A stretch of DNA of 50,385 bases from Bacteroidota bacterium (GTDB lineage Bacteria; Bacteroidota; Ignavibacteria; UBA10030; UBA8401). Positions 1 through 50,385 of this stretch are shown here, in pieces. The first letter of the stretch is position 1; every line of letters starts with the position of its first letter. The notes beneath the pieces were generated by a model. It was given only the letters and a program-made list of their open reading frames with translations, was not told where the DNA came from and made no database searches. A program made the position numbers and the translations under genes. The stretch is taken from the NCBI GenBank assembly GCA_027622375.1, contig JAQCAB010000011.1:1-50385 (forward strand), read 5' to 3'.

Positions 1-2
1 CA

Positions 3-746
3 TTAACACCAACAGCAGCTGGAGCAGTAACAATAAATATTGCAGCAGGTACATTTACAGATGCAGCAGGAAATAATAATACAGCAGCAACACAATATAG
101 TTGGACATATGATAATGTATCACCAACAATTGCAATCACAGCAGCAACAAGTAGTGGAACAGCAGTTGCAAGTGGTAGCACAACTAACAATGCAACTTTA
201 ACTTTAACATTTACCGCAAGCGAAGCTACAACAGATTTTGTTGTTGAAGATATTACAGTATCAAATGGAGCGTTAAGTAGTTTTGCAGCAACAAGTTCTA
301 CAGTTTACACAGTTACTGTTGCTTCTGCCGGTGGTGGAAATAGATATTTTATTAATGGAGTTCAACAAGCCAGTCTAAGTTTTACTCGTGGTTCAACTTA
401 TACATTTGATCAATCGGCTGCCTCTAGCGGCAACCATCCATTATTGTTCTCAACCACGCAAGATGGAACTACTTATAGCACTGGAGTAACAACTTATGGA
501 ACACCAGGTTCTGCTGGTGCATACACACAAATTGTTGTTGATGCTAGCGCACCAAGCACTTTGTATTATAAGTGCGGTGTTCATGGCGGGATGGGTGGAT
601 CTATTTCGGTAACGGAACCAAATATTTACACAGCAACATTAACACCAACAGCAGCTGGAGCAGTGACAATAAATATTGCAGCAGGTATATTTACAGATGC
701 AGTAGGAAATAATAATACAGCAGCAACACAATATAGTTGGACATAT
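3..746 (+). repeat. Near-identical 108-bp direct repeat (3-110 and 639-746)
   Basis: Bases 3-110 and 639-746 differ at only about three positions and encode the same C-terminal half of an Ig-like domain, starting [16 protein letters not shown]. The spacing is 636 bp, a multiple of three. The left copy runs into the window edge, so more copies may lie upstream. Confidence 0.9.
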
Positions 747-3700
747 TCACCAGCAGCAGCACAACCAACAATCTCAAACCTATCGCCAACAAGTGGTGCA
801 ATTGGAACTACGGTTACAATTACAGGAAATAATTTTAGCACAACTGCCACAAATAATATTGTTTGGTTTGGTGGAGTAAAAGCAACAGTAACAACTGCAA
901 CTGCAACCAGTTTAAGTGTAACAGTACCAACCGGCGCAGGTAACCCGATTAGAGTTTTTGTGAATAGTTTAATGGCAGAAAGCCCAAAAAGTTTTAATGT
1001 AACTTTTACCGGTGGTGGAAGTATCACATCATCAAGCTTTGCAACTAAAGTAGATTTTGCAACTGGAGGTAGCCCAAATACTGTTTCCTTTGGAGATATA
1101 GATGGAGATGGTAAATTAGATATGGCTGTAGCGAATCAGGGTTCAAATACAGTTTCACTGTTTAGAAATATATCAACAAGTGGAAGTATAACAACAGGAA
1201 GTTTTGCAACAAAAGTAGATTTTGCAACTGGATCTAACCCAGAAGGTGTTTCACTTGGAGATATAGATGGAGATGGTAAATTAGATATGGTTGTAGCAAA
1301 TCGAGAAGAAAAGACAGTTTCGGTATTTAGAAATATATCAACAAGTGGAACTATAACAACAGGAAGTTTTGCAACAAAAGTAGATTTTGCAACTGGGACT
1401 AGACCGTATGGAATTTCACTTGGAGATTTGGATGGAGATGGTAAATTAGATTTGGCTGTAGCGAAGGCTGAATCCAATACAGCTTCAGTCTTTAGAAACA
1501 TATCAACAAGTGGAAGTATAACAACAGGAAGTTTTGCAACTAAAGTAGATTTTGCAACTGGAACTGGTCCAATCACTGTTTCAATTGGAGATATAGATGG
1601 AGATGGAAAGTTAGATATGGCTGTAGCGAATCCGAATTCAAGTACGATTTCAGTTTTAAGAAACATATCAACAAGTGGAACTATAACAACAGGAAGTTTT
1701 GCTGGCAAAGTAGATTTTGCAACTGGAAATCAGCCATATAGTGTTTCAATTGGAGATATAGATGGAGATGGTAAATTAGATATGGCTGTAGCGAATATTA
1801 ATTCAAATACAGTTTCGGTATTTAGAAATATATCAACAAGTGGAAGTATAACAACAGGAAGTTTTGCAACAAAAATAGATTTTGCAACTGGATCTAACCC
1901 ACAAAGTGTTTCACTTGGAGATATAGATGGAGATGGAAAGTTAGATATGGCTGTAGCGAATCCGAATTCAAGTACGATTTCAGTTTTAAGAAACATATCA
2001 ACAAGTGGAATTATAACAACAGGAAGTTTTGCAACAAAAGTAGATTTTGCAACTAGTAATACCGCATTTTTTGGTGAGATTGGAGATATAGATGGAGATG
2101 GAAAATTAGATTTGGCTGTAGTTAATTCGGGTTCAACAAATACAGTTTCAGTTTTTAGAAATGCAATTATATCACCACCAATCATTTCTCAATTCTATCC
2201 AACAATTGCAAAACAGAATGAAACAGTAAATATATTTGGTCAAAATTTTACTGGCGCAACTCAAGTTAAATTTGGTGGTACAAATGCGCAATCATTTGTT
2301 GTTACAAACGACACTTTAATAAAAGCAGTTGTTGGTATTGGAACTGCAGGTGAAATTTCTGTTACTACAAGTTTAGGCACTGCAAAAATAATGGGATTTT
2401 TAATGCCACCAATTACTCAAAATTACAGCTGGACTAAACTACCTGGCCCAACTGGTGCTGGGTGGTTTCATAAAATTTCGAATTTAGGTAACACTATTTA
2501 TGCGCAAACTCCTGATAATTTATTTAGAAGTGGTGATTTCGGAAATAATTGGTATCCAGTAAACTATCACGAATATGAAAACCCAAGAAATTTTCTAATT
2601 TTAGGTAATAAAATAATTTCAACATCAAGCACACAGGGTAGTATATTTTTCTCGTATGATGCAGGAGTAAATTGGATTAAAAAAAATATAAGTGGTGATT
2701 TGTACTTCCATAATATTGCAACAACATCAAGCAATACAACTATTTTAGGTTTGCAAGGAGAATTCTATTATGTATCAAGTGATACAGGAAATACTTGGGG
2801 AACAAAAAAGAATTCACCATCAGGTTATATTAATAATGTAGCATCGAATAGTAGATTAACATTGATGAGAACAAATGATGGAATTTACAAATCAACAGAT
2901 TTTGGTAATACTTTCGTAACTACAAATTTCCCATTTGGTGGTTGGGGTTCTATGTTGGAATCAATAAATGATAAATTTTATGCAAATGTTAATAATAAAT
3001 TATATATCTATAATGAAGCATTAAATAATTGGGAAGAAAAAAATAATAATTTTAATACTAATAATTTAACAGGTACTCAAGATGGTTCAAAGTTTTATTC
3101 ATACTTTGCAGATGGGCTTTATGAGTCAACAAATGATGGTGCAAGTTGGATAAAAGTTACAACAACGGGCACGATACCCAAAATTAATTCTTATGATGAA
3201 GTACGTGAGTTATTTTATTATAACTCAGATGTATATGTTGGAACACCATTAGGAATTTATAAATACTCGCTTAAAAACAATACATCCAATTTTGCTACAA
3301 ATGGAATAGCTGCTGGAATGCATGAAGCGCTTCATCATAATGGTACATCTTTATATGCAACAACATCTGGTGCTGGATTATTAAAATCAAATGATGGTGG
3401 AATTAATTGGAGTAGTGTGGTTTTAGGTTCTACTGATGATATTTATCCAAAACAAATTATTTCAAAAAATAATTCTATTTTTATTTTGGGTGGTGAATTA
3501 ACAATCTCAACAGATAATGGCAATAGTTGGCAAACTAAAACTAGCTTAGTTTCTACTAATTCATATAATGTCTCTATTGATACAAGCGGAAATAATTTAT
3601 ATGTATTTAAGGGTGATTCAACAATATTTAAATCAACAGATAATGGAAATACATTTACAAAATTACTCGGAGTAACATATCCAAATCAAAATCCAAAAAG

Positions 3701-6700
3701 GTTTGAAGTTGTAGGAAGCTCCATTTATTCAATGGTTTGGAATGAGCCATTACGAGTTTCAAAAGATGAAGGCAAAACCTGGCAAAAGATTTTAAATATT
3801 GGCACATCTTATAATGTAAGAGATGGCTTGTTTGAAAATGTATTAATAGTTGTTAGTACGGATAATAATGGAATTTATTTTTCAAAAGATGATGGAAACT
3901 CTTGGACAAAAAGTAATACCACAAATATAAATTCATTTGAAAGAATATTTAGAGTTAAAAATTTACTTATTGGTACAACTTGGGGACAAGTTTGGGTCTC
4001 GCAAGATAATGGTTTGAATTGGAATGATGTAACAGGAATTAAAAATTTTAATCATTATGCCAACTCATTAACATTTGATCAGACAAACATTTATCTAGCA
4101 ATAATTAATAATGGAATTTGGAAACGACCAATTTCAGAATTAACTGCACCAACCTCAACAATTACAGTTACTAAACCTAATGGTGGCGAAGATTGGAAAA
4201 TTTTAACTGGCGAAACAATTTCTTGGTCATCAACTATTTCTACAACTTTTCAAATTTATTACTCAACCAATAATGGTACAAATTGGGATTTAATTACGAC
4301 AACACCGACTGCAGCAACAGGAGGTACATATTTTTGGTCAATTCCAAATATTGCACCATCAACGCAAGCAAAAATTAAAATTGTAGATGCAAATAATGTT
4401 AATAATTTTGATATAAGCGATAATGTATTTACAATTTCACAAGTAGCTTCTCCTTCTTCAGGAATTGTAACTCAGTGGGATTTTAATCAGGGAAATAATA
4501 TTAGTCCGGCAGTTGGACAAGGAATTGCTTCTACAATTGGCGGAACAGCTGCCTCTATAATAGAGTCGGGAGTTTCATTTGGAAGTTTAACAGATGGACA
4601 AGCTTATTCATTAAATACTTTCCCAAATCAAGGAATAAATAATGGACAAGCAGGAGTAAAATTTACAGTAAGTACAGCAGGGCAAGAAAGTATCGGTGTT
4701 CATGTAGATTGGTATCCGAAATCAGGTTCACCAAATAAAATAAAATTTGAATACACAGCTGATGGAAATAGCTGGATGGAATTTGCAAATGTAACTGCAA
4801 ATAATACAAATTGGTTTGTAATAGATTATAAATTTGGGATTTCTCAAGGAGTAAATAACAATCCAAACTTTGGGATAAGAGCAGTTGCTGTTTTTGATGG
4901 TGCAAATTATACCGGTGTTTTGGGAACTTATAATCAAACTTCAGCTTGGAAATTTGATAATGTAACTATTTTTGGAAAGAGAGTTGGAGGTACTGGAGGA
5001 TTTGCAACAATAACTTCATTCACACCAACGCAGGGAAATGTAGGAACTCCTGTAACAATAAATGGAACAGGATTTAACAACGTTAGTCAAGTAAATTTTG
5101 CTGGAGATTTATCTGTTTCGCTCACTTCTACTTACGCAGCTAAAATAGTTAGCGTATCGGCATCAGGGGGTGATGTTGTTATTTATGGAAGAGATGACAA
5201 TAAAGTTGAAGTTTTTAGTCTATCTCAAAAAATAATTTTAAATTCATATCCAATTGCAACAGGGAATATTACAAGTGTTGTTTTGGCAAATGATGGAATG
5301 ACATTCATGGTTGGAAGAGATAATGGTTATGTAGCATATTATTCAACTTCAACGGGATTTATACGAGATGTATTTAGTATTGGTACTGGTTCACTAAAAG
5401 TTGTTGCACTTGCGACAGGTGGTTTCTCAACTAACCTCAAACTAGCAGTTGCCACAAGTAACTTTGATGTAAGAATTTTTGATATTTCAACAGGAACTTT
5501 TAGTAAATCAATTGGACTTCCATCAAAACCACTTTCAATTGATCTCTCGATGGATGGAGATATTCTAATTGTCGGAATGGAAAATAATAATATTCAATCT
5601 TATAACACAAATTTTAACTCATTAGAAAAAACTTTTAGTAACCATACTGCCAGTGTAAGTGCAGTTGCACTTAGTTGGGACAAACAATTTATTATTTCCG
5701 GAGGTAAAGATAAATCTGTTAAGATATGGAAATACAGCGATGGATCATTGATTAAAACATTAACGAATGCAAATTGGCAGGAAATTAAAAATGTAGGAAT
5801 ACTTATTAGTAACTCTGTTTTTTATTCAACAAACGGAAAGGAAATTACTTTCTGGGATTATCCAAGTGGAAATCAGAAGGGAAATTATTTTAATCATACA
5901 TTAGACATAACTTCTGCAACAAGATCATTTGACGGAAGAACAGTAATTACCGGTAGCGATGACAAAAATTTAAAATTCTTGCGTACAGGAGTTGATGCAG
6001 TATTTAATAGAAAGAGTGAAACAGAAATCAGTGCGACTGTTCCACAATATGCAAGCATAGGAAGGATTTGGATAAATTTACAAGGTGGACCACCTGTAAT
6101 TAGTAGTACAGATTTCGTGGTAAAAATAGTTCAACCAGCCCCAAATTTATTTTTACCATTAAATAATACAACTAATTTAATTTTACCAAGTACTTTCAGT
6201 TGGTCGAAGAATTTAAACTTTGATAAATATGAATTACAAGTTTTAGATACAATAACTGCAGTAACTCAGCAACTTTATGCAATAACTAGTGATACGTTTT
6301 ATACAGCAGTAGCTGGATCGTTTTTACAGAATAAAAAGTTTTGGTGGAAGGTTCGAGGAATAAAAGGAACTGATACTTCTGCATATTCAGAAGTTAGGAA
6401 CTTCACAACTAAGAAAATTTATAGTGGTCCACTTGTAAAGGTCTTATCAGTTGTATCAAAAATTCATTCGGGAAATATTAATATCAATTATCTATTAGAA
6501 GGAGATACTTCACATAAAGTTAATTTGCACTTCTATTATAGTGATACAAAAGGAATAAGCTGGAAAAAATTAACTGGATTAAATAAAACTTTAGTAAATA
6601 TCTCTCCAATTAAAAATCCAGTTACAGATACAGTAATTTGGAATTCTAGAATTGATGCTCCGCAAGTTGAAGGAGATAGCATATTTATTGGAACGAGAGT

Positions 6701-9233
6701 TACATTTGGAAGTGATACAAGTGACGGAGTCAGTTCAAATTTATTCTCACTTGATAACCGTGCACCAATATTTAGTGGAGTTACACAAGCAATTTCAGAT
6801 TCAAATGGTGGAAAAATATTAATTAAATGGAATAAAGCAGTTGAGAAATTTGGTCCGGTAACTTATTCGGTTTATGTAAATAAAGGAGACTCGACTAATT
6901 TGTATTCGGTTGCACCAGTTAATACAATTGATACAACTTATACAGCAATTGATCTTACAAACTTTAATGCATATTATTTTGCAGTAAGAGTAAAAGACAA
7001 TATTGGAAATAGTGATTCAAATAAAGTTATTAAAAAAGGAATTCCTGGAGGAACTGCGAAAATGATTAGTACTCTTGTAACAAATAATTTCAATAAGGAC
7101 TCAGTAAAGTTTTCATATAAAATTGATTTATTGGCACTTGATACAGCAAACTTAAAAGTTGAATTTTCAAAAGATAGTGGTTCAACTTGGACTGTAATGA
7201 AAAACATTGTTGGCAAAACAACTAACTTGGCAAAAGCAGATTCAGAAGCAACATTAATTTGGTTAAGTGGAAAAGAAATTCCAAATACTGAAACTGATAA
7301 AATGATTTTGAGAACTTCTATTACAGGATTAAATGGATTAGCATCTGCAAATCAGCTTTCACAATTATTTACAATTGATTTAAAAGCACCGGTATTTAAT
7401 GGAATAACAAGTGCAACACCGAATGCAAATGGAAGCGCAATAAATTTAAAATGGAATTCTGCAACTGATAAATTTGGTCCGATTACATATTCAGTTTATA
7501 TAAGTAAATCTGATTCAATAAATATTTACAATAAGACGCCAATAGAAATAACAGATACAACTTACAACGCAACTAACTTAGAAAATTTTGTACCATATTA
7601 TTTTGCAGTTCGTTCACGTGATTTATTAGCAAATAGAGATTCAAATAAAGTAATTTTAAAATCTGTTGCCGGAAAAGTTGTTGTAATGAAAACTGTATCA
7701 GTTCAGAAAAAATTTAATAAAGATACAGTTATATTTAATTATAATTATTCAGCTGCAATTGGAGATTCAGTTGGTACAACTTGGAATAAAGTAAATAGTA
7801 TTCAAGGCAAAATCTCTGGCCTCGCAGGTGCTGATTCATCAGCAAATTTAGTCTGGTTATGTGGTAAAGATGTAGGCCAAATTGAATCAAATAAAATGTT
7901 GTTAAGAGTTACTGCAACAGGATTAACAGGTAATAGTTTGCCTGTGGCATCGGATACATTTACAATTGATAAAAAAGGTCCAACATTTAGTGGATTGCAA
8001 GTTGTATTGAATAATTCAAAAAATATTTCTGGCTCTGCAATTTTATCATGGACACCTGCAACTGATATTTCGATGCCGATTACTTACAAAGTATTTAAGT
8101 CGGAAGTAAGTGGCAATTACAATTTTGCTACACCAGTTGCAACAACAACCTCTGATACAACTCTTGTAAAAAATTTACAAAAAGCAACTTTCTATTATTT
8201 TAATGTTTGGGCAATTGATGCTGCTGGTAATATTGATAGTAGTAAAGTTGAGAAAGTTTATTTAACAGAATTTTTGGGTGACTTTACTTATGACGGATAT
8301 ATAACTTTACAAGATCTCGCAATATTTGCACAAGCATGGAAAGCACGAGATACAAAAGTTGCAGATATCGGTCCAGTAACTGGAACAATTCCAAAAGTTA
8401 CCCCAACGTATGATGGAAAAATAAATATTGAAGATTTATCAATGTTCATTTTAATGTGGAACTGGGCATTTGATAATGGAAGAAGTGGTAATCAAGTAAT
8501 TGCTGGTTTAACTAAAAAACAAAATTCAGAAATTTCAAATTATCGTTTGAATGAAACAAATGAATTTATAATTAAACGTGGAGAAAAGAGAGCGATACCA
8601 TTTAAAGTATCTGGCTTAAAGAATATAGATGCGATAAGTTTATCATTAAAATTTGATCCTGAGTTTATAAAGATTGATTCAATTGTTCCAGGTTCAGTTT
8701 ATGGAAATAGAAAAAATATTTTACTCTTAAACAGAAGTAAAGAAGAAACTGGATTAGTTGATGCTGCAATAGCAAACTTTGGTGAAAATATAAATGGTGA
8801 AAATGAATCATCGCTTTTGATGGTTTATATAACTGCATTAAAACAAGTTCGCAATAAAACTGTAAATGGATTTATTCAAGCATTTGATATATCAAATAAT
8901 AATTCACTCGATGCAAAAGTTGAATTTAGTTTAAGTGACAGACCAAAAATACCGACAGAATTTACAATTTCACAAAATTATCCAAATCCATTTAATCCAA
9001 CTACAACAATAGAATTTCAATTAGCGGAACCCTCAATTGTAAAATTAAAAGTTTATGATCAACTTGGTCGCGAAGTTGAAGAGCTTGTAAACTCTGAAAA
9101 ATCAACAGGTTACCATACTATAAATTGGAATTCTAATCTTCCATCTGGTGTTTACTATTATATATTGCATTCGCAAGGCTTAAAGGGGAATAATTTGAGA
9201 AGTAAAGCGCGAAAAATGGTAATATTAAAATAA
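3..9233 (+). CDS. Giant multidomain T9SS-exported surface protein (5' end outside window)
   Basis: The frame is open from the left edge, so the N-terminus is missing and 3,076 residues are visible. Domains by visible residue: Ig-like (Big_12-type) 1-36 and again up to 250, with a cupredoxin-like insert at 114-205; IPT/TIG 255-336; seven FG-GAP/VCBS repeats with DIDGDGKLD calcium loops 345-723; IPT/TIG 724-801; an Asp-box/YCF48-like propeller with about 11 SxDxGxxW motifs 802-1381; a Kre9-like domain 1384-1480; a jelly-roll-like region 1487-1660; a third IPT/TIG 1668-2043 split by a WD40-like propeller 1703-1995; fibronectin-III-like modules 2044-2755; a dockerin-like EF-hand pair 2758-2830; a cohesin-like beta-sandwich 2855-2978; and a type IX sorting domain 2983-3076 with YPNPFNPTT. 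It is inferred to be exported and displayed at the surface, for adhesion or substrate binding. No catalytic domain is recognised and the ligand is unknown. Confidence 0.9.
1035..2171 (+). repeat. Seven-unit tandem array of 165-bp FG-GAP/VCBS coding repeats
   Basis: Units start at 1035, 1200, 1365, 1530, 1695, 1860 and 2025, each 165 bp (55 codons) up to the last. Every unit has the frame [11 protein letters not shown], then DIDGDGKLD, then FRNISTSG. About 90 bp in units 4 and 6 (from 1591 and from 1921) are essentially identical and lie 330 bp apart. The array keeps reading frame, so unit gain or loss would not break the gene. Each unit is expected to form one blade of a calcium-binding beta-propeller. 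Confidence 0.92.
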
Positions 9234-9278
9234 TAAAGATTTAAAAATATTTATTGCAGTTAAATTTCAATTTTTCTA

Positions 9279-9314
9279 TTTTGAATTTCTTAATTAATAA
9301 GACAAATAAGTTTA
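9279..9314 (+). promoter_or_regulatory. Candidate Bacteroidota-type promoter of the exbB operon
   Basis: TTTTG at 9279-9283 is followed after 23 bases by TAAGTTTA at 9307-9314, resembling the -33 TTTG and -7 TAnnTTTG elements. The spacer is at the long end of what is usual. It lies in the only gap (115 bases) ahead of the exbB-tonB genes. Based on sequence match alone. Confidence 0.35.
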
Positions 9315-9330
9315 TATAAAAATCAAATAA

Positions 9331-9337
9331 TAAAGGA
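9331..9337 (+). promoter_or_regulatory. Shine-Dalgarno of exbB
   Basis: An AAAGGAG stretch lies about 11 bases before the exbB ATG. It is one of the few strong Shine-Dalgarno sequences in the window and supports this start. Confidence 0.6.
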
Positions 9338-9348
9338 GTTAATTTAGA

Positions 9349-10092
9349 ATGAAGCAGAATTCATTTAACACAATTATAATACTTGTTGCTTTTGCTGTTG
9401 GTTTCGCTATTTACTTTTTAATTTTTGGAACTGCTCCAGATAAAACATTGATGCATGATCTTTATCAAGGTGGTCCATTTGTTGCAGTTCTAATGGCATT
9501 GTCAATTTTAGTAGTTACTTACATTATTGAGAGAATGTTGTCTATTAAAAAAGCACAGGGCACAGGAGATACAACAACATTTCTGAAAAAAGTAGTTAAA
9601 AATGTCAGCGAAAGTAATTATGATGAAGCAGTTAAAACTTGCAACACTCAGCGTGGATCAATGGCAAATATTATTAAATCTGGTATTGCTCGCTATTCTG
9701 AATTGAATGGAACAAAGTCGATTGATAAAAAAGAAAAAATAAGCGAAGTCAAACGTGTGTTTGAAGAAACCACCATGCTCGAGATGCCTGTGCTTGAAAA
9801 AAACTTAGTTTCTATTTCAACAATTGCTTCTATAGCAACAATGGTTGGTCTGCTTGGAACAGTTATGGGAATGATTCGTGCATTCTCTGCACTTGCCAAA
9901 GCAGGGGCTGCTGATGCTGTCGGGCTATCACGTGGAATTTCTGAAGCATTGTTTAATACAGCAGGTGGAATTGCAGTTGCAATTATCGCAATAGTTGCTT
10001 ACAACTTCTTTACTACAAAAATCGACAACATAACTTATGTTATTGATGAAGCAACAAAAGGTTTGCTTGAGAACTTAAATTCAAAAAATTAA
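9349..10092 (+). CDS. exbB: MotA/TolQ/ExbB proton channel family protein
   Basis: Inner-membrane proton channel subunit that, with ExbD and TonB, uses the proton motive force to energise outer-membrane receptors. The 247 residues have hydrophobic segments near 10-28, 41-62, 155-180 and 200-223. The last two carry the Gly/Ala-rich family core (TMVGLLGTVMGMI and FNTAGGIAVAI). A cytoplasmic helical stretch lies between. It is followed by two exbD genes and tonB, all on the same strand with short gaps, so the family call is secure. TolQ-type roles cannot be excluded on sequence, but tonB in the same cluster favours ExbB. Confidence 0.93.
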   Translation: MKQNSFNTIIILVAFAVGFAIYFLIFGTAPDKTLMHDLYQGGPFVAVLMALSILVVTYIIERMLSIKKAQGTGDTTTFLKKVVKNVSESNYDEAVKTCNTQRGSMANIIKSGIARYSELNGTKSIDKKEKISEVKRVFEETTMLEMPVLEKNLVSISTIASIATMVGLLGTVMGMIRAFSALAKAGAADAVGLSRGISEALFNTAGGIAVAIIAIVAYNFFTTKIDNITYVIDEATKGLLENLNSKN

Positions 10093-10126
10093 TCAATTAA
10101 ATTTAAAATTATTAATTTAAAATATT

Positions 10127-10576
10127 ATGGCTAAAAGAGTCGGTATAGCGATGGATATGACTCCTATGGTGGACGTAGGATTTTTGCTACTCACCTTTTT
10201 TATGTTGACCACTCAATTTAAACCTGAAGAAGCTGTTGATGTCACATTACCTGAATCACACTCGGTTATTAAATTACCTGATGTTGATGTTGCTACAATT
10301 CTAGTTTCAAAAAATGGAGAATTATTTTTGGGATTTGATTCTCAAATTATGAGAGGTAATATTTTTGGAGCTGAGAATATGATGAAATCAGGAATAGAAG
10401 TAACAGTTAGGGAGCTTGGTGGGCTACTTACAAAAGCAAGAATGAAAAATCCAAAACTTAGGACAGTCATTAAATCTGATAAAGATGCAGAATTTGGATT
10501 AATTGAAGATGTAATGAAAATATTACAAGAAGTAAATGTGACCAGATTTAATTTAGTAACTAATACAGAAAAATAA
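10127..10576 (+). CDS. exbD: ExbD/TolR family biopolymer transport protein (first copy)
   Basis: Membrane-anchored stator subunit of the ExbB-ExbD-TonB motor. It has the family signature MDMTPMVDVGFLLLTFFML near the N-terminus, in which the Asp at the start of the single transmembrane helix is the presumed proton-carrying residue. The rest (to residue 149) is a periplasmic domain. It contains an insertion around residues 60-85 (after VSKNGELFLGFDSQIM) that the second copy lacks. It sits 34 bases after exbB and 15 before the second exbD. Two different exbD genes in one cluster is a common arrangement in Bacteroidota relatives. Confidence 0.92.
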   Translation: MAKRVGIAMDMTPMVDVGFLLLTFFMLTTQFKPEEAVDVTLPESHSVIKLPDVDVATILVSKNGELFLGFDSQIMRGNIFGAENMMKSGIEVTVRELGGLLTKARMKNPKLRTVIKSDKDAEFGLIEDVMKILQEVNVTRFNLVTNTEK

Positions 10577-10591
10577 ACTTAGGTAAAATAA

Positions 10592-11077
10592 ATGTCAGAC
10601 GTACAAGTTCGCGAGTCACGCGGAAAATCGAAAAATACTAAAAAGAAAAAAAGACGATTAGGTATTAGAATTGACATGACACCTATGGTGGACATTGCAT
10701 TCTTACTTTTAACTTTTTTTATGCTCACAACAACAATGAGCAAACCACAAACGATGGAAATAAATCTCCCACCGGGAGAATCTCAAGTTGAAGTTGCAGC
10801 ATCAAATTTAATTACTTTAAGAATTACTGAGAATTTTACAATTTATTGGAATGTAGGATCTGAAAAACCTGAAAAAATTAAATTTGTAGAGCTTGCAAAA
10901 TTGTTGGGTACTAAAAGTAAAGCTAATCCAAGATTAATCACATTAATCAAAGTTGATAGAAAAGCTAAATATGTAACTATGGTTGATATTATTGATGAAC
11001 TAAATATTAATAATATTACAAGATTTAGTTTAGCGCCAATGACTGATGATGATAAAAAATTAATTGAGAAGATTTAG
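10592..11077 (+). CDS. exbD: ExbD/TolR family biopolymer transport protein (second copy)
   Basis: Second ExbD of the cluster, 161 residues. A basic cytoplasmic N-terminus rich in Lys and Arg precedes RIDMTPMVDIAFLLLTFFML, with the conserved Asp at the helix start. A periplasmic domain of about 110 residues follows. It differs clearly from the first copy, so the pair is an old duplication rather than a recent one. tonB starts 8 bases downstream, so the two genes are probably co-transcribed. Confidence 0.92.
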   Translation: MSDVQVRESRGKSKNTKKKKRRLGIRIDMTPMVDIAFLLLTFFMLTTTMSKPQTMEINLPPGESQVEVAASNLITLRITENFTIYWNVGSEKPEKIKFVELAKLLGTKSKANPRLITLIKVDRKAKYVTMVDIIDELNINNITRFSLAPMTDDDKKLIEKI

Positions 11078-11085
11078 GAAAACAA

Positions 11086-11802
11086 ATGACTAATCAAGTT
11101 TCAGCAATTAAATTAACATACGGATATTTAGAATTAAGAGAATACTATTATAAGGCAGCCAAGCGTGCAGTAACTTTTGCAGTTTCGGCTCATCTTTTAG
11201 CAATCTCATCTTATTTTATTTCTCAATTTTTATTTCAGGAAGATGAACCTGTTTACACTGTTCGAATCATGAAGTATAGTGATTTAGGACCGCCACCATC
11301 AATTGAAAATGCAGAAGCTGCACCTCGTGTAAATATTGCTGAACCAAGTGCAAAACCAACAGTTGGTATTCCAATTCCTGTACCTGATGCAGATATAAAT
11401 CCAGAAGCTACAATTGCGACACAAGAAGAATTAGCAGCTGTTTCTAATGATGCTGTAGCAGAAGGAGTTGGTAGCGGAGAAATAATAATCGAAGATGAAG
11501 GGCCTCCAGCAGATTTTGTTCCTGTTGAAAAAAATCCAGTTCCTGTAAAACAAGTTTCACCCGCATATCCCGAAATTGCAAGACGAGCAGGAGTTGAGGG
11601 AACAGTTTGGGTAAAAATTTGGGTTGATAAAGAAGGAAAAGCAAAGAAAGCTCAAGTAATTAAATCGGATGCAGAATTATTTAATCAACCTTCAATTGAT
11701 GCTGCAATGAAATGGATTTTTACACCAGCGATTATGAATAATGGTCCAGTTGCAGTTTGGGTTTCGATTCCGTTTAAATTTAAATTAAATCAGGGTAGAT
11801 AA
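11086..11802 (+). CDS. tonB: TonB family energy transducer
   Basis: Couples the ExbB-ExbD motor to outer-membrane receptors. The 238 residues comprise a cytoplasmic N-terminus of about 30 residues, one transmembrane helix near 31-50, a Pro/Glu-rich periplasmic linker (60-150) and the C-terminal TonB fold (about 155-235), which contains VSPAYPEIARRAGVEGTVWV and a closing WVSIPFKFKL strand. The 30-residue N-terminal extension before the helix is longer than in E. coli TonB but usual in Bacteroidota-type proteins. Last of the four motor genes. Confidence 0.9.
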   Translation: MTNQVSAIKLTYGYLELREYYYKAAKRAVTFAVSAHLLAISSYFISQFLFQEDEPVYTVRIMKYSDLGPPPSIENAEAAPRVNIAEPSAKPTVGIPIPVPDADINPEATIATQEELAAVSNDAVAEGVGSGEIIIEDEGPPADFVPVEKNPVPVKQVSPAYPEIARRAGVEGTVWVKIWVDKEGKAKKAQVIKSDAELFNQPSIDAAMKWIFTPAIMNNGPVAVWVSIPFKFKLNQGR

Positions 11803-11815
11803 AAACTTTGTTTCT

Positions 11816-12004
11816 ATGCAACAAGTATTGTATTACCTCCGCGGTATACTTGCATTAGTTTATATTTTAATAAGCGTTTTAATTTTAACTGATGTACTGC
11901 AACTTAAATTTGCTCTCGGAAATATAAAAATTCCTTTTGCGTTAGTTTTACTTGCTTACGGGGTCTTCAGAATATATCGCGTTGTTAAAGATTTTAAAAA
12001 GTGA
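11816..12004 (+). CDS. Small hypothetical two-helix membrane protein
   Basis: A 62-residue protein with two hydrophobic helices (about 8-27 and 35-53) joined by a short loop, and a basic C-terminus ending VVKDFKK. It starts 13 bases after tonB and its stop overlaps the GTG start of the next gene by four bases, which supports it being real and co-transcribed. No family is recognised. It could be an accessory of the TonB cluster, but that is inferred only from position. Confidence 0.7.
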   Translation: MQQVLYYLRGILALVYILISVLILTDVLQLKFALGNIKIPFALVLLAYGVFRIYRVVKDFKK

Positions 12005-12897
12005 AAATTAAATATTTATTTTTTTTAATCTTCACATTCCTTTTTTTTAATTGCGAATACAAGCCATCAATTCATCCGACTCGTGGCAAAACACATGTTT
12101 TAATTTCTGAAGATATTTCACCTGTTTTTATAAAACAAATAAATGAATTTGAAAGGTATTATTCTGAAGCAAAAATAAGTTACGGTATTTGTTCAGCACG
12201 CGAGGCAGTGGTTCAACTTTTAAATGACAGTGTAAAATTAATTGCAATTCCACGCGAATTAAATCAAGATGAATGGGAAGTTGTAAAAAAATATAACCTC
12301 TATATTGACACATTTAATATTGCTTTTGATGGAGTAGTTGTAATTCAAAATAAATTTCAAAATAAAACTGAATATTCCACAGACGACTTAAAAGAAATTT
12401 TGAATGGACAAAAACAAAATTGGAGTGATGGTTCAAAATTAATTGTTGCAATGGAAAATCAAAATAGTGGAGTTTACAATTTTTTAACAAAGAATTTCTT
12501 GCAAAAAAACAAAATTGGTGCTATTATCTATCCTTGCTCAACATCAACTCAAGTAGTTGATATTGTAGAAAAGAATAAATCTGTGTTAGGTTTTATTGCA
12601 TCAAGTTGGAATAAAGATTTCCAAAATAATATCAAAATAGTATCGATTGGAGATAAAAATTTTCAACGTGATACAACTGGCAAAATGGAATATTTTGAAC
12701 CGCACCCTGCACATATTTATAGAAATTATTATCCACTAAAAAGGAAGATATATTTAGTGGGGCGAAGTTTAAGTGGTGGTGTTGAAGATGGATTTATAAC
12801 TTTTGTTTCAAGCGTTAATGGACAAAAAATTTTTGTAAATAATAATCTTGTACCGGCAACTATGCCAGTCAGATTAATCAGTTTAACATCGGAGTAA
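12001..12897 (+). CDS. PstS-like substrate-binding lipoprotein
   Basis: A 298-residue periplasmic binding protein of the phosphate-type PBP-like family. It has a signal peptide with lipobox FFNC (Cys at about residue 18), so it is probably a lipoprotein. Family features include the region DGVVVIQNKFQNK and the helix following ENQNSGVYNFL, which corresponds to the ligand-binding segment. It starts with GTG, overlapping the previous stop. No PstC, PstA or PstB gene is near. The link to exbB-exbD-tonB and the TPR gene resembles a cluster seen in Bacteroidota, where a role outside classical ABC import is possible. Ligand not shown. Confidence 0.82.
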   Translation: MKIKYLFFLIFTFLFFNCEYKPSIHPTRGKTHVLISEDISPVFIKQINEFERYYSEAKISYGICSAREAVVQLLNDSVKLIAIPRELNQDEWEVVKKYNLYIDTFNIAFDGVVVIQNKFQNKTEYSTDDLKEILNGQKQNWSDGSKLIVAMENQNSGVYNFLTKNFLQKNKIGAIIYPCSTSTQVVDIVEKNKSVLGFIASSWNKDFQNNIKIVSIGDKNFQRDTTGKMEYFEPHPAHIYRNYYPLKRKIYLVGRSLSGGVEDGFITFVSSVNGQKIFVNNNLVPATMPVRLISLTSE

Positions 12898-12899
12898 TA

Positions 12900-14627
12900 A
12901 TGCAGAAAAAGGTTTTATTAATTTTAGTATCATTGTTTTTAACCAGTGATTTATTTTCACAAACGGATTATGAGTTAGCAAAAAAAGCTTTTCAACAATA
13001 TAAATACAATGAAGTTATAAAAATTCTTTCTAAAAATACCAAGTTTAAAAATCTAAATAAAAAAAAAGATAAACTTGAAGCAAATTATATGTTGGGAAAA
13101 TCATATTTGATTCAAGAAAACTATTCATCTGCCCAAAAATATCTTTTAATCGCAAAAGATATTGATGATGAACATATTAAAACATTGGTTTCTCTTGGAA
13201 CAGTTTATGCAAAACAAAATCAATGGCAAAAAAGTTTAAAAGAATTTACTACTGCAGAAAAAGAAGACAAAAAAAATCCAGATGTTCCTCTTGCTCGTGC
13301 ATTTATCTATTTGGATTTAGATTCAATTGATAAAGCGACAGAATATTTTACCAAAGCGAGCGTTTTAAATGATCAAATGCCAGAAATATTTATTGGTTTA
13401 GGTGATAGTTATGCAGAGCAAAATGTATATGAGTATGCAATTGAAAAATATAATCAAGCAAAAGTACTCGATCCAAAAAATCCACAAATATTAATTAAAA
13501 TTGGTCTTGCTTATACAAAATTGAAAAAAGGAAAAGAAGCCGCACAAGCTTTAAAAGATGCAGTCGATCTTGATCCAAGCAACACTCAGGTTTTACTTGA
13601 TTTAGGAAAAATGTATTACAAAAGTGGAATTTATAAAGAGGCCGCAATTTATTATCAAAAATATATTAATCTAGTTCCAAATGATTTTGAAATTTTAAAT
13701 CGATATGCAAAATCACTCTTTAAGATTAAAAATTATAATGAAGCAATACCTGTTTATAGTAAACTCTTTTCTATTAATCCTCAAATTGATTATAAAAGAC
13801 AAATTGCAAATTGTAATTATGAATTAGAAAATGTTCAAAACGCGATTTCAGTTTTGAGTGAGATACCACTTGATTCGATGAATTATAAAGACTTTATCAA
13901 AAAAGGCAAAGCATATTTAAAATTGCAGGATACTTTAAATGCAATTTCAAATTATAGATTAGCATATACACGAGATAGTTTATCTTCGGAAGTTTCTGGA
14001 GAAATGGCTGCAATTTTTGTTGCGCAAAAAAAGTTTGATGAGTCTGAAAATGAATACAATAGAATTTTAAAAAACGAACCGAATAATTTTAGTGCTCTTT
14101 TTTATGGTGGATTTTCGAGTTTTATGCTAGAAAAGTTTGAAGATGCAAAGCAAAAATTTAAACAAGTCGTTGTACTTCGTCCTGAATATTTACAAGGAAA
14201 AATGTTTTTGGCAAGAATGTATCAGGCTCAAGATTCGTTTGCAGTTGCAAAAGAAATGTTTAGCAAAATTCTTTTATCGTTAGATACAAATAAAATCACA
14301 GATTCGGTACAAATCGCAAAAAATAATTCAAGTAAAACTGAAATTTATAATGCACTTGCTGTCATTGCATACAAATCAAAAAATTATTTAGGTGCAATAG
14401 ATGAATTAAAGAAAGCAATTCTACTTGAATCAAAAGAAATAAAAAAGAAAAATGAAGGAATGCATTTATTCCTTGCACAGATGTATAACGTATCAAGAGT
14501 TGATAAAAAAATGAATTCTAAAACAAAAGATAGTATGAAAAAGAAAGCTGTTGATGAATATAAATTTGTATTAAAAATAAATCCAAATAATTTAACAGCA
14601 AAAAAAGAATTAGATCAACTTAAATAA
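12900..14627 (+). CDS. Tetratricopeptide repeat protein, exported
   Basis: 575 residues: a signal peptide (MQKKVLLILVSLFLTSDLFSQ) followed by roughly a dozen TPR units from about residue 25 to the C-terminus. Typical unit cores are KYNEVIKIL, AIEKYNQAKVLDPKNPQIL and FDESENEYNRILKNEPNNF. It is likely a periplasmic scaffold that binds other proteins, with no enzymatic domain. The gap to the PstS-like gene is two bases, so both are likely made from one transcript. A functional link to the TonB motor is inferred from the conserved gene order only. Confidence 0.88.
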   Translation: MQKKVLLILVSLFLTSDLFSQTDYELAKKAFQQYKYNEVIKILSKNTKFKNLNKKKDKLEANYMLGKSYLIQENYSSAQKYLLIAKDIDDEHIKTLVSLGTVYAKQNQWQKSLKEFTTAEKEDKKNPDVPLARAFIYLDLDSIDKATEYFTKASVLNDQMPEIFIGLGDSYAEQNVYEYAIEKYNQAKVLDPKNPQILIKIGLAYTKLKKGKEAAQALKDAVDLDPSNTQVLLDLGKMYYKSGIYKEAAIYYQKYINLVPNDFEILNRYAKSLFKIKNYNEAIPVYSKLFSINPQIDYKRQIANCNYELENVQNAISVLSEIPLDSMNYKDFIKKGKAYLKLQDTLNAISNYRLAYTRDSLSSEVSGEMAAIFVAQKKFDESENEYNRILKNEPNNFSALFYGGFSSFMLEKFEDAKQKFKQVVVLRPEYLQGKMFLARMYQAQDSFAVAKEMFSKILLSLDTNKITDSVQIAKNNSSKTEIYNALAVIAYKSKNYLGAIDELKKAILLESKEIKKKNEGMHLFLAQMYNVSRVDKKMNSKTKDSMKKKAVDEYKFVLKINPNNLTAKKELDQLK

Positions 14628-14639
14628 ATGAGGCCATTT

Positions 14640-15665
14640 ATGAAAAAATCATTAGTTATAAATTTTATTATTGTAATAAGTTTATTCATTACATCATGTG
14701 GTGGAAAAGTTGAAACTCCTGTTGTAACTAGCTGGAAAGTTTATCATGACAGATTTTTTGGTACAGAGTTAAAATATCCTGAAAACTGGATGTTTAGCAC
14801 AGATTCAAAAAAAATAAAAATTTATTCTTCGCAAGATGTTGCAGATAAATTTTATGAATTATATTCTGTCGGTTCAGTTTCAGGAACTCCAACTGGAGTT
14901 GAAATTGAATATGGATCGTCAACATTCAAAGATTCAAAAATTTCAACATTAGATGAATATAAATCTAGCGAAGCAGCATCATGGGCAGGAATAACATTCT
15001 CGGAAAATAAAAAAGCATATTTAGAAAAAAAAGATGCAATTGAATTTACTTTTCAAGCGCAAGCTGGACAAAATGCAAAGTTACAAGTGAGACAAATTAT
15101 TTGTGTAAGCGATAGTACGTTTTACTATTTAAAATATTCAGGTTTTAATGATTATTATGAAGCTTATACATCGATATTTGATTCAATTGTAAGCTCTGTA
15201 ATTTTGCCAAGACCAAAAATTAAAGGGAAAGAAATTGATGAATCTTTGCCATCAGAATATTTTACAACTTATGATGATGAATATTTTAACTTATCACATC
15301 CTGATAATTTCCAACCTAATTTTCCAACAAAAAAGGGAGAAACAATTTATTCAGTAGAATTAATTGGATATAGGCAAGATTGTACAATTTTACTTGATGT
15401 ACTTCCTGCAAAAGATTTAACACTTGAAAAAGTTTTTGATCAAAATAAAAATAAATACAATACAACTAGTTCAAGTGAAATTACAATTGGTGGAAATAAT
15501 GCAAAAGTTTTAACTTATTCACCTGTAAAAAATATTGAACGTAAAGTTTATTTTATTGTTAAGAATAATAAATTTTATAGAATTTTTGTAACATGGTTTA
15601 AACCGATGTCAAAAGATTTTGTACCAGCATTTGATAAGTCAATAAAATCTTTGACAATTAAATAA
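14640..15665 (+). CDS. Lipoprotein with two PsbP-like halves
   Basis: The start at 14640 is preferred over 14628 because it puts the signal peptide MKKSLVINFIIVISLFITSC directly at the N-terminus with a lipobox Cys, and an AGG sits just upstream. The mature protein seems to be a duplication. Residues about 35-180 begin VYHDRFFGTELKYPENW, and about 205-340 begin TYDDEYFNLSHPDNF. Both resemble the opening of PsbP/PsbP-like domains. Function is unknown; such domains in non-photosynthetic bacteria are not assigned. It lies directly behind the TPR gene and ends the cluster before the tRNA. Family assignment is moderate. Confidence 0.7.
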   Translation: MKKSLVINFIIVISLFITSCGGKVETPVVTSWKVYHDRFFGTELKYPENWMFSTDSKKIKIYSSQDVADKFYELYSVGSVSGTPTGVEIEYGSSTFKDSKISTLDEYKSSEAASWAGITFSENKKAYLEKKDAIEFTFQAQAGQNAKLQVRQIICVSDSTFYYLKYSGFNDYYEAYTSIFDSIVSSVILPRPKIKGKEIDESLPSEYFTTYDDEYFNLSHPDNFQPNFPTKKGETIYSVELIGYRQDCTILLDVLPAKDLTLEKVFDQNKNKYNTTSSSEITIGGNNAKVLTYSPVKNIERKVYFIVKNNKFYRIFVTWFKPMSKDFVPAFDKSIKSLTIK

Positions 15666-15690
15666 AAAATATTTGTGATAATGGTGTTTG

Positions 15691-15773
15691 TGCCCGAGGG
15701 GAGAGTTGAACTCCCATGCTCTTTCGAGCGCCGCCTCCTGAAGACGGTGTGTCTGCCATTTCACCACTCGGGC
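15691..15773 (-). tRNA. tRNA-Leu (CAG)
   Basis: Read on the minus strand, an 83-base cloverleaf: acceptor GCCCGAG pairs with CTCGGGC and is followed by discriminator A. The anticodon stem CCGTC/GGCGG closes the loop TTCAGGA, with anticodon CAG. A long variable arm (CGCTCGAAAGAGC) is typical of leucine tRNA, and the T arm is GGGAG-TTCAACT-CTCCC. The CCA end is not encoded: CAA follows the discriminator. It stands alone between two + strand genes. Confidence 0.95.
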
Positions 15774-15862
15774 TAAGTGTAAAAATAAGAACATAAATTT
15801 GAATTTCAATTCTTAGAAAATATTTATTAATAGGATTATCTTTTTTGTAAATTAAATTTTAT

Positions 15863-16726
15863 ATGCCAATAAAACGCGCAATTGTTTGGACAATATTTTG
15901 GGTTTCAAGTTCATTTATATTTAATGTACTAATTTATTTTTATTGGGATACTTGGTTCCCTGAAAGTACATTGACAAACTGGGATGCAGCACTTGCATAT
16001 TTTACAGGATATATAATTGAAAAATCTTTAAGTATTGATAATCTTTTTGTTTTTCTATATATCTTCACATTTTTTAAAATTAAATCTCATGCACAACGTA
16101 AAATTTTAAATTATGGAATTTTAGGTGTAATAATTTTAAGAGGAATTTTTATTGTTATCGGTGTTAATATGATTCGTGAGTTTGAGTGGGTGCTGTATAT
16201 TTTTGGATTAATTTTAATTTATACAGGTTACACAATGGCGTTTGGAAAAGAAAAAGAAATTCATCCCGAAAAAAATGTATTACTGAAAATGTTTAAAAAA
16301 ATAATGCCACTTAAAACAGAATTTGATGGCGAAAAATTTTTTACAAAAGAAAATGGAAAACTATTTGCAACACCAATGGTTGTTATTCTGATAATTGTTG
16401 AATCAACAGATTTAGTTTTTGCGATCGATTCAATCCCAGCAATATTTGCAATTACAACAGATCCATTTATAATTATGACATCTAATTTAATGGCAGTAAT
16501 CGGTCTACGTTCGCTCTATTTTGTTTTAGAAAAAATCCAATCTGCATTTATTTATGTAAAATATGGTGTTGGAATTGTACTTGCTTTTGTAGGTCTAAAA
16601 ATGCTACTTGGCTATTTTGATGAACATATTGACACATTAATTTCTTTATATATTATCCTCACAATACTTTCGACATCAGTAATATTTTCAATAGTTGCTT
16701 CAAAGCATAAAAAAGAGAATAAATGA
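15863..16726 (+). CDS. TerC/Alx family integral membrane protein
   Basis: 287 residues and about eight transmembrane helices. It carries the two family hallmarks with acidic residues in the membrane: EKSLSIDNLFVF (about 54-65) and VVESTDLVFAIDSIPAIFAI (about 178-197). A cytoplasmic loop rich in Lys and Glu (about 125-165) separates the halves. Family members related to Alx and MeeY export manganese; TerC proper is linked to tellurite resistance, so the substrate here is inferred as Mn2+ at most. Its TGA overlaps the next ATG by four bases. The 89 bases to the tRNA show no clear yybP-ykoY riboswitch. Confidence 0.88.
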   Translation: MPIKRAIVWTIFWVSSSFIFNVLIYFYWDTWFPESTLTNWDAALAYFTGYIIEKSLSIDNLFVFLYIFTFFKIKSHAQRKILNYGILGVIILRGIFIVIGVNMIREFEWVLYIFGLILIYTGYTMAFGKEKEIHPEKNVLLKMFKKIMPLKTEFDGEKFFTKENGKLFATPMVVILIIVESTDLVFAIDSIPAIFAITTDPFIIMTSNLMAVIGLRSLYFVLEKIQSAFIYVKYGVGIVLAFVGLKMLLGYFDEHIDTLISLYIILTILSTSVIFSIVASKHKKENK

Positions 16727-18372
16727 AATTTATAAAATTAAGTATTGTAATATTATTTGTAAATATTACAATACATTCTCAAACAGTATATTTGCATTCT
16801 AGTCACAAAGTTTATCAATTTTTAAAAAGAGCTGAATCAAAAGGCTTGCTTAAAAATTATAGGGATGCTGTAAAACCTATTTCAAGAAATAATATTGCTT
16901 TATTTATTACAACAATTAATTCACAAAAACATTTATTATCTCAAGTTGATAAAGATAATTTACAATTTTATAAAGAAGAATTTTATCAAGAATTAAAAAA
17001 TCAAAATTTACTTTCTGTAGATGATTCAATTTATTTGAGCGAAAGATGGAATTTATATTCTTATAAAAGTGATGGAACGATTGTAAATGGAAATTTTGTC
17101 GGTGGTTACACATATCGTGATTGGCCTTTTAAAAAACTAACTCGAACAAGATCAAATGGTTTAATTACTTATGGATATTTAGGTTCAAGTATTGGTGGAT
17201 ATCTTTATTTTAGAGATCATCAACAAGGTGGATCTTATCAAGATCCAAATTTTAAATTTTCATCTGAACAAGGACAAATACCAATTAGATCAACAAGTAA
17301 AAATGTTGAATATGATTTTGCAGATGCACAATTAAATTTTGATCTACCATATGTTACATTATCAATTGAAAAAATGAATAATGTTTGGGGAGCAGGAAAT
17401 CGTGGAAATATTATTTTATCAACCAAGGCGCCTTCATATCCACAAATTAAAATCAGTGCAAAGTTAGGAGAAAAAGTAAATTTTACTTACATCCATTCAT
17501 CACTTCACTCTGAAATTACTGATTCTGTAAATTCTTATTTAACTCCATACGGTTCCTCAAATAGTATTTATAGAAAAATATATCGCCAAAAATATATGGC
17601 TTCACACATTTTAGAGTTTACTCCAATTACTGGAATTGATATTGCAATTGGTGAATCAAATATTTATGGAAATAGAAATCCTGAATTACTTTTTTTATTA
17701 CCAACTATGTTTATTAAAGCATCAGAGCATTACACAGTTGATTTAGATAATAATCAAATGTTTGGCTCATTTGATATTAATTTAATCCCAAATTATAATT
17801 TTTATGGAAGCTTATTTATAGATGAATTTTCAACAGAAGAATTTCTTCGAGAAGATAGGCAACGAAATCAAATTGGATTTACACTTGGCACACATATTTA
17901 TGATTTGGTATATGAAAATACCAATATTCTTTTTGAATATACCAGATTAAATCCGTGGGTTTACAATCATAAATTTCAAGATGCAACTTATCAAAGCCAT
18001 AATTTTGATTTAGGCCATTGGGTTGGTCAAAATGGAGATTTGTTTTATACCGGAATAACTTACAATCCAATTTATAATCTTCAACTTACATTTGAATATG
18101 AAAAAATTCGCAAAGGTGGAAAAAAAGAAAATACTTTTCAATACCAAATTCCAACACCTGAATTTTTATATTCTCCTTTACTCACTCAAAGTTACGTTGG
18201 TTTAAATGTTAAATATGAACCAATCCGAGATTTAATTGTTGATTTTCATTTAAGAAGTGCAAGTTATTCTCAAGAGGCTTCAATCCCACAAATCGAAAGT
18301 ATGCCAAGAATTAGTGATGATTATTCATCTAAAATTGACTTATTTCTCGGGATTCGATATAATTATCAATAA
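16723..18372 (+). CDS. Capsule assembly Wzi-like outer-membrane beta-barrel protein
   Basis: 549 residues with a signal peptide (cleavage after about residue 19, HSQ). An N-terminal helical region (about 28-95) matches the Wzi/TPR-less layout: HKVYQFLKRAESKGLL then a helical bundle. It is followed by alternating amphipathic strands rich in Tyr, Asn and aromatic residues to the C-terminus (LFLGIRYNYQ), as expected for a large outer-membrane barrel. Wzi anchors capsular polysaccharide in enterics; distant homologues in this phylum have no shown role. It is translationally coupled to the terC-like gene, but no capsule genes are near. Confidence 0.7.
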   Translation: MKFIKLSIVILFVNITIHSQTVYLHSSHKVYQFLKRAESKGLLKNYRDAVKPISRNNIALFITTINSQKHLLSQVDKDNLQFYKEEFYQELKNQNLLSVDDSIYLSERWNLYSYKSDGTIVNGNFVGGYTYRDWPFKKLTRTRSNGLITYGYLGSSIGGYLYFRDHQQGGSYQDPNFKFSSEQGQIPIRSTSKNVEYDFADAQLNFDLPYVTLSIEKMNNVWGAGNRGNIILSTKAPSYPQIKISAKLGEKVNFTYIHSSLHSEITDSVNSYLTPYGSSNSIYRKIYRQKYMASHILEFTPITGIDIAIGESNIYGNRNPELLFLLPTMFIKASEHYTVDLDNNQMFGSFDINLIPNYNFYGSLFIDEFSTEEFLREDRQRNQIGFTLGTHIYDLVYENTNILFEYTRLNPWVYNHKFQDATYQSHNFDLGHWVGQNGDLFYTGITYNPIYNLQLTFEYEKIRKGGKKENTFQYQIPTPEFLYSPLLTQSYVGLNVKYEPIRDLIVDFHLRSASYSQEASIPQIESMPRISDDYSSKIDLFLGIRYNYQ

Positions 18373-18416
18373 AAATTAAACTTTTTAATACAATTAGTTG
18401 TCAATAGATTATCTGG

Positions 18417-18965
18417 ATGAGTGCACAAGATGACTCTGAATTAATAAAACAGTTTTTAGCTGGAGATGAGAAAGCATTCAACTTGCTGGTTTATAGATAT
18501 CAAGAACGAGTATATTGGCTTGTAAGAAGAATTGTTGTTGATCATGATTCTGCAAATGATGTTGTGCAAGATGTATTTATTAAAGTTCATTCTAGTTTAA
18601 AAGGATTTAAAGGTGAATCAAGTTTATACACATGGCTTTATAGAATTGCTCTTAATTTTAGTTTTAATGAGTTACGCAAAAGAAAAATTAGACAAAGCTT
18701 TTCAATTGAACAAGATGAAATTGATATTGAATCGGAAGATGAGTCACCTGAAAAATTTGTAATATCAAATGAATATAAAAAAATTATTGAAGAGGCAATT
18801 AAGACATTACCAGAAAAACAAAGAAAAGTTTTTATTTTAAGATATTATGAAGAAATGCCATTTAATGAAATTTCAAAATTACTTAAAACTAGTGTTGGCG
18901 GATTGAAAGCAAATTATTTTCATGCATTAAAAAAAATTGGAAAATATGTTAAATCGAAGATGTAA
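18417..18965 (+). CDS. RNA polymerase sigma factor, ECF (RpoE-like) subfamily
   Basis: 182 residues. Region 2 (about 25-95) has the YQERVYWLVRRIV and DVVQDVFIKVHSSLKGFKGESSLYTWLYRIA motifs. A variable acidic linker (IDIESEDESPE) precedes region 4 (about 125-178), with LPEKQRKVFILRYYEEMPFNEIS and the helix-turn-helix following it. It directs RNA polymerase to a dedicated promoter set, probably for envelope genes. The next gene overlaps it and has an anti-sigma zinc motif, so the two form a sigma/anti-sigma pair. Confidence 0.93.
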   Translation: MSAQDDSELIKQFLAGDEKAFNLLVYRYQERVYWLVRRIVVDHDSANDVVQDVFIKVHSSLKGFKGESSLYTWLYRIALNFSFNELRKRKIRQSFSIEQDEIDIESEDESPEKFVISNEYKKIIEEAIKTLPEKQRKVFILRYYEEMPFNEISKLLKTSVGGLKANYFHALKKIGKYVKSKM

Positions 18966-19563
18966 TAAAATAGAATCTCTCTTAATTGAATACCTTGAGG
19001 GATCTTTAACTATTGATAATTCAAAATTAGTTGAAGAGCATATTATAAATTGCAGTTCTTGCAATAATGTTTATCAAGATTGTAAATTAACTTTTGAGGT
19101 GTTAAAAAAAGAAAGTTCATATTCAATCCCACAAAATTATTTTTCTAATTTACCAGCTCTAATCCAAAATAAAATATCAACTAAAAAAATAAAGTTTACT
19201 TTCCCCATATTTAGTTTTAGATTTTCAGAATCAATTGCTGCAATATTCGTCATCGGTTTGATTCCAGGTTTATATTTTCTTTTAAATGATTCTAATTTTG
19301 AAATCAATAATAATCAATTTAACTCTGAAGCAATTACAGAGGTTGAATTAAATGAAAATCATTACTCAATAAATTTAAATAATGAATATTATTTCACAGA
19401 AAAAGACAAAACAGTTGAGTCTAAACTTTATTTACAAATATTAATTCCAAAAGATTCCCATAAGGAAGAAATGGCTTTAGAATTAAATGATGTAATATTA
19501 GATTATTTATTGAATGATCTGAAAACAAAATCGGAGTATGAATATATTGCATCGGTTTATTAA
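18946..19563 (+). CDS. Zinc-finger (zf-HC2) transmembrane anti-sigma factor
   Basis: The ATG at 18946 is chosen over an upstream in-frame TTG at 18937; it overlaps the sigma gene by 20 bases. N-terminal EEHIINCSSCNNVY gives the HxxxCxxC zinc motif of ZAS-type anti-sigma domains, near residues 30-45. A single transmembrane helix follows at about 98-115 (AAIFVIGLIPGLYFLL), then an exported C-terminal domain of about 90 residues of unknown fold. It presumably holds the upstream ECF factor at the membrane until an envelope signal releases it. Confidence 0.85.
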   Translation: MLNRRCNKIESLLIEYLEGSLTIDNSKLVEEHIINCSSCNNVYQDCKLTFEVLKKESSYSIPQNYFSNLPALIQNKISTKKIKFTFPIFSFRFSESIAAIFVIGLIPGLYFLLNDSNFEINNNQFNSEAITEVELNENHYSINLNNEYYFTEKDKTVESKLYLQILIPKDSHKEEMALELNDVILDYLLNDLKTKSEYEYIASVY

Positions 19564-19576
19564 TGAAAGGATAATT

Positions 19577-20056
19577 ATGAAACTAATGATACCACTTTTT
19601 ATTTTATTAATTTTAGGAATTGATCTTTCTGCGCAAGCTCATAAGCATAAAGAAAGAATGCAAAGTCGGCTTGAAAGTTATAGAAAAGTCAGATTGATGG
19701 AAGATTTAAATATGAGTGAAGATCAATCGATACAATTTTTTTCCCGCTTTAATAAACAGAGAGAAAATATAAGTGAAATAGTTCGTGAGAGAGGTAAAAT
19801 ATTATCAAAATTACGTAATCAAATAAAAAGTAATTCAAACCAAACTGAACTTGAAAATTCTGTAAAACAATATACTGATTTGAATAATAAAATTATTGAG
19901 CAAGAAGTTAAATTTTTAGATGAGTTGAAAATTGTTTTAACCCCTCAGCAAGTTGCAGAATATGTTGTTTTTCAGCAAGACTTTCGTGATGACTTGAAAA
20001 CAATAATGCAAGTTTTACCGAATCAAAAAGGATTTCGGCCTCAAAGAGAAAAATAA
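19577..20056 (+). CDS. Spy/CpxP-like (LTXXQ) periplasmic protein
   Basis: Start placed at 19577, after a GAAAGGA ribosome site, because it gives a clean signal peptide (MKLMIPLFILLILGIDLSAQA). A start 39 bases upstream would overlap the preceding gene. The mature protein is helical and highly charged, with a DLNMSEDQSIQFF segment and a later LTPQQVAEY matching the LTxxQ repeat of Spy/CpxP periplasmic chaperone-like proteins. Total 159 residues. With the sigma/anti-sigma pair it makes an envelope-stress unit; this is inferred from gene order. Confidence 0.75.
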   Translation: MKLMIPLFILLILGIDLSAQAHKHKERMQSRLESYRKVRLMEDLNMSEDQSIQFFSRFNKQRENISEIVRERGKILSKLRNQIKSNSNQTELENSVKQYTDLNNKIIEQEVKFLDELKIVLTPQQVAEYVVFQQDFRDDLKTIMQVLPNQKGFRPQREK

Positions 20057-20074
20057 TTTATTTTCCTTTCCTTT

Positions 20075-20100
20075 TTAGTTAACCACTAACTAATTATTTT
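20075..20100 (+). terminator. Weak hairpin after the sigma-factor unit
   Basis: TTAGTTA-ACCAC-TAACTAA is a perfect 7-5-7 inverted repeat, followed by TTATTTT. It lies 18 bases after the Spy-like stop and 16 before the desulfurase ATG. It may be a low-GC intrinsic terminator, or an operator for the desulfurase gene. The stem is AT-rich and weak, so neither reading is firm. Confidence 0.35.
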
Positions 20101-20109
20101 AGTTGTTAG

Positions 20110-21267
20110 ATGAAAAATATTTATCTCGATTACGCATCGACTACTCCACTTGATCCAAAAGTAAAATTGTTAATGGATTCATATTTAACTGAAAATTTTG
20201 GGAATCCAAGTTCAATTCATTCTTTTGGACGTAAAAGCAAAGTTGATTTAGAAATTTATAGACAAACAATTGCGGAAATTATTGGTGCTGAACCAAGTGA
20301 AATAAATTTTACTAGTGGTGGAAGTGAATCAGATAGTCAAGCGATTATTGGGACTGCATTAGCTTCAAAAAGGAAATCTGATAAAAATCATTTAATTATT
20401 TCTTCAATTGAGCATCATGCAGTTTTACATTCTGCGGAATATTTAAAAAATCTTGGTTTCGAGATTTCAATTGTTAATGTTGATTCAAATGGCTTCGTGC
20501 ATGTTGATGAATTAAAAAAGTTAATCAACTCAAAAACATTATTAATTAGCATTATGTTTGTTAATAATGAAACAGGAATAATCCAAAATATTATTGAATT
20601 AGGAAATATTGCAAAAGAAAATAAAGTTTTATTTCATACTGATGCTGTTCAAGCTTTTGGTAAAATAAAAATCTCAACAAAAGATTTGCCAATTGATATA
20701 ATGTCAATATCATCACATAAAATTTATGGTCCAAAAGGGATTGGTGTAACTTTTATTAGAAAAGGAATTCAAGTCGATTCATTAATACATGGCGGTTCAC
20801 AAGAAAGAGGCAAGCGTGCAGGAACTGAAAGTTTATCACTTATTGCTGGATTTGTTGAAGCGGCAAAAATTTGTTACTCGCAGTTAGAAAAAGAAAGTTC
20901 ACAAATAAAAAAATTACAAAATGAATTAATAAAAAAACTTAATCCAATTATAAAATATATAATAATAAATAGTGATATAAAAAATTCAATTCCAAATATT
21001 TTGAATATATCTTTTGATTCGCAAAAAATTAATATTGATGGGGAATCTCTTTTGTTAAATTTAGACTTGCAAGGGTTTGCATTATCAAATGGGTCAGCAT
21101 GTTCATCTGGAAGTATTAAGCCATCGCATGTTTTATTAGCCATGGGAAGAAGCTCACAAACAGCACTTGCAGCTTTGAGAATTTCAATTGGTCGTTTTAC
21201 AACTATTGATGAGATAAAAGATTTTGCTTCGACATTAATTAGAATAGTGGAAAAGATTAGAAAATAG
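20110..21267 (+). CDS. Cysteine desulfurase, NifS/IscS family
   Basis: PLP enzyme that takes sulfur from cysteine, giving alanine and an enzyme persulfide for Fe-S clusters and thio-modification. 385 residues, the family's usual size. The sequence shows YLDYASTTPLDP at the N-terminus, EHHAVL (His about 102), HTDAVQAFGK, the PLP lysine in SSHKIYGPKG (Lys204) and the persulfide Cys in SNGSACSSG (Cys331). No SufE or IscU lies beside it; the scaffold-like NifU domain and Mrp are about 17 kb away. Its last 11 bases overlap the convergent Ppx gene. Confidence 0.93.
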   Translation: MKNIYLDYASTTPLDPKVKLLMDSYLTENFGNPSSIHSFGRKSKVDLEIYRQTIAEIIGAEPSEINFTSGGSESDSQAIIGTALASKRKSDKNHLIISSIEHHAVLHSAEYLKNLGFEISIVNVDSNGFVHVDELKKLINSKTLLISIMFVNNETGIIQNIIELGNIAKENKVLFHTDAVQAFGKIKISTKDLPIDIMSISSHKIYGPKGIGVTFIRKGIQVDSLIHGGSQERGKRAGTESLSLIAGFVEAAKICYSQLEKESSQIKKLQNELIKKLNPIIKYIIINSDIKNSIPNILNISFDSQKINIDGESLLLNLDLQGFALSNGSACSSGSIKPSHVLLAMGRSSQTALAALRISIGRFTTIDEIKDFASTLIRIVEKIRK

Positions 21268-22186
21268 TTTTTTTAGCCACGTTTAATGCGATTCCATAAC
21301 GAAGCCCTTTTGTACTTACATAAATATTTTCAATCGCAAAAAATTTTGCAATTTCTTGTAAAATTAATGCACCCGCTAAAATTATATCACTCCTTTGAAT
21401 ATTTATTGATTTTATTTTCTGAATTTCCGAGAGAGATAGATTTTTTAAATTATCAACCAACTTTTTGATTGAAGATGGCTTTAAATTGTAATTTTCAATT
21501 AACTCAAAATTAAACTCGACTAAATTTTGGTCATATTTGGCAAGCGTAGTTGCAGTACCTGCAGTTGCGATAATCTTAGAGTTATTAAAAATTGTAACAG
21601 ATAAATCTTTAATTTCACTTTGTATAAAATTAATTGCGTTTTGTAAATCTATTTTAGAAGGGGGAAGATTTTTAAAGAATCTTTCAGTTACTCTAACTGC
21701 TCCAATATTTATACTTTTATGAAATTGCAAATCATTTATTTTTCCAAAACTTATTTCAGTACTTCCACCGCCGATATCAATAACAGTGTAGTTATTATTA
21801 TCTTTCATATTTGATAAAGCACCTAAAAAAGTAAATTCAGCCTCTTCACTTCCGGAAAGAATATTAATATTTATTCCAGTCTCTTTATTTTGAAACTCGA
21901 CAAATTCATATTTATTAATTGCATCTCTTAAAACACTTGTGCCGCAAGCAATAATATTTTGGCAAGTGTAATTATGCGCAAGTACTTTATACTCAAGTAA
22001 AATATTTTTGCAATCCATAAAAGCCTGCTTATTTATTTCGCGACTTGAATCAGTATTCCTTCCAATTCTCGGGATGTATTGTTTTTGTAAAATTGTATTT
22101 AAGGAATAAGCTGATTCTTTTTTAATTACATCACAAATCAATAATAGAATTGTATTTGTACCAATATCGATTGTTGCAATTCTCAT
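21257..22186 (-). CDS. Ppx/GppA phosphatase family protein
   Basis: 309 residues of the ASKHA-fold exopolyphosphatase/guanosine pentaphosphatase family, short form without a C-terminal HD domain. Motifs: RIATIDIGTNTILLLICDV (phosphate-1), ACGTSVLRDA, and YTVIDIGGGSTEISFG (phosphate-2), plus IATAGTATTLAKY. It could hydrolyse polyphosphate or pppGpp; sequence does not separate the two. It is the last gene of a four-gene minus-strand run, its start overlaps the stop of prmA by four bases, and its 3' end runs into the convergent desulfurase gene. Confidence 0.88.
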   Translation of the reverse strand: MRIATIDIGTNTILLLICDVIKKESAYSLNTILQKQYIPRIGRNTDSSREINKQAFMDCKNILLEYKVLAHNYTCQNIIACGTSVLRDAINKYEFVEFQNKETGININILSGSEEAEFTFLGALSNMKDNNNYTVIDIGGGSTEISFGKINDLQFHKSINIGAVRVTERFFKNLPPSKIDLQNAINFIQSEIKDLSVTIFNNSKIIATAGTATTLAKYDQNLVEFNFELIENYNLKPSSIKKLVDNLKNLSLSEIQKIKSINIQRSDIILAGALILQEIAKFFAIENIYVSTKGLRYGIALNVAKKTIF

Positions 22187-23040
22187 ATTTTAATAACTGT
22201 AATACAAGCCCACTCATTTTCAAAACTTTTATATTCTAATTTTAAATTTAAAACTTTTAAGTGGCGCAGTATTTCTTTTAAATCTTCTTTCAAAAATCCT
22301 GAAAAAATAATTCTTCCATTTACCTTTGTTAGTTTATTAATATCTGGCAGTAATTCTATAATTGTATTTTTAAAAATATTACAAACAATCAAATCAAATT
22401 TAGTCTTACTTTTTAAATTATTTATACTTCCCATGACCACTTTAATATTCTTTTTACAATTATTTATAGAAACATTTTCTACCGTATTTAAATATGACCA
22501 CTCGTCAATATCGCATGCAATTATTTTATTAAATCCCAATTTAGATGTTGCTATAGCCAAAACACCAGTCCCAGTGCCGATATCTAAAACCGTTCCCTTA
22601 AAATTGGGAAGTGCCTCCAAATGTTTTAGAACTAATCTTGTAGTTTCGTGAAAACCAGTTCCAAATGCCATTTTGGGATCAATTGTAATTACAATTTTAT
22701 TTTTATTTTTGATTTTATGCCAGGACGAAGTAATTAAAAATCTTTTTCCAACTTCAATTGGTTGAATTGATTTTTCCCAAATTTTGTTCCAGTTTTCAGT
22801 TTGAATCTCCTTAATATCGTGAAGTTGAACAATTGTATCAGAAAAATTATATAAAATATTTCTTAATTCTATTTTTTCTTTTTTTTTAAAATTGTTTTTA
22901 TTTACATAAAAATAAAATTTATCAGATTCTTCTTTAATCCCCAAAAATTTAAAATCCATTAGAAGTGCAATTAATTTCCCTCTTAAGTCTTCATCAGGTG
23001 GAATGAAAATTGAAATTTCTAAGTAAATATCTTTTAGCAA
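22183..23040 (-). CDS. prmA: Ribosomal protein L11 methyltransferase PrmA
   Basis: 285 residues. An N-terminal substrate-recognition part (about 1-95) is followed by a class I SAM methyltransferase domain with FGTGFHETTRLVLKHLE, the SAM loop VLDIGTGTGVLAIATSKLG, the acidic residue in IACDID and the NPPY-like VCNIF at about 210. It trimethylates lysines and the N-terminus of ribosomal protein L11; loss is tolerated in E. coli. It lies 3 bases from the M28 peptidase upstream. Confidence 0.9.
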   Translation of the reverse strand: MLKDIYLEISIFIPPDEDLRGKLIALLMDFKFLGIKEESDKFYFYVNKNNFKKKEKIELRNILYNFSDTIVQLHDIKEIQTENWNKIWEKSIQPIEVGKRFLITSSWHKIKNKNKIVITIDPKMAFGTGFHETTRLVLKHLEALPNFKGTVLDIGTGTGVLAIATSKLGFNKIIACDIDEWSYLNTVENVSINNCKKNIKVVMGSINNLKSKTKFDLIVCNIFKNTIIELLPDINKLTKVNGRIIFSGFLKEDLKEILRHLKVLNLKLEYKSFENEWACITVIKI

Positions 23041-23043
23041 ATT

Positions 23044-23991
23044 TTAAATATTATGTGGAAATTTATAAATTATATTAAGAATAAGTTTTCCAACAGCATT
23101 TAAACTTTCTTTGCTACATTTATCAGGCGTATCATTTGTTGTGTGCCAAAATTCATAATCAAAATCTATAATATCAATTGTTGGAATTCCTTGCTCATTT
23201 AAGACAATGTGATCGTCATAAATCTCATATCTGGTTTCATTTTTAAATTGATGTAAATTTAAATTTGATGCACGCTTCCAAACTTCATTTGTGAGAGAAG
23301 GTGCAAATCTTGAAGAATATTTTTCTTTATAAATTTCTAAATTTTTATCTCCCACCATATCAAGTAAAATAGCAAACTGTGGTTGATAAGTCGCTGGTTT
23401 TTTTTTAATAAAATATTTTGCACCTAACGAATAAAATTTAAGATCCTGTTTTTTACCATAATCTTCACCATCAACAAATAAAATATCAACCCCAACTTCT
23501 GGAGGATTATTTTTTAAAATTCTTGCAACTTCCAATAATACAGCAACTCCACTAGCACCATCATTTGCCCCAATAATTGGGAAATTTTGTTTTTCAATTG
23601 AAACTTCTTCATCACTTCGTGGCCTTGTATCCCAATGTGCAAGTAGAAGAATTCTTTTTTTTAAATCTGGACGAAATGATGCAAAAATATTTGTTAAATA
23701 TAAATTTTCATTATATCCAAATTGTTGAAATGGAAAAAGCTGAGTTGAATTAGAATATTGTTTTAATTCATTTTGCAAAAATAAAAGGCATCTTTGATGA
23801 CCAATTGAATTTGGATTGCGAGGACCGAAACTTGTTTGTTTAATTAAATTATCCCAAGCTTTTTCTTTATCAAATAATAAGTGAATTGTATCAGCAAGTG
23901 TAGTTACTTTTGAATTTTGAATTGGTTTATTTTGATTCTCACAACTTATTAATACGAAAATTAGAATTGAGGAATAGAAAAATTTATTCAT
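23044..23991 (-). CDS. M28-family peptidase / glutaminyl-peptide cyclotransferase-like lipoprotein
   Basis: 315 residues. The N-terminus MNKFFYSSILIFVLISC has a lipobox, so it is an exported lipoprotein. The zinc-peptidase fold shows LLAHWDTRP (His and Asp ligands), GANDGASGVAVLLEVAR (bridging Asp), FVDGEDYG (catalytic acid and ligand) and EFWHTTNDTPD (His ligand). The last motif and overall length resemble glutaminyl cyclases more than typical aminopeptidases, so it may form N-terminal pyroglutamate on exported proteins. The specificity is not certain. It overlaps dacB by four bases. Confidence 0.83.
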   Translation of the reverse strand: MNKFFYSSILIFVLISCENQNKPIQNSKVTTLADTIHLLFDKEKAWDNLIKQTSFGPRNPNSIGHQRCLLFLQNELKQYSNSTQLFPFQQFGYNENLYLTNIFASFRPDLKKRILLLAHWDTRPRSDEEVSIEKQNFPIIGANDGASGVAVLLEVARILKNNPPEVGVDILFVDGEDYGKKQDLKFYSLGAKYFIKKKPATYQPQFAILLDMVGDKNLEIYKEKYSSRFAPSLTNEVWKRASNLNLHQFKNETRYEIYDDHIVLNEQGIPTIDIIDFDYEFWHTTNDTPDKCSKESLNAVGKLILNIIYKFPHNI

Positions 23992-25412
23992 TTCGAAGTG
24001 TCAGATATTAAAGCAAGAACTTCACAAATTCTATCTTGTGCATTTCTATATTTTGATGCTGAACCGATAAAATTTTGCATCAATATTGAAAATGCTAGCA
24101 TCTCATTTGAACGAGTTGTAACAAAGCCAGAAAGAGTACTTACACCACCAATACTTCCCGTTTTTGCCCGAACAATTTTAAATGCAGCATTATTTAAAAA
24201 CCTATTTGAAAGTGTTCCGTCAATTCCTGCAATTGGCAACGAATTATAAATTAACGGGAAATTAATTTTATCATTATAAATTGATTTAAGAAGTTGTGTA
24301 TATAAATTAGCTGTTATTAAATTATAGTGCGACATTCCAGAACCATCAACTAATAAAAATTTATTTGTATCAATCCCAATTTTATTTAGATAATTTTTTA
24401 CAACTGAAATACCTGCAGTAGTTGAACCTGCATTATTCGTGGCATTATTCCCTATAACTTTTAAAAGATTCTCACCTGTTAAATTATCACTTACTTTATT
24501 AAAATTAATTATTACTGAATCAATCGATTGGGAGTGTGTGTAAATTAATTTTGCTTTTTCAGTTAGATTTGAAATAATAGGTTTTCCTTTTACTATAATT
24601 CCTTGATTTAATAATTCTTCGTAAAATAAATTAACAAAATATTTTTCGGGATAAAGAATTGTTAAAGTAGTTGTATCAGGTTTTGAATTATAATTTAAAT
24701 TACCAGAAACAATTATATCATTCGTTCTTTCAAAAAATTTTCTGGTAATATTAAAATTTAAAGTAGAATCAGAAGTTGTTGCAAAGTTTTTAAGATTTAC
24801 ATAATTAGTTTTAGGAAAAGTTGAAATGTTGACTGCTTCTCCATTTTTGGATGGAGTTGCAATTATTTTAATACAATTATTATTTATTGTTAATGCAGAA
24901 TTGAAAGCAGCATACATAAATGGCTCGTCATCCCACATCCAACCTTCACCCCATTGCAAAGTGTCAAATAACGAAACATCTCCAATTACATTCCCCTTTA
25001 TTTCTTTAAAACCGAGATTTTTAATTTGATTGACGACTTTTTTTAAATCTGAAGATGAAAATATCGGATTTCCGCTACCTTTAACAAATATTGAAGATGT
25101 AGTAGAATCAAAATAAAAATTTGTTCTAAAATTAAATGTGTCTTTTAAAACCGAAATTGCAGTTGAGCTTGTTATCAATTTTAAATTTGATGCTGGCCGC
25201 ATTAATAAATTTTCATTTTTTGAAAATAGTACACGATCATTTTTTAATGAAATAACCTTGATTGCAACTTGCGTGCCTTCAAAAATTGAATCATTTAATA
25301 TTTTATTAATTTCATCTTTATAAGTTAACGGAATTGATTTTGGAGAAGTAGTTGCACAGCTTGAAAATAGATAACTAGTAACTAATAGTATAAAATTTAA
25401 TTTTAATTTCAT
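23988..25412 (-). CDS. dacB: D-alanyl-D-alanine carboxypeptidase/endopeptidase (PBP4, S13 family)
   Basis: 474 residues. A signal peptide with lipobox FSSC suggests a lipoprotein. The S13 penicillin-binding protein motifs are all present: the SxxK nucleophile in MRPASNLKLIT (about residue 73), SxN in DGSGMSHYNLIT (about 360) and KTG in VRAKTGSIGG (about 415). It cleaves D-Ala-D-Ala and D-Ala-mDAP links in peptidoglycan. It is the first gene of the minus-strand run and divergent from tsaD, with 82 bases between the starts. Confidence 0.92.
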   Translation of the reverse strand: MKLKLNFILLVTSYLFSSCATTSPKSIPLTYKDEINKILNDSIFEGTQVAIKVISLKNDRVLFSKNENLLMRPASNLKLITSSTAISVLKDTFNFRTNFYFDSTTSSIFVKGSGNPIFSSSDLKKVVNQIKNLGFKEIKGNVIGDVSLFDTLQWGEGWMWDDEPFMYAAFNSALTINNNCIKIIATPSKNGEAVNISTFPKTNYVNLKNFATTSDSTLNFNITRKFFERTNDIIVSGNLNYNSKPDTTTLTILYPEKYFVNLFYEELLNQGIIVKGKPIISNLTEKAKLIYTHSQSIDSVIINFNKVSDNLTGENLLKVIGNNATNNAGSTTAGISVVKNYLNKIGIDTNKFLLVDGSGMSHYNLITANLYTQLLKSIYNDKINFPLIYNSLPIAGIDGTLSNRFLNNAAFKIVRAKTGSIGGVSTLSGFVTTRSNEMLAFSILMQNFIGSASKYRNAQDRICEVLALISDTSK

Positions 25413-25482
25413 TTGTTCAATTTAAAAAAAAACTTAAAGTGCTACAAGATTATTACACTTATCTCAATAAATATTCTTTTTG

Positions 25483-25490
25483 TATATTTG
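25483..25490 (+). promoter_or_regulatory. Candidate -7 element of tsaD
   Basis: TATATTTG matches the Bacteroidota -7 consensus TAnnTTTG exactly. It ends four bases before the GTG start of tsaD, which would place transcription start at or next to the start codon and give a leaderless message. No good -33 TTTG is found at the right spacing, so confidence is limited. Confidence 0.35.
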
Positions 25491-25494
25491 GAAA

Positions 25495-26358
25495 GTGAAA
25501 AATAAAATTACAATTCTCGGCATCGAAACTTCTTGCGATGAAACCTCGGTAGCAATTCTGCAAGATGGAGAAATATTATCAAATGTAGTTTCATCTCAAG
25601 AATTTCATCACAATTATGGTGGAGTAGTTCCTGAATTGGCGTCTCGTGCGCATCTACAATTTATAAATCCAGTTTTAAAAAAAGCATATCTAAAAGCAAA
25701 AATTAATTCTTCTGATATTAGCGCAATCAGTTACACAAAGGGTCCAGGTTTAATGGGCTCGTTACTTGTTGGAGTTAATTTTGCAAAATTTTATGCTTAC
25801 GGTTTAAATCTACCATCAATTGCAGTAAATCATATTGAAGCACATATTTATTCAAGTTTTATGGAAGAGGTTAAACCTGAATTTCCATTTTTAACTTTGA
25901 TAATTTCTGGAGGACATACTCAACTTGTATTGATTGAATCAGAATTTAAATATAATGTAATTGGAGAAACAAAAGATGATGCTGTTGGTGAAGCATTTGA
26001 TAAAGTTGCAAAATTATTAAAATTGCCTTATCCAGGAGGGCCGCAAATTGATAAACTTTCAAAATTAGGAGATTGTAATTCTATTAAATTTCCAATGGCA
26101 TTTAAAAATGATGATACTTTTAATTTTAGTTTTAGCGGGATTAAAACTTCAGTTTTGTATTATTTAAAAGATAATTTTACAGATAAATCAGAAAAGCTTT
26201 CTGAAAAAAATATATATGATATTTGTGCAAGTTTTCAGAAATCTGTTGTTGATATTTTAATTCAAAAAACTTTTAAGGCATCAGAAAAATATAATATTAA
26301 AGATGTAGCAATTGCAGGAGGTGTTTCAGCAAATAGTGAATTGCGGAAAAAGTTATAA
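25495..26358 (+). CDS. tsaD: tRNA t6A37 threonylcarbamoyltransferase TsaD, part before a frameshift
   Basis: TsaD transfers the threonylcarbamoyl group to A37 of ANN-decoding tRNAs and is essential in most bacteria. GTG at 25495 is chosen as start (an in-frame TTG lies at 25480). Motifs: ILGIETSCDETSVAIL, GPGLMGSLLVG, metal ligands in NHIEAHIYS, LIISGGHTQL and IAGGVSANSELR. The frame stops at 26356-26358 after residue 287, while the family is about 335-345 residues long. The missing end, with its metal-binding Asp, is present in the +1 frame directly after. Either a one-base error near the A5 run at 26347-26351, a real mutation, or recoding. Confidence 0.88.
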   Translation: MKNKITILGIETSCDETSVAILQDGEILSNVVSSQEFHHNYGGVVPELASRAHLQFINPVLKKAYLKAKINSSDISAISYTKGPGLMGSLLVGVNFAKFYAYGLNLPSIAVNHIEAHIYSSFMEEVKPEFPFLTLIISGGHTQLVLIESEFKYNVIGETKDDAVGEAFDKVAKLLKLPYPGGPQIDKLSKLGDCNSIKFPMAFKNDDTFNFSFSGIKTSVLYYLKDNFTDKSEKLSEKNIYDICASFQKSVVDILIQKTFKASEKYNIKDVAIAGGVSANSELRKKL

Positions 26359-26515
26359 AATTGGGAAAGAAAAAAATAAAAATATATTTTTTCCAAAGAT
26401 GGAATATTGTACTGATAATGCGGCAATGATTGCTTACGTTGGATACAGAAAATTTATTAATGGAATAGTCTCTTCAAAAACTATAACTGCAGATCCCGAT
26501 TTACAATTGGTATGA
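26357..26515 (+). pseudogene. tsaD: tsaD, C-terminal part in the shifted frame
   Basis: Continues TsaD in the +1 frame from 26357: KIGKEKNKNIFFPKMEYCTD then NAAMIAYVGY, the conserved C-terminal motif with the metal-binding Asp. Joined to the upstream part the protein would be about 339 residues, matching E. coli TsaD (337). Its TGA overlaps the mltG ATG by four bases, as expected for an intact upstream gene. An open frame with ATG at 26312 exists, but the first 15 residues are out-of-frame sequence, so an independent protein is unlikely. Confidence 0.85.
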
Positions 26516-27543
26516 AGATTTTTAACGAAAAAAGAAATTTATTTACTGCAATAATTGTTGTTGAGATTATTTTCTTTTTCTCCATTTTAATTTATTTGCT
26601 ACTCTTTACGCCAAACTATCTTGATAGAAAATCAAAATATGTAAGTATAAATAAAAACGAAACTTTTCAAAAAGTGCTCGACCGCTGGATTGCGCAAGGT
26701 GTAATCAGTAAACCATTTTTCTTTAAATCGGCTGGAATTTTATTTGGATATCACGACGAAATTAAAATCGGGAGATATTTAATTAATGATGTTGAAAGTA
26801 ATTTACAGATTCTTCAAAAAATTACAGATCCTTTTGGTGCCGAAAGTTCATCAGTTACAATTATTGAAGGGTTGCGTCTAAATGAAATTGCTAAACAATT
26901 AAAAATTCAAGTTGGAATTGACTCTGCAAGATTTATGGATTTATCTCAAAATACTTTGTTGATTGATTTGCCAATTAAATCTAAAAATTCTTTAGAAGGA
27001 TTTTTAATGCCAGATACATACGAAATATTATGGCAAACTGATGAAGAAGAAATTATTCAAAGAATGGTTCGGGAGTTTTCTCGTTTTTTTAATGACAGTT
27101 TAAAAAAACGTGCTGCTCGTTTAAAAATGTCAATTACAGATGTTGTAACTCTTGCATCAATAATCGAAGGAGAAACAAATCTGCAAAATGAGCGTGGAAT
27201 AGTTAGTGGAGTATATCACAACAGATTAAGAAAAAGAATGATGTTACAAGCCGATCCAACAATACAATATATTTTGCCCGAAGGACCACGTAAATTAAAA
27301 TATAGCGATCTAAAAATTAATTCGCCTTACAATACTTATCTAAATTACGGGTTGCCCCCCGGACCAATTAATAATCCAGGCAGAGAAGCTATAATTGCGG
27401 CATTGTATCCAGCGAAACATAATTATTTTTATTTTGTAGCAACTGGCGCAGGTGGGCATAATTTTGCTCGTAATTGGGAAGAGCATTCACAAAATGTGAT
27501 TCAATATCGAATTGCAAGAAAAAATAATAATTTAAATAAATAA
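26512..27543 (+). CDS. mltG: Endolytic murein transglycosylase MltG (YceG-like)
   Basis: 343 residues. One N-terminal transmembrane helix (about 12-35), a LysM-like segment, then the YceG domain. Visible motifs: EGLRLNEIAKQL, LEGFLMPDTYEI, the catalytic Glu in LASIIEGETN (about 219), VYHNRLRKRMMLQADPTIQY and YNTYLNYGLPPGPINNPG. It cuts nascent glycan strands and acts as a terminase. It is translationally coupled to the frameshifted tsaD, so expression depends partly on tsaD read-through. Confidence 0.93.
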   Translation: MKIFNEKRNLFTAIIVVEIIFFFSILIYLLLFTPNYLDRKSKYVSINKNETFQKVLDRWIAQGVISKPFFFKSAGILFGYHDEIKIGRYLINDVESNLQILQKITDPFGAESSSVTIIEGLRLNEIAKQLKIQVGIDSARFMDLSQNTLLIDLPIKSKNSLEGFLMPDTYEILWQTDEEEIIQRMVREFSRFFNDSLKKRAARLKMSITDVVTLASIIEGETNLQNERGIVSGVYHNRLRKRMMLQADPTIQYILPEGPRKLKYSDLKINSPYNTYLNYGLPPGPINNPGREAIIAALYPAKHNYFYFVATGAGGHNFARNWEEHSQNVIQYRIARKNNNLNK

Positions 27544-27550
27544 TTTTGAC

Positions 27551-27581
27551 TTTTGAGCAGAGTAAAAATTCAATATATTTA
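27551..27581 (+). promoter_or_regulatory. Candidate rpmE promoter
   Basis: TTTTG (27551-27555) and TATATTTA (27574-27581) are separated by 18 bases, close to the -33/-7 consensus for this superphylum. It lies just behind the mltG stop, 24 bases ahead of the rpmE ATG. An AAGGAT ribosome site follows at 27595-27600. Confidence 0.4.
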
Positions 27582-27605
27582 ACAAATAATTTTTAAGGAT
27601 TTAAA

Positions 27606-27812
27606 ATGAAAAAAGGAATTCACCCATCTTATAAACCTGCAAAAGTAATCTGTGTTTGTGGAAATACTTTTGAGACAAGAAGCACAGTCGGCAATATCCA
27701 CGTTGATATTTGTTCCCAATGTCATCCATATTATACGGGCAAACAAAAATTACTTGATTCTGCAGGAAGAGTTGAACGATTTAAAAAGAAATACGCAAAA
27801 AAAGTAATTTAA
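27606..27812 (+). CDS. rpmE: 50S ribosomal protein L31
   Basis: 68 residues of the zinc-binding (C+) form: [12 protein letters not shown] contributes CxC and [12 protein letters not shown] contributes CxxC. Ribosome component; C+ L31 can release zinc when the cell is starved for it. It has its own candidate promoter and a hairpin behind it, so it is likely a single-gene unit between mltG and rsmB. Confidence 0.95.
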
Positions 27813-27838
27813 TTAAAACTTAATGCACCTTTTGAGAG

Positions 27839-27870
27839 CGGAATGATTTTTATAAGAACATTCTGTTTTT
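27839..27870 (+). terminator. Candidate intrinsic terminator after rpmE
   Basis: CGGAATG (27839-27845) pairs with CATTCTG (27859-27865), seven pairs including one G-U, followed by five T. It lies 26 bases behind the rpmE stop and ends only 6 bases before the rsmB start, so it could also act on rsmB translation. Confidence 0.4.
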
Positions 27871-27876
27871 CGTTAT

Positions 27877-29238
27877 ATGGAAAATGCAACCAAACAATTA
27901 ACTGATCTTTTTTCTGGAGTTCGGGGATCTGCGGTAAAAATTTTAAACCGCGTGGAACGCACTGATAGCTATCTTGATAAATTAGTTAATTATGAACTTC
28001 ACGAAAATAAATTTAATGATTTAGATAAAAATTTATTGTTTGAAATTGTTCATGGTGTGTTACGATGGAAATTAAAATTAGATTGGATATTAACAGGTTT
28101 CTTCCATGGAAATTTTTCAAAGTCTGAAATTTCAATTCGTAATGCATTGCGTGTTGGTTTATATCAAATCATATTTCTTCAAAAAATTCCACACCACGCT
28201 TCTGTTAATGAAGCAGTTGAATTAATTAAACGTTTAAGGGGAGAAAAAGCTGCAAGTTTAGTTAATGCTGTACTTAGAAATATTATTAGAAATGTAAATG
28301 AAATTCATTATCCAAAACTAGAAGAAGATAAAATTCAATATTTATCTGTAATGTATTCTCATCCTTGGTGGATTGTAAAACGTTGGTTTGATCGATTTGG
28401 TTTTGATGAAACTGAAAAATTATTAATCGCAAATAATAGAATTCCTGATTTATCAATAAGAGTGAATTCAATTAAAATGGAAGCAGATAAGTTTGCTGAA
28501 TTTTTAAAAACGAATAATGTAATTTTTTCTAGATCAGAATACTTACCAACTTTTTTTAAAACTTCTTCATTTCCAGATATTTTTGATACTGAACTTTTTA
28601 AACAAGGATTTATTTCCATTCAAGATGAAAGTGCGGGTATTGCGTGTCAGTTGTTATCTCCAAAAGAAAATGAATCAATAATTGATCTTTGTGCCGCTCC
28701 CGGTGGAAAATCTACATTTATGGCTGAGATGATGAAAAATAAAGGTAATATTATTGCAGTTGAAAAATATCAACAAAGAATAAATTTAGTAAATCAATCT
28801 GCGGCAAGATTAAATCTTTCAATAATTAAACCAATTACTGCGGATGGTTGTGAATTTACTCACGAAGAAGTTGATAAAGTTTTGGTGGATGCTCCATGTT
28901 CAGGTTTGGGAGTGATTGCGAAAAAGCCAGATATAAAATTAAAACGCGAGCCAAGTGATTTACAAAATTTATCAAATCTTCAAACTGAGTTGCTTAAAAA
29001 TGCAGCAAAACTTGTAAAGAATGATGGAATTATTGTTTACAGCACTTGTACAATAGAGCCGGAAGAAAATATACTACTTGTTCAAAAATTTCTATCCGAA
29101 AATTCTAATTTTAAAATTGATTCTGCAGAGCAATTTTGCAATTCAAAAATCGTAAACCAAATGGGGATAGTGGAAACTTTTCCACATATTCATAATATGG
29201 ATGGGTCATTCGCAGTAAGATTAAGGAGGACAGAATGA
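27877..29238 (+). CDS. rsmB: 16S rRNA (cytosine-5-)-methyltransferase RsmB
   Basis: 453 residues. N-terminal NusB-like RNA-binding domain (about 15-145: SAVKILNRVERTDSYLDK, RNALRVGLYQIIFL, VNAVLRNIIRN) and a C-terminal SAM methyltransferase with DLCAAPGGKST, VDAPCSGLGV (catalytic Cys motif IV) and YSTCTIEPEEN (Cys of motif VI). It methylates C967 of 16S rRNA. The annotated ATG gives about 10 residues more than many homologues. Its stop overlaps the tdh ATG and its 3' end holds the tdh Shine-Dalgarno. Confidence 0.92.
   Translation: MENATKQLTDLFSGVRGSAVKILNRVERTDSYLDKLVNYELHENKFNDLDKNLLFEIVHGVLRWKLKLDWILTGFFHGNFSKSEISIRNALRVGLYQIIFLQKIPHHASVNEAVELIKRLRGEKAASLVNAVLRNIIRNVNEIHYPKLEEDKIQYLSVMYSHPWWIVKRWFDRFGFDETEKLLIANNRIPDLSIRVNSIKMEADKFAEFLKTNNVIFSRSEYLPTFFKTSSFPDIFDTELFKQGFISIQDESAGIACQLLSPKENESIIDLCAAPGGKSTFMAEMMKNKGNIIAVEKYQQRINLVNQSAARLNLSIIKPITADGCEFTHEEVDKVLVDAPCSGLGVIAKKPDIKLKREPSDLQNLSNLQTELLKNAAKLVKNDGIIVYSTCTIEPEENILLVQKFLSENSNFKIDSAEQFCNSKIVNQMGIVETFPHIHNMDGSFAVRLRRTE
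29223..29229 (+). promoter_or_regulatory. Strong Shine-Dalgarno of tdh inside rsmB
   Basis: AAGGAGG ends five bases before the tdh ATG and encodes part of the rsmB C-terminus. It supports the tdh start and suggests efficient re-initiation after rsmB. Confidence 0.65.
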
Positions 29239-30455
29239 AGGCATTAGTTAAAACAAAACCAGTCGAGAATAAAAATTGGGAAAAAGGCTTCAAATATTTA
29301 GATGTTTCGACCCCCGAAATTAAATCTGAAAATGATGTTTTATTAAAAGTTTATGCAGGCGCAATATGCGGAACTGATGTTGGAATTTATAATTGTAAAG
29401 ATTCGCTTCGAGTTGAGATGAGTAAATCTAAAGAAAAACAAATTATTGTTGGTCATGAGTTCAGTGGTTGGATAATTGATGCCGGAAAATCGGCAAGAAA
29501 AATTATTATCAATAATTTATTTTTAAATCAAAAAAGTAAATCAATAAAAAAATTACTTCAAAATTCAAAACCAACTGATTTTTACAATAAAGAAGACTTC
29601 AAGAAATTAATTGCAAATTTTAATGCAACTGCCGAAATGCACATTACTTGTGACAAATGTTTGCAATGTCTTAAAAATGAAAAACATGTTTGCCAAAAAA
29701 CAAAAATAAAAGGCGTTCATGAAAATGGTGCGTTTGCTGAATTTATTGTTGTTCCTGTAAGTAATATTTTACTTTATCATAAAAACGATTTACCACTTGA
29801 TATAATTGCTTTTATGGATGCTTTGGGAAATGCTACGCACACAGTTTTTTCTGCAGAAATTAAAAATGCAAATGTATTAATTTTGGGTTGTGGAGTTCAA
29901 GGTATTATGGCAACGGCAATAGCAAAATACGCAGGCGCAAAAAATATTTTTGTAACCGATATTTCAAGTGCAAATTTCTCTCACGAAAATTTAGTTAATA
30001 AAAGATTTAAACTTGCAAAAACATTTGGTGCAACTGAATGTTTTGATTTTGCAATAAAAAGTGATTTGGAGAAATTTTCAAAAATTATTAAATCCAAAAC
30101 AAACTCAACAGGTGTTGATGTTGCATTAGATATGTCAGGAAGTTACAATGCTTATCAAACTGCATTTGAAAGTTTAAGAATGGGAGGAACTTTAAGTTTA
30201 CTAGGAATTCCATCTGGTGCAATGCAAGTCAATTTTGCAAAAGAAATTATTTTTAAAGGTATCACTATAAAAGGAATAATTGGCAGAAAATTTTTTGAAA
30301 CTTGGAATCAAATGGAAAAAATTTTAATGAAGGGGCTTGCAAAAAAAATTATCACTTCTGGATTTATTACTCACCAATTTCCACTTTCAGATTTTGAAAA
30401 AGCATTTGAAGCAATAGCAAAAGGTGAAGCAATCAAAATTTTATTAAAACCATGA
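29235..30455 (+). CDS. tdh: Zinc-dependent L-threonine 3-dehydrogenase
   Basis: Medium-chain dehydrogenase, 406 residues against about 341 in E. coli Tdh. It is expected to oxidise threonine to 2-amino-3-ketobutyrate with NAD. Catalytic zinc motif GAICGTDVGIY and GHEFSG; structural zinc CDKCLQCLKNEKHVC; nucleotide fold LILGCGVQGIMATAIAKYAG. The C-terminal GIIGRKFFETWNQM matches Tdh closely. kbl follows two genes on and makes the same pathway. Odd: between the GHE motif and the structural cysteines there are about 35 extra Lys/Asn-rich residues and the usual GDRV is missing. Another polyol dehydrogenase is possible but less likely. Confidence 0.82.
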   Translation: MKALVKTKPVENKNWEKGFKYLDVSTPEIKSENDVLLKVYAGAICGTDVGIYNCKDSLRVEMSKSKEKQIIVGHEFSGWIIDAGKSARKIIINNLFLNQKSKSIKKLLQNSKPTDFYNKEDFKKLIANFNATAEMHITCDKCLQCLKNEKHVCQKTKIKGVHENGAFAEFIVVPVSNILLYHKNDLPLDIIAFMDALGNATHTVFSAEIKNANVLILGCGVQGIMATAIAKYAGAKNIFVTDISSANFSHENLVNKRFKLAKTFGATECFDFAIKSDLEKFSKIIKSKTNSTGVDVALDMSGSYNAYQTAFESLRMGGTLSLLGIPSGAMQVNFAKEIIFKGITIKGIIGRKFFETWNQMEKILMKGLAKKIITSGFITHQFPLSDFEKAFEAIAKGEAIKILLKP

Positions 30456-30868
30456 ATCAAGAATCAAACAAATATTATTTAGCTGAATTATTTTTACGTG
30501 TTTGGCTGGGAGCAGCTTTAATTTCGCATAGCATTTTCAAATTATTCAATCCCGAAATTATGTTGCAAATGAGTTTAACTGTTGAAAAACTTGGATTTCC
30601 ATTTCAATTAATTTTTGCCTATTTAGCAAAAGGATCAGAATTTTTTGGAGGGATATTATTAATTCTCGGATTATTTACTCGTTTTGCTTCCTTTTTTATT
30701 TTTATTACAATGTTTGTTGCTTTTTATTCAGCACATAAACTAGAAATATTCGGTGATGGGGAATTAGCATTCACATATTTTATAATTTCAATTTATTTTT
30801 TAATAAATGGTTCAAAAAAATATAGCATCGATAATCATTTTAAAATGAAAGAATTACATGAATTATAA
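30452..30868 (+). CDS. DoxX family membrane protein
   Basis: 138 residues with four transmembrane helices. The pattern LRVWLGAALISHSIFKLFNPE, then GSEFFGGILLILGLFTRFASF, is typical of DoxX/DoxD-like proteins. Related proteins act in thiosulfate oxidation or redox stress, but most are unassigned. It overlaps tdh by four bases (ATGA) and kbl by 11, so it is in the same transcript. A direct role in threonine breakdown is not evident. Confidence 0.85.
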   Translation: MNQESNKYYLAELFLRVWLGAALISHSIFKLFNPEIMLQMSLTVEKLGFPFQLIFAYLAKGSEFFGGILLILGLFTRFASFFIFITMFVAFYSAHKLEIFGDGELAFTYFIISIYFLINGSKKYSIDNHFKMKELHEL

Positions 30869-32072
30869 AAATATTTTTGAAGAAGAATTAAAGCGGATAG
30901 AAAATTCAAATACTTTTAAATATGAAACACCACTCGAAAGTGCACAAAGTGGTGAAGTAAAAGTAAATAAAAAAAATGTTGTGATGCTTGCATCAAATAA
31001 TTATTTGGGAATGTCAAATAATAAATTTGTGAAAAAAGGTGCAATTAATGGAATTAAAAAATATGGTTATGGATTGGCTTCAGTCAGATTTTTATGTGGC
31101 ACACAGACATTCCATTTAGAACTTGAAAAATTAATCGCCAATTTTATTGGCACAGAGGATGCAATTTTATTTTCTTCATGTTTTGCTGCAAACAATGCAT
31201 TCTTTGCATCAATAACGAATGAAAAAATGGGATATGAAAATTATCGTGATGTGATTTATACTGATCAATTAAATCATGCAAGTATTATTGATGGACAAAG
31301 ATTATGCAAACAGGAAACCACAGATAAAAAAATATATCGACATAATGATGTTGATCATTTAAATCAACTTTTAGAAGATGATAAAAATAAAGATTACAGA
31401 TTTAGAATAATTGCAACTGATGGAGTTTTTAGTATGGAAGGAGAGATCGTTCATCTCGATAAAATAATTAATTTATCAAAAAAATTTAATGCAATATTAT
31501 TTGTTGATGATTGTCATGGTTTGGGTGTTTGTGGAAAAACTGGAAGAGGTACTTCAGAACATTTTAATCTTTTAGGAAAAATTGATGTTATTAGCGGAAC
31601 ATTAGGAAAAGCAATTGGTGGCGCTTTGGGTGGATTTATTGGTGGTAAAAAAGAATTAATTACTTTTTTACGACAAAAAGCGAGACCATATATTTTTTCA
31701 AATTCAATTCCTCCCGCAGTTGTTGGCGGAAGTATTGCCGCACTAAATTTATTAAAAAAAGATAAATCTATTGTCAAAACGCTTCAAAAAAATACAAACT
31801 ACTTCCGCAAAAAAATTAAAGAATTAGGATTTACAATAATTGATGGTATTCATCCAGTAGTACCTATAATGCTTGGCGAAGCAGAAATAGCTCAAAAAAT
31901 GAGTCAGGAATTATTAAAACAAAAAGTTTATGTAAAAGGTTTATGGTTTCCTGTAGTTCCAAAAGGTGAAGCAAGATTACGGGTCCAAATTTCCGCGGCA
32001 CATTCAAAAAAGAATTTAGATAATGCATTAAAAGCGTTTAAACTTGTTGGGAAAAAATTGAAACTCATTTAA
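30858..32072 (+). CDS. kbl: 2-amino-3-ketobutyrate CoA ligase (glycine C-acetyltransferase)
   Basis: PLP enzyme of the alpha-oxoamine synthase family, 404 residues. It cleaves 2-amino-3-ketobutyrate with CoA to glycine and acetyl-CoA. Motifs: MLASNNYLGMSNN, FSSCFAANNAFF, DDCHGLGVCGKTGRGT (PLP-binding Asp) and the PLP lysine in ISGTLGKAIGGALGGF. BioF and serine palmitoyltransferase share the fold; the neighbouring tdh decides for Kbl. It overlaps doxX by 11 bases. Confidence 0.9.
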   Translation: MNYKNIFEEELKRIENSNTFKYETPLESAQSGEVKVNKKNVVMLASNNYLGMSNNKFVKKGAINGIKKYGYGLASVRFLCGTQTFHLELEKLIANFIGTEDAILFSSCFAANNAFFASITNEKMGYENYRDVIYTDQLNHASIIDGQRLCKQETTDKKIYRHNDVDHLNQLLEDDKNKDYRFRIIATDGVFSMEGEIVHLDKIINLSKKFNAILFVDDCHGLGVCGKTGRGTSEHFNLLGKIDVISGTLGKAIGGALGGFIGGKKELITFLRQKARPYIFSNSIPPAVVGGSIAALNLLKKDKSIVKTLQKNTNYFRKKIKELGFTIIDGIHPVVPIMLGEAEIAQKMSQELLKQKVYVKGLWFPVVPKGEARLRVQISAAHSKKNLDNALKAFKLVGKKLKLI

Positions 32073-32079
32073 AATTTTA

Positions 32080-33207
32080 ATGAGATATTTTTTTATAGAT
32101 ATTTTTCGTTTTATAGCAATTATTTTAATGATTCAGGGGCATACATTTGATGCGCTTTTAGAGCAATCAGAACGCGCTTCAAGTTGGTTCCCAATGCATG
32201 ATTACATACATGGATATGTTGCACCAATGTTTTTATTTGGCGCAGGTGTGGCATTTATAATTTCTACATTTAAAAAATGGGATTTATATACATCAATTAC
32301 TTTTGAATCAAAAAAAAGGTTTTTCAGATATTTTGGATTAATTATTATCGGATATTTTTTACACCTCCCTCATTTTTCATTTGCTAAAGTTGCCTTTGGT
32401 TTAACAAATACTGAATATCTTAATTTTGTTCAATCAGATGTGTTGCAATGTATTGGGGTATCACTTTTTTTAACACAAGCATTAGTTTTATTTTCACAAT
32501 CACAAAAATTAATTTTATATTTTTCAATAATTGTAGTTTTAATAACAATAATTCTCACTCCATTTTTTTGGAGCATCAAATTTGAAGAATTTTTACCAGT
32601 TTGGATTGCATCTTATTTTTCGTTTCAATTAAAATCTTGGTTTCCACTTTTCCCATGGGTTGGTTATTTGTTTTCAGGAATAATAATTGGGTATAGCTTT
32701 AATTACTTTAAAGAAATTAATTTAAAAAAATATTTTTCATGGATAAGTTTTATTTCTGTTGTATTAATTGTGCTTACTAAGTTGTTTGGCAAAAATGTAA
32801 CTTCACTTTATCCACCTCACGATATATGGAAATCGGGATCTATTTATTTTATTGAACATGTTGCATACTTGATTTTAATTTTTACAATATTATATTTAGT
32901 AACTAAAAATATAAAATCAATTCCTGTAATCATCAAAATAGCTGCAGTACAATCATTATTAATTTATTTTATTCACTTAATGATTTTATATGGCTCCTCA
33001 ATAACATCAGGATTAAATTTTTTATTTTATCGTGATTTAAGTTTAATTATTACACTTTTGGTTTTTGTTGGGTTGTTATTAATAATTTATTGGTTCTTAA
33101 AATTGTGGGATGCAGGCAAAAATAAATTTCCACTTGAAATGAGACAAATGGGATATATCGCAATATTTGCATTACTATTAGAATTTGTATTAAATAATAT
33201 TCAATGA
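32080..33207 (+). CDS. DUF1624/HGSNAT-like membrane acyltransferase (copy 1)
   Basis: 375 residues and about ten transmembrane helices. It begins RYFFIDIFRFIAIILMIQGH, the family motif, with a conserved His. The YIHGYVAPMFLFGAGVAFI and LFPWVGYLFSGIIIGYSF segments are shared with copy 2. Heparan-alpha-glucosaminide N-acetyltransferase relatives move an acetyl group across the membrane to a sugar; the acceptor here is unknown. Copy 2 follows with a four-base overlap. Confidence 0.8.
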   Translation: MRYFFIDIFRFIAIILMIQGHTFDALLEQSERASSWFPMHDYIHGYVAPMFLFGAGVAFIISTFKKWDLYTSITFESKKRFFRYFGLIIIGYFLHLPHFSFAKVAFGLTNTEYLNFVQSDVLQCIGVSLFLTQALVLFSQSQKLILYFSIIVVLITIILTPFFWSIKFEEFLPVWIASYFSFQLKSWFPLFPWVGYLFSGIIIGYSFNYFKEINLKKYFSWISFISVVLIVLTKLFGKNVTSLYPPHDIWKSGSIYFIEHVAYLILIFTILYLVTKNIKSIPVIIKIAAVQSLLIYFIHLMILYGSSITSGLNFLFYRDLSLIITLLVFVGLLLIIYWFLKLWDAGKNKFPLEMRQMGYIAIFALLLEFVLNNIQ

Positions 33208-34340
33208 TACCCTCAACTACTCGATATGGTTATATAGATTTATTTCGTGGATGGGCTGTAATTGTAATGATTGAAGTCCATGTTGTAAATGCTTTTTTAA
33301 ATCCCTTTTATAGAGAAAATAAAATATTTGATATTGTTAATTTTATAAATGGAATAGTAGCACCTTCGTTTCTTTTTTTGGCTGGTTATTCATTTATGAT
33401 TTTGCTTGATAGAAAAAGAGAAGAATTTACTTACTGGTCAAAATTAGTTCTAAAAAATATTTTAAGATTTATTGGAATATTGATTGTTGGATATATGCTA
33501 AGAATTCCATTTTACTCTTATCAAAGAATTTTTACTGAAGTTTCAGATAAATTAATTTCAAATTTTCTGAGAGTTGATATCCTACATTGTATTTCAATTA
33601 CAATGTTGATATTAATTTTTATTTTTAGATTTATTAAAAATCAAAAAATATTTGTTTATCTACTTTCAGCATTGATTATATTGTTTGTTGGCTTCACAAA
33701 TTTTATGTGGTCAACTGATTTTAATAACATTTTACCTTTGGGGATTGCAAATTATTTTAATCAAACTCAAGGTTCATTGTTTCCACTATTTCCATGGTCT
33801 TCATTTTTATTAACTGGCACGCTTACAAGTTACTTTTGGTTAAAATGGAGAAGTGATAAATACGAGCAGAAATACTTCCTCATACTTTTATTGATTGGAT
33901 GTATTTTTGCAATTATTGGAATTACATATCAATACTTTTTAAAAGAAAATAGTGATCAGCTTTATTTACGAGTTTCACCTTTCTTTTTTATAACTCGTAT
34001 CGGAGTTGTTTTTGTTTTGTTAAGTTTTATGTGGTTTTGGGAGCAAAAGTTTGGCACAAAAAAATCTGCAGTAGCCATTTCCGGAAAGGAATCTCTTTTA
34101 ATTTATGTCTGTCATTTACTTGTAATTTATGGCATGTTTATTGATGAAAAGAGTTTAGCATTTATAATCAAAAAAACATTATTACCAAACGAAGTAACTA
34201 TTTTTTCATTAATTTTGATATTAGCAATGGTCTCAATCGGATTAATTTGGAATAAAATTAAAATAGAAAGCAGCCGATTGACTTCAATCATAAAAATATT
34301 AACATTTACAATTGCAATAATTTATTTTTTTACAAATTAA
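33204..34340 (+). CDS. DUF1624/HGSNAT-like membrane acyltransferase (copy 2)
   Basis: 378 residues with the same layout as the preceding gene: GYIDLFRGWAVIVMIEVHVV, FINGIVAPSFLFLAGYSFM, LFPLFPWSSFLLTGTLTSYF and a late GKESLLIYVCHLLVIYG. It keeps the textbook DLFRG motif, whereas copy 1 has DIFRF. The two are clear but diverged paralogs in tandem, translationally coupled, which suggests a heterodimer or two related acylation steps. That is inference. Confidence 0.82.
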   Translation: MIPSTTRYGYIDLFRGWAVIVMIEVHVVNAFLNPFYRENKIFDIVNFINGIVAPSFLFLAGYSFMILLDRKREEFTYWSKLVLKNILRFIGILIVGYMLRIPFYSYQRIFTEVSDKLISNFLRVDILHCISITMLILIFIFRFIKNQKIFVYLLSALIILFVGFTNFMWSTDFNNILPLGIANYFNQTQGSLFPLFPWSSFLLTGTLTSYFWLKWRSDKYEQKYFLILLLIGCIFAIIGITYQYFLKENSDQLYLRVSPFFFITRIGVVFVLLSFMWFWEQKFGTKKSAVAISGKESLLIYVCHLLVIYGMFIDEKSLAFIIKKTLLPNEVTIFSLILILAMVSIGLIWNKIKIESSRLTSIIKILTFTIAIIYFFTN

Positions 34341-34341
34341 T

Positions 34342-35433
34342 ATGGAAAATATAATTTTAATTATTCTGGCAATATTGGTAGTTTATCTTTTATTAAAACT
34401 AAATAACAAAGAAAACACAAATCCGAATGTTCAGGAACAATTTCTGAATCTTTCAAATAAAGTAATTGAGCAAATGCAAAGTCAAACTGCTTCAGTAAAT
34501 ACTCAAATACAATCCACACAGGATCAACAACAGCAATTTATACAAACTGTAAATAAATTAGTAAACGAATCATCAAAACAAGTATTAGGGATTTTGGAAA
34601 AACAAAATACTTCTCTTGATTCAAGATTGAATTCAACTAATTTAGTTTTAAATGATTTAAGGCAAGCGCAAGGAAGAATGGAACAAGCTGGCGAAGAAGT
34701 CCGAACTTTAGCTCAAAATTTTGTGAAGTTCGAAGATTTATTAAAAGCTCCAAAATTACGTGGTGGTTTGGGAGAGACTTTGCTTGAAGAAATATTGCGC
34801 CAAGTTTTGCCTCGTAATTCGTACGAAACACAATTCCAGTTTAAAGATGGAACCAAAGTTGATTCAATTATTCGTTTGTCGAATGGAATGTTGCCAATTG
34901 ATGCAAAATTTCCGATGGAAAATTTTCGAAAATATTATTCTGCACAGGATGAAACAATTCGAAATCAATCTTATAAATTATTTATTACTGATGTTAAAAA
35001 ACACATCACCGATATTTCAGATAAATATATTCGTCCAACTGAAAATACTTTTGATTTTGCTTTGATGTACATTCCCGCAGAAAATATATATTACGAAACT
35101 ATAATTAAGTGGGAAAATAATTCTTCCACCGAAACTATAACTGATTATGCACGCAAAAAACGTGTTGTTCCTGTTTCTCCGAATACTTTTTATTCGCATC
35201 TGCAAATTATTGCAATGGGTTTTAAAGGATTAGAAGTTGAATCAAATGCAAAAATAATTCTTCAAACTTTAAATCAGTTAAAAGGAGATTTGGATAGATT
35301 TATTGATGATTACAATGTAATTGGCAAACATTTGCAAAATGCAAAAAGTAAATATGATGAAGCTGCTCGTGAGATTGATCGATTTAAAAATACACTTGAT
35401 AAACCAACACAGCAATCACTTTTGCCGGAATAA
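34342..35433 (+). CDS. rmuC: DNA recombination protein RmuC
   Basis: 363 residues. An N-terminal transmembrane helix (about 2-18), a coiled-coil region rich in Gln (about 25-120), then the RmuC nuclease-like core with LRGGLGETLLEEILRQVLPR, PIDAKFPMENFRKYY and YIPAENIYYETI. RmuC limits inversions at short inverted repeats. It starts one base after the acyltransferase stop. Confidence 0.9.
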   Translation: MENIILIILAILVVYLLLKLNNKENTNPNVQEQFLNLSNKVIEQMQSQTASVNTQIQSTQDQQQQFIQTVNKLVNESSKQVLGILEKQNTSLDSRLNSTNLVLNDLRQAQGRMEQAGEEVRTLAQNFVKFEDLLKAPKLRGGLGETLLEEILRQVLPRNSYETQFQFKDGTKVDSIIRLSNGMLPIDAKFPMENFRKYYSAQDETIRNQSYKLFITDVKKHITDISDKYIRPTENTFDFALMYIPAENIYYETIIKWENNSSTETITDYARKKRVVPVSPNTFYSHLQIIAMGFKGLEVESNAKIILQTLNQLKGDLDRFIDDYNVIGKHLQNAKSKYDEAAREIDRFKNTLDKPTQQSLLPE

Positions 35434-35441
35434 ATATTCTT

Positions 35442-36032
35442 ATGACTTCAGGATCTAAAAGTATAATCCCTTCTGTCCAACTTTTGAACGCATATAAAAT
35501 TGGATTATTTCCAATGGCGGATAGAAATGGGAAAATAAATTGGTTCGAACCAAAAGCGAGAGCAATTTTACCTTTTGAAAATTTGAAAATATCTAGAAGT
35601 TTAAAAGCCAAAATCAAAAAAAATATTTATGAAGTAACTATAGATAAATCTTTTAAGGATGTAGTTCAGAATTGTGCAAGTCGTAATGAAACTTGGATAT
35701 CAGATGAAATTATTGAAAGCTATCAAAATTTATTTAAACTTGGATTTGCTCACAGTATTGAAACAAGATTTAATAATGAACTTGTTGGTGGATTATATGG
35801 TGTTTCAATTGGTGGTGCATTTTATGGTGAATCCATGTTTAGTAAATTAACTGATGCTTCAAAAATTGCACTGGTAAAATTAGTTGAACATTTAACGTTA
35901 AAAAAATTTATTTTACTTGATTGCCAATTTATAACACCTCATTTAAAATCGCTTGGCGCAATTGAGATCACAAAAAATGAATATATAATTCTGCTTAATA
36001 AAGCGATTAAACTTAAAACAAAATTTAATTAA
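35442..36032 (+). CDS. aat: Leucyl/phenylalanyl-tRNA--protein transferase
   Basis: 196 residues of the Aat family, which puts Leu or Phe on N-terminal Arg/Lys of proteins to make N-degrons for ClpAP. Motifs: AYKIGLFPMADRNGKINWFEP, WISDEIIESYQNL, GFAHSIETRFNNELVGGLYGV and GAFYGESMFSKLTDASKIAL, then LLDCQFITPHLKSLGA. ClpS and ClpA are not in the window. The length is slightly short of E. coli (234), with the lost part at the N-terminus. Confidence 0.92.
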   Translation: MTSGSKSIIPSVQLLNAYKIGLFPMADRNGKINWFEPKARAILPFENLKISRSLKAKIKKNIYEVTIDKSFKDVVQNCASRNETWISDEIIESYQNLFKLGFAHSIETRFNNELVGGLYGVSIGGAFYGESMFSKLTDASKIALVKLVEHLTLKKFILLDCQFITPHLKSLGAIEITKNEYIILLNKAIKLKTKFN

Positions 36033-36035
36033 TAT

Positions 36036-36926
36036 ATGAATATCGTAACGCAAACAAATTTCTCAAATTTAAAATTAAAAAATCGTGGAAAAGTACGTGA
36101 TATTTACGATCTTGATGAACATCTATTAATTGTTGCAACCGATAGAATTTCTGCATTCGATGTAATCATGAATGAAGGAATACCATTTAAAGGAAAAGTA
36201 TTAAATCAAATTTCTATTTATTGGTTTGATTTTGTAAAAGATATTATTGAAAATCATATTGTTGCAATCGAAGTAGATGACTTTCCAAAAATTTGCCATC
36301 AGTATAAAGATCAATTAAAAGGGAGAAGTGTTCTTGTTAAAAAAGCAAATCCATTACCAGTTGAATGCATTGTGCGTGGTTATATTTCTGGTTCTGGTTG
36401 GAATGAATATTTAAAATCAAAATCAGTTTGTTCAATTCCACTCCCAGATGATTTGCAAGAATCTTCAAAATTACCCGAAACACTTTTTACGCCTTCAACA
36501 AAAGCTGAAATTGGTTTGCATGACGAAAATATTTCATTCGAAAAAATGGAAAAAATTGTTGGCAAAGATTTAGCGAGTGTATTAAAAAAATATTCAATTG
36601 CTATTTATGAAAAAGCTGTAAAATTTGCATTATCAAAAGGGATTATTATTGCTGATACTAAAATGGAATTTGGGATAATTGGTGATAAAATCATTATAAT
36701 TGATGAACTTTTAACACCTGACTCTTCCAGATTTTGGCCATTATCTAAATATTCAATTGGTCGATCACAAGAAAGTTATGACAAGCAATTTGTTCGTGAT
36801 TATTTACTTTCGATTAAATTTAATAAACAACCACCAGCACCTAAATTACCATCAGAAATTATTGAAAAAACATCTAATTTGTATTGTGAAGCATTAAAAA
36901 AATTAACCGAGAAAGAAGTGGAATAA
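36036..36926 (+). CDS. purC: Phosphoribosylaminoimidazole-succinocarboxamide synthase
   Basis: 296 residues; joins aspartate to CAIR in purine synthesis, using ATP. Motifs: [26 protein letters not shown] (split over the first 50 residues), [32 protein letters not shown] and [12 protein letters not shown]. It has the longer form resembling yeast Ade1 rather than the about 240-residue E. coli type. No other purine genes are near; it stands alone between aat and mrp. Confidence 0.94.
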
Positions 36927-36932
36927 TAAAAA

Positions 36933-38015
36933 ATGAAAAGTTTAAATCAACAAAATGTTTTAGAAGCATTAAAAATTGTCAAAGATCCAGATCTTCACAA
37001 AGATATTGTAACACTGCAATTTGTAAAAAATATTATAATCGATGATAATAATTTAAAATTGGATATCGAACTTACAACACCTGCTTGCCCTGTTAAAGAA
37101 GAATTAAAAGCTGAATCTGAAAAAGCAATTCGATCAACAATCGAAGTAAATAAAATTGAAATTAACATGACTTCAAATGTAACATCTCGTCAAGTTGCTG
37201 CGAGAGCACCAATTTTACCTGGAGTTAAAAATACAATCGCTGTTGCGAGTGGAAAAGGGGGAGTTGGCAAATCAACTGTTGCGGTAAATTTAGCAGTTGC
37301 TTTAAAAAATTCTGGAGCAAAAGTTGGTGTTGTTGATTGCGATATTTATGGGCCAAGTATTCCATTGATGTTTGATATAAAAGAAAAACCACAAATGCAT
37401 AATCAAAAACTTATGCCAATTGAAAAATATGGAATTAAAGTTATGTCAATCGGATTTTTAGTTGATCCAATGCAAGCTGTTATTTGGCGTGGGCCAATGG
37501 CAAGTGGTGCTGTAAAACAATTTTTAACTGATGTTGATTGGGGAGAGTTGGATTATTTAATTTTTGATTTTCCACCAGGAACTGGTGATATTCAACTTAC
37601 AATCGTTCAGCAAATTCCATTAACAGGTGCAGTAATTGTTACAACTCCACAGGAAATTTCGCTAGCTGATGCACGGAAAGGTTTAGTAATGTTTAATAAA
37701 GTCAATGTCCCTATTTTAGGAATAATTGAAAATATGAGTTACTACATTTGTTCGCATTGCGGAGAACGAGAAAATATTTTTGATTTTGGTGGTGGTGAGC
37801 GAGCGGCAACTCAAATGAAAGTTCCTTTTTTGGGTGAGATTCCAATTGATATAAAATTACGAATTGGTGGAGATAAAGGTATTCCACTTACAGAATCAGA
37901 TATTGAATCACAGCAAAGTAAAATTATTTCAAAAATTGCACACAATCTTGCTGCACAAATCAGTATAAAAAATGCTGAATCGATGAATGCAACACCAATT
38001 TCTATTTCGCTTTAA
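36933..38015 (+). CDS. mrp: Mrp/NBP35-type Fe-S cluster carrier ATPase
   Basis: 360 residues. N-terminal MIP18/DUF59 domain (about 1-85, with TTPACPVKEEL), then the ParA/MinD-like ATPase with deviant Walker A SGKGGVGKST (about residue 107), DCDIYGPSIP and DFPPGTGDIQLT. A C-terminal CxxC (ICSHCGE) at about 272 binds the bridging Fe-S cluster. It loads or carries clusters for apoproteins. A NifU-type scaffold follows at once. Confidence 0.94.
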   Translation: MKSLNQQNVLEALKIVKDPDLHKDIVTLQFVKNIIIDDNNLKLDIELTTPACPVKEELKAESEKAIRSTIEVNKIEINMTSNVTSRQVAARAPILPGVKNTIAVASGKGGVGKSTVAVNLAVALKNSGAKVGVVDCDIYGPSIPLMFDIKEKPQMHNQKLMPIEKYGIKVMSIGFLVDPMQAVIWRGPMASGAVKQFLTDVDWGELDYLIFDFPPGTGDIQLTIVQQIPLTGAVIVTTPQEISLADARKGLVMFNKVNVPILGIIENMSYYICSHCGERENIFDFGGGERAATQMKVPFLGEIPIDIKLRIGGDKGIPLTESDIESQQSKIISKIAHNLAAQISIKNAESMNATPISISL

Positions 38016-38016
38016 T

Positions 38017-38256
38017 ATGAGTAATCCGATTGAAATAAAAATTCATACAGCTTTGCAAAAAATTAGACCATTTTTGCAATTGGATAATGGTGATGTTGAA
38101 TTTGTTTCAATCGATGAATTTGGAATTGTAAAAGTAAAGTTTTTAGGCGCTTGTGTTACTTGTTCACTTTCGGGGATGACTTTACGAGCTGGAGTTGAAA
38201 GGACATTAATGCTCGAGTGTGAAGAAGTTAAACGTGTTGAACAAGTTTTAAATTGA
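38017..38256 (+). CDS. NifU C-terminal domain (Nfu-type) Fe-S scaffold
   Basis: Start at 38017, one base after the mrp stop; an upstream in-frame ATG at 37987 would overlap mrp by 29 bases and add residues unlike the family. The 79 residues form a single Nfu domain with IRPFLQLDNGDVEFVSI, and the CxxC in GACVTCSLSGMTLRAGVE that holds a 4Fe-4S cluster. It pairs with mrp as an Fe-S delivery unit. Confidence 0.93.
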   Translation: MSNPIEIKIHTALQKIRPFLQLDNGDVEFVSIDEFGIVKVKFLGACVTCSLSGMTLRAGVERTLMLECEEVKRVEQVLN

Positions 38257-38922
38257 TTATTTTTTAAATTGTACCTCGGTTAGTTTTTTATCTTTTAACT
38301 GAAAAATTTTTCCGTCTGCTTTTTTCATCAAGTCATAATTGTGTGTTGCCATAAAAATTGCAGTTCCTCTTTTATTAATTTCTTTTAAAAGATTTAAAAT
38401 ATCCAATGAAGTTTGAGGATCTAAATTTCCTGTTGGTTCATCTGCAAGTAAAATAAATGGCTCATTAACAATTGCACGAGCTATTGCAATACGTTGTTGC
38501 TCACCACCTGAAAGTTGCTCGGGATAATAATTTCTTTTATGACTTAATCCAACAGAAGTAAGTGCATCCATAACTTTTTGTTGAATAGATTTATTATTTG
38601 AGTTTGTTACGTACAAAGCAAAAGCTACATTTTCGTATGCAGTTTTATCTTCTAAAAGTTTATAATCCTGAAAAATAATTCCAAGTTTTCGTCTTAAATA
38701 AGGAATCATTATTTGCGAAATTTGTGAAGATGAATAATTTATAACTGTTACGCTGCCCGAAGTTGGTAATAAATCAAAATATAAAAGTTTGAATAACGTT
38801 GTTTTACCACTTCCTGTAGAGCCGACAAGCGAAACAAATTGATGAGGTTGTAAATTAAAATTAATTTTGTCTAATATTACGTTTCCTTCAATCACAACTG
38901 AAACATTAGATAAATTTATCAT
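38257..38922 (-). CDS. ftsE: Cell division ATP-binding protein FtsE
   Basis: 221-residue ABC ATPase. Walker [11 protein letters not shown] (about 34-43), Q-loop in IFQDYKLL, signature [14 protein letters not shown] and Walker [15 protein letters not shown]. With FtsX it controls peptidoglycan hydrolases at the septum. FtsX is not next to it; the neighbour upstream is pdxA, one base away. A LolD-type transporter ATPase is the alternative, but the DYKLL segment and length favour FtsE. Confidence 0.85.
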
Positions 38923-38923
38923 T

Positions 38924-39916
38924 TCAATTTTTGTTTTTGGAAATATTTGCTGCTAGTTTAATTGCAGAAATCATACTTTTAAAATCAGCAATTCCTTTAC
39001 CAGCAATAGGGAAGGCTGTTCCATGATCAGGAGAAGTTCTGATAATTTTCAACCCAGCAGAATAATTAACACCATCTTCAAAATTATTCATCTTAAATGG
39101 GATTAAGCCTTGATCATGGTACATTGCTAAAATTCCATCAAAATTATTTTTAAGATTTGATGCAAAAAAACCATCTGAGCTAAATGGTCCCGAAATATTT
39201 ATTCCTTTTAAATTTAATTTTTGAATTGCTGGAATAATAATTTCAATTTCTTCTTTCCCAAGAACTCCATTTTCTCCTGCATGAGGATTTAAACCAAGCA
39301 TTGCAATTTTAGGATTTTTGATTTTAAAATCATTTTGCAAAGAATTCCAAAATAATTCTGTTTTATCTAAAATTCTTTGATATGTAATTAATGATGCAAC
39401 TTCTTTTATTGGCGTATGAACTGTTATTAATCCCACTTTCATTTTAGGCGAAGCTAAAATCATTATTACTTTATCAGAGCGACTCAACATTGCAATCATT
39501 TCTGTTTGCCCAGGAAAATTGTAACCAGCAAAATGTAGAGATTCTTTTGAAGTGGGGGAAGTTACAAAAGCATCAATTGATTTATTTAAACAAAACTTTA
39601 CAGCTTCTTCGATAGATTTACCGGAGCAAATTCCTGAATCTGGTGATGGTTTGCCAATTTGTAATTGCTTTGAGCTCCCAGTGTAAACATCAACACAGGG
39701 AATGTTTTTACAATTTTTAGCATCTTCAATATTATTAAAACTAGTTATTTTAGCAGAGATCCCAAATAATTTAGCGTAATGTAAAAATATTTCTGCCGAG
39801 CCAATTAAAATTGGTTGGCAAATTTTTTTAACTTCAGTTAAGCAAACTGATTTTAATGCAACCTCGGGACCAATTCCATTAAAGTCGCCAATTGTAATTC
39901 CAATTATTGGCTTCAT
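38924..39916 (-). CDS. pdxA: 4-hydroxythreonine-4-phosphate dehydrogenase
   Basis: 330 residues; oxidises 4-phosphohydroxy-threonine in pyridoxal phosphate synthesis. ITIGDFNGIGPEVALK opens the protein, and the metal His residues are in VHTPIKEV, LNPHAGENG and YHDQGLIPFK. RTSPDHGTAF is also kept. In FPGQTEM the usual His of GHTE, which contacts the substrate in E. coli, is Gln. It overlaps pepA by four bases. The dxp-dependent B6 partner pdxJ is not in view. Confidence 0.92.
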   Translation of the reverse strand: MKPIIGITIGDFNGIGPEVALKSVCLTEVKKICQPILIGSAEIFLHYAKLFGISAKITSFNNIEDAKNCKNIPCVDVYTGSSKQLQIGKPSPDSGICSGKSIEEAVKFCLNKSIDAFVTSPTSKESLHFAGYNFPGQTEMIAMLSRSDKVIMILASPKMKVGLITVHTPIKEVASLITYQRILDKTELFWNSLQNDFKIKNPKIAMLGLNPHAGENGVLGKEEIEIIIPAIQKLNLKGINISGPFSSDGFFASNLKNNFDGILAMYHDQGLIPFKMNNFEDGVNYSAGLKIIRTSPDHGTAFPIAGKGIADFKSMISAIKLAANISKNKN

Positions 39917-41418
39917 TTATTTTTATTCATCAAGTATTCAGTTAATAGTCGAACTCCAACTCCGCTTCCACCTTTTGGTGAATAATAACTTTTTTCTTCT
40001 AAAATTGCAGTTCCTGCGATATCAAGATGAACCCAATTGTATTTGCCAATAAATTTTTTTAGAAAAAGTCCGGCAGTAATTGCGCCAGCCCATCTACCGC
40101 CAACATTTTTTACATCAGCTACATCACTTTTAATTTGCGATTCATATTCTTCATAAAAAGGTAATTGCCAAACACGTTCGTAAGTTTCATCTCCAGCTTT
40201 TGAAAGTTCATTCATTGTATTTTGATCATTACCCATCATCCCTGTTGCGTGATGTCCGAGTGCAACAACGCAAGCACCAGTTAAAGTTGCAAGATCAATT
40301 ACAACTTTTGGTTTATATTTTGAAGCATACGATAAAGAATCTGCCAAAATTAATCTACCTTCAGCATCTGTATTATCAACCTCAGAAGTTTTTTTATTGT
40401 GGTGGCGAATTATATCTCCAGGTTTTAAAGAATTTCCTCCCGGCATATTTTCAACCATCGGAATTAATCCAACAACGTGAGTTTTTAATTTTAAAGTTGC
40501 GATTGATTTAAATGTTCCAATTACAGCCGCGGCGCCACTCATATCCATTTTCATTTCGGACATACTTGCAGATGGTTTAATTGAAATCCCGCCAGAATCA
40601 AAAGTGACACCTTTACCAACTAAAACTGTTGTGCCAGATTTAATGAAATCTTTTCCATATTCGAGAATTGCAAAAAAAGGAGGCTTAGAACTTCCTTTAC
40701 TTACTGCAATTATTCCTCCCATTCCAAGTTTTTCAATTTGATCTTTTTTTAGGATTGTTGCAGAAAAATTATAAAGTTTTGCAGAATTTTGAATTGCTTG
40801 AGCTAATGTTTCAGGATAAATTTCATTACCTGGTGCATTTGCAAGATCTCTTGCTAAAATTGTTGCAGATGAGATTTTTCTACCTATTTGACTTCCGATT
40901 AAAACTTCATTTTGAAATTTTTTATCAACTTTAAAAATTGTTTCCTGAATTGATGCTTTCTTTTTTGAAGTTTTATATTTGTTGTAATTATAAGTTCCGA
41001 GCATCACACCTTCAGTTATTGACTGCGAAATTTTTGAGACAAAATTTAGCTGTGTGTCGCTACTTAATAATTGTTTATTTAAATAAAAAGCAAGTTTAAT
41101 TGATTTAAAATCTTGAGCTGTTTTTGCAGCAAGTGAAGCAGCGCGTCTTATAATTTCTGAATTAATATTTTTTGTTTCTCCCAAGCCAACAATTATTAAT
41201 TTTTCAAATTTTGATTCATCAAATGTAAATAAAGATAATATCTCATTTGATTTTTCAGGAAGTTGTTTAGAAGATTTGAGTAGTTCGATTTTCTTTTTTA
41301 AAAATAATGGAAGATCTTGAAAGTAATCAATTTTACTTGAGTTAATTTTTGGTAAAAATAAAACCAATGCGTTTGCTTTTATATTTTTAATTTCTACCGA
41401 AGTTACAGTTAGCTTCAT
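39913..41418 (-). CDS. pepA: Leucyl aminopeptidase, M17 family
   Basis: 501 residues of M17. A variable N-terminal domain (1-170) precedes the catalytic domain with VGKGVTFDSGGISIKPS, MDMSGAAAVIG and the signature NTDAEGRLIL (about residue 350), which together hold two metal ions and the catalytic Lys and Arg. It removes N-terminal residues from peptides in the cytoplasm. An AAAAAGGAT ribosome site sits before the ATG. Head of the pepA-pdxA-ftsE stretch. Confidence 0.93.
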   Translation of the reverse strand: MKLTVTSVEIKNIKANALVLFLPKINSSKIDYFQDLPLFLKKKIELLKSSKQLPEKSNEILSLFTFDESKFEKLIIVGLGETKNINSEIIRRAASLAAKTAQDFKSIKLAFYLNKQLLSSDTQLNFVSKISQSITEGVMLGTYNYNKYKTSKKKASIQETIFKVDKKFQNEVLIGSQIGRKISSATILARDLANAPGNEIYPETLAQAIQNSAKLYNFSATILKKDQIEKLGMGGIIAVSKGSSKPPFFAILEYGKDFIKSGTTVLVGKGVTFDSGGISIKPSASMSEMKMDMSGAAAVIGTFKSIATLKLKTHVVGLIPMVENMPGGNSLKPGDIIRHHNKKTSEVDNTDAEGRLILADSLSYASKYKPKVVIDLATLTGACVVALGHHATGMMGNDQNTMNELSKAGDETYERVWQLPFYEEYESQIKSDVADVKNVGGRWAGAITAGLFLKKFIGKYNWVHLDIAGTAILEEKSYYSPKGGSGVGVRLLTEYLMNKNK

Positions 41419-41430
41419 ATTAAATCCTTT

Positions 41431-42420
41431 TTAAAGTGAATTAAAAATTTCATCTGTTTTTAATTTTAATAATTTTAAGACTTCATCAATCGAATTTGTT
41501 TTATACCGAGCACCTGCAGCATTTAAATGCCCACCTCCTCCAAAAAATTCTGCAATTTTATTTGCTGCAAAATTACCTTTAGAGCGGCAACTAATTTTAT
41601 AGCTTTCAGTTAATTGTACAACCAAATATGAAACTTGCACACCTTTAATTGTAAAACCAAAATTGACAACATTGTCTAAATCTTCAACATTAGTTCCTGT
41701 TTCTTCAAAATCAGATTTATTAATTGTAATTACAGATACTTTTCCATTATTCCAAAGTTTTATACTTTGCAATGCTTTTCCGAGTAAATGTAATCTTTCA
41801 GTTGAACCCATTTCATAAATATTTTCGTAAATGTAATTTGGTGCTGCACCAGCATCAATTAATTTTGCAATAATTTCGTGTACAAGTGGTGATGTTCCTG
41901 AAAACCGAAATGAACCAGTATCAGTCATAATAGCTGCGTATAAACTTTCGGCAATTTGTTTTGTTAATTTAAAATCAGGAAAAATTGAAATTAAATTATA
42001 AACTAAAATTCCTGTTGCTGGAATTGTTGTGTCAACAAATTTATCATTAAATAAATTTTCAGATTTTGGATGATGATCAATACAAATTCTTTTTACATCT
42101 GTGTTTAACATCAATTCTGCAAAAGCTTCAAATTGATTACGATGACTTGTATCAAGAATAATTATTAAATCAGCATCTAAAGTTTTTAATTTTGAACTAA
42201 CAGTTGAATAGCAGTTTTGTGGTAAATGTTTAATTAAAAATTCTAAATTAGCAGGATATCCACTTGAATTAATAATCTGAACATTTTTACCAAGTTGAGT
42301 TAATGCAAGCGCCATTGCAACTTCGCTCCCAATTGCATCAGCATCAGGCGAAACATGTGTTGAAATGATAATTTTATTTGAATTTAAAATTAAATCCAGA
42401 ATGGAATTTACATTACTCAC
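41431..42420 (-). CDS. nrnA: DHH/DHHA1 phosphoesterase, NrnA-like
   Basis: 329 residues. DHH motifs: ISTHVSPDADAIGSEVAMA, ILDTSHRNQ, CIDHHPKSE and MTDTGSFRFSGT; DHHA1 part with ISCRSKGNFAANKIAEFFGGGGHLNAAG. These match NrnA, which degrades short oligoribonucleotides and pAp. A cyclic-dinucleotide phosphodiesterase such as DhhP is possible, since the two are hard to separate by motif. It starts seven bases after ccdA. Confidence 0.88.
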   Translation of the reverse strand: MSNVNSILDLILNSNKIIISTHVSPDADAIGSEVAMALALTQLGKNVQIINSSGYPANLEFLIKHLPQNCYSTVSSKLKTLDADLIIILDTSHRNQFEAFAELMLNTDVKRICIDHHPKSENLFNDKFVDTTIPATGILVYNLISIFPDFKLTKQIAESLYAAIMTDTGSFRFSGTSPLVHEIIAKLIDAGAAPNYIYENIYEMGSTERLHLLGKALQSIKLWNNGKVSVITINKSDFEETGTNVEDLDNVVNFGFTIKGVQVSYLVVQLTESYKISCRSKGNFAANKIAEFFGGGGHLNAAGARYKTNSIDEVLKLLKLKTDEIFNSL

Positions 42421-42427
42421 AAAATAT

Positions 42428-43159
42428 TCAAGAAAGTTTGGATAGGAATGGAAACATTTTTGTTAACCAACTTGCGATTATTGTAAGTTTGTTTGTCATT
42501 ATTAAAATCCCAACAAAGATTAATAAAATTCCACCAACTACTTCAATTGTGTGAAAATATTTTTTAATCTTATTAAAAAAATTAAAAAATAAATTTAAAC
42601 TAATTGCAGTTAAGATAAATGGAATTCCCAATCCAAAAGAATAAAAACTTAGTAAAATTATCCCTTGATAAATTGATTCTTGTTGACTTGCAATAGTCAA
42701 AATTGTTGCAAGTATTGGTCCGATACAAGGAGTCCAACCAAAAGCAAAAGCGACTCCAACCAAAAACGAACCAAAAAGCCCATAAGATTTATCCTTGAAA
42801 TGAAAGCGTTTTTCGTAATTCAAGGTGTTTATTTTTATAAGGCCGGTCATGTGGATTCCAAAAACGATTATTAATGCACCGCCAATTGTTGCAAGTAAAT
42901 CTTTTTGGTCTAATAAAAGGTTTCCAATTTTTGTTGCGCCCGCACCCATCAAAATAAATACAATTGAAAATCCAAGTACAAATAAAATTGAATTCAGTAG
43001 CATGGTTTTTATACTTGATGATGTTTGATCTTTCATATCCTTAGCAGATAATCCAGAAATAAAAGATATATATCCCGGCACAATTGGAAGTACGCAAGGT
43101 GAAATAAATGAGAGTAATCCAAAAATAAAAGCTGTAAAAAATGAAATTTCGTTTGTCAT
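42428..43159 (-). CDS. ccdA: CcdA-type cytochrome c biogenesis / thiol transport protein
   Basis: 243 residues, six transmembrane helices. Two redox Cys lie in SFISPCVLPIVPGYISF (about residue 22) and FGWTPCIGPILATIL (about 142), the family hallmark. It carries reducing power across the inner membrane for cytochrome c maturation or disulfide reduction. A monoheme cytochrome is encoded 3 kb away. Divergent from ychF, with 109 bases between. Confidence 0.92.
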   Translation of the reverse strand: MTNEISFFTAFIFGLLSFISPCVLPIVPGYISFISGLSAKDMKDQTSSSIKTMLLNSILFVLGFSIVFILMGAGATKIGNLLLDQKDLLATIGGALIIVFGIHMTGLIKINTLNYEKRFHFKDKSYGLFGSFLVGVAFAFGWTPCIGPILATILTIASQQESIYQGIILLSFYSFGLGIPFILTAISLNLFFNFFNKIKKYFHTIEVVGGILLIFVGILIMTNKLTIIASWLTKMFPFLSKLS

Positions 43160-43241
43160 AATCTGCTCAATATAACTTTGTTTTGAAAATATTTCAATTG
43201 ATTACACAAGTTATATAAATAAATATTATTAATTTTGATGT

Positions 43242-43249
43242 ATATTTGT
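43242..43249 (+). promoter_or_regulatory. Candidate -7 element of ychF
   Basis: TATATTTG matches TAnnTTTG and sits 19 bases ahead of the ychF ATG. A GGAGAAT ribosome site follows at 43259-43265. No -33 element is clear. Confidence 0.35.
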
Positions 43250-43268
43250 TGATTAATGGAGAATAAAA

Positions 43269-44366
43269 ATGGGTTTTAGTTGTGGTATTGTTGGATTACC
43301 AAATGTCGGAAAATCAACTTTGTTTAATGCAATTACATCTGCTAAAGTGGAAGCAGCAAATTATCCTTTTTGTACAATTGATCCAAATGTTGGAGTTGTT
43401 GCAATTCCAGATGAGAGAATTACAAAATTATCTGAAATTTACAATCCACCAAAAATAATTTATTCAACAATTGAGTTTGTTGATATTGCAGGACTTGTAA
43501 AAGGGGCAAGTAAAGGTGAAGGACTTGGAAATCAATTTCTTTCAACTATCAGAAATGTTGATGCAATTGCTCATGTTGTAAGATGTTTTGATGATGAAAA
43601 TGTAATTCATGTTGATGGAAATGTACATCCAAAAAGAGATATTGAAATAATTGAAACTGAATTAATTTTAAAAGATTTAGATACCGTTGAAAAAAAATTA
43701 TTTGAAGCAGAAAAAAAAACAAAAGGGGGAGATAAAAAAGGCATATCAGAATTCGAATTAATAAAAAATTTGAAACTGCATTTAGAATCTGGAAGATTGG
43801 CAAGATACTTTTCAACAAGAAATGAAGATGAAGCTACAATTGTTTACGAAATGCATTTACTTACAAATAAACCTGTGATGTATGTTTGTAATGTTCACGA
43901 AAAGAATTTGCTAGCTGAAAACAATTATATCCAGCAAGTTAAAGAAATTGCAGAAAAAGAAAATGCAAAAGTTGTTGTAATTAGCGCAGCAGTTGAAGCT
44001 GAAGTTTCTGAATTACCCGAATCGGAGCGGAAACCTTTTTTACAAAGTTTAGGACTTTCTGAATCTGGTTTAGATAAAGTTATTAAAGAGGGTTATGCGT
44101 TATTGAATTTAATTACATTTATTACAGCCGGCCCAAAAGAAGTTCATGCTTGGACTACTTTTAAAGGTGCAAAAGCGCCTCAAGCTGCTGGTGTAATCCA
44201 TACAGATTTTGAAAAGGGATTTATTAGAGCTGAAATTATGAAGTGTGATGATTTAATTAAATTTAGAACAGAACAAAATGTAAAAGATGCCGGATTATTA
44301 CATGTTGAGGGAAGAGATTATACAATTGAAGATGGAGATATAGTCCACTTTAGATTTAATCTTTAA
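43269..44366 (+). CDS. ychF: Redox-regulated ATPase YchF (Obg-like)
   Basis: 365 residues. P-loop GLPNVGKSTLFNAIT (about 8-22), DIAGLVKGASKGEGLGNQFL, and the G4 position NVHE in place of NKxD, typical for this ATP-preferring GTPase relative. A helical insertion lies in the middle and a TGS domain at the C-terminus. It binds ribosomes and responds to oxidative stress; precise role unclear. Confidence 0.95.
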   Translation: MGFSCGIVGLPNVGKSTLFNAITSAKVEAANYPFCTIDPNVGVVAIPDERITKLSEIYNPPKIIYSTIEFVDIAGLVKGASKGEGLGNQFLSTIRNVDAIAHVVRCFDDENVIHVDGNVHPKRDIEIIETELILKDLDTVEKKLFEAEKKTKGGDKKGISEFELIKNLKLHLESGRLARYFSTRNEDEATIVYEMHLLTNKPVMYVCNVHEKNLLAENNYIQQVKEIAEKENAKVVVISAAVEAEVSELPESERKPFLQSLGLSESGLDKVIKEGYALLNLITFITAGPKEVHAWTTFKGAKAPQAAGVIHTDFEKGFIRAEIMKCDDLIKFRTEQNVKDAGLLHVEGRDYTIEDGDIVHFRFNL

Positions 44367-44377
44367 ATATTTTAAAT

Positions 44378-45523
44378 GTGGAAAAAATAATTTCACATAT
44401 CGATTTAGATAGTTTTTTTGTTTCAGTTGAAAGATTAAAAAATTCTGATTTAATCGGTAAGCCAGTAATTGTTGGGGGAGATCCATCAAAAAGAGGAGTA
44501 GTTGCTTCAGCATCTTATGAGGCGCGCAAATTCGGAGTTCACTCTGCAATGGCAACTTCTCAAGCATTAAGATTATGTCCAAATTTAATTATTGTTGGAG
44601 GAAGTCATAGTGAATATTCTAGAATTTCTAAATTAATTTATAACCGACTTTGCGACTTTGCACCTATAGTTGAAAAAGCTTCAATTGATGAAATGTATAT
44701 GGATTTAACTGGTTGTGAAAAAATTTACAAAAATAATTGGATTAATTTTTTATCATTAATTCAAGAGATGATTTTAAAAGAGTTTAATTTGCCTTGTACA
44801 ATTTCGATTGCTTCAAGTAAAACAATTGCAAAAATTGCAACTAATCGAGCAAAACCAAATGGCAAAATTATAATACAAAATGGAAATGAAAAAATTTTTC
44901 TTGCACCACTTGATATTAGCATAATTCCTGGAGTTGGAGAAAAAACTGAAAAACGATTAAAGTCTTTTGGTATTCACAAGATAGAGGATATACAAAATTC
45001 TACTAGTGAAATTATGAAATCTTTATTAGGTGAATATGGAGAATTAATTTTTGAAATCGCAAATGGAAATGGGAGTACTGAAGTTGCAAATTATTCCGAA
45101 AGAAAATCAATTAGTTCTGAAGAAACTTTTGAAGTTGATATAATTGATAAAAATAAATTGGAAGAGAAATTATTTACACTTGTTGAAAAAGTTGCATCAA
45201 TTTTAAGAAAGAAAAAATTATTTACTGAGACTGTTAAATTAAAAATCAGATTTTCAGATTTTAGTACAACTACTAGAATGAAGGGAATCGAAAGAACTCA
45301 CGACGACAAAATAATTTATAAAAATATAATTTCTTTATTTGAAAAGAATTTCAATCAAACTCAAGCCGTTCGACTTCTCGGTGCGGGAGTAACAAATCTT
45401 TCAAATGAAAGTGAAGAATATATTTCACTTTTTGAAGATAATAAAAGGGAAAAAGTTTTAAATGCAGTTGATGAAATTAAAAATAAATTTGGAGATGATC
45501 TTATACATACAGGAAGTATGTAA
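44378..45523 (+). CDS. dinB: DNA polymerase IV (Y family)
   Basis: 381 residues starting with GTG at 44378; the ATG two bases earlier is in another frame that stops at once. Translesion polymerase motifs: HIDLDSFFVSVERL, the YSRISKLIYNRL helix and EKASIDEMYMDLTG with the catalytic Asp-Glu pair. IPGVGEKTEKRLKSFGIH is the helix-hairpin-helix; the little-finger domain occupies the C-terminus. No beta-clamp motif of the QxxL type is evident at the end. 11 bases behind ychF. Confidence 0.93.
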   Translation: MEKIISHIDLDSFFVSVERLKNSDLIGKPVIVGGDPSKRGVVASASYEARKFGVHSAMATSQALRLCPNLIIVGGSHSEYSRISKLIYNRLCDFAPIVEKASIDEMYMDLTGCEKIYKNNWINFLSLIQEMILKEFNLPCTISIASSKTIAKIATNRAKPNGKIIIQNGNEKIFLAPLDISIIPGVGEKTEKRLKSFGIHKIEDIQNSTSEIMKSLLGEYGELIFEIANGNGSTEVANYSERKSISSEETFEVDIIDKNKLEEKLFTLVEKVASILRKKKLFTETVKLKIRFSDFSTTTRMKGIERTHDDKIIYKNIISLFEKNFNQTQAVRLLGAGVTNLSNESEEYISLFEDNKREKVLNAVDEIKNKFGDDLIHTGSM

Positions 45524-45536
45524 ATTAAAATTCTGT

Positions 45537-45863
45537 TTATTTAATTTTTAATTTTAATTTTGCAGAATCTGACATCATCGAAGGATTCCAAGTCGGTTGC
45601 CAAACAAGTCTTACATCAGCATCACTAACTCCAGGAATCATTTTTACTCTATGTCGCACACTACTTATAATTACATTTTGCATTCCGCAACCAGGAGTTG
45701 TTAAAGTCATTTTTACGCCAACCCAATCATCAATAATTTTTACATCATAAACTAATCCCAATTCAACAATGCTGACTGGGAATTCTGGGTCATTGACTTC
45801 TTTTAATGCTTCAAGTACAACTTCTTTTGTTAATATTAAGTTTGAATTTTGATTTGTTTCCAT
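45537..45863 (-). CDS. MIP18/DUF59 family Fe-S assembly protein (SufT-like)
   Basis: 108 residues. The DUF59 core is at about 12-85 with LKEVNDPEFPVSIVELGLVY and TTPGCGM, whose Cys is the reactive residue of the family. A C-terminal extension (RLVWQPTWNPSMMSDSAK) matches SufT/PaaD-like forms. It helps mature Fe-S proteins. It is last in the feo gene run, 16 bases after the cytochrome stop. A similar domain is fused to Mrp elsewhere in the window. Confidence 0.88.
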   Translation of the reverse strand: METNQNSNLILTKEVVLEALKEVNDPEFPVSIVELGLVYDVKIIDDWVGVKMTLTTPGCGMQNVIISSVRHRVKMIPGVSDADVRLVWQPTWNPSMMSDSAKLKLKIK

Positions 45864-45879
45864 AAGTTTAATTTAAAAA

Positions 45880-46224
45880 TTAATTTATTTTGTTAGAAGT
45901 ATTTAAAATTGTCAATACATATTTTTGAATTTTATTCACATCATTATCTGCTAATTTCATTTCTTTACTCATTTCATCAATTAATTCAATCCATTTTGAT
46001 TCGTTAAAATCAGTAATTTTTGGCAACGAGTGACAACCAGAACAATTTTGAATGTACAAAGTTCTTCCCTCGGATAATTCATTTGTTGCAGTATTTGTCC
46101 AACGATTAGTAGCATACTCGACGTGGTTTTGATTGATGTATGATATTGCGCTTGTTGTACAAGAAATCAACAATACTGATAAAGATAAGATTAAAGAAAA
46201 AATTAAAAATTTATTTTTGTTCAT
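45880..46224 (-). CDS. Monoheme c-type cytochrome lipoprotein
   Basis: 114 residues. Signal peptide ends in lipobox LLISC (Cys about 22). The single heme motif CSGCH is at about 59-63, in GRTLYIQNCSGCHSLPKITD, and a later Met in EMSKEMKLADND is a plausible axial ligand. The protein is expected on the periplasmic face of a membrane. Its ATG overlaps the stop of the beta-barrel gene by one base. It is probably in one transcript with feoA and feoB, which suggests a link between iron uptake and electron transfer. Confidence 0.85.
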   Translation of the reverse strand: MNKNKFLIFSLILSLSVLLISCTTSAISYINQNHVEYATNRWTNTATNELSEGRTLYIQNCSGCHSLPKITDFNESKWIELIDEMSKEMKLADNDVNKIQKYVLTILNTSNKIN

Positions 46225-47006
46225 TAAATATCGATACTAAAAAGTAATCTTGTTAAAAGTTTTTCATATTTACTAAAATCAAGTGATTGTCCACTTTTTA
46301 AATTTTTAATTTGTGGCAAAACAGAAAATACAAACCAACCAGATTTTGTTGCATACGAAATTGATGGTCCAAAAAATAAAGCTGAATTTGTATGTTTGTT
46401 GTCGATAATATAATTATGGTTGCGCATTTCTAATCCAAACGAATAATTCGGGCTTGGTGAATATGCGCCAGCTAAATCAAATTCAAATTCATCTTCATAA
46501 GTTGTTGTAAGTGATGAACCAACTTTCCACGCTCTTTCATAAACAGCATTGAAGGCAAATAAGTAATCTTCAACTTGTTTATCAAAAAATACTTTTCCTT
46601 CTAATTTTGAATTATCTATTCCAATTGTATATTCAGCATAAACTGCAGATCCGACTACATCAGCAACTCTATCAGTAAATTTCCATTTCCATTCTGAAGA
46701 AATAGAATTTGATTGCGAAGATTTTAATGCACCACCAGTTGCAGCTTTATTATCATCTTCACTTCTAAAAGATGAGTTTAAATAAAATGCAACTTGTAAA
46801 TTATTTCCTAATCCATATTCAAATTCAAGACGTTGATCATATCTTTGAAAAAAATAATCTTTTTGTGATCGGAAAGATCCCCAAACTTCAATTTCTGCTG
46901 AGTTTAATGGCAAAACATTTGTTTCGTATGTGTAAGAAAATTTTCTTTGATTTGCTCCCGCAATAATTGGCAGAAAAGTAAAAAAAAGTAAAGCTAGTCG
47001 TTTCAT
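46224..47006 (-). CDS. Putative outer-membrane beta-barrel protein
   Basis: 260 residues. Signal peptide MKRLALLFFTFLPIIAGA is followed by alternating strands rich in Tyr, Phe and Ser, for example QRLEFEYGLGNNLQVAFYLN and WFVFSVLPQI, in the style of a 10-14 strand barrel. No named family is recognised. It lies 13 bases behind the Cys-rich FeoB partner and overlaps the cytochrome gene, so the three are probably co-expressed. It might be a porin for the iron system; not shown. Confidence 0.72.
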   Translation of the reverse strand: MKRLALLFFTFLPIIAGANQRKFSYTYETNVLPLNSAEIEVWGSFRSQKDYFFQRYDQRLEFEYGLGNNLQVAFYLNSSFRSEDDNKAATGGALKSSQSNSISSEWKWKFTDRVADVVGSAVYAEYTIGIDNSKLEGKVFFDKQVEDYLFAFNAVYERAWKVGSSLTTTYEDEFEFDLAGAYSPSPNYSFGLEMRNHNYIIDNKHTNSALFFGPSISYATKSGWFVFSVLPQIKNLKSGQSLDFSKYEKLLTRLLFSIDI

Positions 47007-47019
47007 TTAATATCCTTAA

Positions 47020-47160
47020 TTATTTCTTGTTAATTTCTGTTGAACATCCGCAATCGGAGTCGCAACTATTTAATTGTTTTTTTGTAAAAAATTTTTTTCT
47101 AATTAAAAGAATTGCCGAAGCAAACACAATTATTAAACTTGTTAAATCTTGCCAATTCAT
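47020..47160 (-). CDS. FeoB-associated Cys-rich membrane protein
   Basis: A 46-residue protein: short N-terminus MNWQDL, one transmembrane helix (about 7-20), a basic stretch RKKFFTKK and a C-terminal CDSDCGCS cluster of three cysteines. Its ATG overlaps the feoB TGA by four bases. This layout matches the FeoB-associated Cys-rich family, which occupies a FeoC-like place in many Gram-negative and Gram-positive feo operons. Role in iron uptake is presumed. Confidence 0.85.
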   Translation of the reverse strand: MNWQDLTSLIIVFASAILLIRKKFFTKKQLNSCDSDCGCSTEINKK

Positions 47161-49250
47161 AAAAAATTAATTCCAATTCTATAAGTTATAAAAGTTATAA
47201 AATATGCTAGCGCTGACATGTAAAAAAATTGAAAAGCTGGCCACTTCCAACCATTTGTTTCTCTTCGCATAATTGCGATTGTTGAAAAACATTGCATTGC
47301 CAATACATAATAAATCATCAGGCAAATTGCAGTTAAAGTTGTAAAAGATTTTTTTCCGGTTTTTGGATTTATATCTGATTTTATTTTTTGTTGTAAAGTC
47401 TCAGATGAAATTCCATGATCTTCTACATTGTAAATAATTCCCATTGTTGAGACAAAAACTTCACGCTGTAAAAGCGAGGTTAAAATACCGATTCCAATTT
47501 TCCAATTAAAGCCAAGTGGCTCAATAACTGGTTCAATAGTTTGTCCGGCAATGCCGATAAAACTAGTTTGTAATCTTTTTGAATAATCTTTTTCATCCAC
47601 ATTTGGATAAGTTGCAAGAAACCAAAGAATAATTGAAACGCCCAAAATAATTGTACCAGCACGTTTAATAAATAATAATACTCGCTCCCAAGCATGAATG
47701 AATAAATTTTTTAAAGATGGAATTCTATAGGGTGGAAGTTCCATTATAAAAATTGGTTTTTCACTTTTTAATAAAGTCTTCTTAAAAATTAATGCCATAA
47801 TTAATGCTGCAACTAGTCCTAATAAATACATTGAGATCATCACAAGCCCGGGTAACGAAAAAATCCCTAAAAAATAATATTGTGGAATAAATGCGGCAAT
47901 CAATAATGTGTAAACCGGAATCCTTGCGCTGCAACTCATTAGAGGAACTACTAACATTGTTACCAATCTATCTTTTTTATTTTCAATTGTTCTGGTTGAC
48001 ATGATTCCGGGAATTGCACAGGCAAAAGAACTTAAAAGAGGAATAAAAGATTTTCCGTGCAAACCAACTTTGGACATTAATTTATCCATAATAAATGCAG
48101 CGCGTGACATGTACCCTGAATCTTCCAAAATTCCGATAAAAATAAAAAGTAAAAATATCTGAGGAACAAAAGTTATTACTGAGCCAACACCACCAAAAAT
48201 TCCATTTACTATTAAATCTTGTAATTGGCCTTGTGGAATAATTTGTTGGACGATTGAGCCTAAGAAATTAACACCACTTCCAATTAACTCCATTGGTGCA
48301 ATTGCCCAAGTAAAAATTGATTGAAAAATAAAAGAAAGAAGAAATAGAAAAATTACAAAACCCCAAAATTTATGAGTTAAAATTTTATCGATTTTATCAC
48401 TAAAAGTTAATTCATCATCACGATGAAAAATAATTGACTCGTTGCAAATATATTTTATCCATTGATATCGAGATTCAATAAAAATTGAAGACAAATCTAT
48501 GTCAAGAAAATTCATTTTCTCTTTAATTTTTACAGTTAAATTATTTATTTCTGGAGTTGAAAAGCCATTTAAATTTATAGTTGAAGTTGATAAAAGTTGA
48601 ATTGCATAATGATGAGCAACATCAAGCGAATAATTTTTATTAATACTAATTTCTTTGGCAAGTAATTGAGTGTTGTGTTCTACTTCGGGCTCGGCAAACC
48701 ATTTGCGGATTGATTTGGATGGTTGAATTGATTTTGTAATTTCATTTTTGAGTGTATCAATTCCAAAATTTTTATTTGCAATTGTTTCTATTATTGGTAA
48801 ATCAAGAAGTGATGAAAGTTTATTTTTATTAATTGTAATATTTTCTTGTTTTGCAATATCAATCATATTTAAAACAAGAATTACAGGAATTCTTAAATCA
48901 ATTATTTGGGATAATAAATATAAATTTCGTTCGATATTGGTTGCATCAATTACACATAAAACTAAATCTGGTTTTGGAGTTCCATCAATTAATCCGAATA
49001 AAACTTTTGCAGAAATTTCTTCATCAGGTGAGTTTGGAAATAAACTGTAACTCCCGGGTAAATCAATTAAAGTTATTTCATTTCCATTTTCTAAATAAAT
49101 ATTACCAATTTTTTTTTCAACAGTAACACCAGGATAATTTGCAACTTTTTGTTTTAATCCTGTTAGTGAATTAAACAAAGTACTTTTTCCACTATTCGGG
49201 TTGCCAATTATTGCAACAACTTTTGATTTGGAGATGGATTTAACTTCCAT
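47157..49250 (-). CDS. feoB: Ferrous iron transporter FeoB
   Basis: 697 residues. N-terminal G protein domain with GNPNSGKST (16-24), DLPGSYSL (G3) and NMIDIA (G4); a GDI helical domain (about 170-280); then the membrane part with two Gate motifs, of which the first has LLSSFACAIPGIMSTRT (Cys conserved) and the second LVVPLMSCSARIPVYTLLI. It brings Fe2+ through the inner membrane. It sits eight bases after feoA. Confidence 0.96.
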   Translation of the reverse strand: MEVKSISKSKVVAIIGNPNSGKSTLFNSLTGLKQKVANYPGVTVEKKIGNIYLENGNEITLIDLPGSYSLFPNSPDEEISAKVLFGLIDGTPKPDLVLCVIDATNIERNLYLLSQIIDLRIPVILVLNMIDIAKQENITINKNKLSSLLDLPIIETIANKNFGIDTLKNEITKSIQPSKSIRKWFAEPEVEHNTQLLAKEISINKNYSLDVAHHYAIQLLSTSTINLNGFSTPEINNLTVKIKEKMNFLDIDLSSIFIESRYQWIKYICNESIIFHRDDELTFSDKIDKILTHKFWGFVIFLFLLSFIFQSIFTWAIAPMELIGSGVNFLGSIVQQIIPQGQLQDLIVNGIFGGVGSVITFVPQIFLLFIFIGILEDSGYMSRAAFIMDKLMSKVGLHGKSFIPLLSSFACAIPGIMSTRTIENKKDRLVTMLVVPLMSCSARIPVYTLLIAAFIPQYYFLGIFSLPGLVMISMYLLGLVAALIMALIFKKTLLKSEKPIFIMELPPYRIPSLKNLFIHAWERVLLFIKRAGTIILGVSIILWFLATYPNVDEKDYSKRLQTSFIGIAGQTIEPVIEPLGFNWKIGIGILTSLLQREVFVSTMGIIYNVEDHGISSETLQQKIKSDINPKTGKKSFTTLTAICLMIYYVLAMQCFSTIAIMRRETNGWKWPAFQFFYMSALAYFITFITYRIGINFL

Positions 49251-49258
49251 TAATTATT

Positions 49259-49762
49259 TTAAGATTTTGAAACCATTATCGATTCAGCTTCAGATTTACG
49301 AAGTGATAATCTGTAACCACGCAAAGTTATCTCAATGGGATCTCCCATTGGAGCAAACCGCAAAATTTCAACATCGGTTCCTTTTGTAATTCCCATTTCC
49401 ATCAATCTTAATTTTAAATTTGAATCAATATTTTTAATTCCAAAAATTTTTGCTTTTTTAAAAAGAGGTAAATTTATTAATTCTATAATTTCAAGATTTA
49501 ATGGTTTAACATGAATTTGTTTTGCGATTTCTGTATTTAAAACAATTCTTGTGTTGCAAACTTCACACACAATATTATGATCGCCGTTTGACAAACATCT
49601 TATTTCAGCTTCTTCACAAAATCCAAGTTCGCGCAATCTGTGGCAGTCATTTTGATTTGATGGCAAGCTTTCAATGCGGACACGTGTACCCGAAGCAACC
49701 TGCGAAAGCATAATTGCTTCATCATCTTTCATTTTACAATTTTTTGTTTTATAATCAGTCAT
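49259..49762 (-). CDS. feoA: FeoA protein with two FeoA domains
   Basis: 167 residues, twice the common length. Domain 1 (about 18-86) has RLRELGFCEEAEIRCLSNG and the closing NIVCEVCNTRIVL; domain 2 (about 91-165) has KLRLMEMGITKGTDVEILR and PIEITLRGYRLSLRKSEA, the standard SH3-like form. Six cysteines (9, 40, 49, 56, 66, 69) all lie in the first 70 residues, including CxxC. FeoA assists FeoB. The first domain may bind metal; that is inferred. Confidence 0.9.
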   Translation of the reverse strand: MTDYKTKNCKMKDDEAIMLSQVASGTRVRIESLPSNQNDCHRLRELGFCEEAEIRCLSNGDHNIVCEVCNTRIVLNTEIAKQIHVKPLNLEIIELINLPLFKKAKIFGIKNIDSNLKLRLMEMGITKGTDVEILRFAPMGDPIEITLRGYRLSLRKSEAESIMVSKS

Positions 49763-49778
49763 TGTTATTTTTTATCCA

Positions 49779-49793
49779 CGACTAAATTAGTCG
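49779..49793. promoter_or_regulatory. Operator-like palindrome ahead of feoA
   Basis: CGACTAA-A-TTAGTCG is a perfect 7-1-7 palindrome, 17-31 bases upstream of the feoA ATG. On the minus strand, TTTG (49826-49829) and TATTTTTA (49798-49805) are spaced 20 bases and resemble -33/-7 elements, so the palindrome would cover the transcription start. It is a plausible site for an iron-responsive repressor (Fur- or DtxR-type), which is not identified. Confidence 0.55.
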
Positions 49794-49831
49794 GATTTAA
49801 AAATAGTGATTATCTATTGATTAAGCAAATA

Positions 49832-49846
49832 GGACTTATTAAGTCC
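49832..49846. promoter_or_regulatory. Second operator-like palindrome ahead of the CPBP gene
   Basis: GGACTTA-T-TAAGTCC is another perfect 7-1-7 palindrome, with the same spacing and a related half-site to the one at 49779. It ends 10 bases before the divergent CPBP ATG. The centres of the two are 53 bases apart, about five helical turns, on the two sides of a divergent promoter region. Confidence 0.5.
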
Positions 49847-49856
49847 GATTATATTT

Positions 49857-50385
49857 ATGAAAATTAATAAGTCAAATAATATTATTGTTTCAACAATATT
49901 AGTGGGGATTTTAGCTTTAATTCTCAAATATTTTAAAGTTTCAAATTCATTTTTAATCTGGGAATTTGAGCTAAACTGGAAGATAATTTTAATTTTTGCA
50001 ACCATATTAATTTTTAATAAAACTGAATTTAATAATTCTAAAAATTCAATTATAAATTCTTTAAAAATTATAAATGTAAAAAAGTCATTTACTTATTTTT
50101 TAATTCCGTTAGTTTCAAGTTTAATTTTAATTTTAATCGGAATGTTATTTAATGAAATAAAATTAGGGGAGATAAATGATACAACGCTCTTTATATTTGG
50201 GATAATATTTGATGCTCCCGCAATTTTGTTTTTTTCACTCACAACAATATTATTAGAAGAAATATTATTTAGAATTATAATATTTGACAAAATTAAATCA
50301 TCTAAAAATATATTATCAATAATTTATCTAAATACAATTTTTGTTTTATTTAATTTAAATAATATTTTATACCCTCGATTTATTG
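49857..50385 (+). CDS. CPBP family intramembrane metalloprotease (3' end outside window)
   Basis: An open frame runs to the right edge, giving 176 visible residues. At least four hydrophobic helices are seen. The motif LLEEILFRI (about 135-143) gives EExxxR, the first catalytic motif of the CAAX/bacteriocin-protection (CPBP) proteases; the later His motifs would lie beyond the edge. The start is placed at the ATG next to the second palindrome. Divergent to feoA, so it may share iron-dependent control. Substrate unknown. Confidence 0.65.
   Translation, partial: MKINKSNNIIVSTILVGILALILKYFKVSNSFLIWEFELNWKIILIFATILIFNKTEFNNSKNSIINSLKIINVKKSFTYFLIPLVSSLILILIGMLFNEIKLGEINDTTLFIFGIIFDAPAILFFSLTTILLEEILFRIIIFDKIKSSKNILSIIYLNTIFVLFNLNNILYPRFI

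Follow-up and report, generated by a model that had tools for sequence, protein, structure and literature searches.

A predicted cupredoxin-fold domain with a putative copper site lies within an Ig-like domain of a giant T9SS-type protein

Cupredoxins, including plastocyanin, amicyanin, rusticyanin, pseudoazurin and the N-terminal domain of Hyphomicrobium nitrite reductase, have a Greek-key β-fold and a His...Cys-x2-His-x2-Met order of residues, both of which are shared by a protein module encoded in the DNA described here. The Cys-x2-His-x2-Met spacing of the module is that of amicyanin. Unlike the cupredoxins, which are small carriers, the module is embedded in a giant surface protein, and elsewhere in phage tail proteins; moreover, it has no significant sequence match to any of them.

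The window, that is, the whole stretch of 50,385 nucleotides that was analysed (contig JAQCAB010000011.1 of Bacteroidota bacterium assembly GCA_027622375.1), corresponds to contig C12 in a genome assembly of 48 contigs that totals 1.73 Mb. The gene that carries the module is a 3076-residue ORF open at the contig start, so that the N-terminus of its product is cut off (Table 1). In addition to a preceding Big_12 Ig-like domain, represented by its C-terminal half (bases 1-110 and 637-746 are 97% identical), the protein contains, downstream of the module, a TIG domain and seven FG-GAP repeats, as well as domains of WD40-like and fn3 type and a stretch resembling a dockerin, and it has a T9SS type A tail. 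It had been called a T9SS protein from the sequence alone, and the C-terminal sorting domain (TIGR04183, 35.9 bits) bears this out, marking it as T9SS cargo; as read from its domain content, it is a putative secreted or surface adhesin. After the dockerin-like stretch (window 8277-8720; NF041540, 29.8 bits against a cut-off of 29), the protein has a further, weak match that is cohesin-like. An orthologue of the giant protein from the same genus (L125, G001:C43:158500-166057) shares 42-55% identity with it, and its contig, like the window, stops inside a repeat array, so that the N-terminus is absent in both species; because that contig ends within the FG-GAP repeats, the orthologue was unusable as an example of the empty state.

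Table 1. Features of the giant protein gene and of its nested module, in coordinates of the window.
Feature	Position	Strand	Remarks
Giant T9SS-type secreted protein	3..9233	+	3076 aa; 5' end cut by contig start
Preceding Big_12 Ig-like domain, C-terminal half	3..113	+	
Interrupted Big_12 Ig-like domain, N-terminal part	114..312	+	NVSPTIAI...SSTVYT
Left copy of TTTACACAG	304..312	+	Encodes V-Y-T-V
Predicted cupredoxin-fold module	313..624	+	313-633 is the 107-codon segment, the removal of which restores the Ig domain
Predicted copper ligand His (protein residue 145, module H45)	435..437	+	Codon CAT
Predicted ligand loop CGVHGGM	573..593	+	Cys 573, His 582, Met 591
Right copy of TTTACACAG	625..633	+	Encodes I-Y-T-A; start of resumed Ig domain
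Interrupted Big_12 domain, C-terminal part	625..746	+	Ends SWTY
IPT/TIG domain	765..1001	+	
FG-GAP repeats, seven	1032..2183	+	Probably one seven-bladed propeller
T9SS type A sorting domain	8979..9176	+	TIGR04183, 35.9 bits against a cut-off of 23

The segment that interrupts the Big_12 domain is 321 bases long, a multiple of three as originally noted, and the reading frame is unbroken across both of its borders. Matches to Pfam Big_12 (PF19078) flank it on both sides, the left-hand one covering profile positions 1-68 and the right-hand one 51-97; upon splicing out the segment, the two pieces (45.7 bits) give way to a single continuous match to profile positions 10-97, which scores 59.8 bits. 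The same Ig domain occurs without the insert on a marine viral contig (L104), where it is 48% identical to that of the window over 105 columns and unbroken in the junction region, and the DNA of this contig, in the region of the junction, is close to that of the spliced window. The rejoined profile match and the uninterrupted homologue thus support the nesting that the original prediction had proposed, and the latter argues against the segment being a normal part of the Ig-like domain. The viral ORF concerned (L104:2269-3687) has its uninterrupted Big_12 domain, which is similar to that of the window, followed by an apparent LamG-type domain, and tail-type genes adjoin it. The case for nesting rests on sequence, because a model of the whole nested domain is poor in the Ig part (pLDDT <50) and was not used for this purpose; MAFFT alignments mixing uninterrupted Ig domains with modules were misaligned and left out.

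The AlphaFold2 model of the module, calculated with 29 relatives, is of high confidence (pLDDT 95.5, pTM 0.86). In a Foldseek search of the PDB, the cupredoxin domain of nitrite reductase from Hyphomicrobium ranks at the top together with rusticyanin and plastocyanin, and Ig domains, amicyanin and CueO are mixed at lower ranks. By VIA-align, the best match is 2dv6 (Z 9.3, rmsd 3.5, 100 aligned), Synechococcus plastocyanin superposes with a Z of 6.8 (rmsd 3.1, 86 aligned) and the 50 entries listed are cupredoxin-superfamily proteins, as judged from their titles; independently predicted viral structures match the module at TM 0.94 and lower. The model and its best structural matches point to the Greek-key β-barrel of the cupredoxin superfamily, in agreement with the blue-copper-like fold foreseen from the sequence, and the segment is accordingly modelled as a self-contained cupredoxin-fold domain. 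At the level of sequence, no Pfam or NCBIfam family matches the module at threshold; Pfam Copper-bind (PF00127) has no match in it and matches three of the 29 relatives weakly (best E 0.022), and a PDB sequence search with the module returned chance-level matches only, such as pseudoazurin (E 0.53), aligned over the Cys-x2-His-x2-Met stretch.

The four predicted ligands are encoded exactly where they had been placed (CAT 435, TGC 573, CAT 582 and ATG 591, in frame 3-9233 of the forward strand), with the loop residues Cys, His and Met corresponding to protein residues 191, 194 and 197 (module C91, H94 and M97). In the model, strand 86-91 terminates in C91, the loop preceding strand 100-104 contains both H94 and M97, and strand 47-50 has H45 just ahead of it, a placement that fits the cupredoxin arrangement by secondary-structure position; together with their conservation, this puts the residues at the canonical strand and loop positions of type 1 ligands, as would be expected if they converge. 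All four are invariant in an alignment of 29 relatives, which were selected for that purpose; of the 102 distinct modules that a wider profile search returned, 91 have the complete set. Patterns containing the ligands served to retrieve part of the first locus set, and ligand-free patterns the genome locus set. The Cys is absent in nine of the 102, eight of which also miss other ligands, so that loss tends to be of the whole set; since four of these eight form one close viral group, loss events are fewer than the counts. The type 1 ligand set of the original prediction is thereby upheld, and copper binding by the module is predicted. A plain β-sandwich decoration, whose fold serves binding and whose ligand residues are a relic or a metal-free structural cluster, would account for relatives that are ligand-less and retain the family signature (with NGSM, NGTM, NSAM or YSNQ), but is rendered unlikely by the retention of all four residues in most distinct modules despite wide divergence elsewhere.

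A kinship with marine phage structural proteins, suggested at the outset, is substantiated by matches to PHROG profiles built from tail fibre and baseplate proteins of phages, the homology to tail proteins spanning the whole module (E 1.7e-20). Thirty-five phage records contain a match; they come from cyanophages, such as the cultured S-TIM5, pelagiphages and Methylophilales phages, and most of the proteins concerned are annotated as tail fibre, structural or hypothetical, others as baseplate. Viral contigs contribute another 56 loci. Four viral loci (L055, L057, L058 and L060) constitute a diverged branch that has lost all four ligands (YSNQ) and retains the family signature. Genomes account for 36 loci, including ones in Marine Group II archaea, marine Bacteroidota, single cells of Prochlorococcus, SAR86 and MAG contigs that may be viral. 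Collagen-like secreted proteins of Marine Group II archaea carry the module as their C-terminal end; those of rows L078, L081, L083-L090 and L093 end in SLGSVS or SLGSVA and form one clade with full support. Of the two modules in a SAR86 giant protein (L099), one has the four ligands complete and the other has kept only the Met (NSAM). Judged by sequence similarity, these modules make up an unnamed family found mainly in marine phage tail fibres and surface proteins of marine microbes, and their annotations have an extracellular location in common. A search of 59 further genomes of the window's order yielded no close kin of the module, and the Big_12 array was not found in the other genomes of the order that were searched; 395 genomes of the phylum gave seven other matches, all weak, the window's own genome has no second copy and plasmids gave no match. 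A first scan of genome contigs with a single protein returned no match, and the 29-row alignment was too divergent to serve as a scan seed.

Nesting recurs, with the module also placed inside DUF7507, Big_6/Big_13 and another Ig-like repeat. Once the module is removed, its flanks in L071, L072, L074 and L080 match uninterrupted repeats of the same protein with E values of 3e-75, 1e-71, 5e-54 and 7e-56, respectively. The host domain is DUF7507 in L071 and Big_6/Big_13 in L080 according to Pfam, each becoming one continuous match after removal; in L072 and L074 it is another Ig-like repeat, for which Big_13/Big_3_3 matches are weak and the case rests on paralogues. These examples come from independent assemblies, among which L071 is a chromosome record and L074 a contig of 1.06 Mb. 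Junction-spanning paralogues exist for 22 of 52 testable modules, a count that cannot separate nesting from placement between tandem repeats, and only nestings backed by Pfam or by clear paralogues are therefore claimed. As a tentative generalization, the module could be an insert domain for metal binding that has entered loops of unrelated Ig-like repeats several times, passing between tail fibres of phages and surface proteins of bacteria and archaea and endowing these fibres with a copper-dependent binding head.

The fold, the four-residue ligand set, the split Ig domain, its uninterrupted homologue, the phage kin and the recurrent nesting were all observed computationally, and the account that we consider probable is that of a cupredoxin-fold domain from an unnamed, mostly marine phage-tail and cell-surface family, which is lodged in a Big_12 domain of a T9SS adhesin, bears a predicted copper site, serves in binding or attachment and was acquired by recombination with foreign DNA. 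The module would bind one copper ion outside the cell in a type 1-like site, the metal mainly stabilizing the small domain, and by analogy with phage tail fibres it may act as an exposed side module for binding or attachment. An extracellular role in acquiring, buffering or detoxifying copper would suit both the conservation of the ligands as a unit and the surface display implied by the T9SS tail; one site per protein of more than 3000 residues would be a poor capacity, a scan of ten neighbouring proteins brought up no copper genes and phages would gain little, making this role improbable. Electron transfer, also envisaged by the original prediction, would have the surface copper site shuttle electrons like plastocyanin or rusticyanin, consistent with the complete type 1 set and with the structural resemblance to rusticyanin, plastocyanin and nitrite reductase domains. 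However, many members of the family occur in phage tail proteins, for which there is no electron-transport chain, an NCBIfam scan of ten neighbouring proteins revealed no obvious redox partner and the module sits among Ig, TIG, FG-GAP and WD40 repeats; this suggestion is unsupported, and because the family is common on virions, electron transfer is the least likely of the roles.

The module would have entered the Big_12 Ig-like domain in frame, at the loop that precedes its "YTATLTP" strand. The nine-base sequence TTTACACAG, reported at both borders, is indeed found there and has exactly two copies in the window (304-312 and 625-633), against a chance expectation of 0.53. Both copies encode [V/I]-Y-T-[V/A], that is, Y-T at a strand start, so that the repeat is weak evidence for an insertion mechanism; since related modules start with YTVTV, YAVTV or FAVTV, the left copy may partly be the module's own first strand. 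The repeat could represent microhomology at insertion. Transposition is unsupported, as the 312-base insert is too small for a transposase and shared Y-T codons partly explain the repeat; no terminal repeats were seen at the insert in a comparison covering direct repeats. Codon use within the module, as measured on about 100 codons, differs from that of the Ig flanks, with GCA making up 2 of 9 Ala codons compared to 34 of 39 (p = 0.0003) and ACA 4 of 15 Thr codons compared to 38 of 49 (p = 0.0005), which fits a recent foreign origin; GC3 is 21.6% in the module and 12.3% in the rest of the gene. An assembly chimera of viral DNA joined to the bacterial contig near its end, to which the position of the module 300 bases from that end and inside an Ig repeat array, its differing composition and the lack of a second copy in its own genome would lend themselves, is very improbable considering that the frame is intact over both borders, the Ig domain is restored exactly, the borders share only 9 bases, below the overlap that assemblers usually need, and like nesting is seen in the independent assemblies of L071 and L074. 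Under the favoured account of foreign recombination, the gene would have received the module from the marine tail and adhesin domain pool. In the tree, the row closest to the window's module belongs to a viral contig (68% identity), and no supported group holds the window's module, a result with which phage-to-cell and cell-to-cell transfer are both compatible.

Among described proteins, the modules of marine phage tails (PHROGs 30742, 677 and 27200) belong to the same family and have the conserved residues, most of them at about 40-65% identity, whereas that of the window resides in a bacterial T9SS adhesin and is nested in Big_12. Arcticimaribacter forsetii (L071), marine Bacteroidetes AAA795-G10 (L074) and Prochlorococcus AG-355-I20 (L080) have the same module within an Ig-like repeat of a giant protein, but their hosts are DUF7507, another Ig-like repeat and Big_6/Big_13, respectively. 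A conserved copper-type site nested in several kinds of Ig-like repeats was not found in the literature searched. Phage tail fibres and bacterial adhesins share a stock of β domains, to which a conserved copper-type site would also belong, and the copper dependence of marine phage adsorption or microbial attachment becomes testable. The host domain itself offers the most direct comparison, Big_12 being uninterrupted in the marine viral contig and split by 107 codons in the window.
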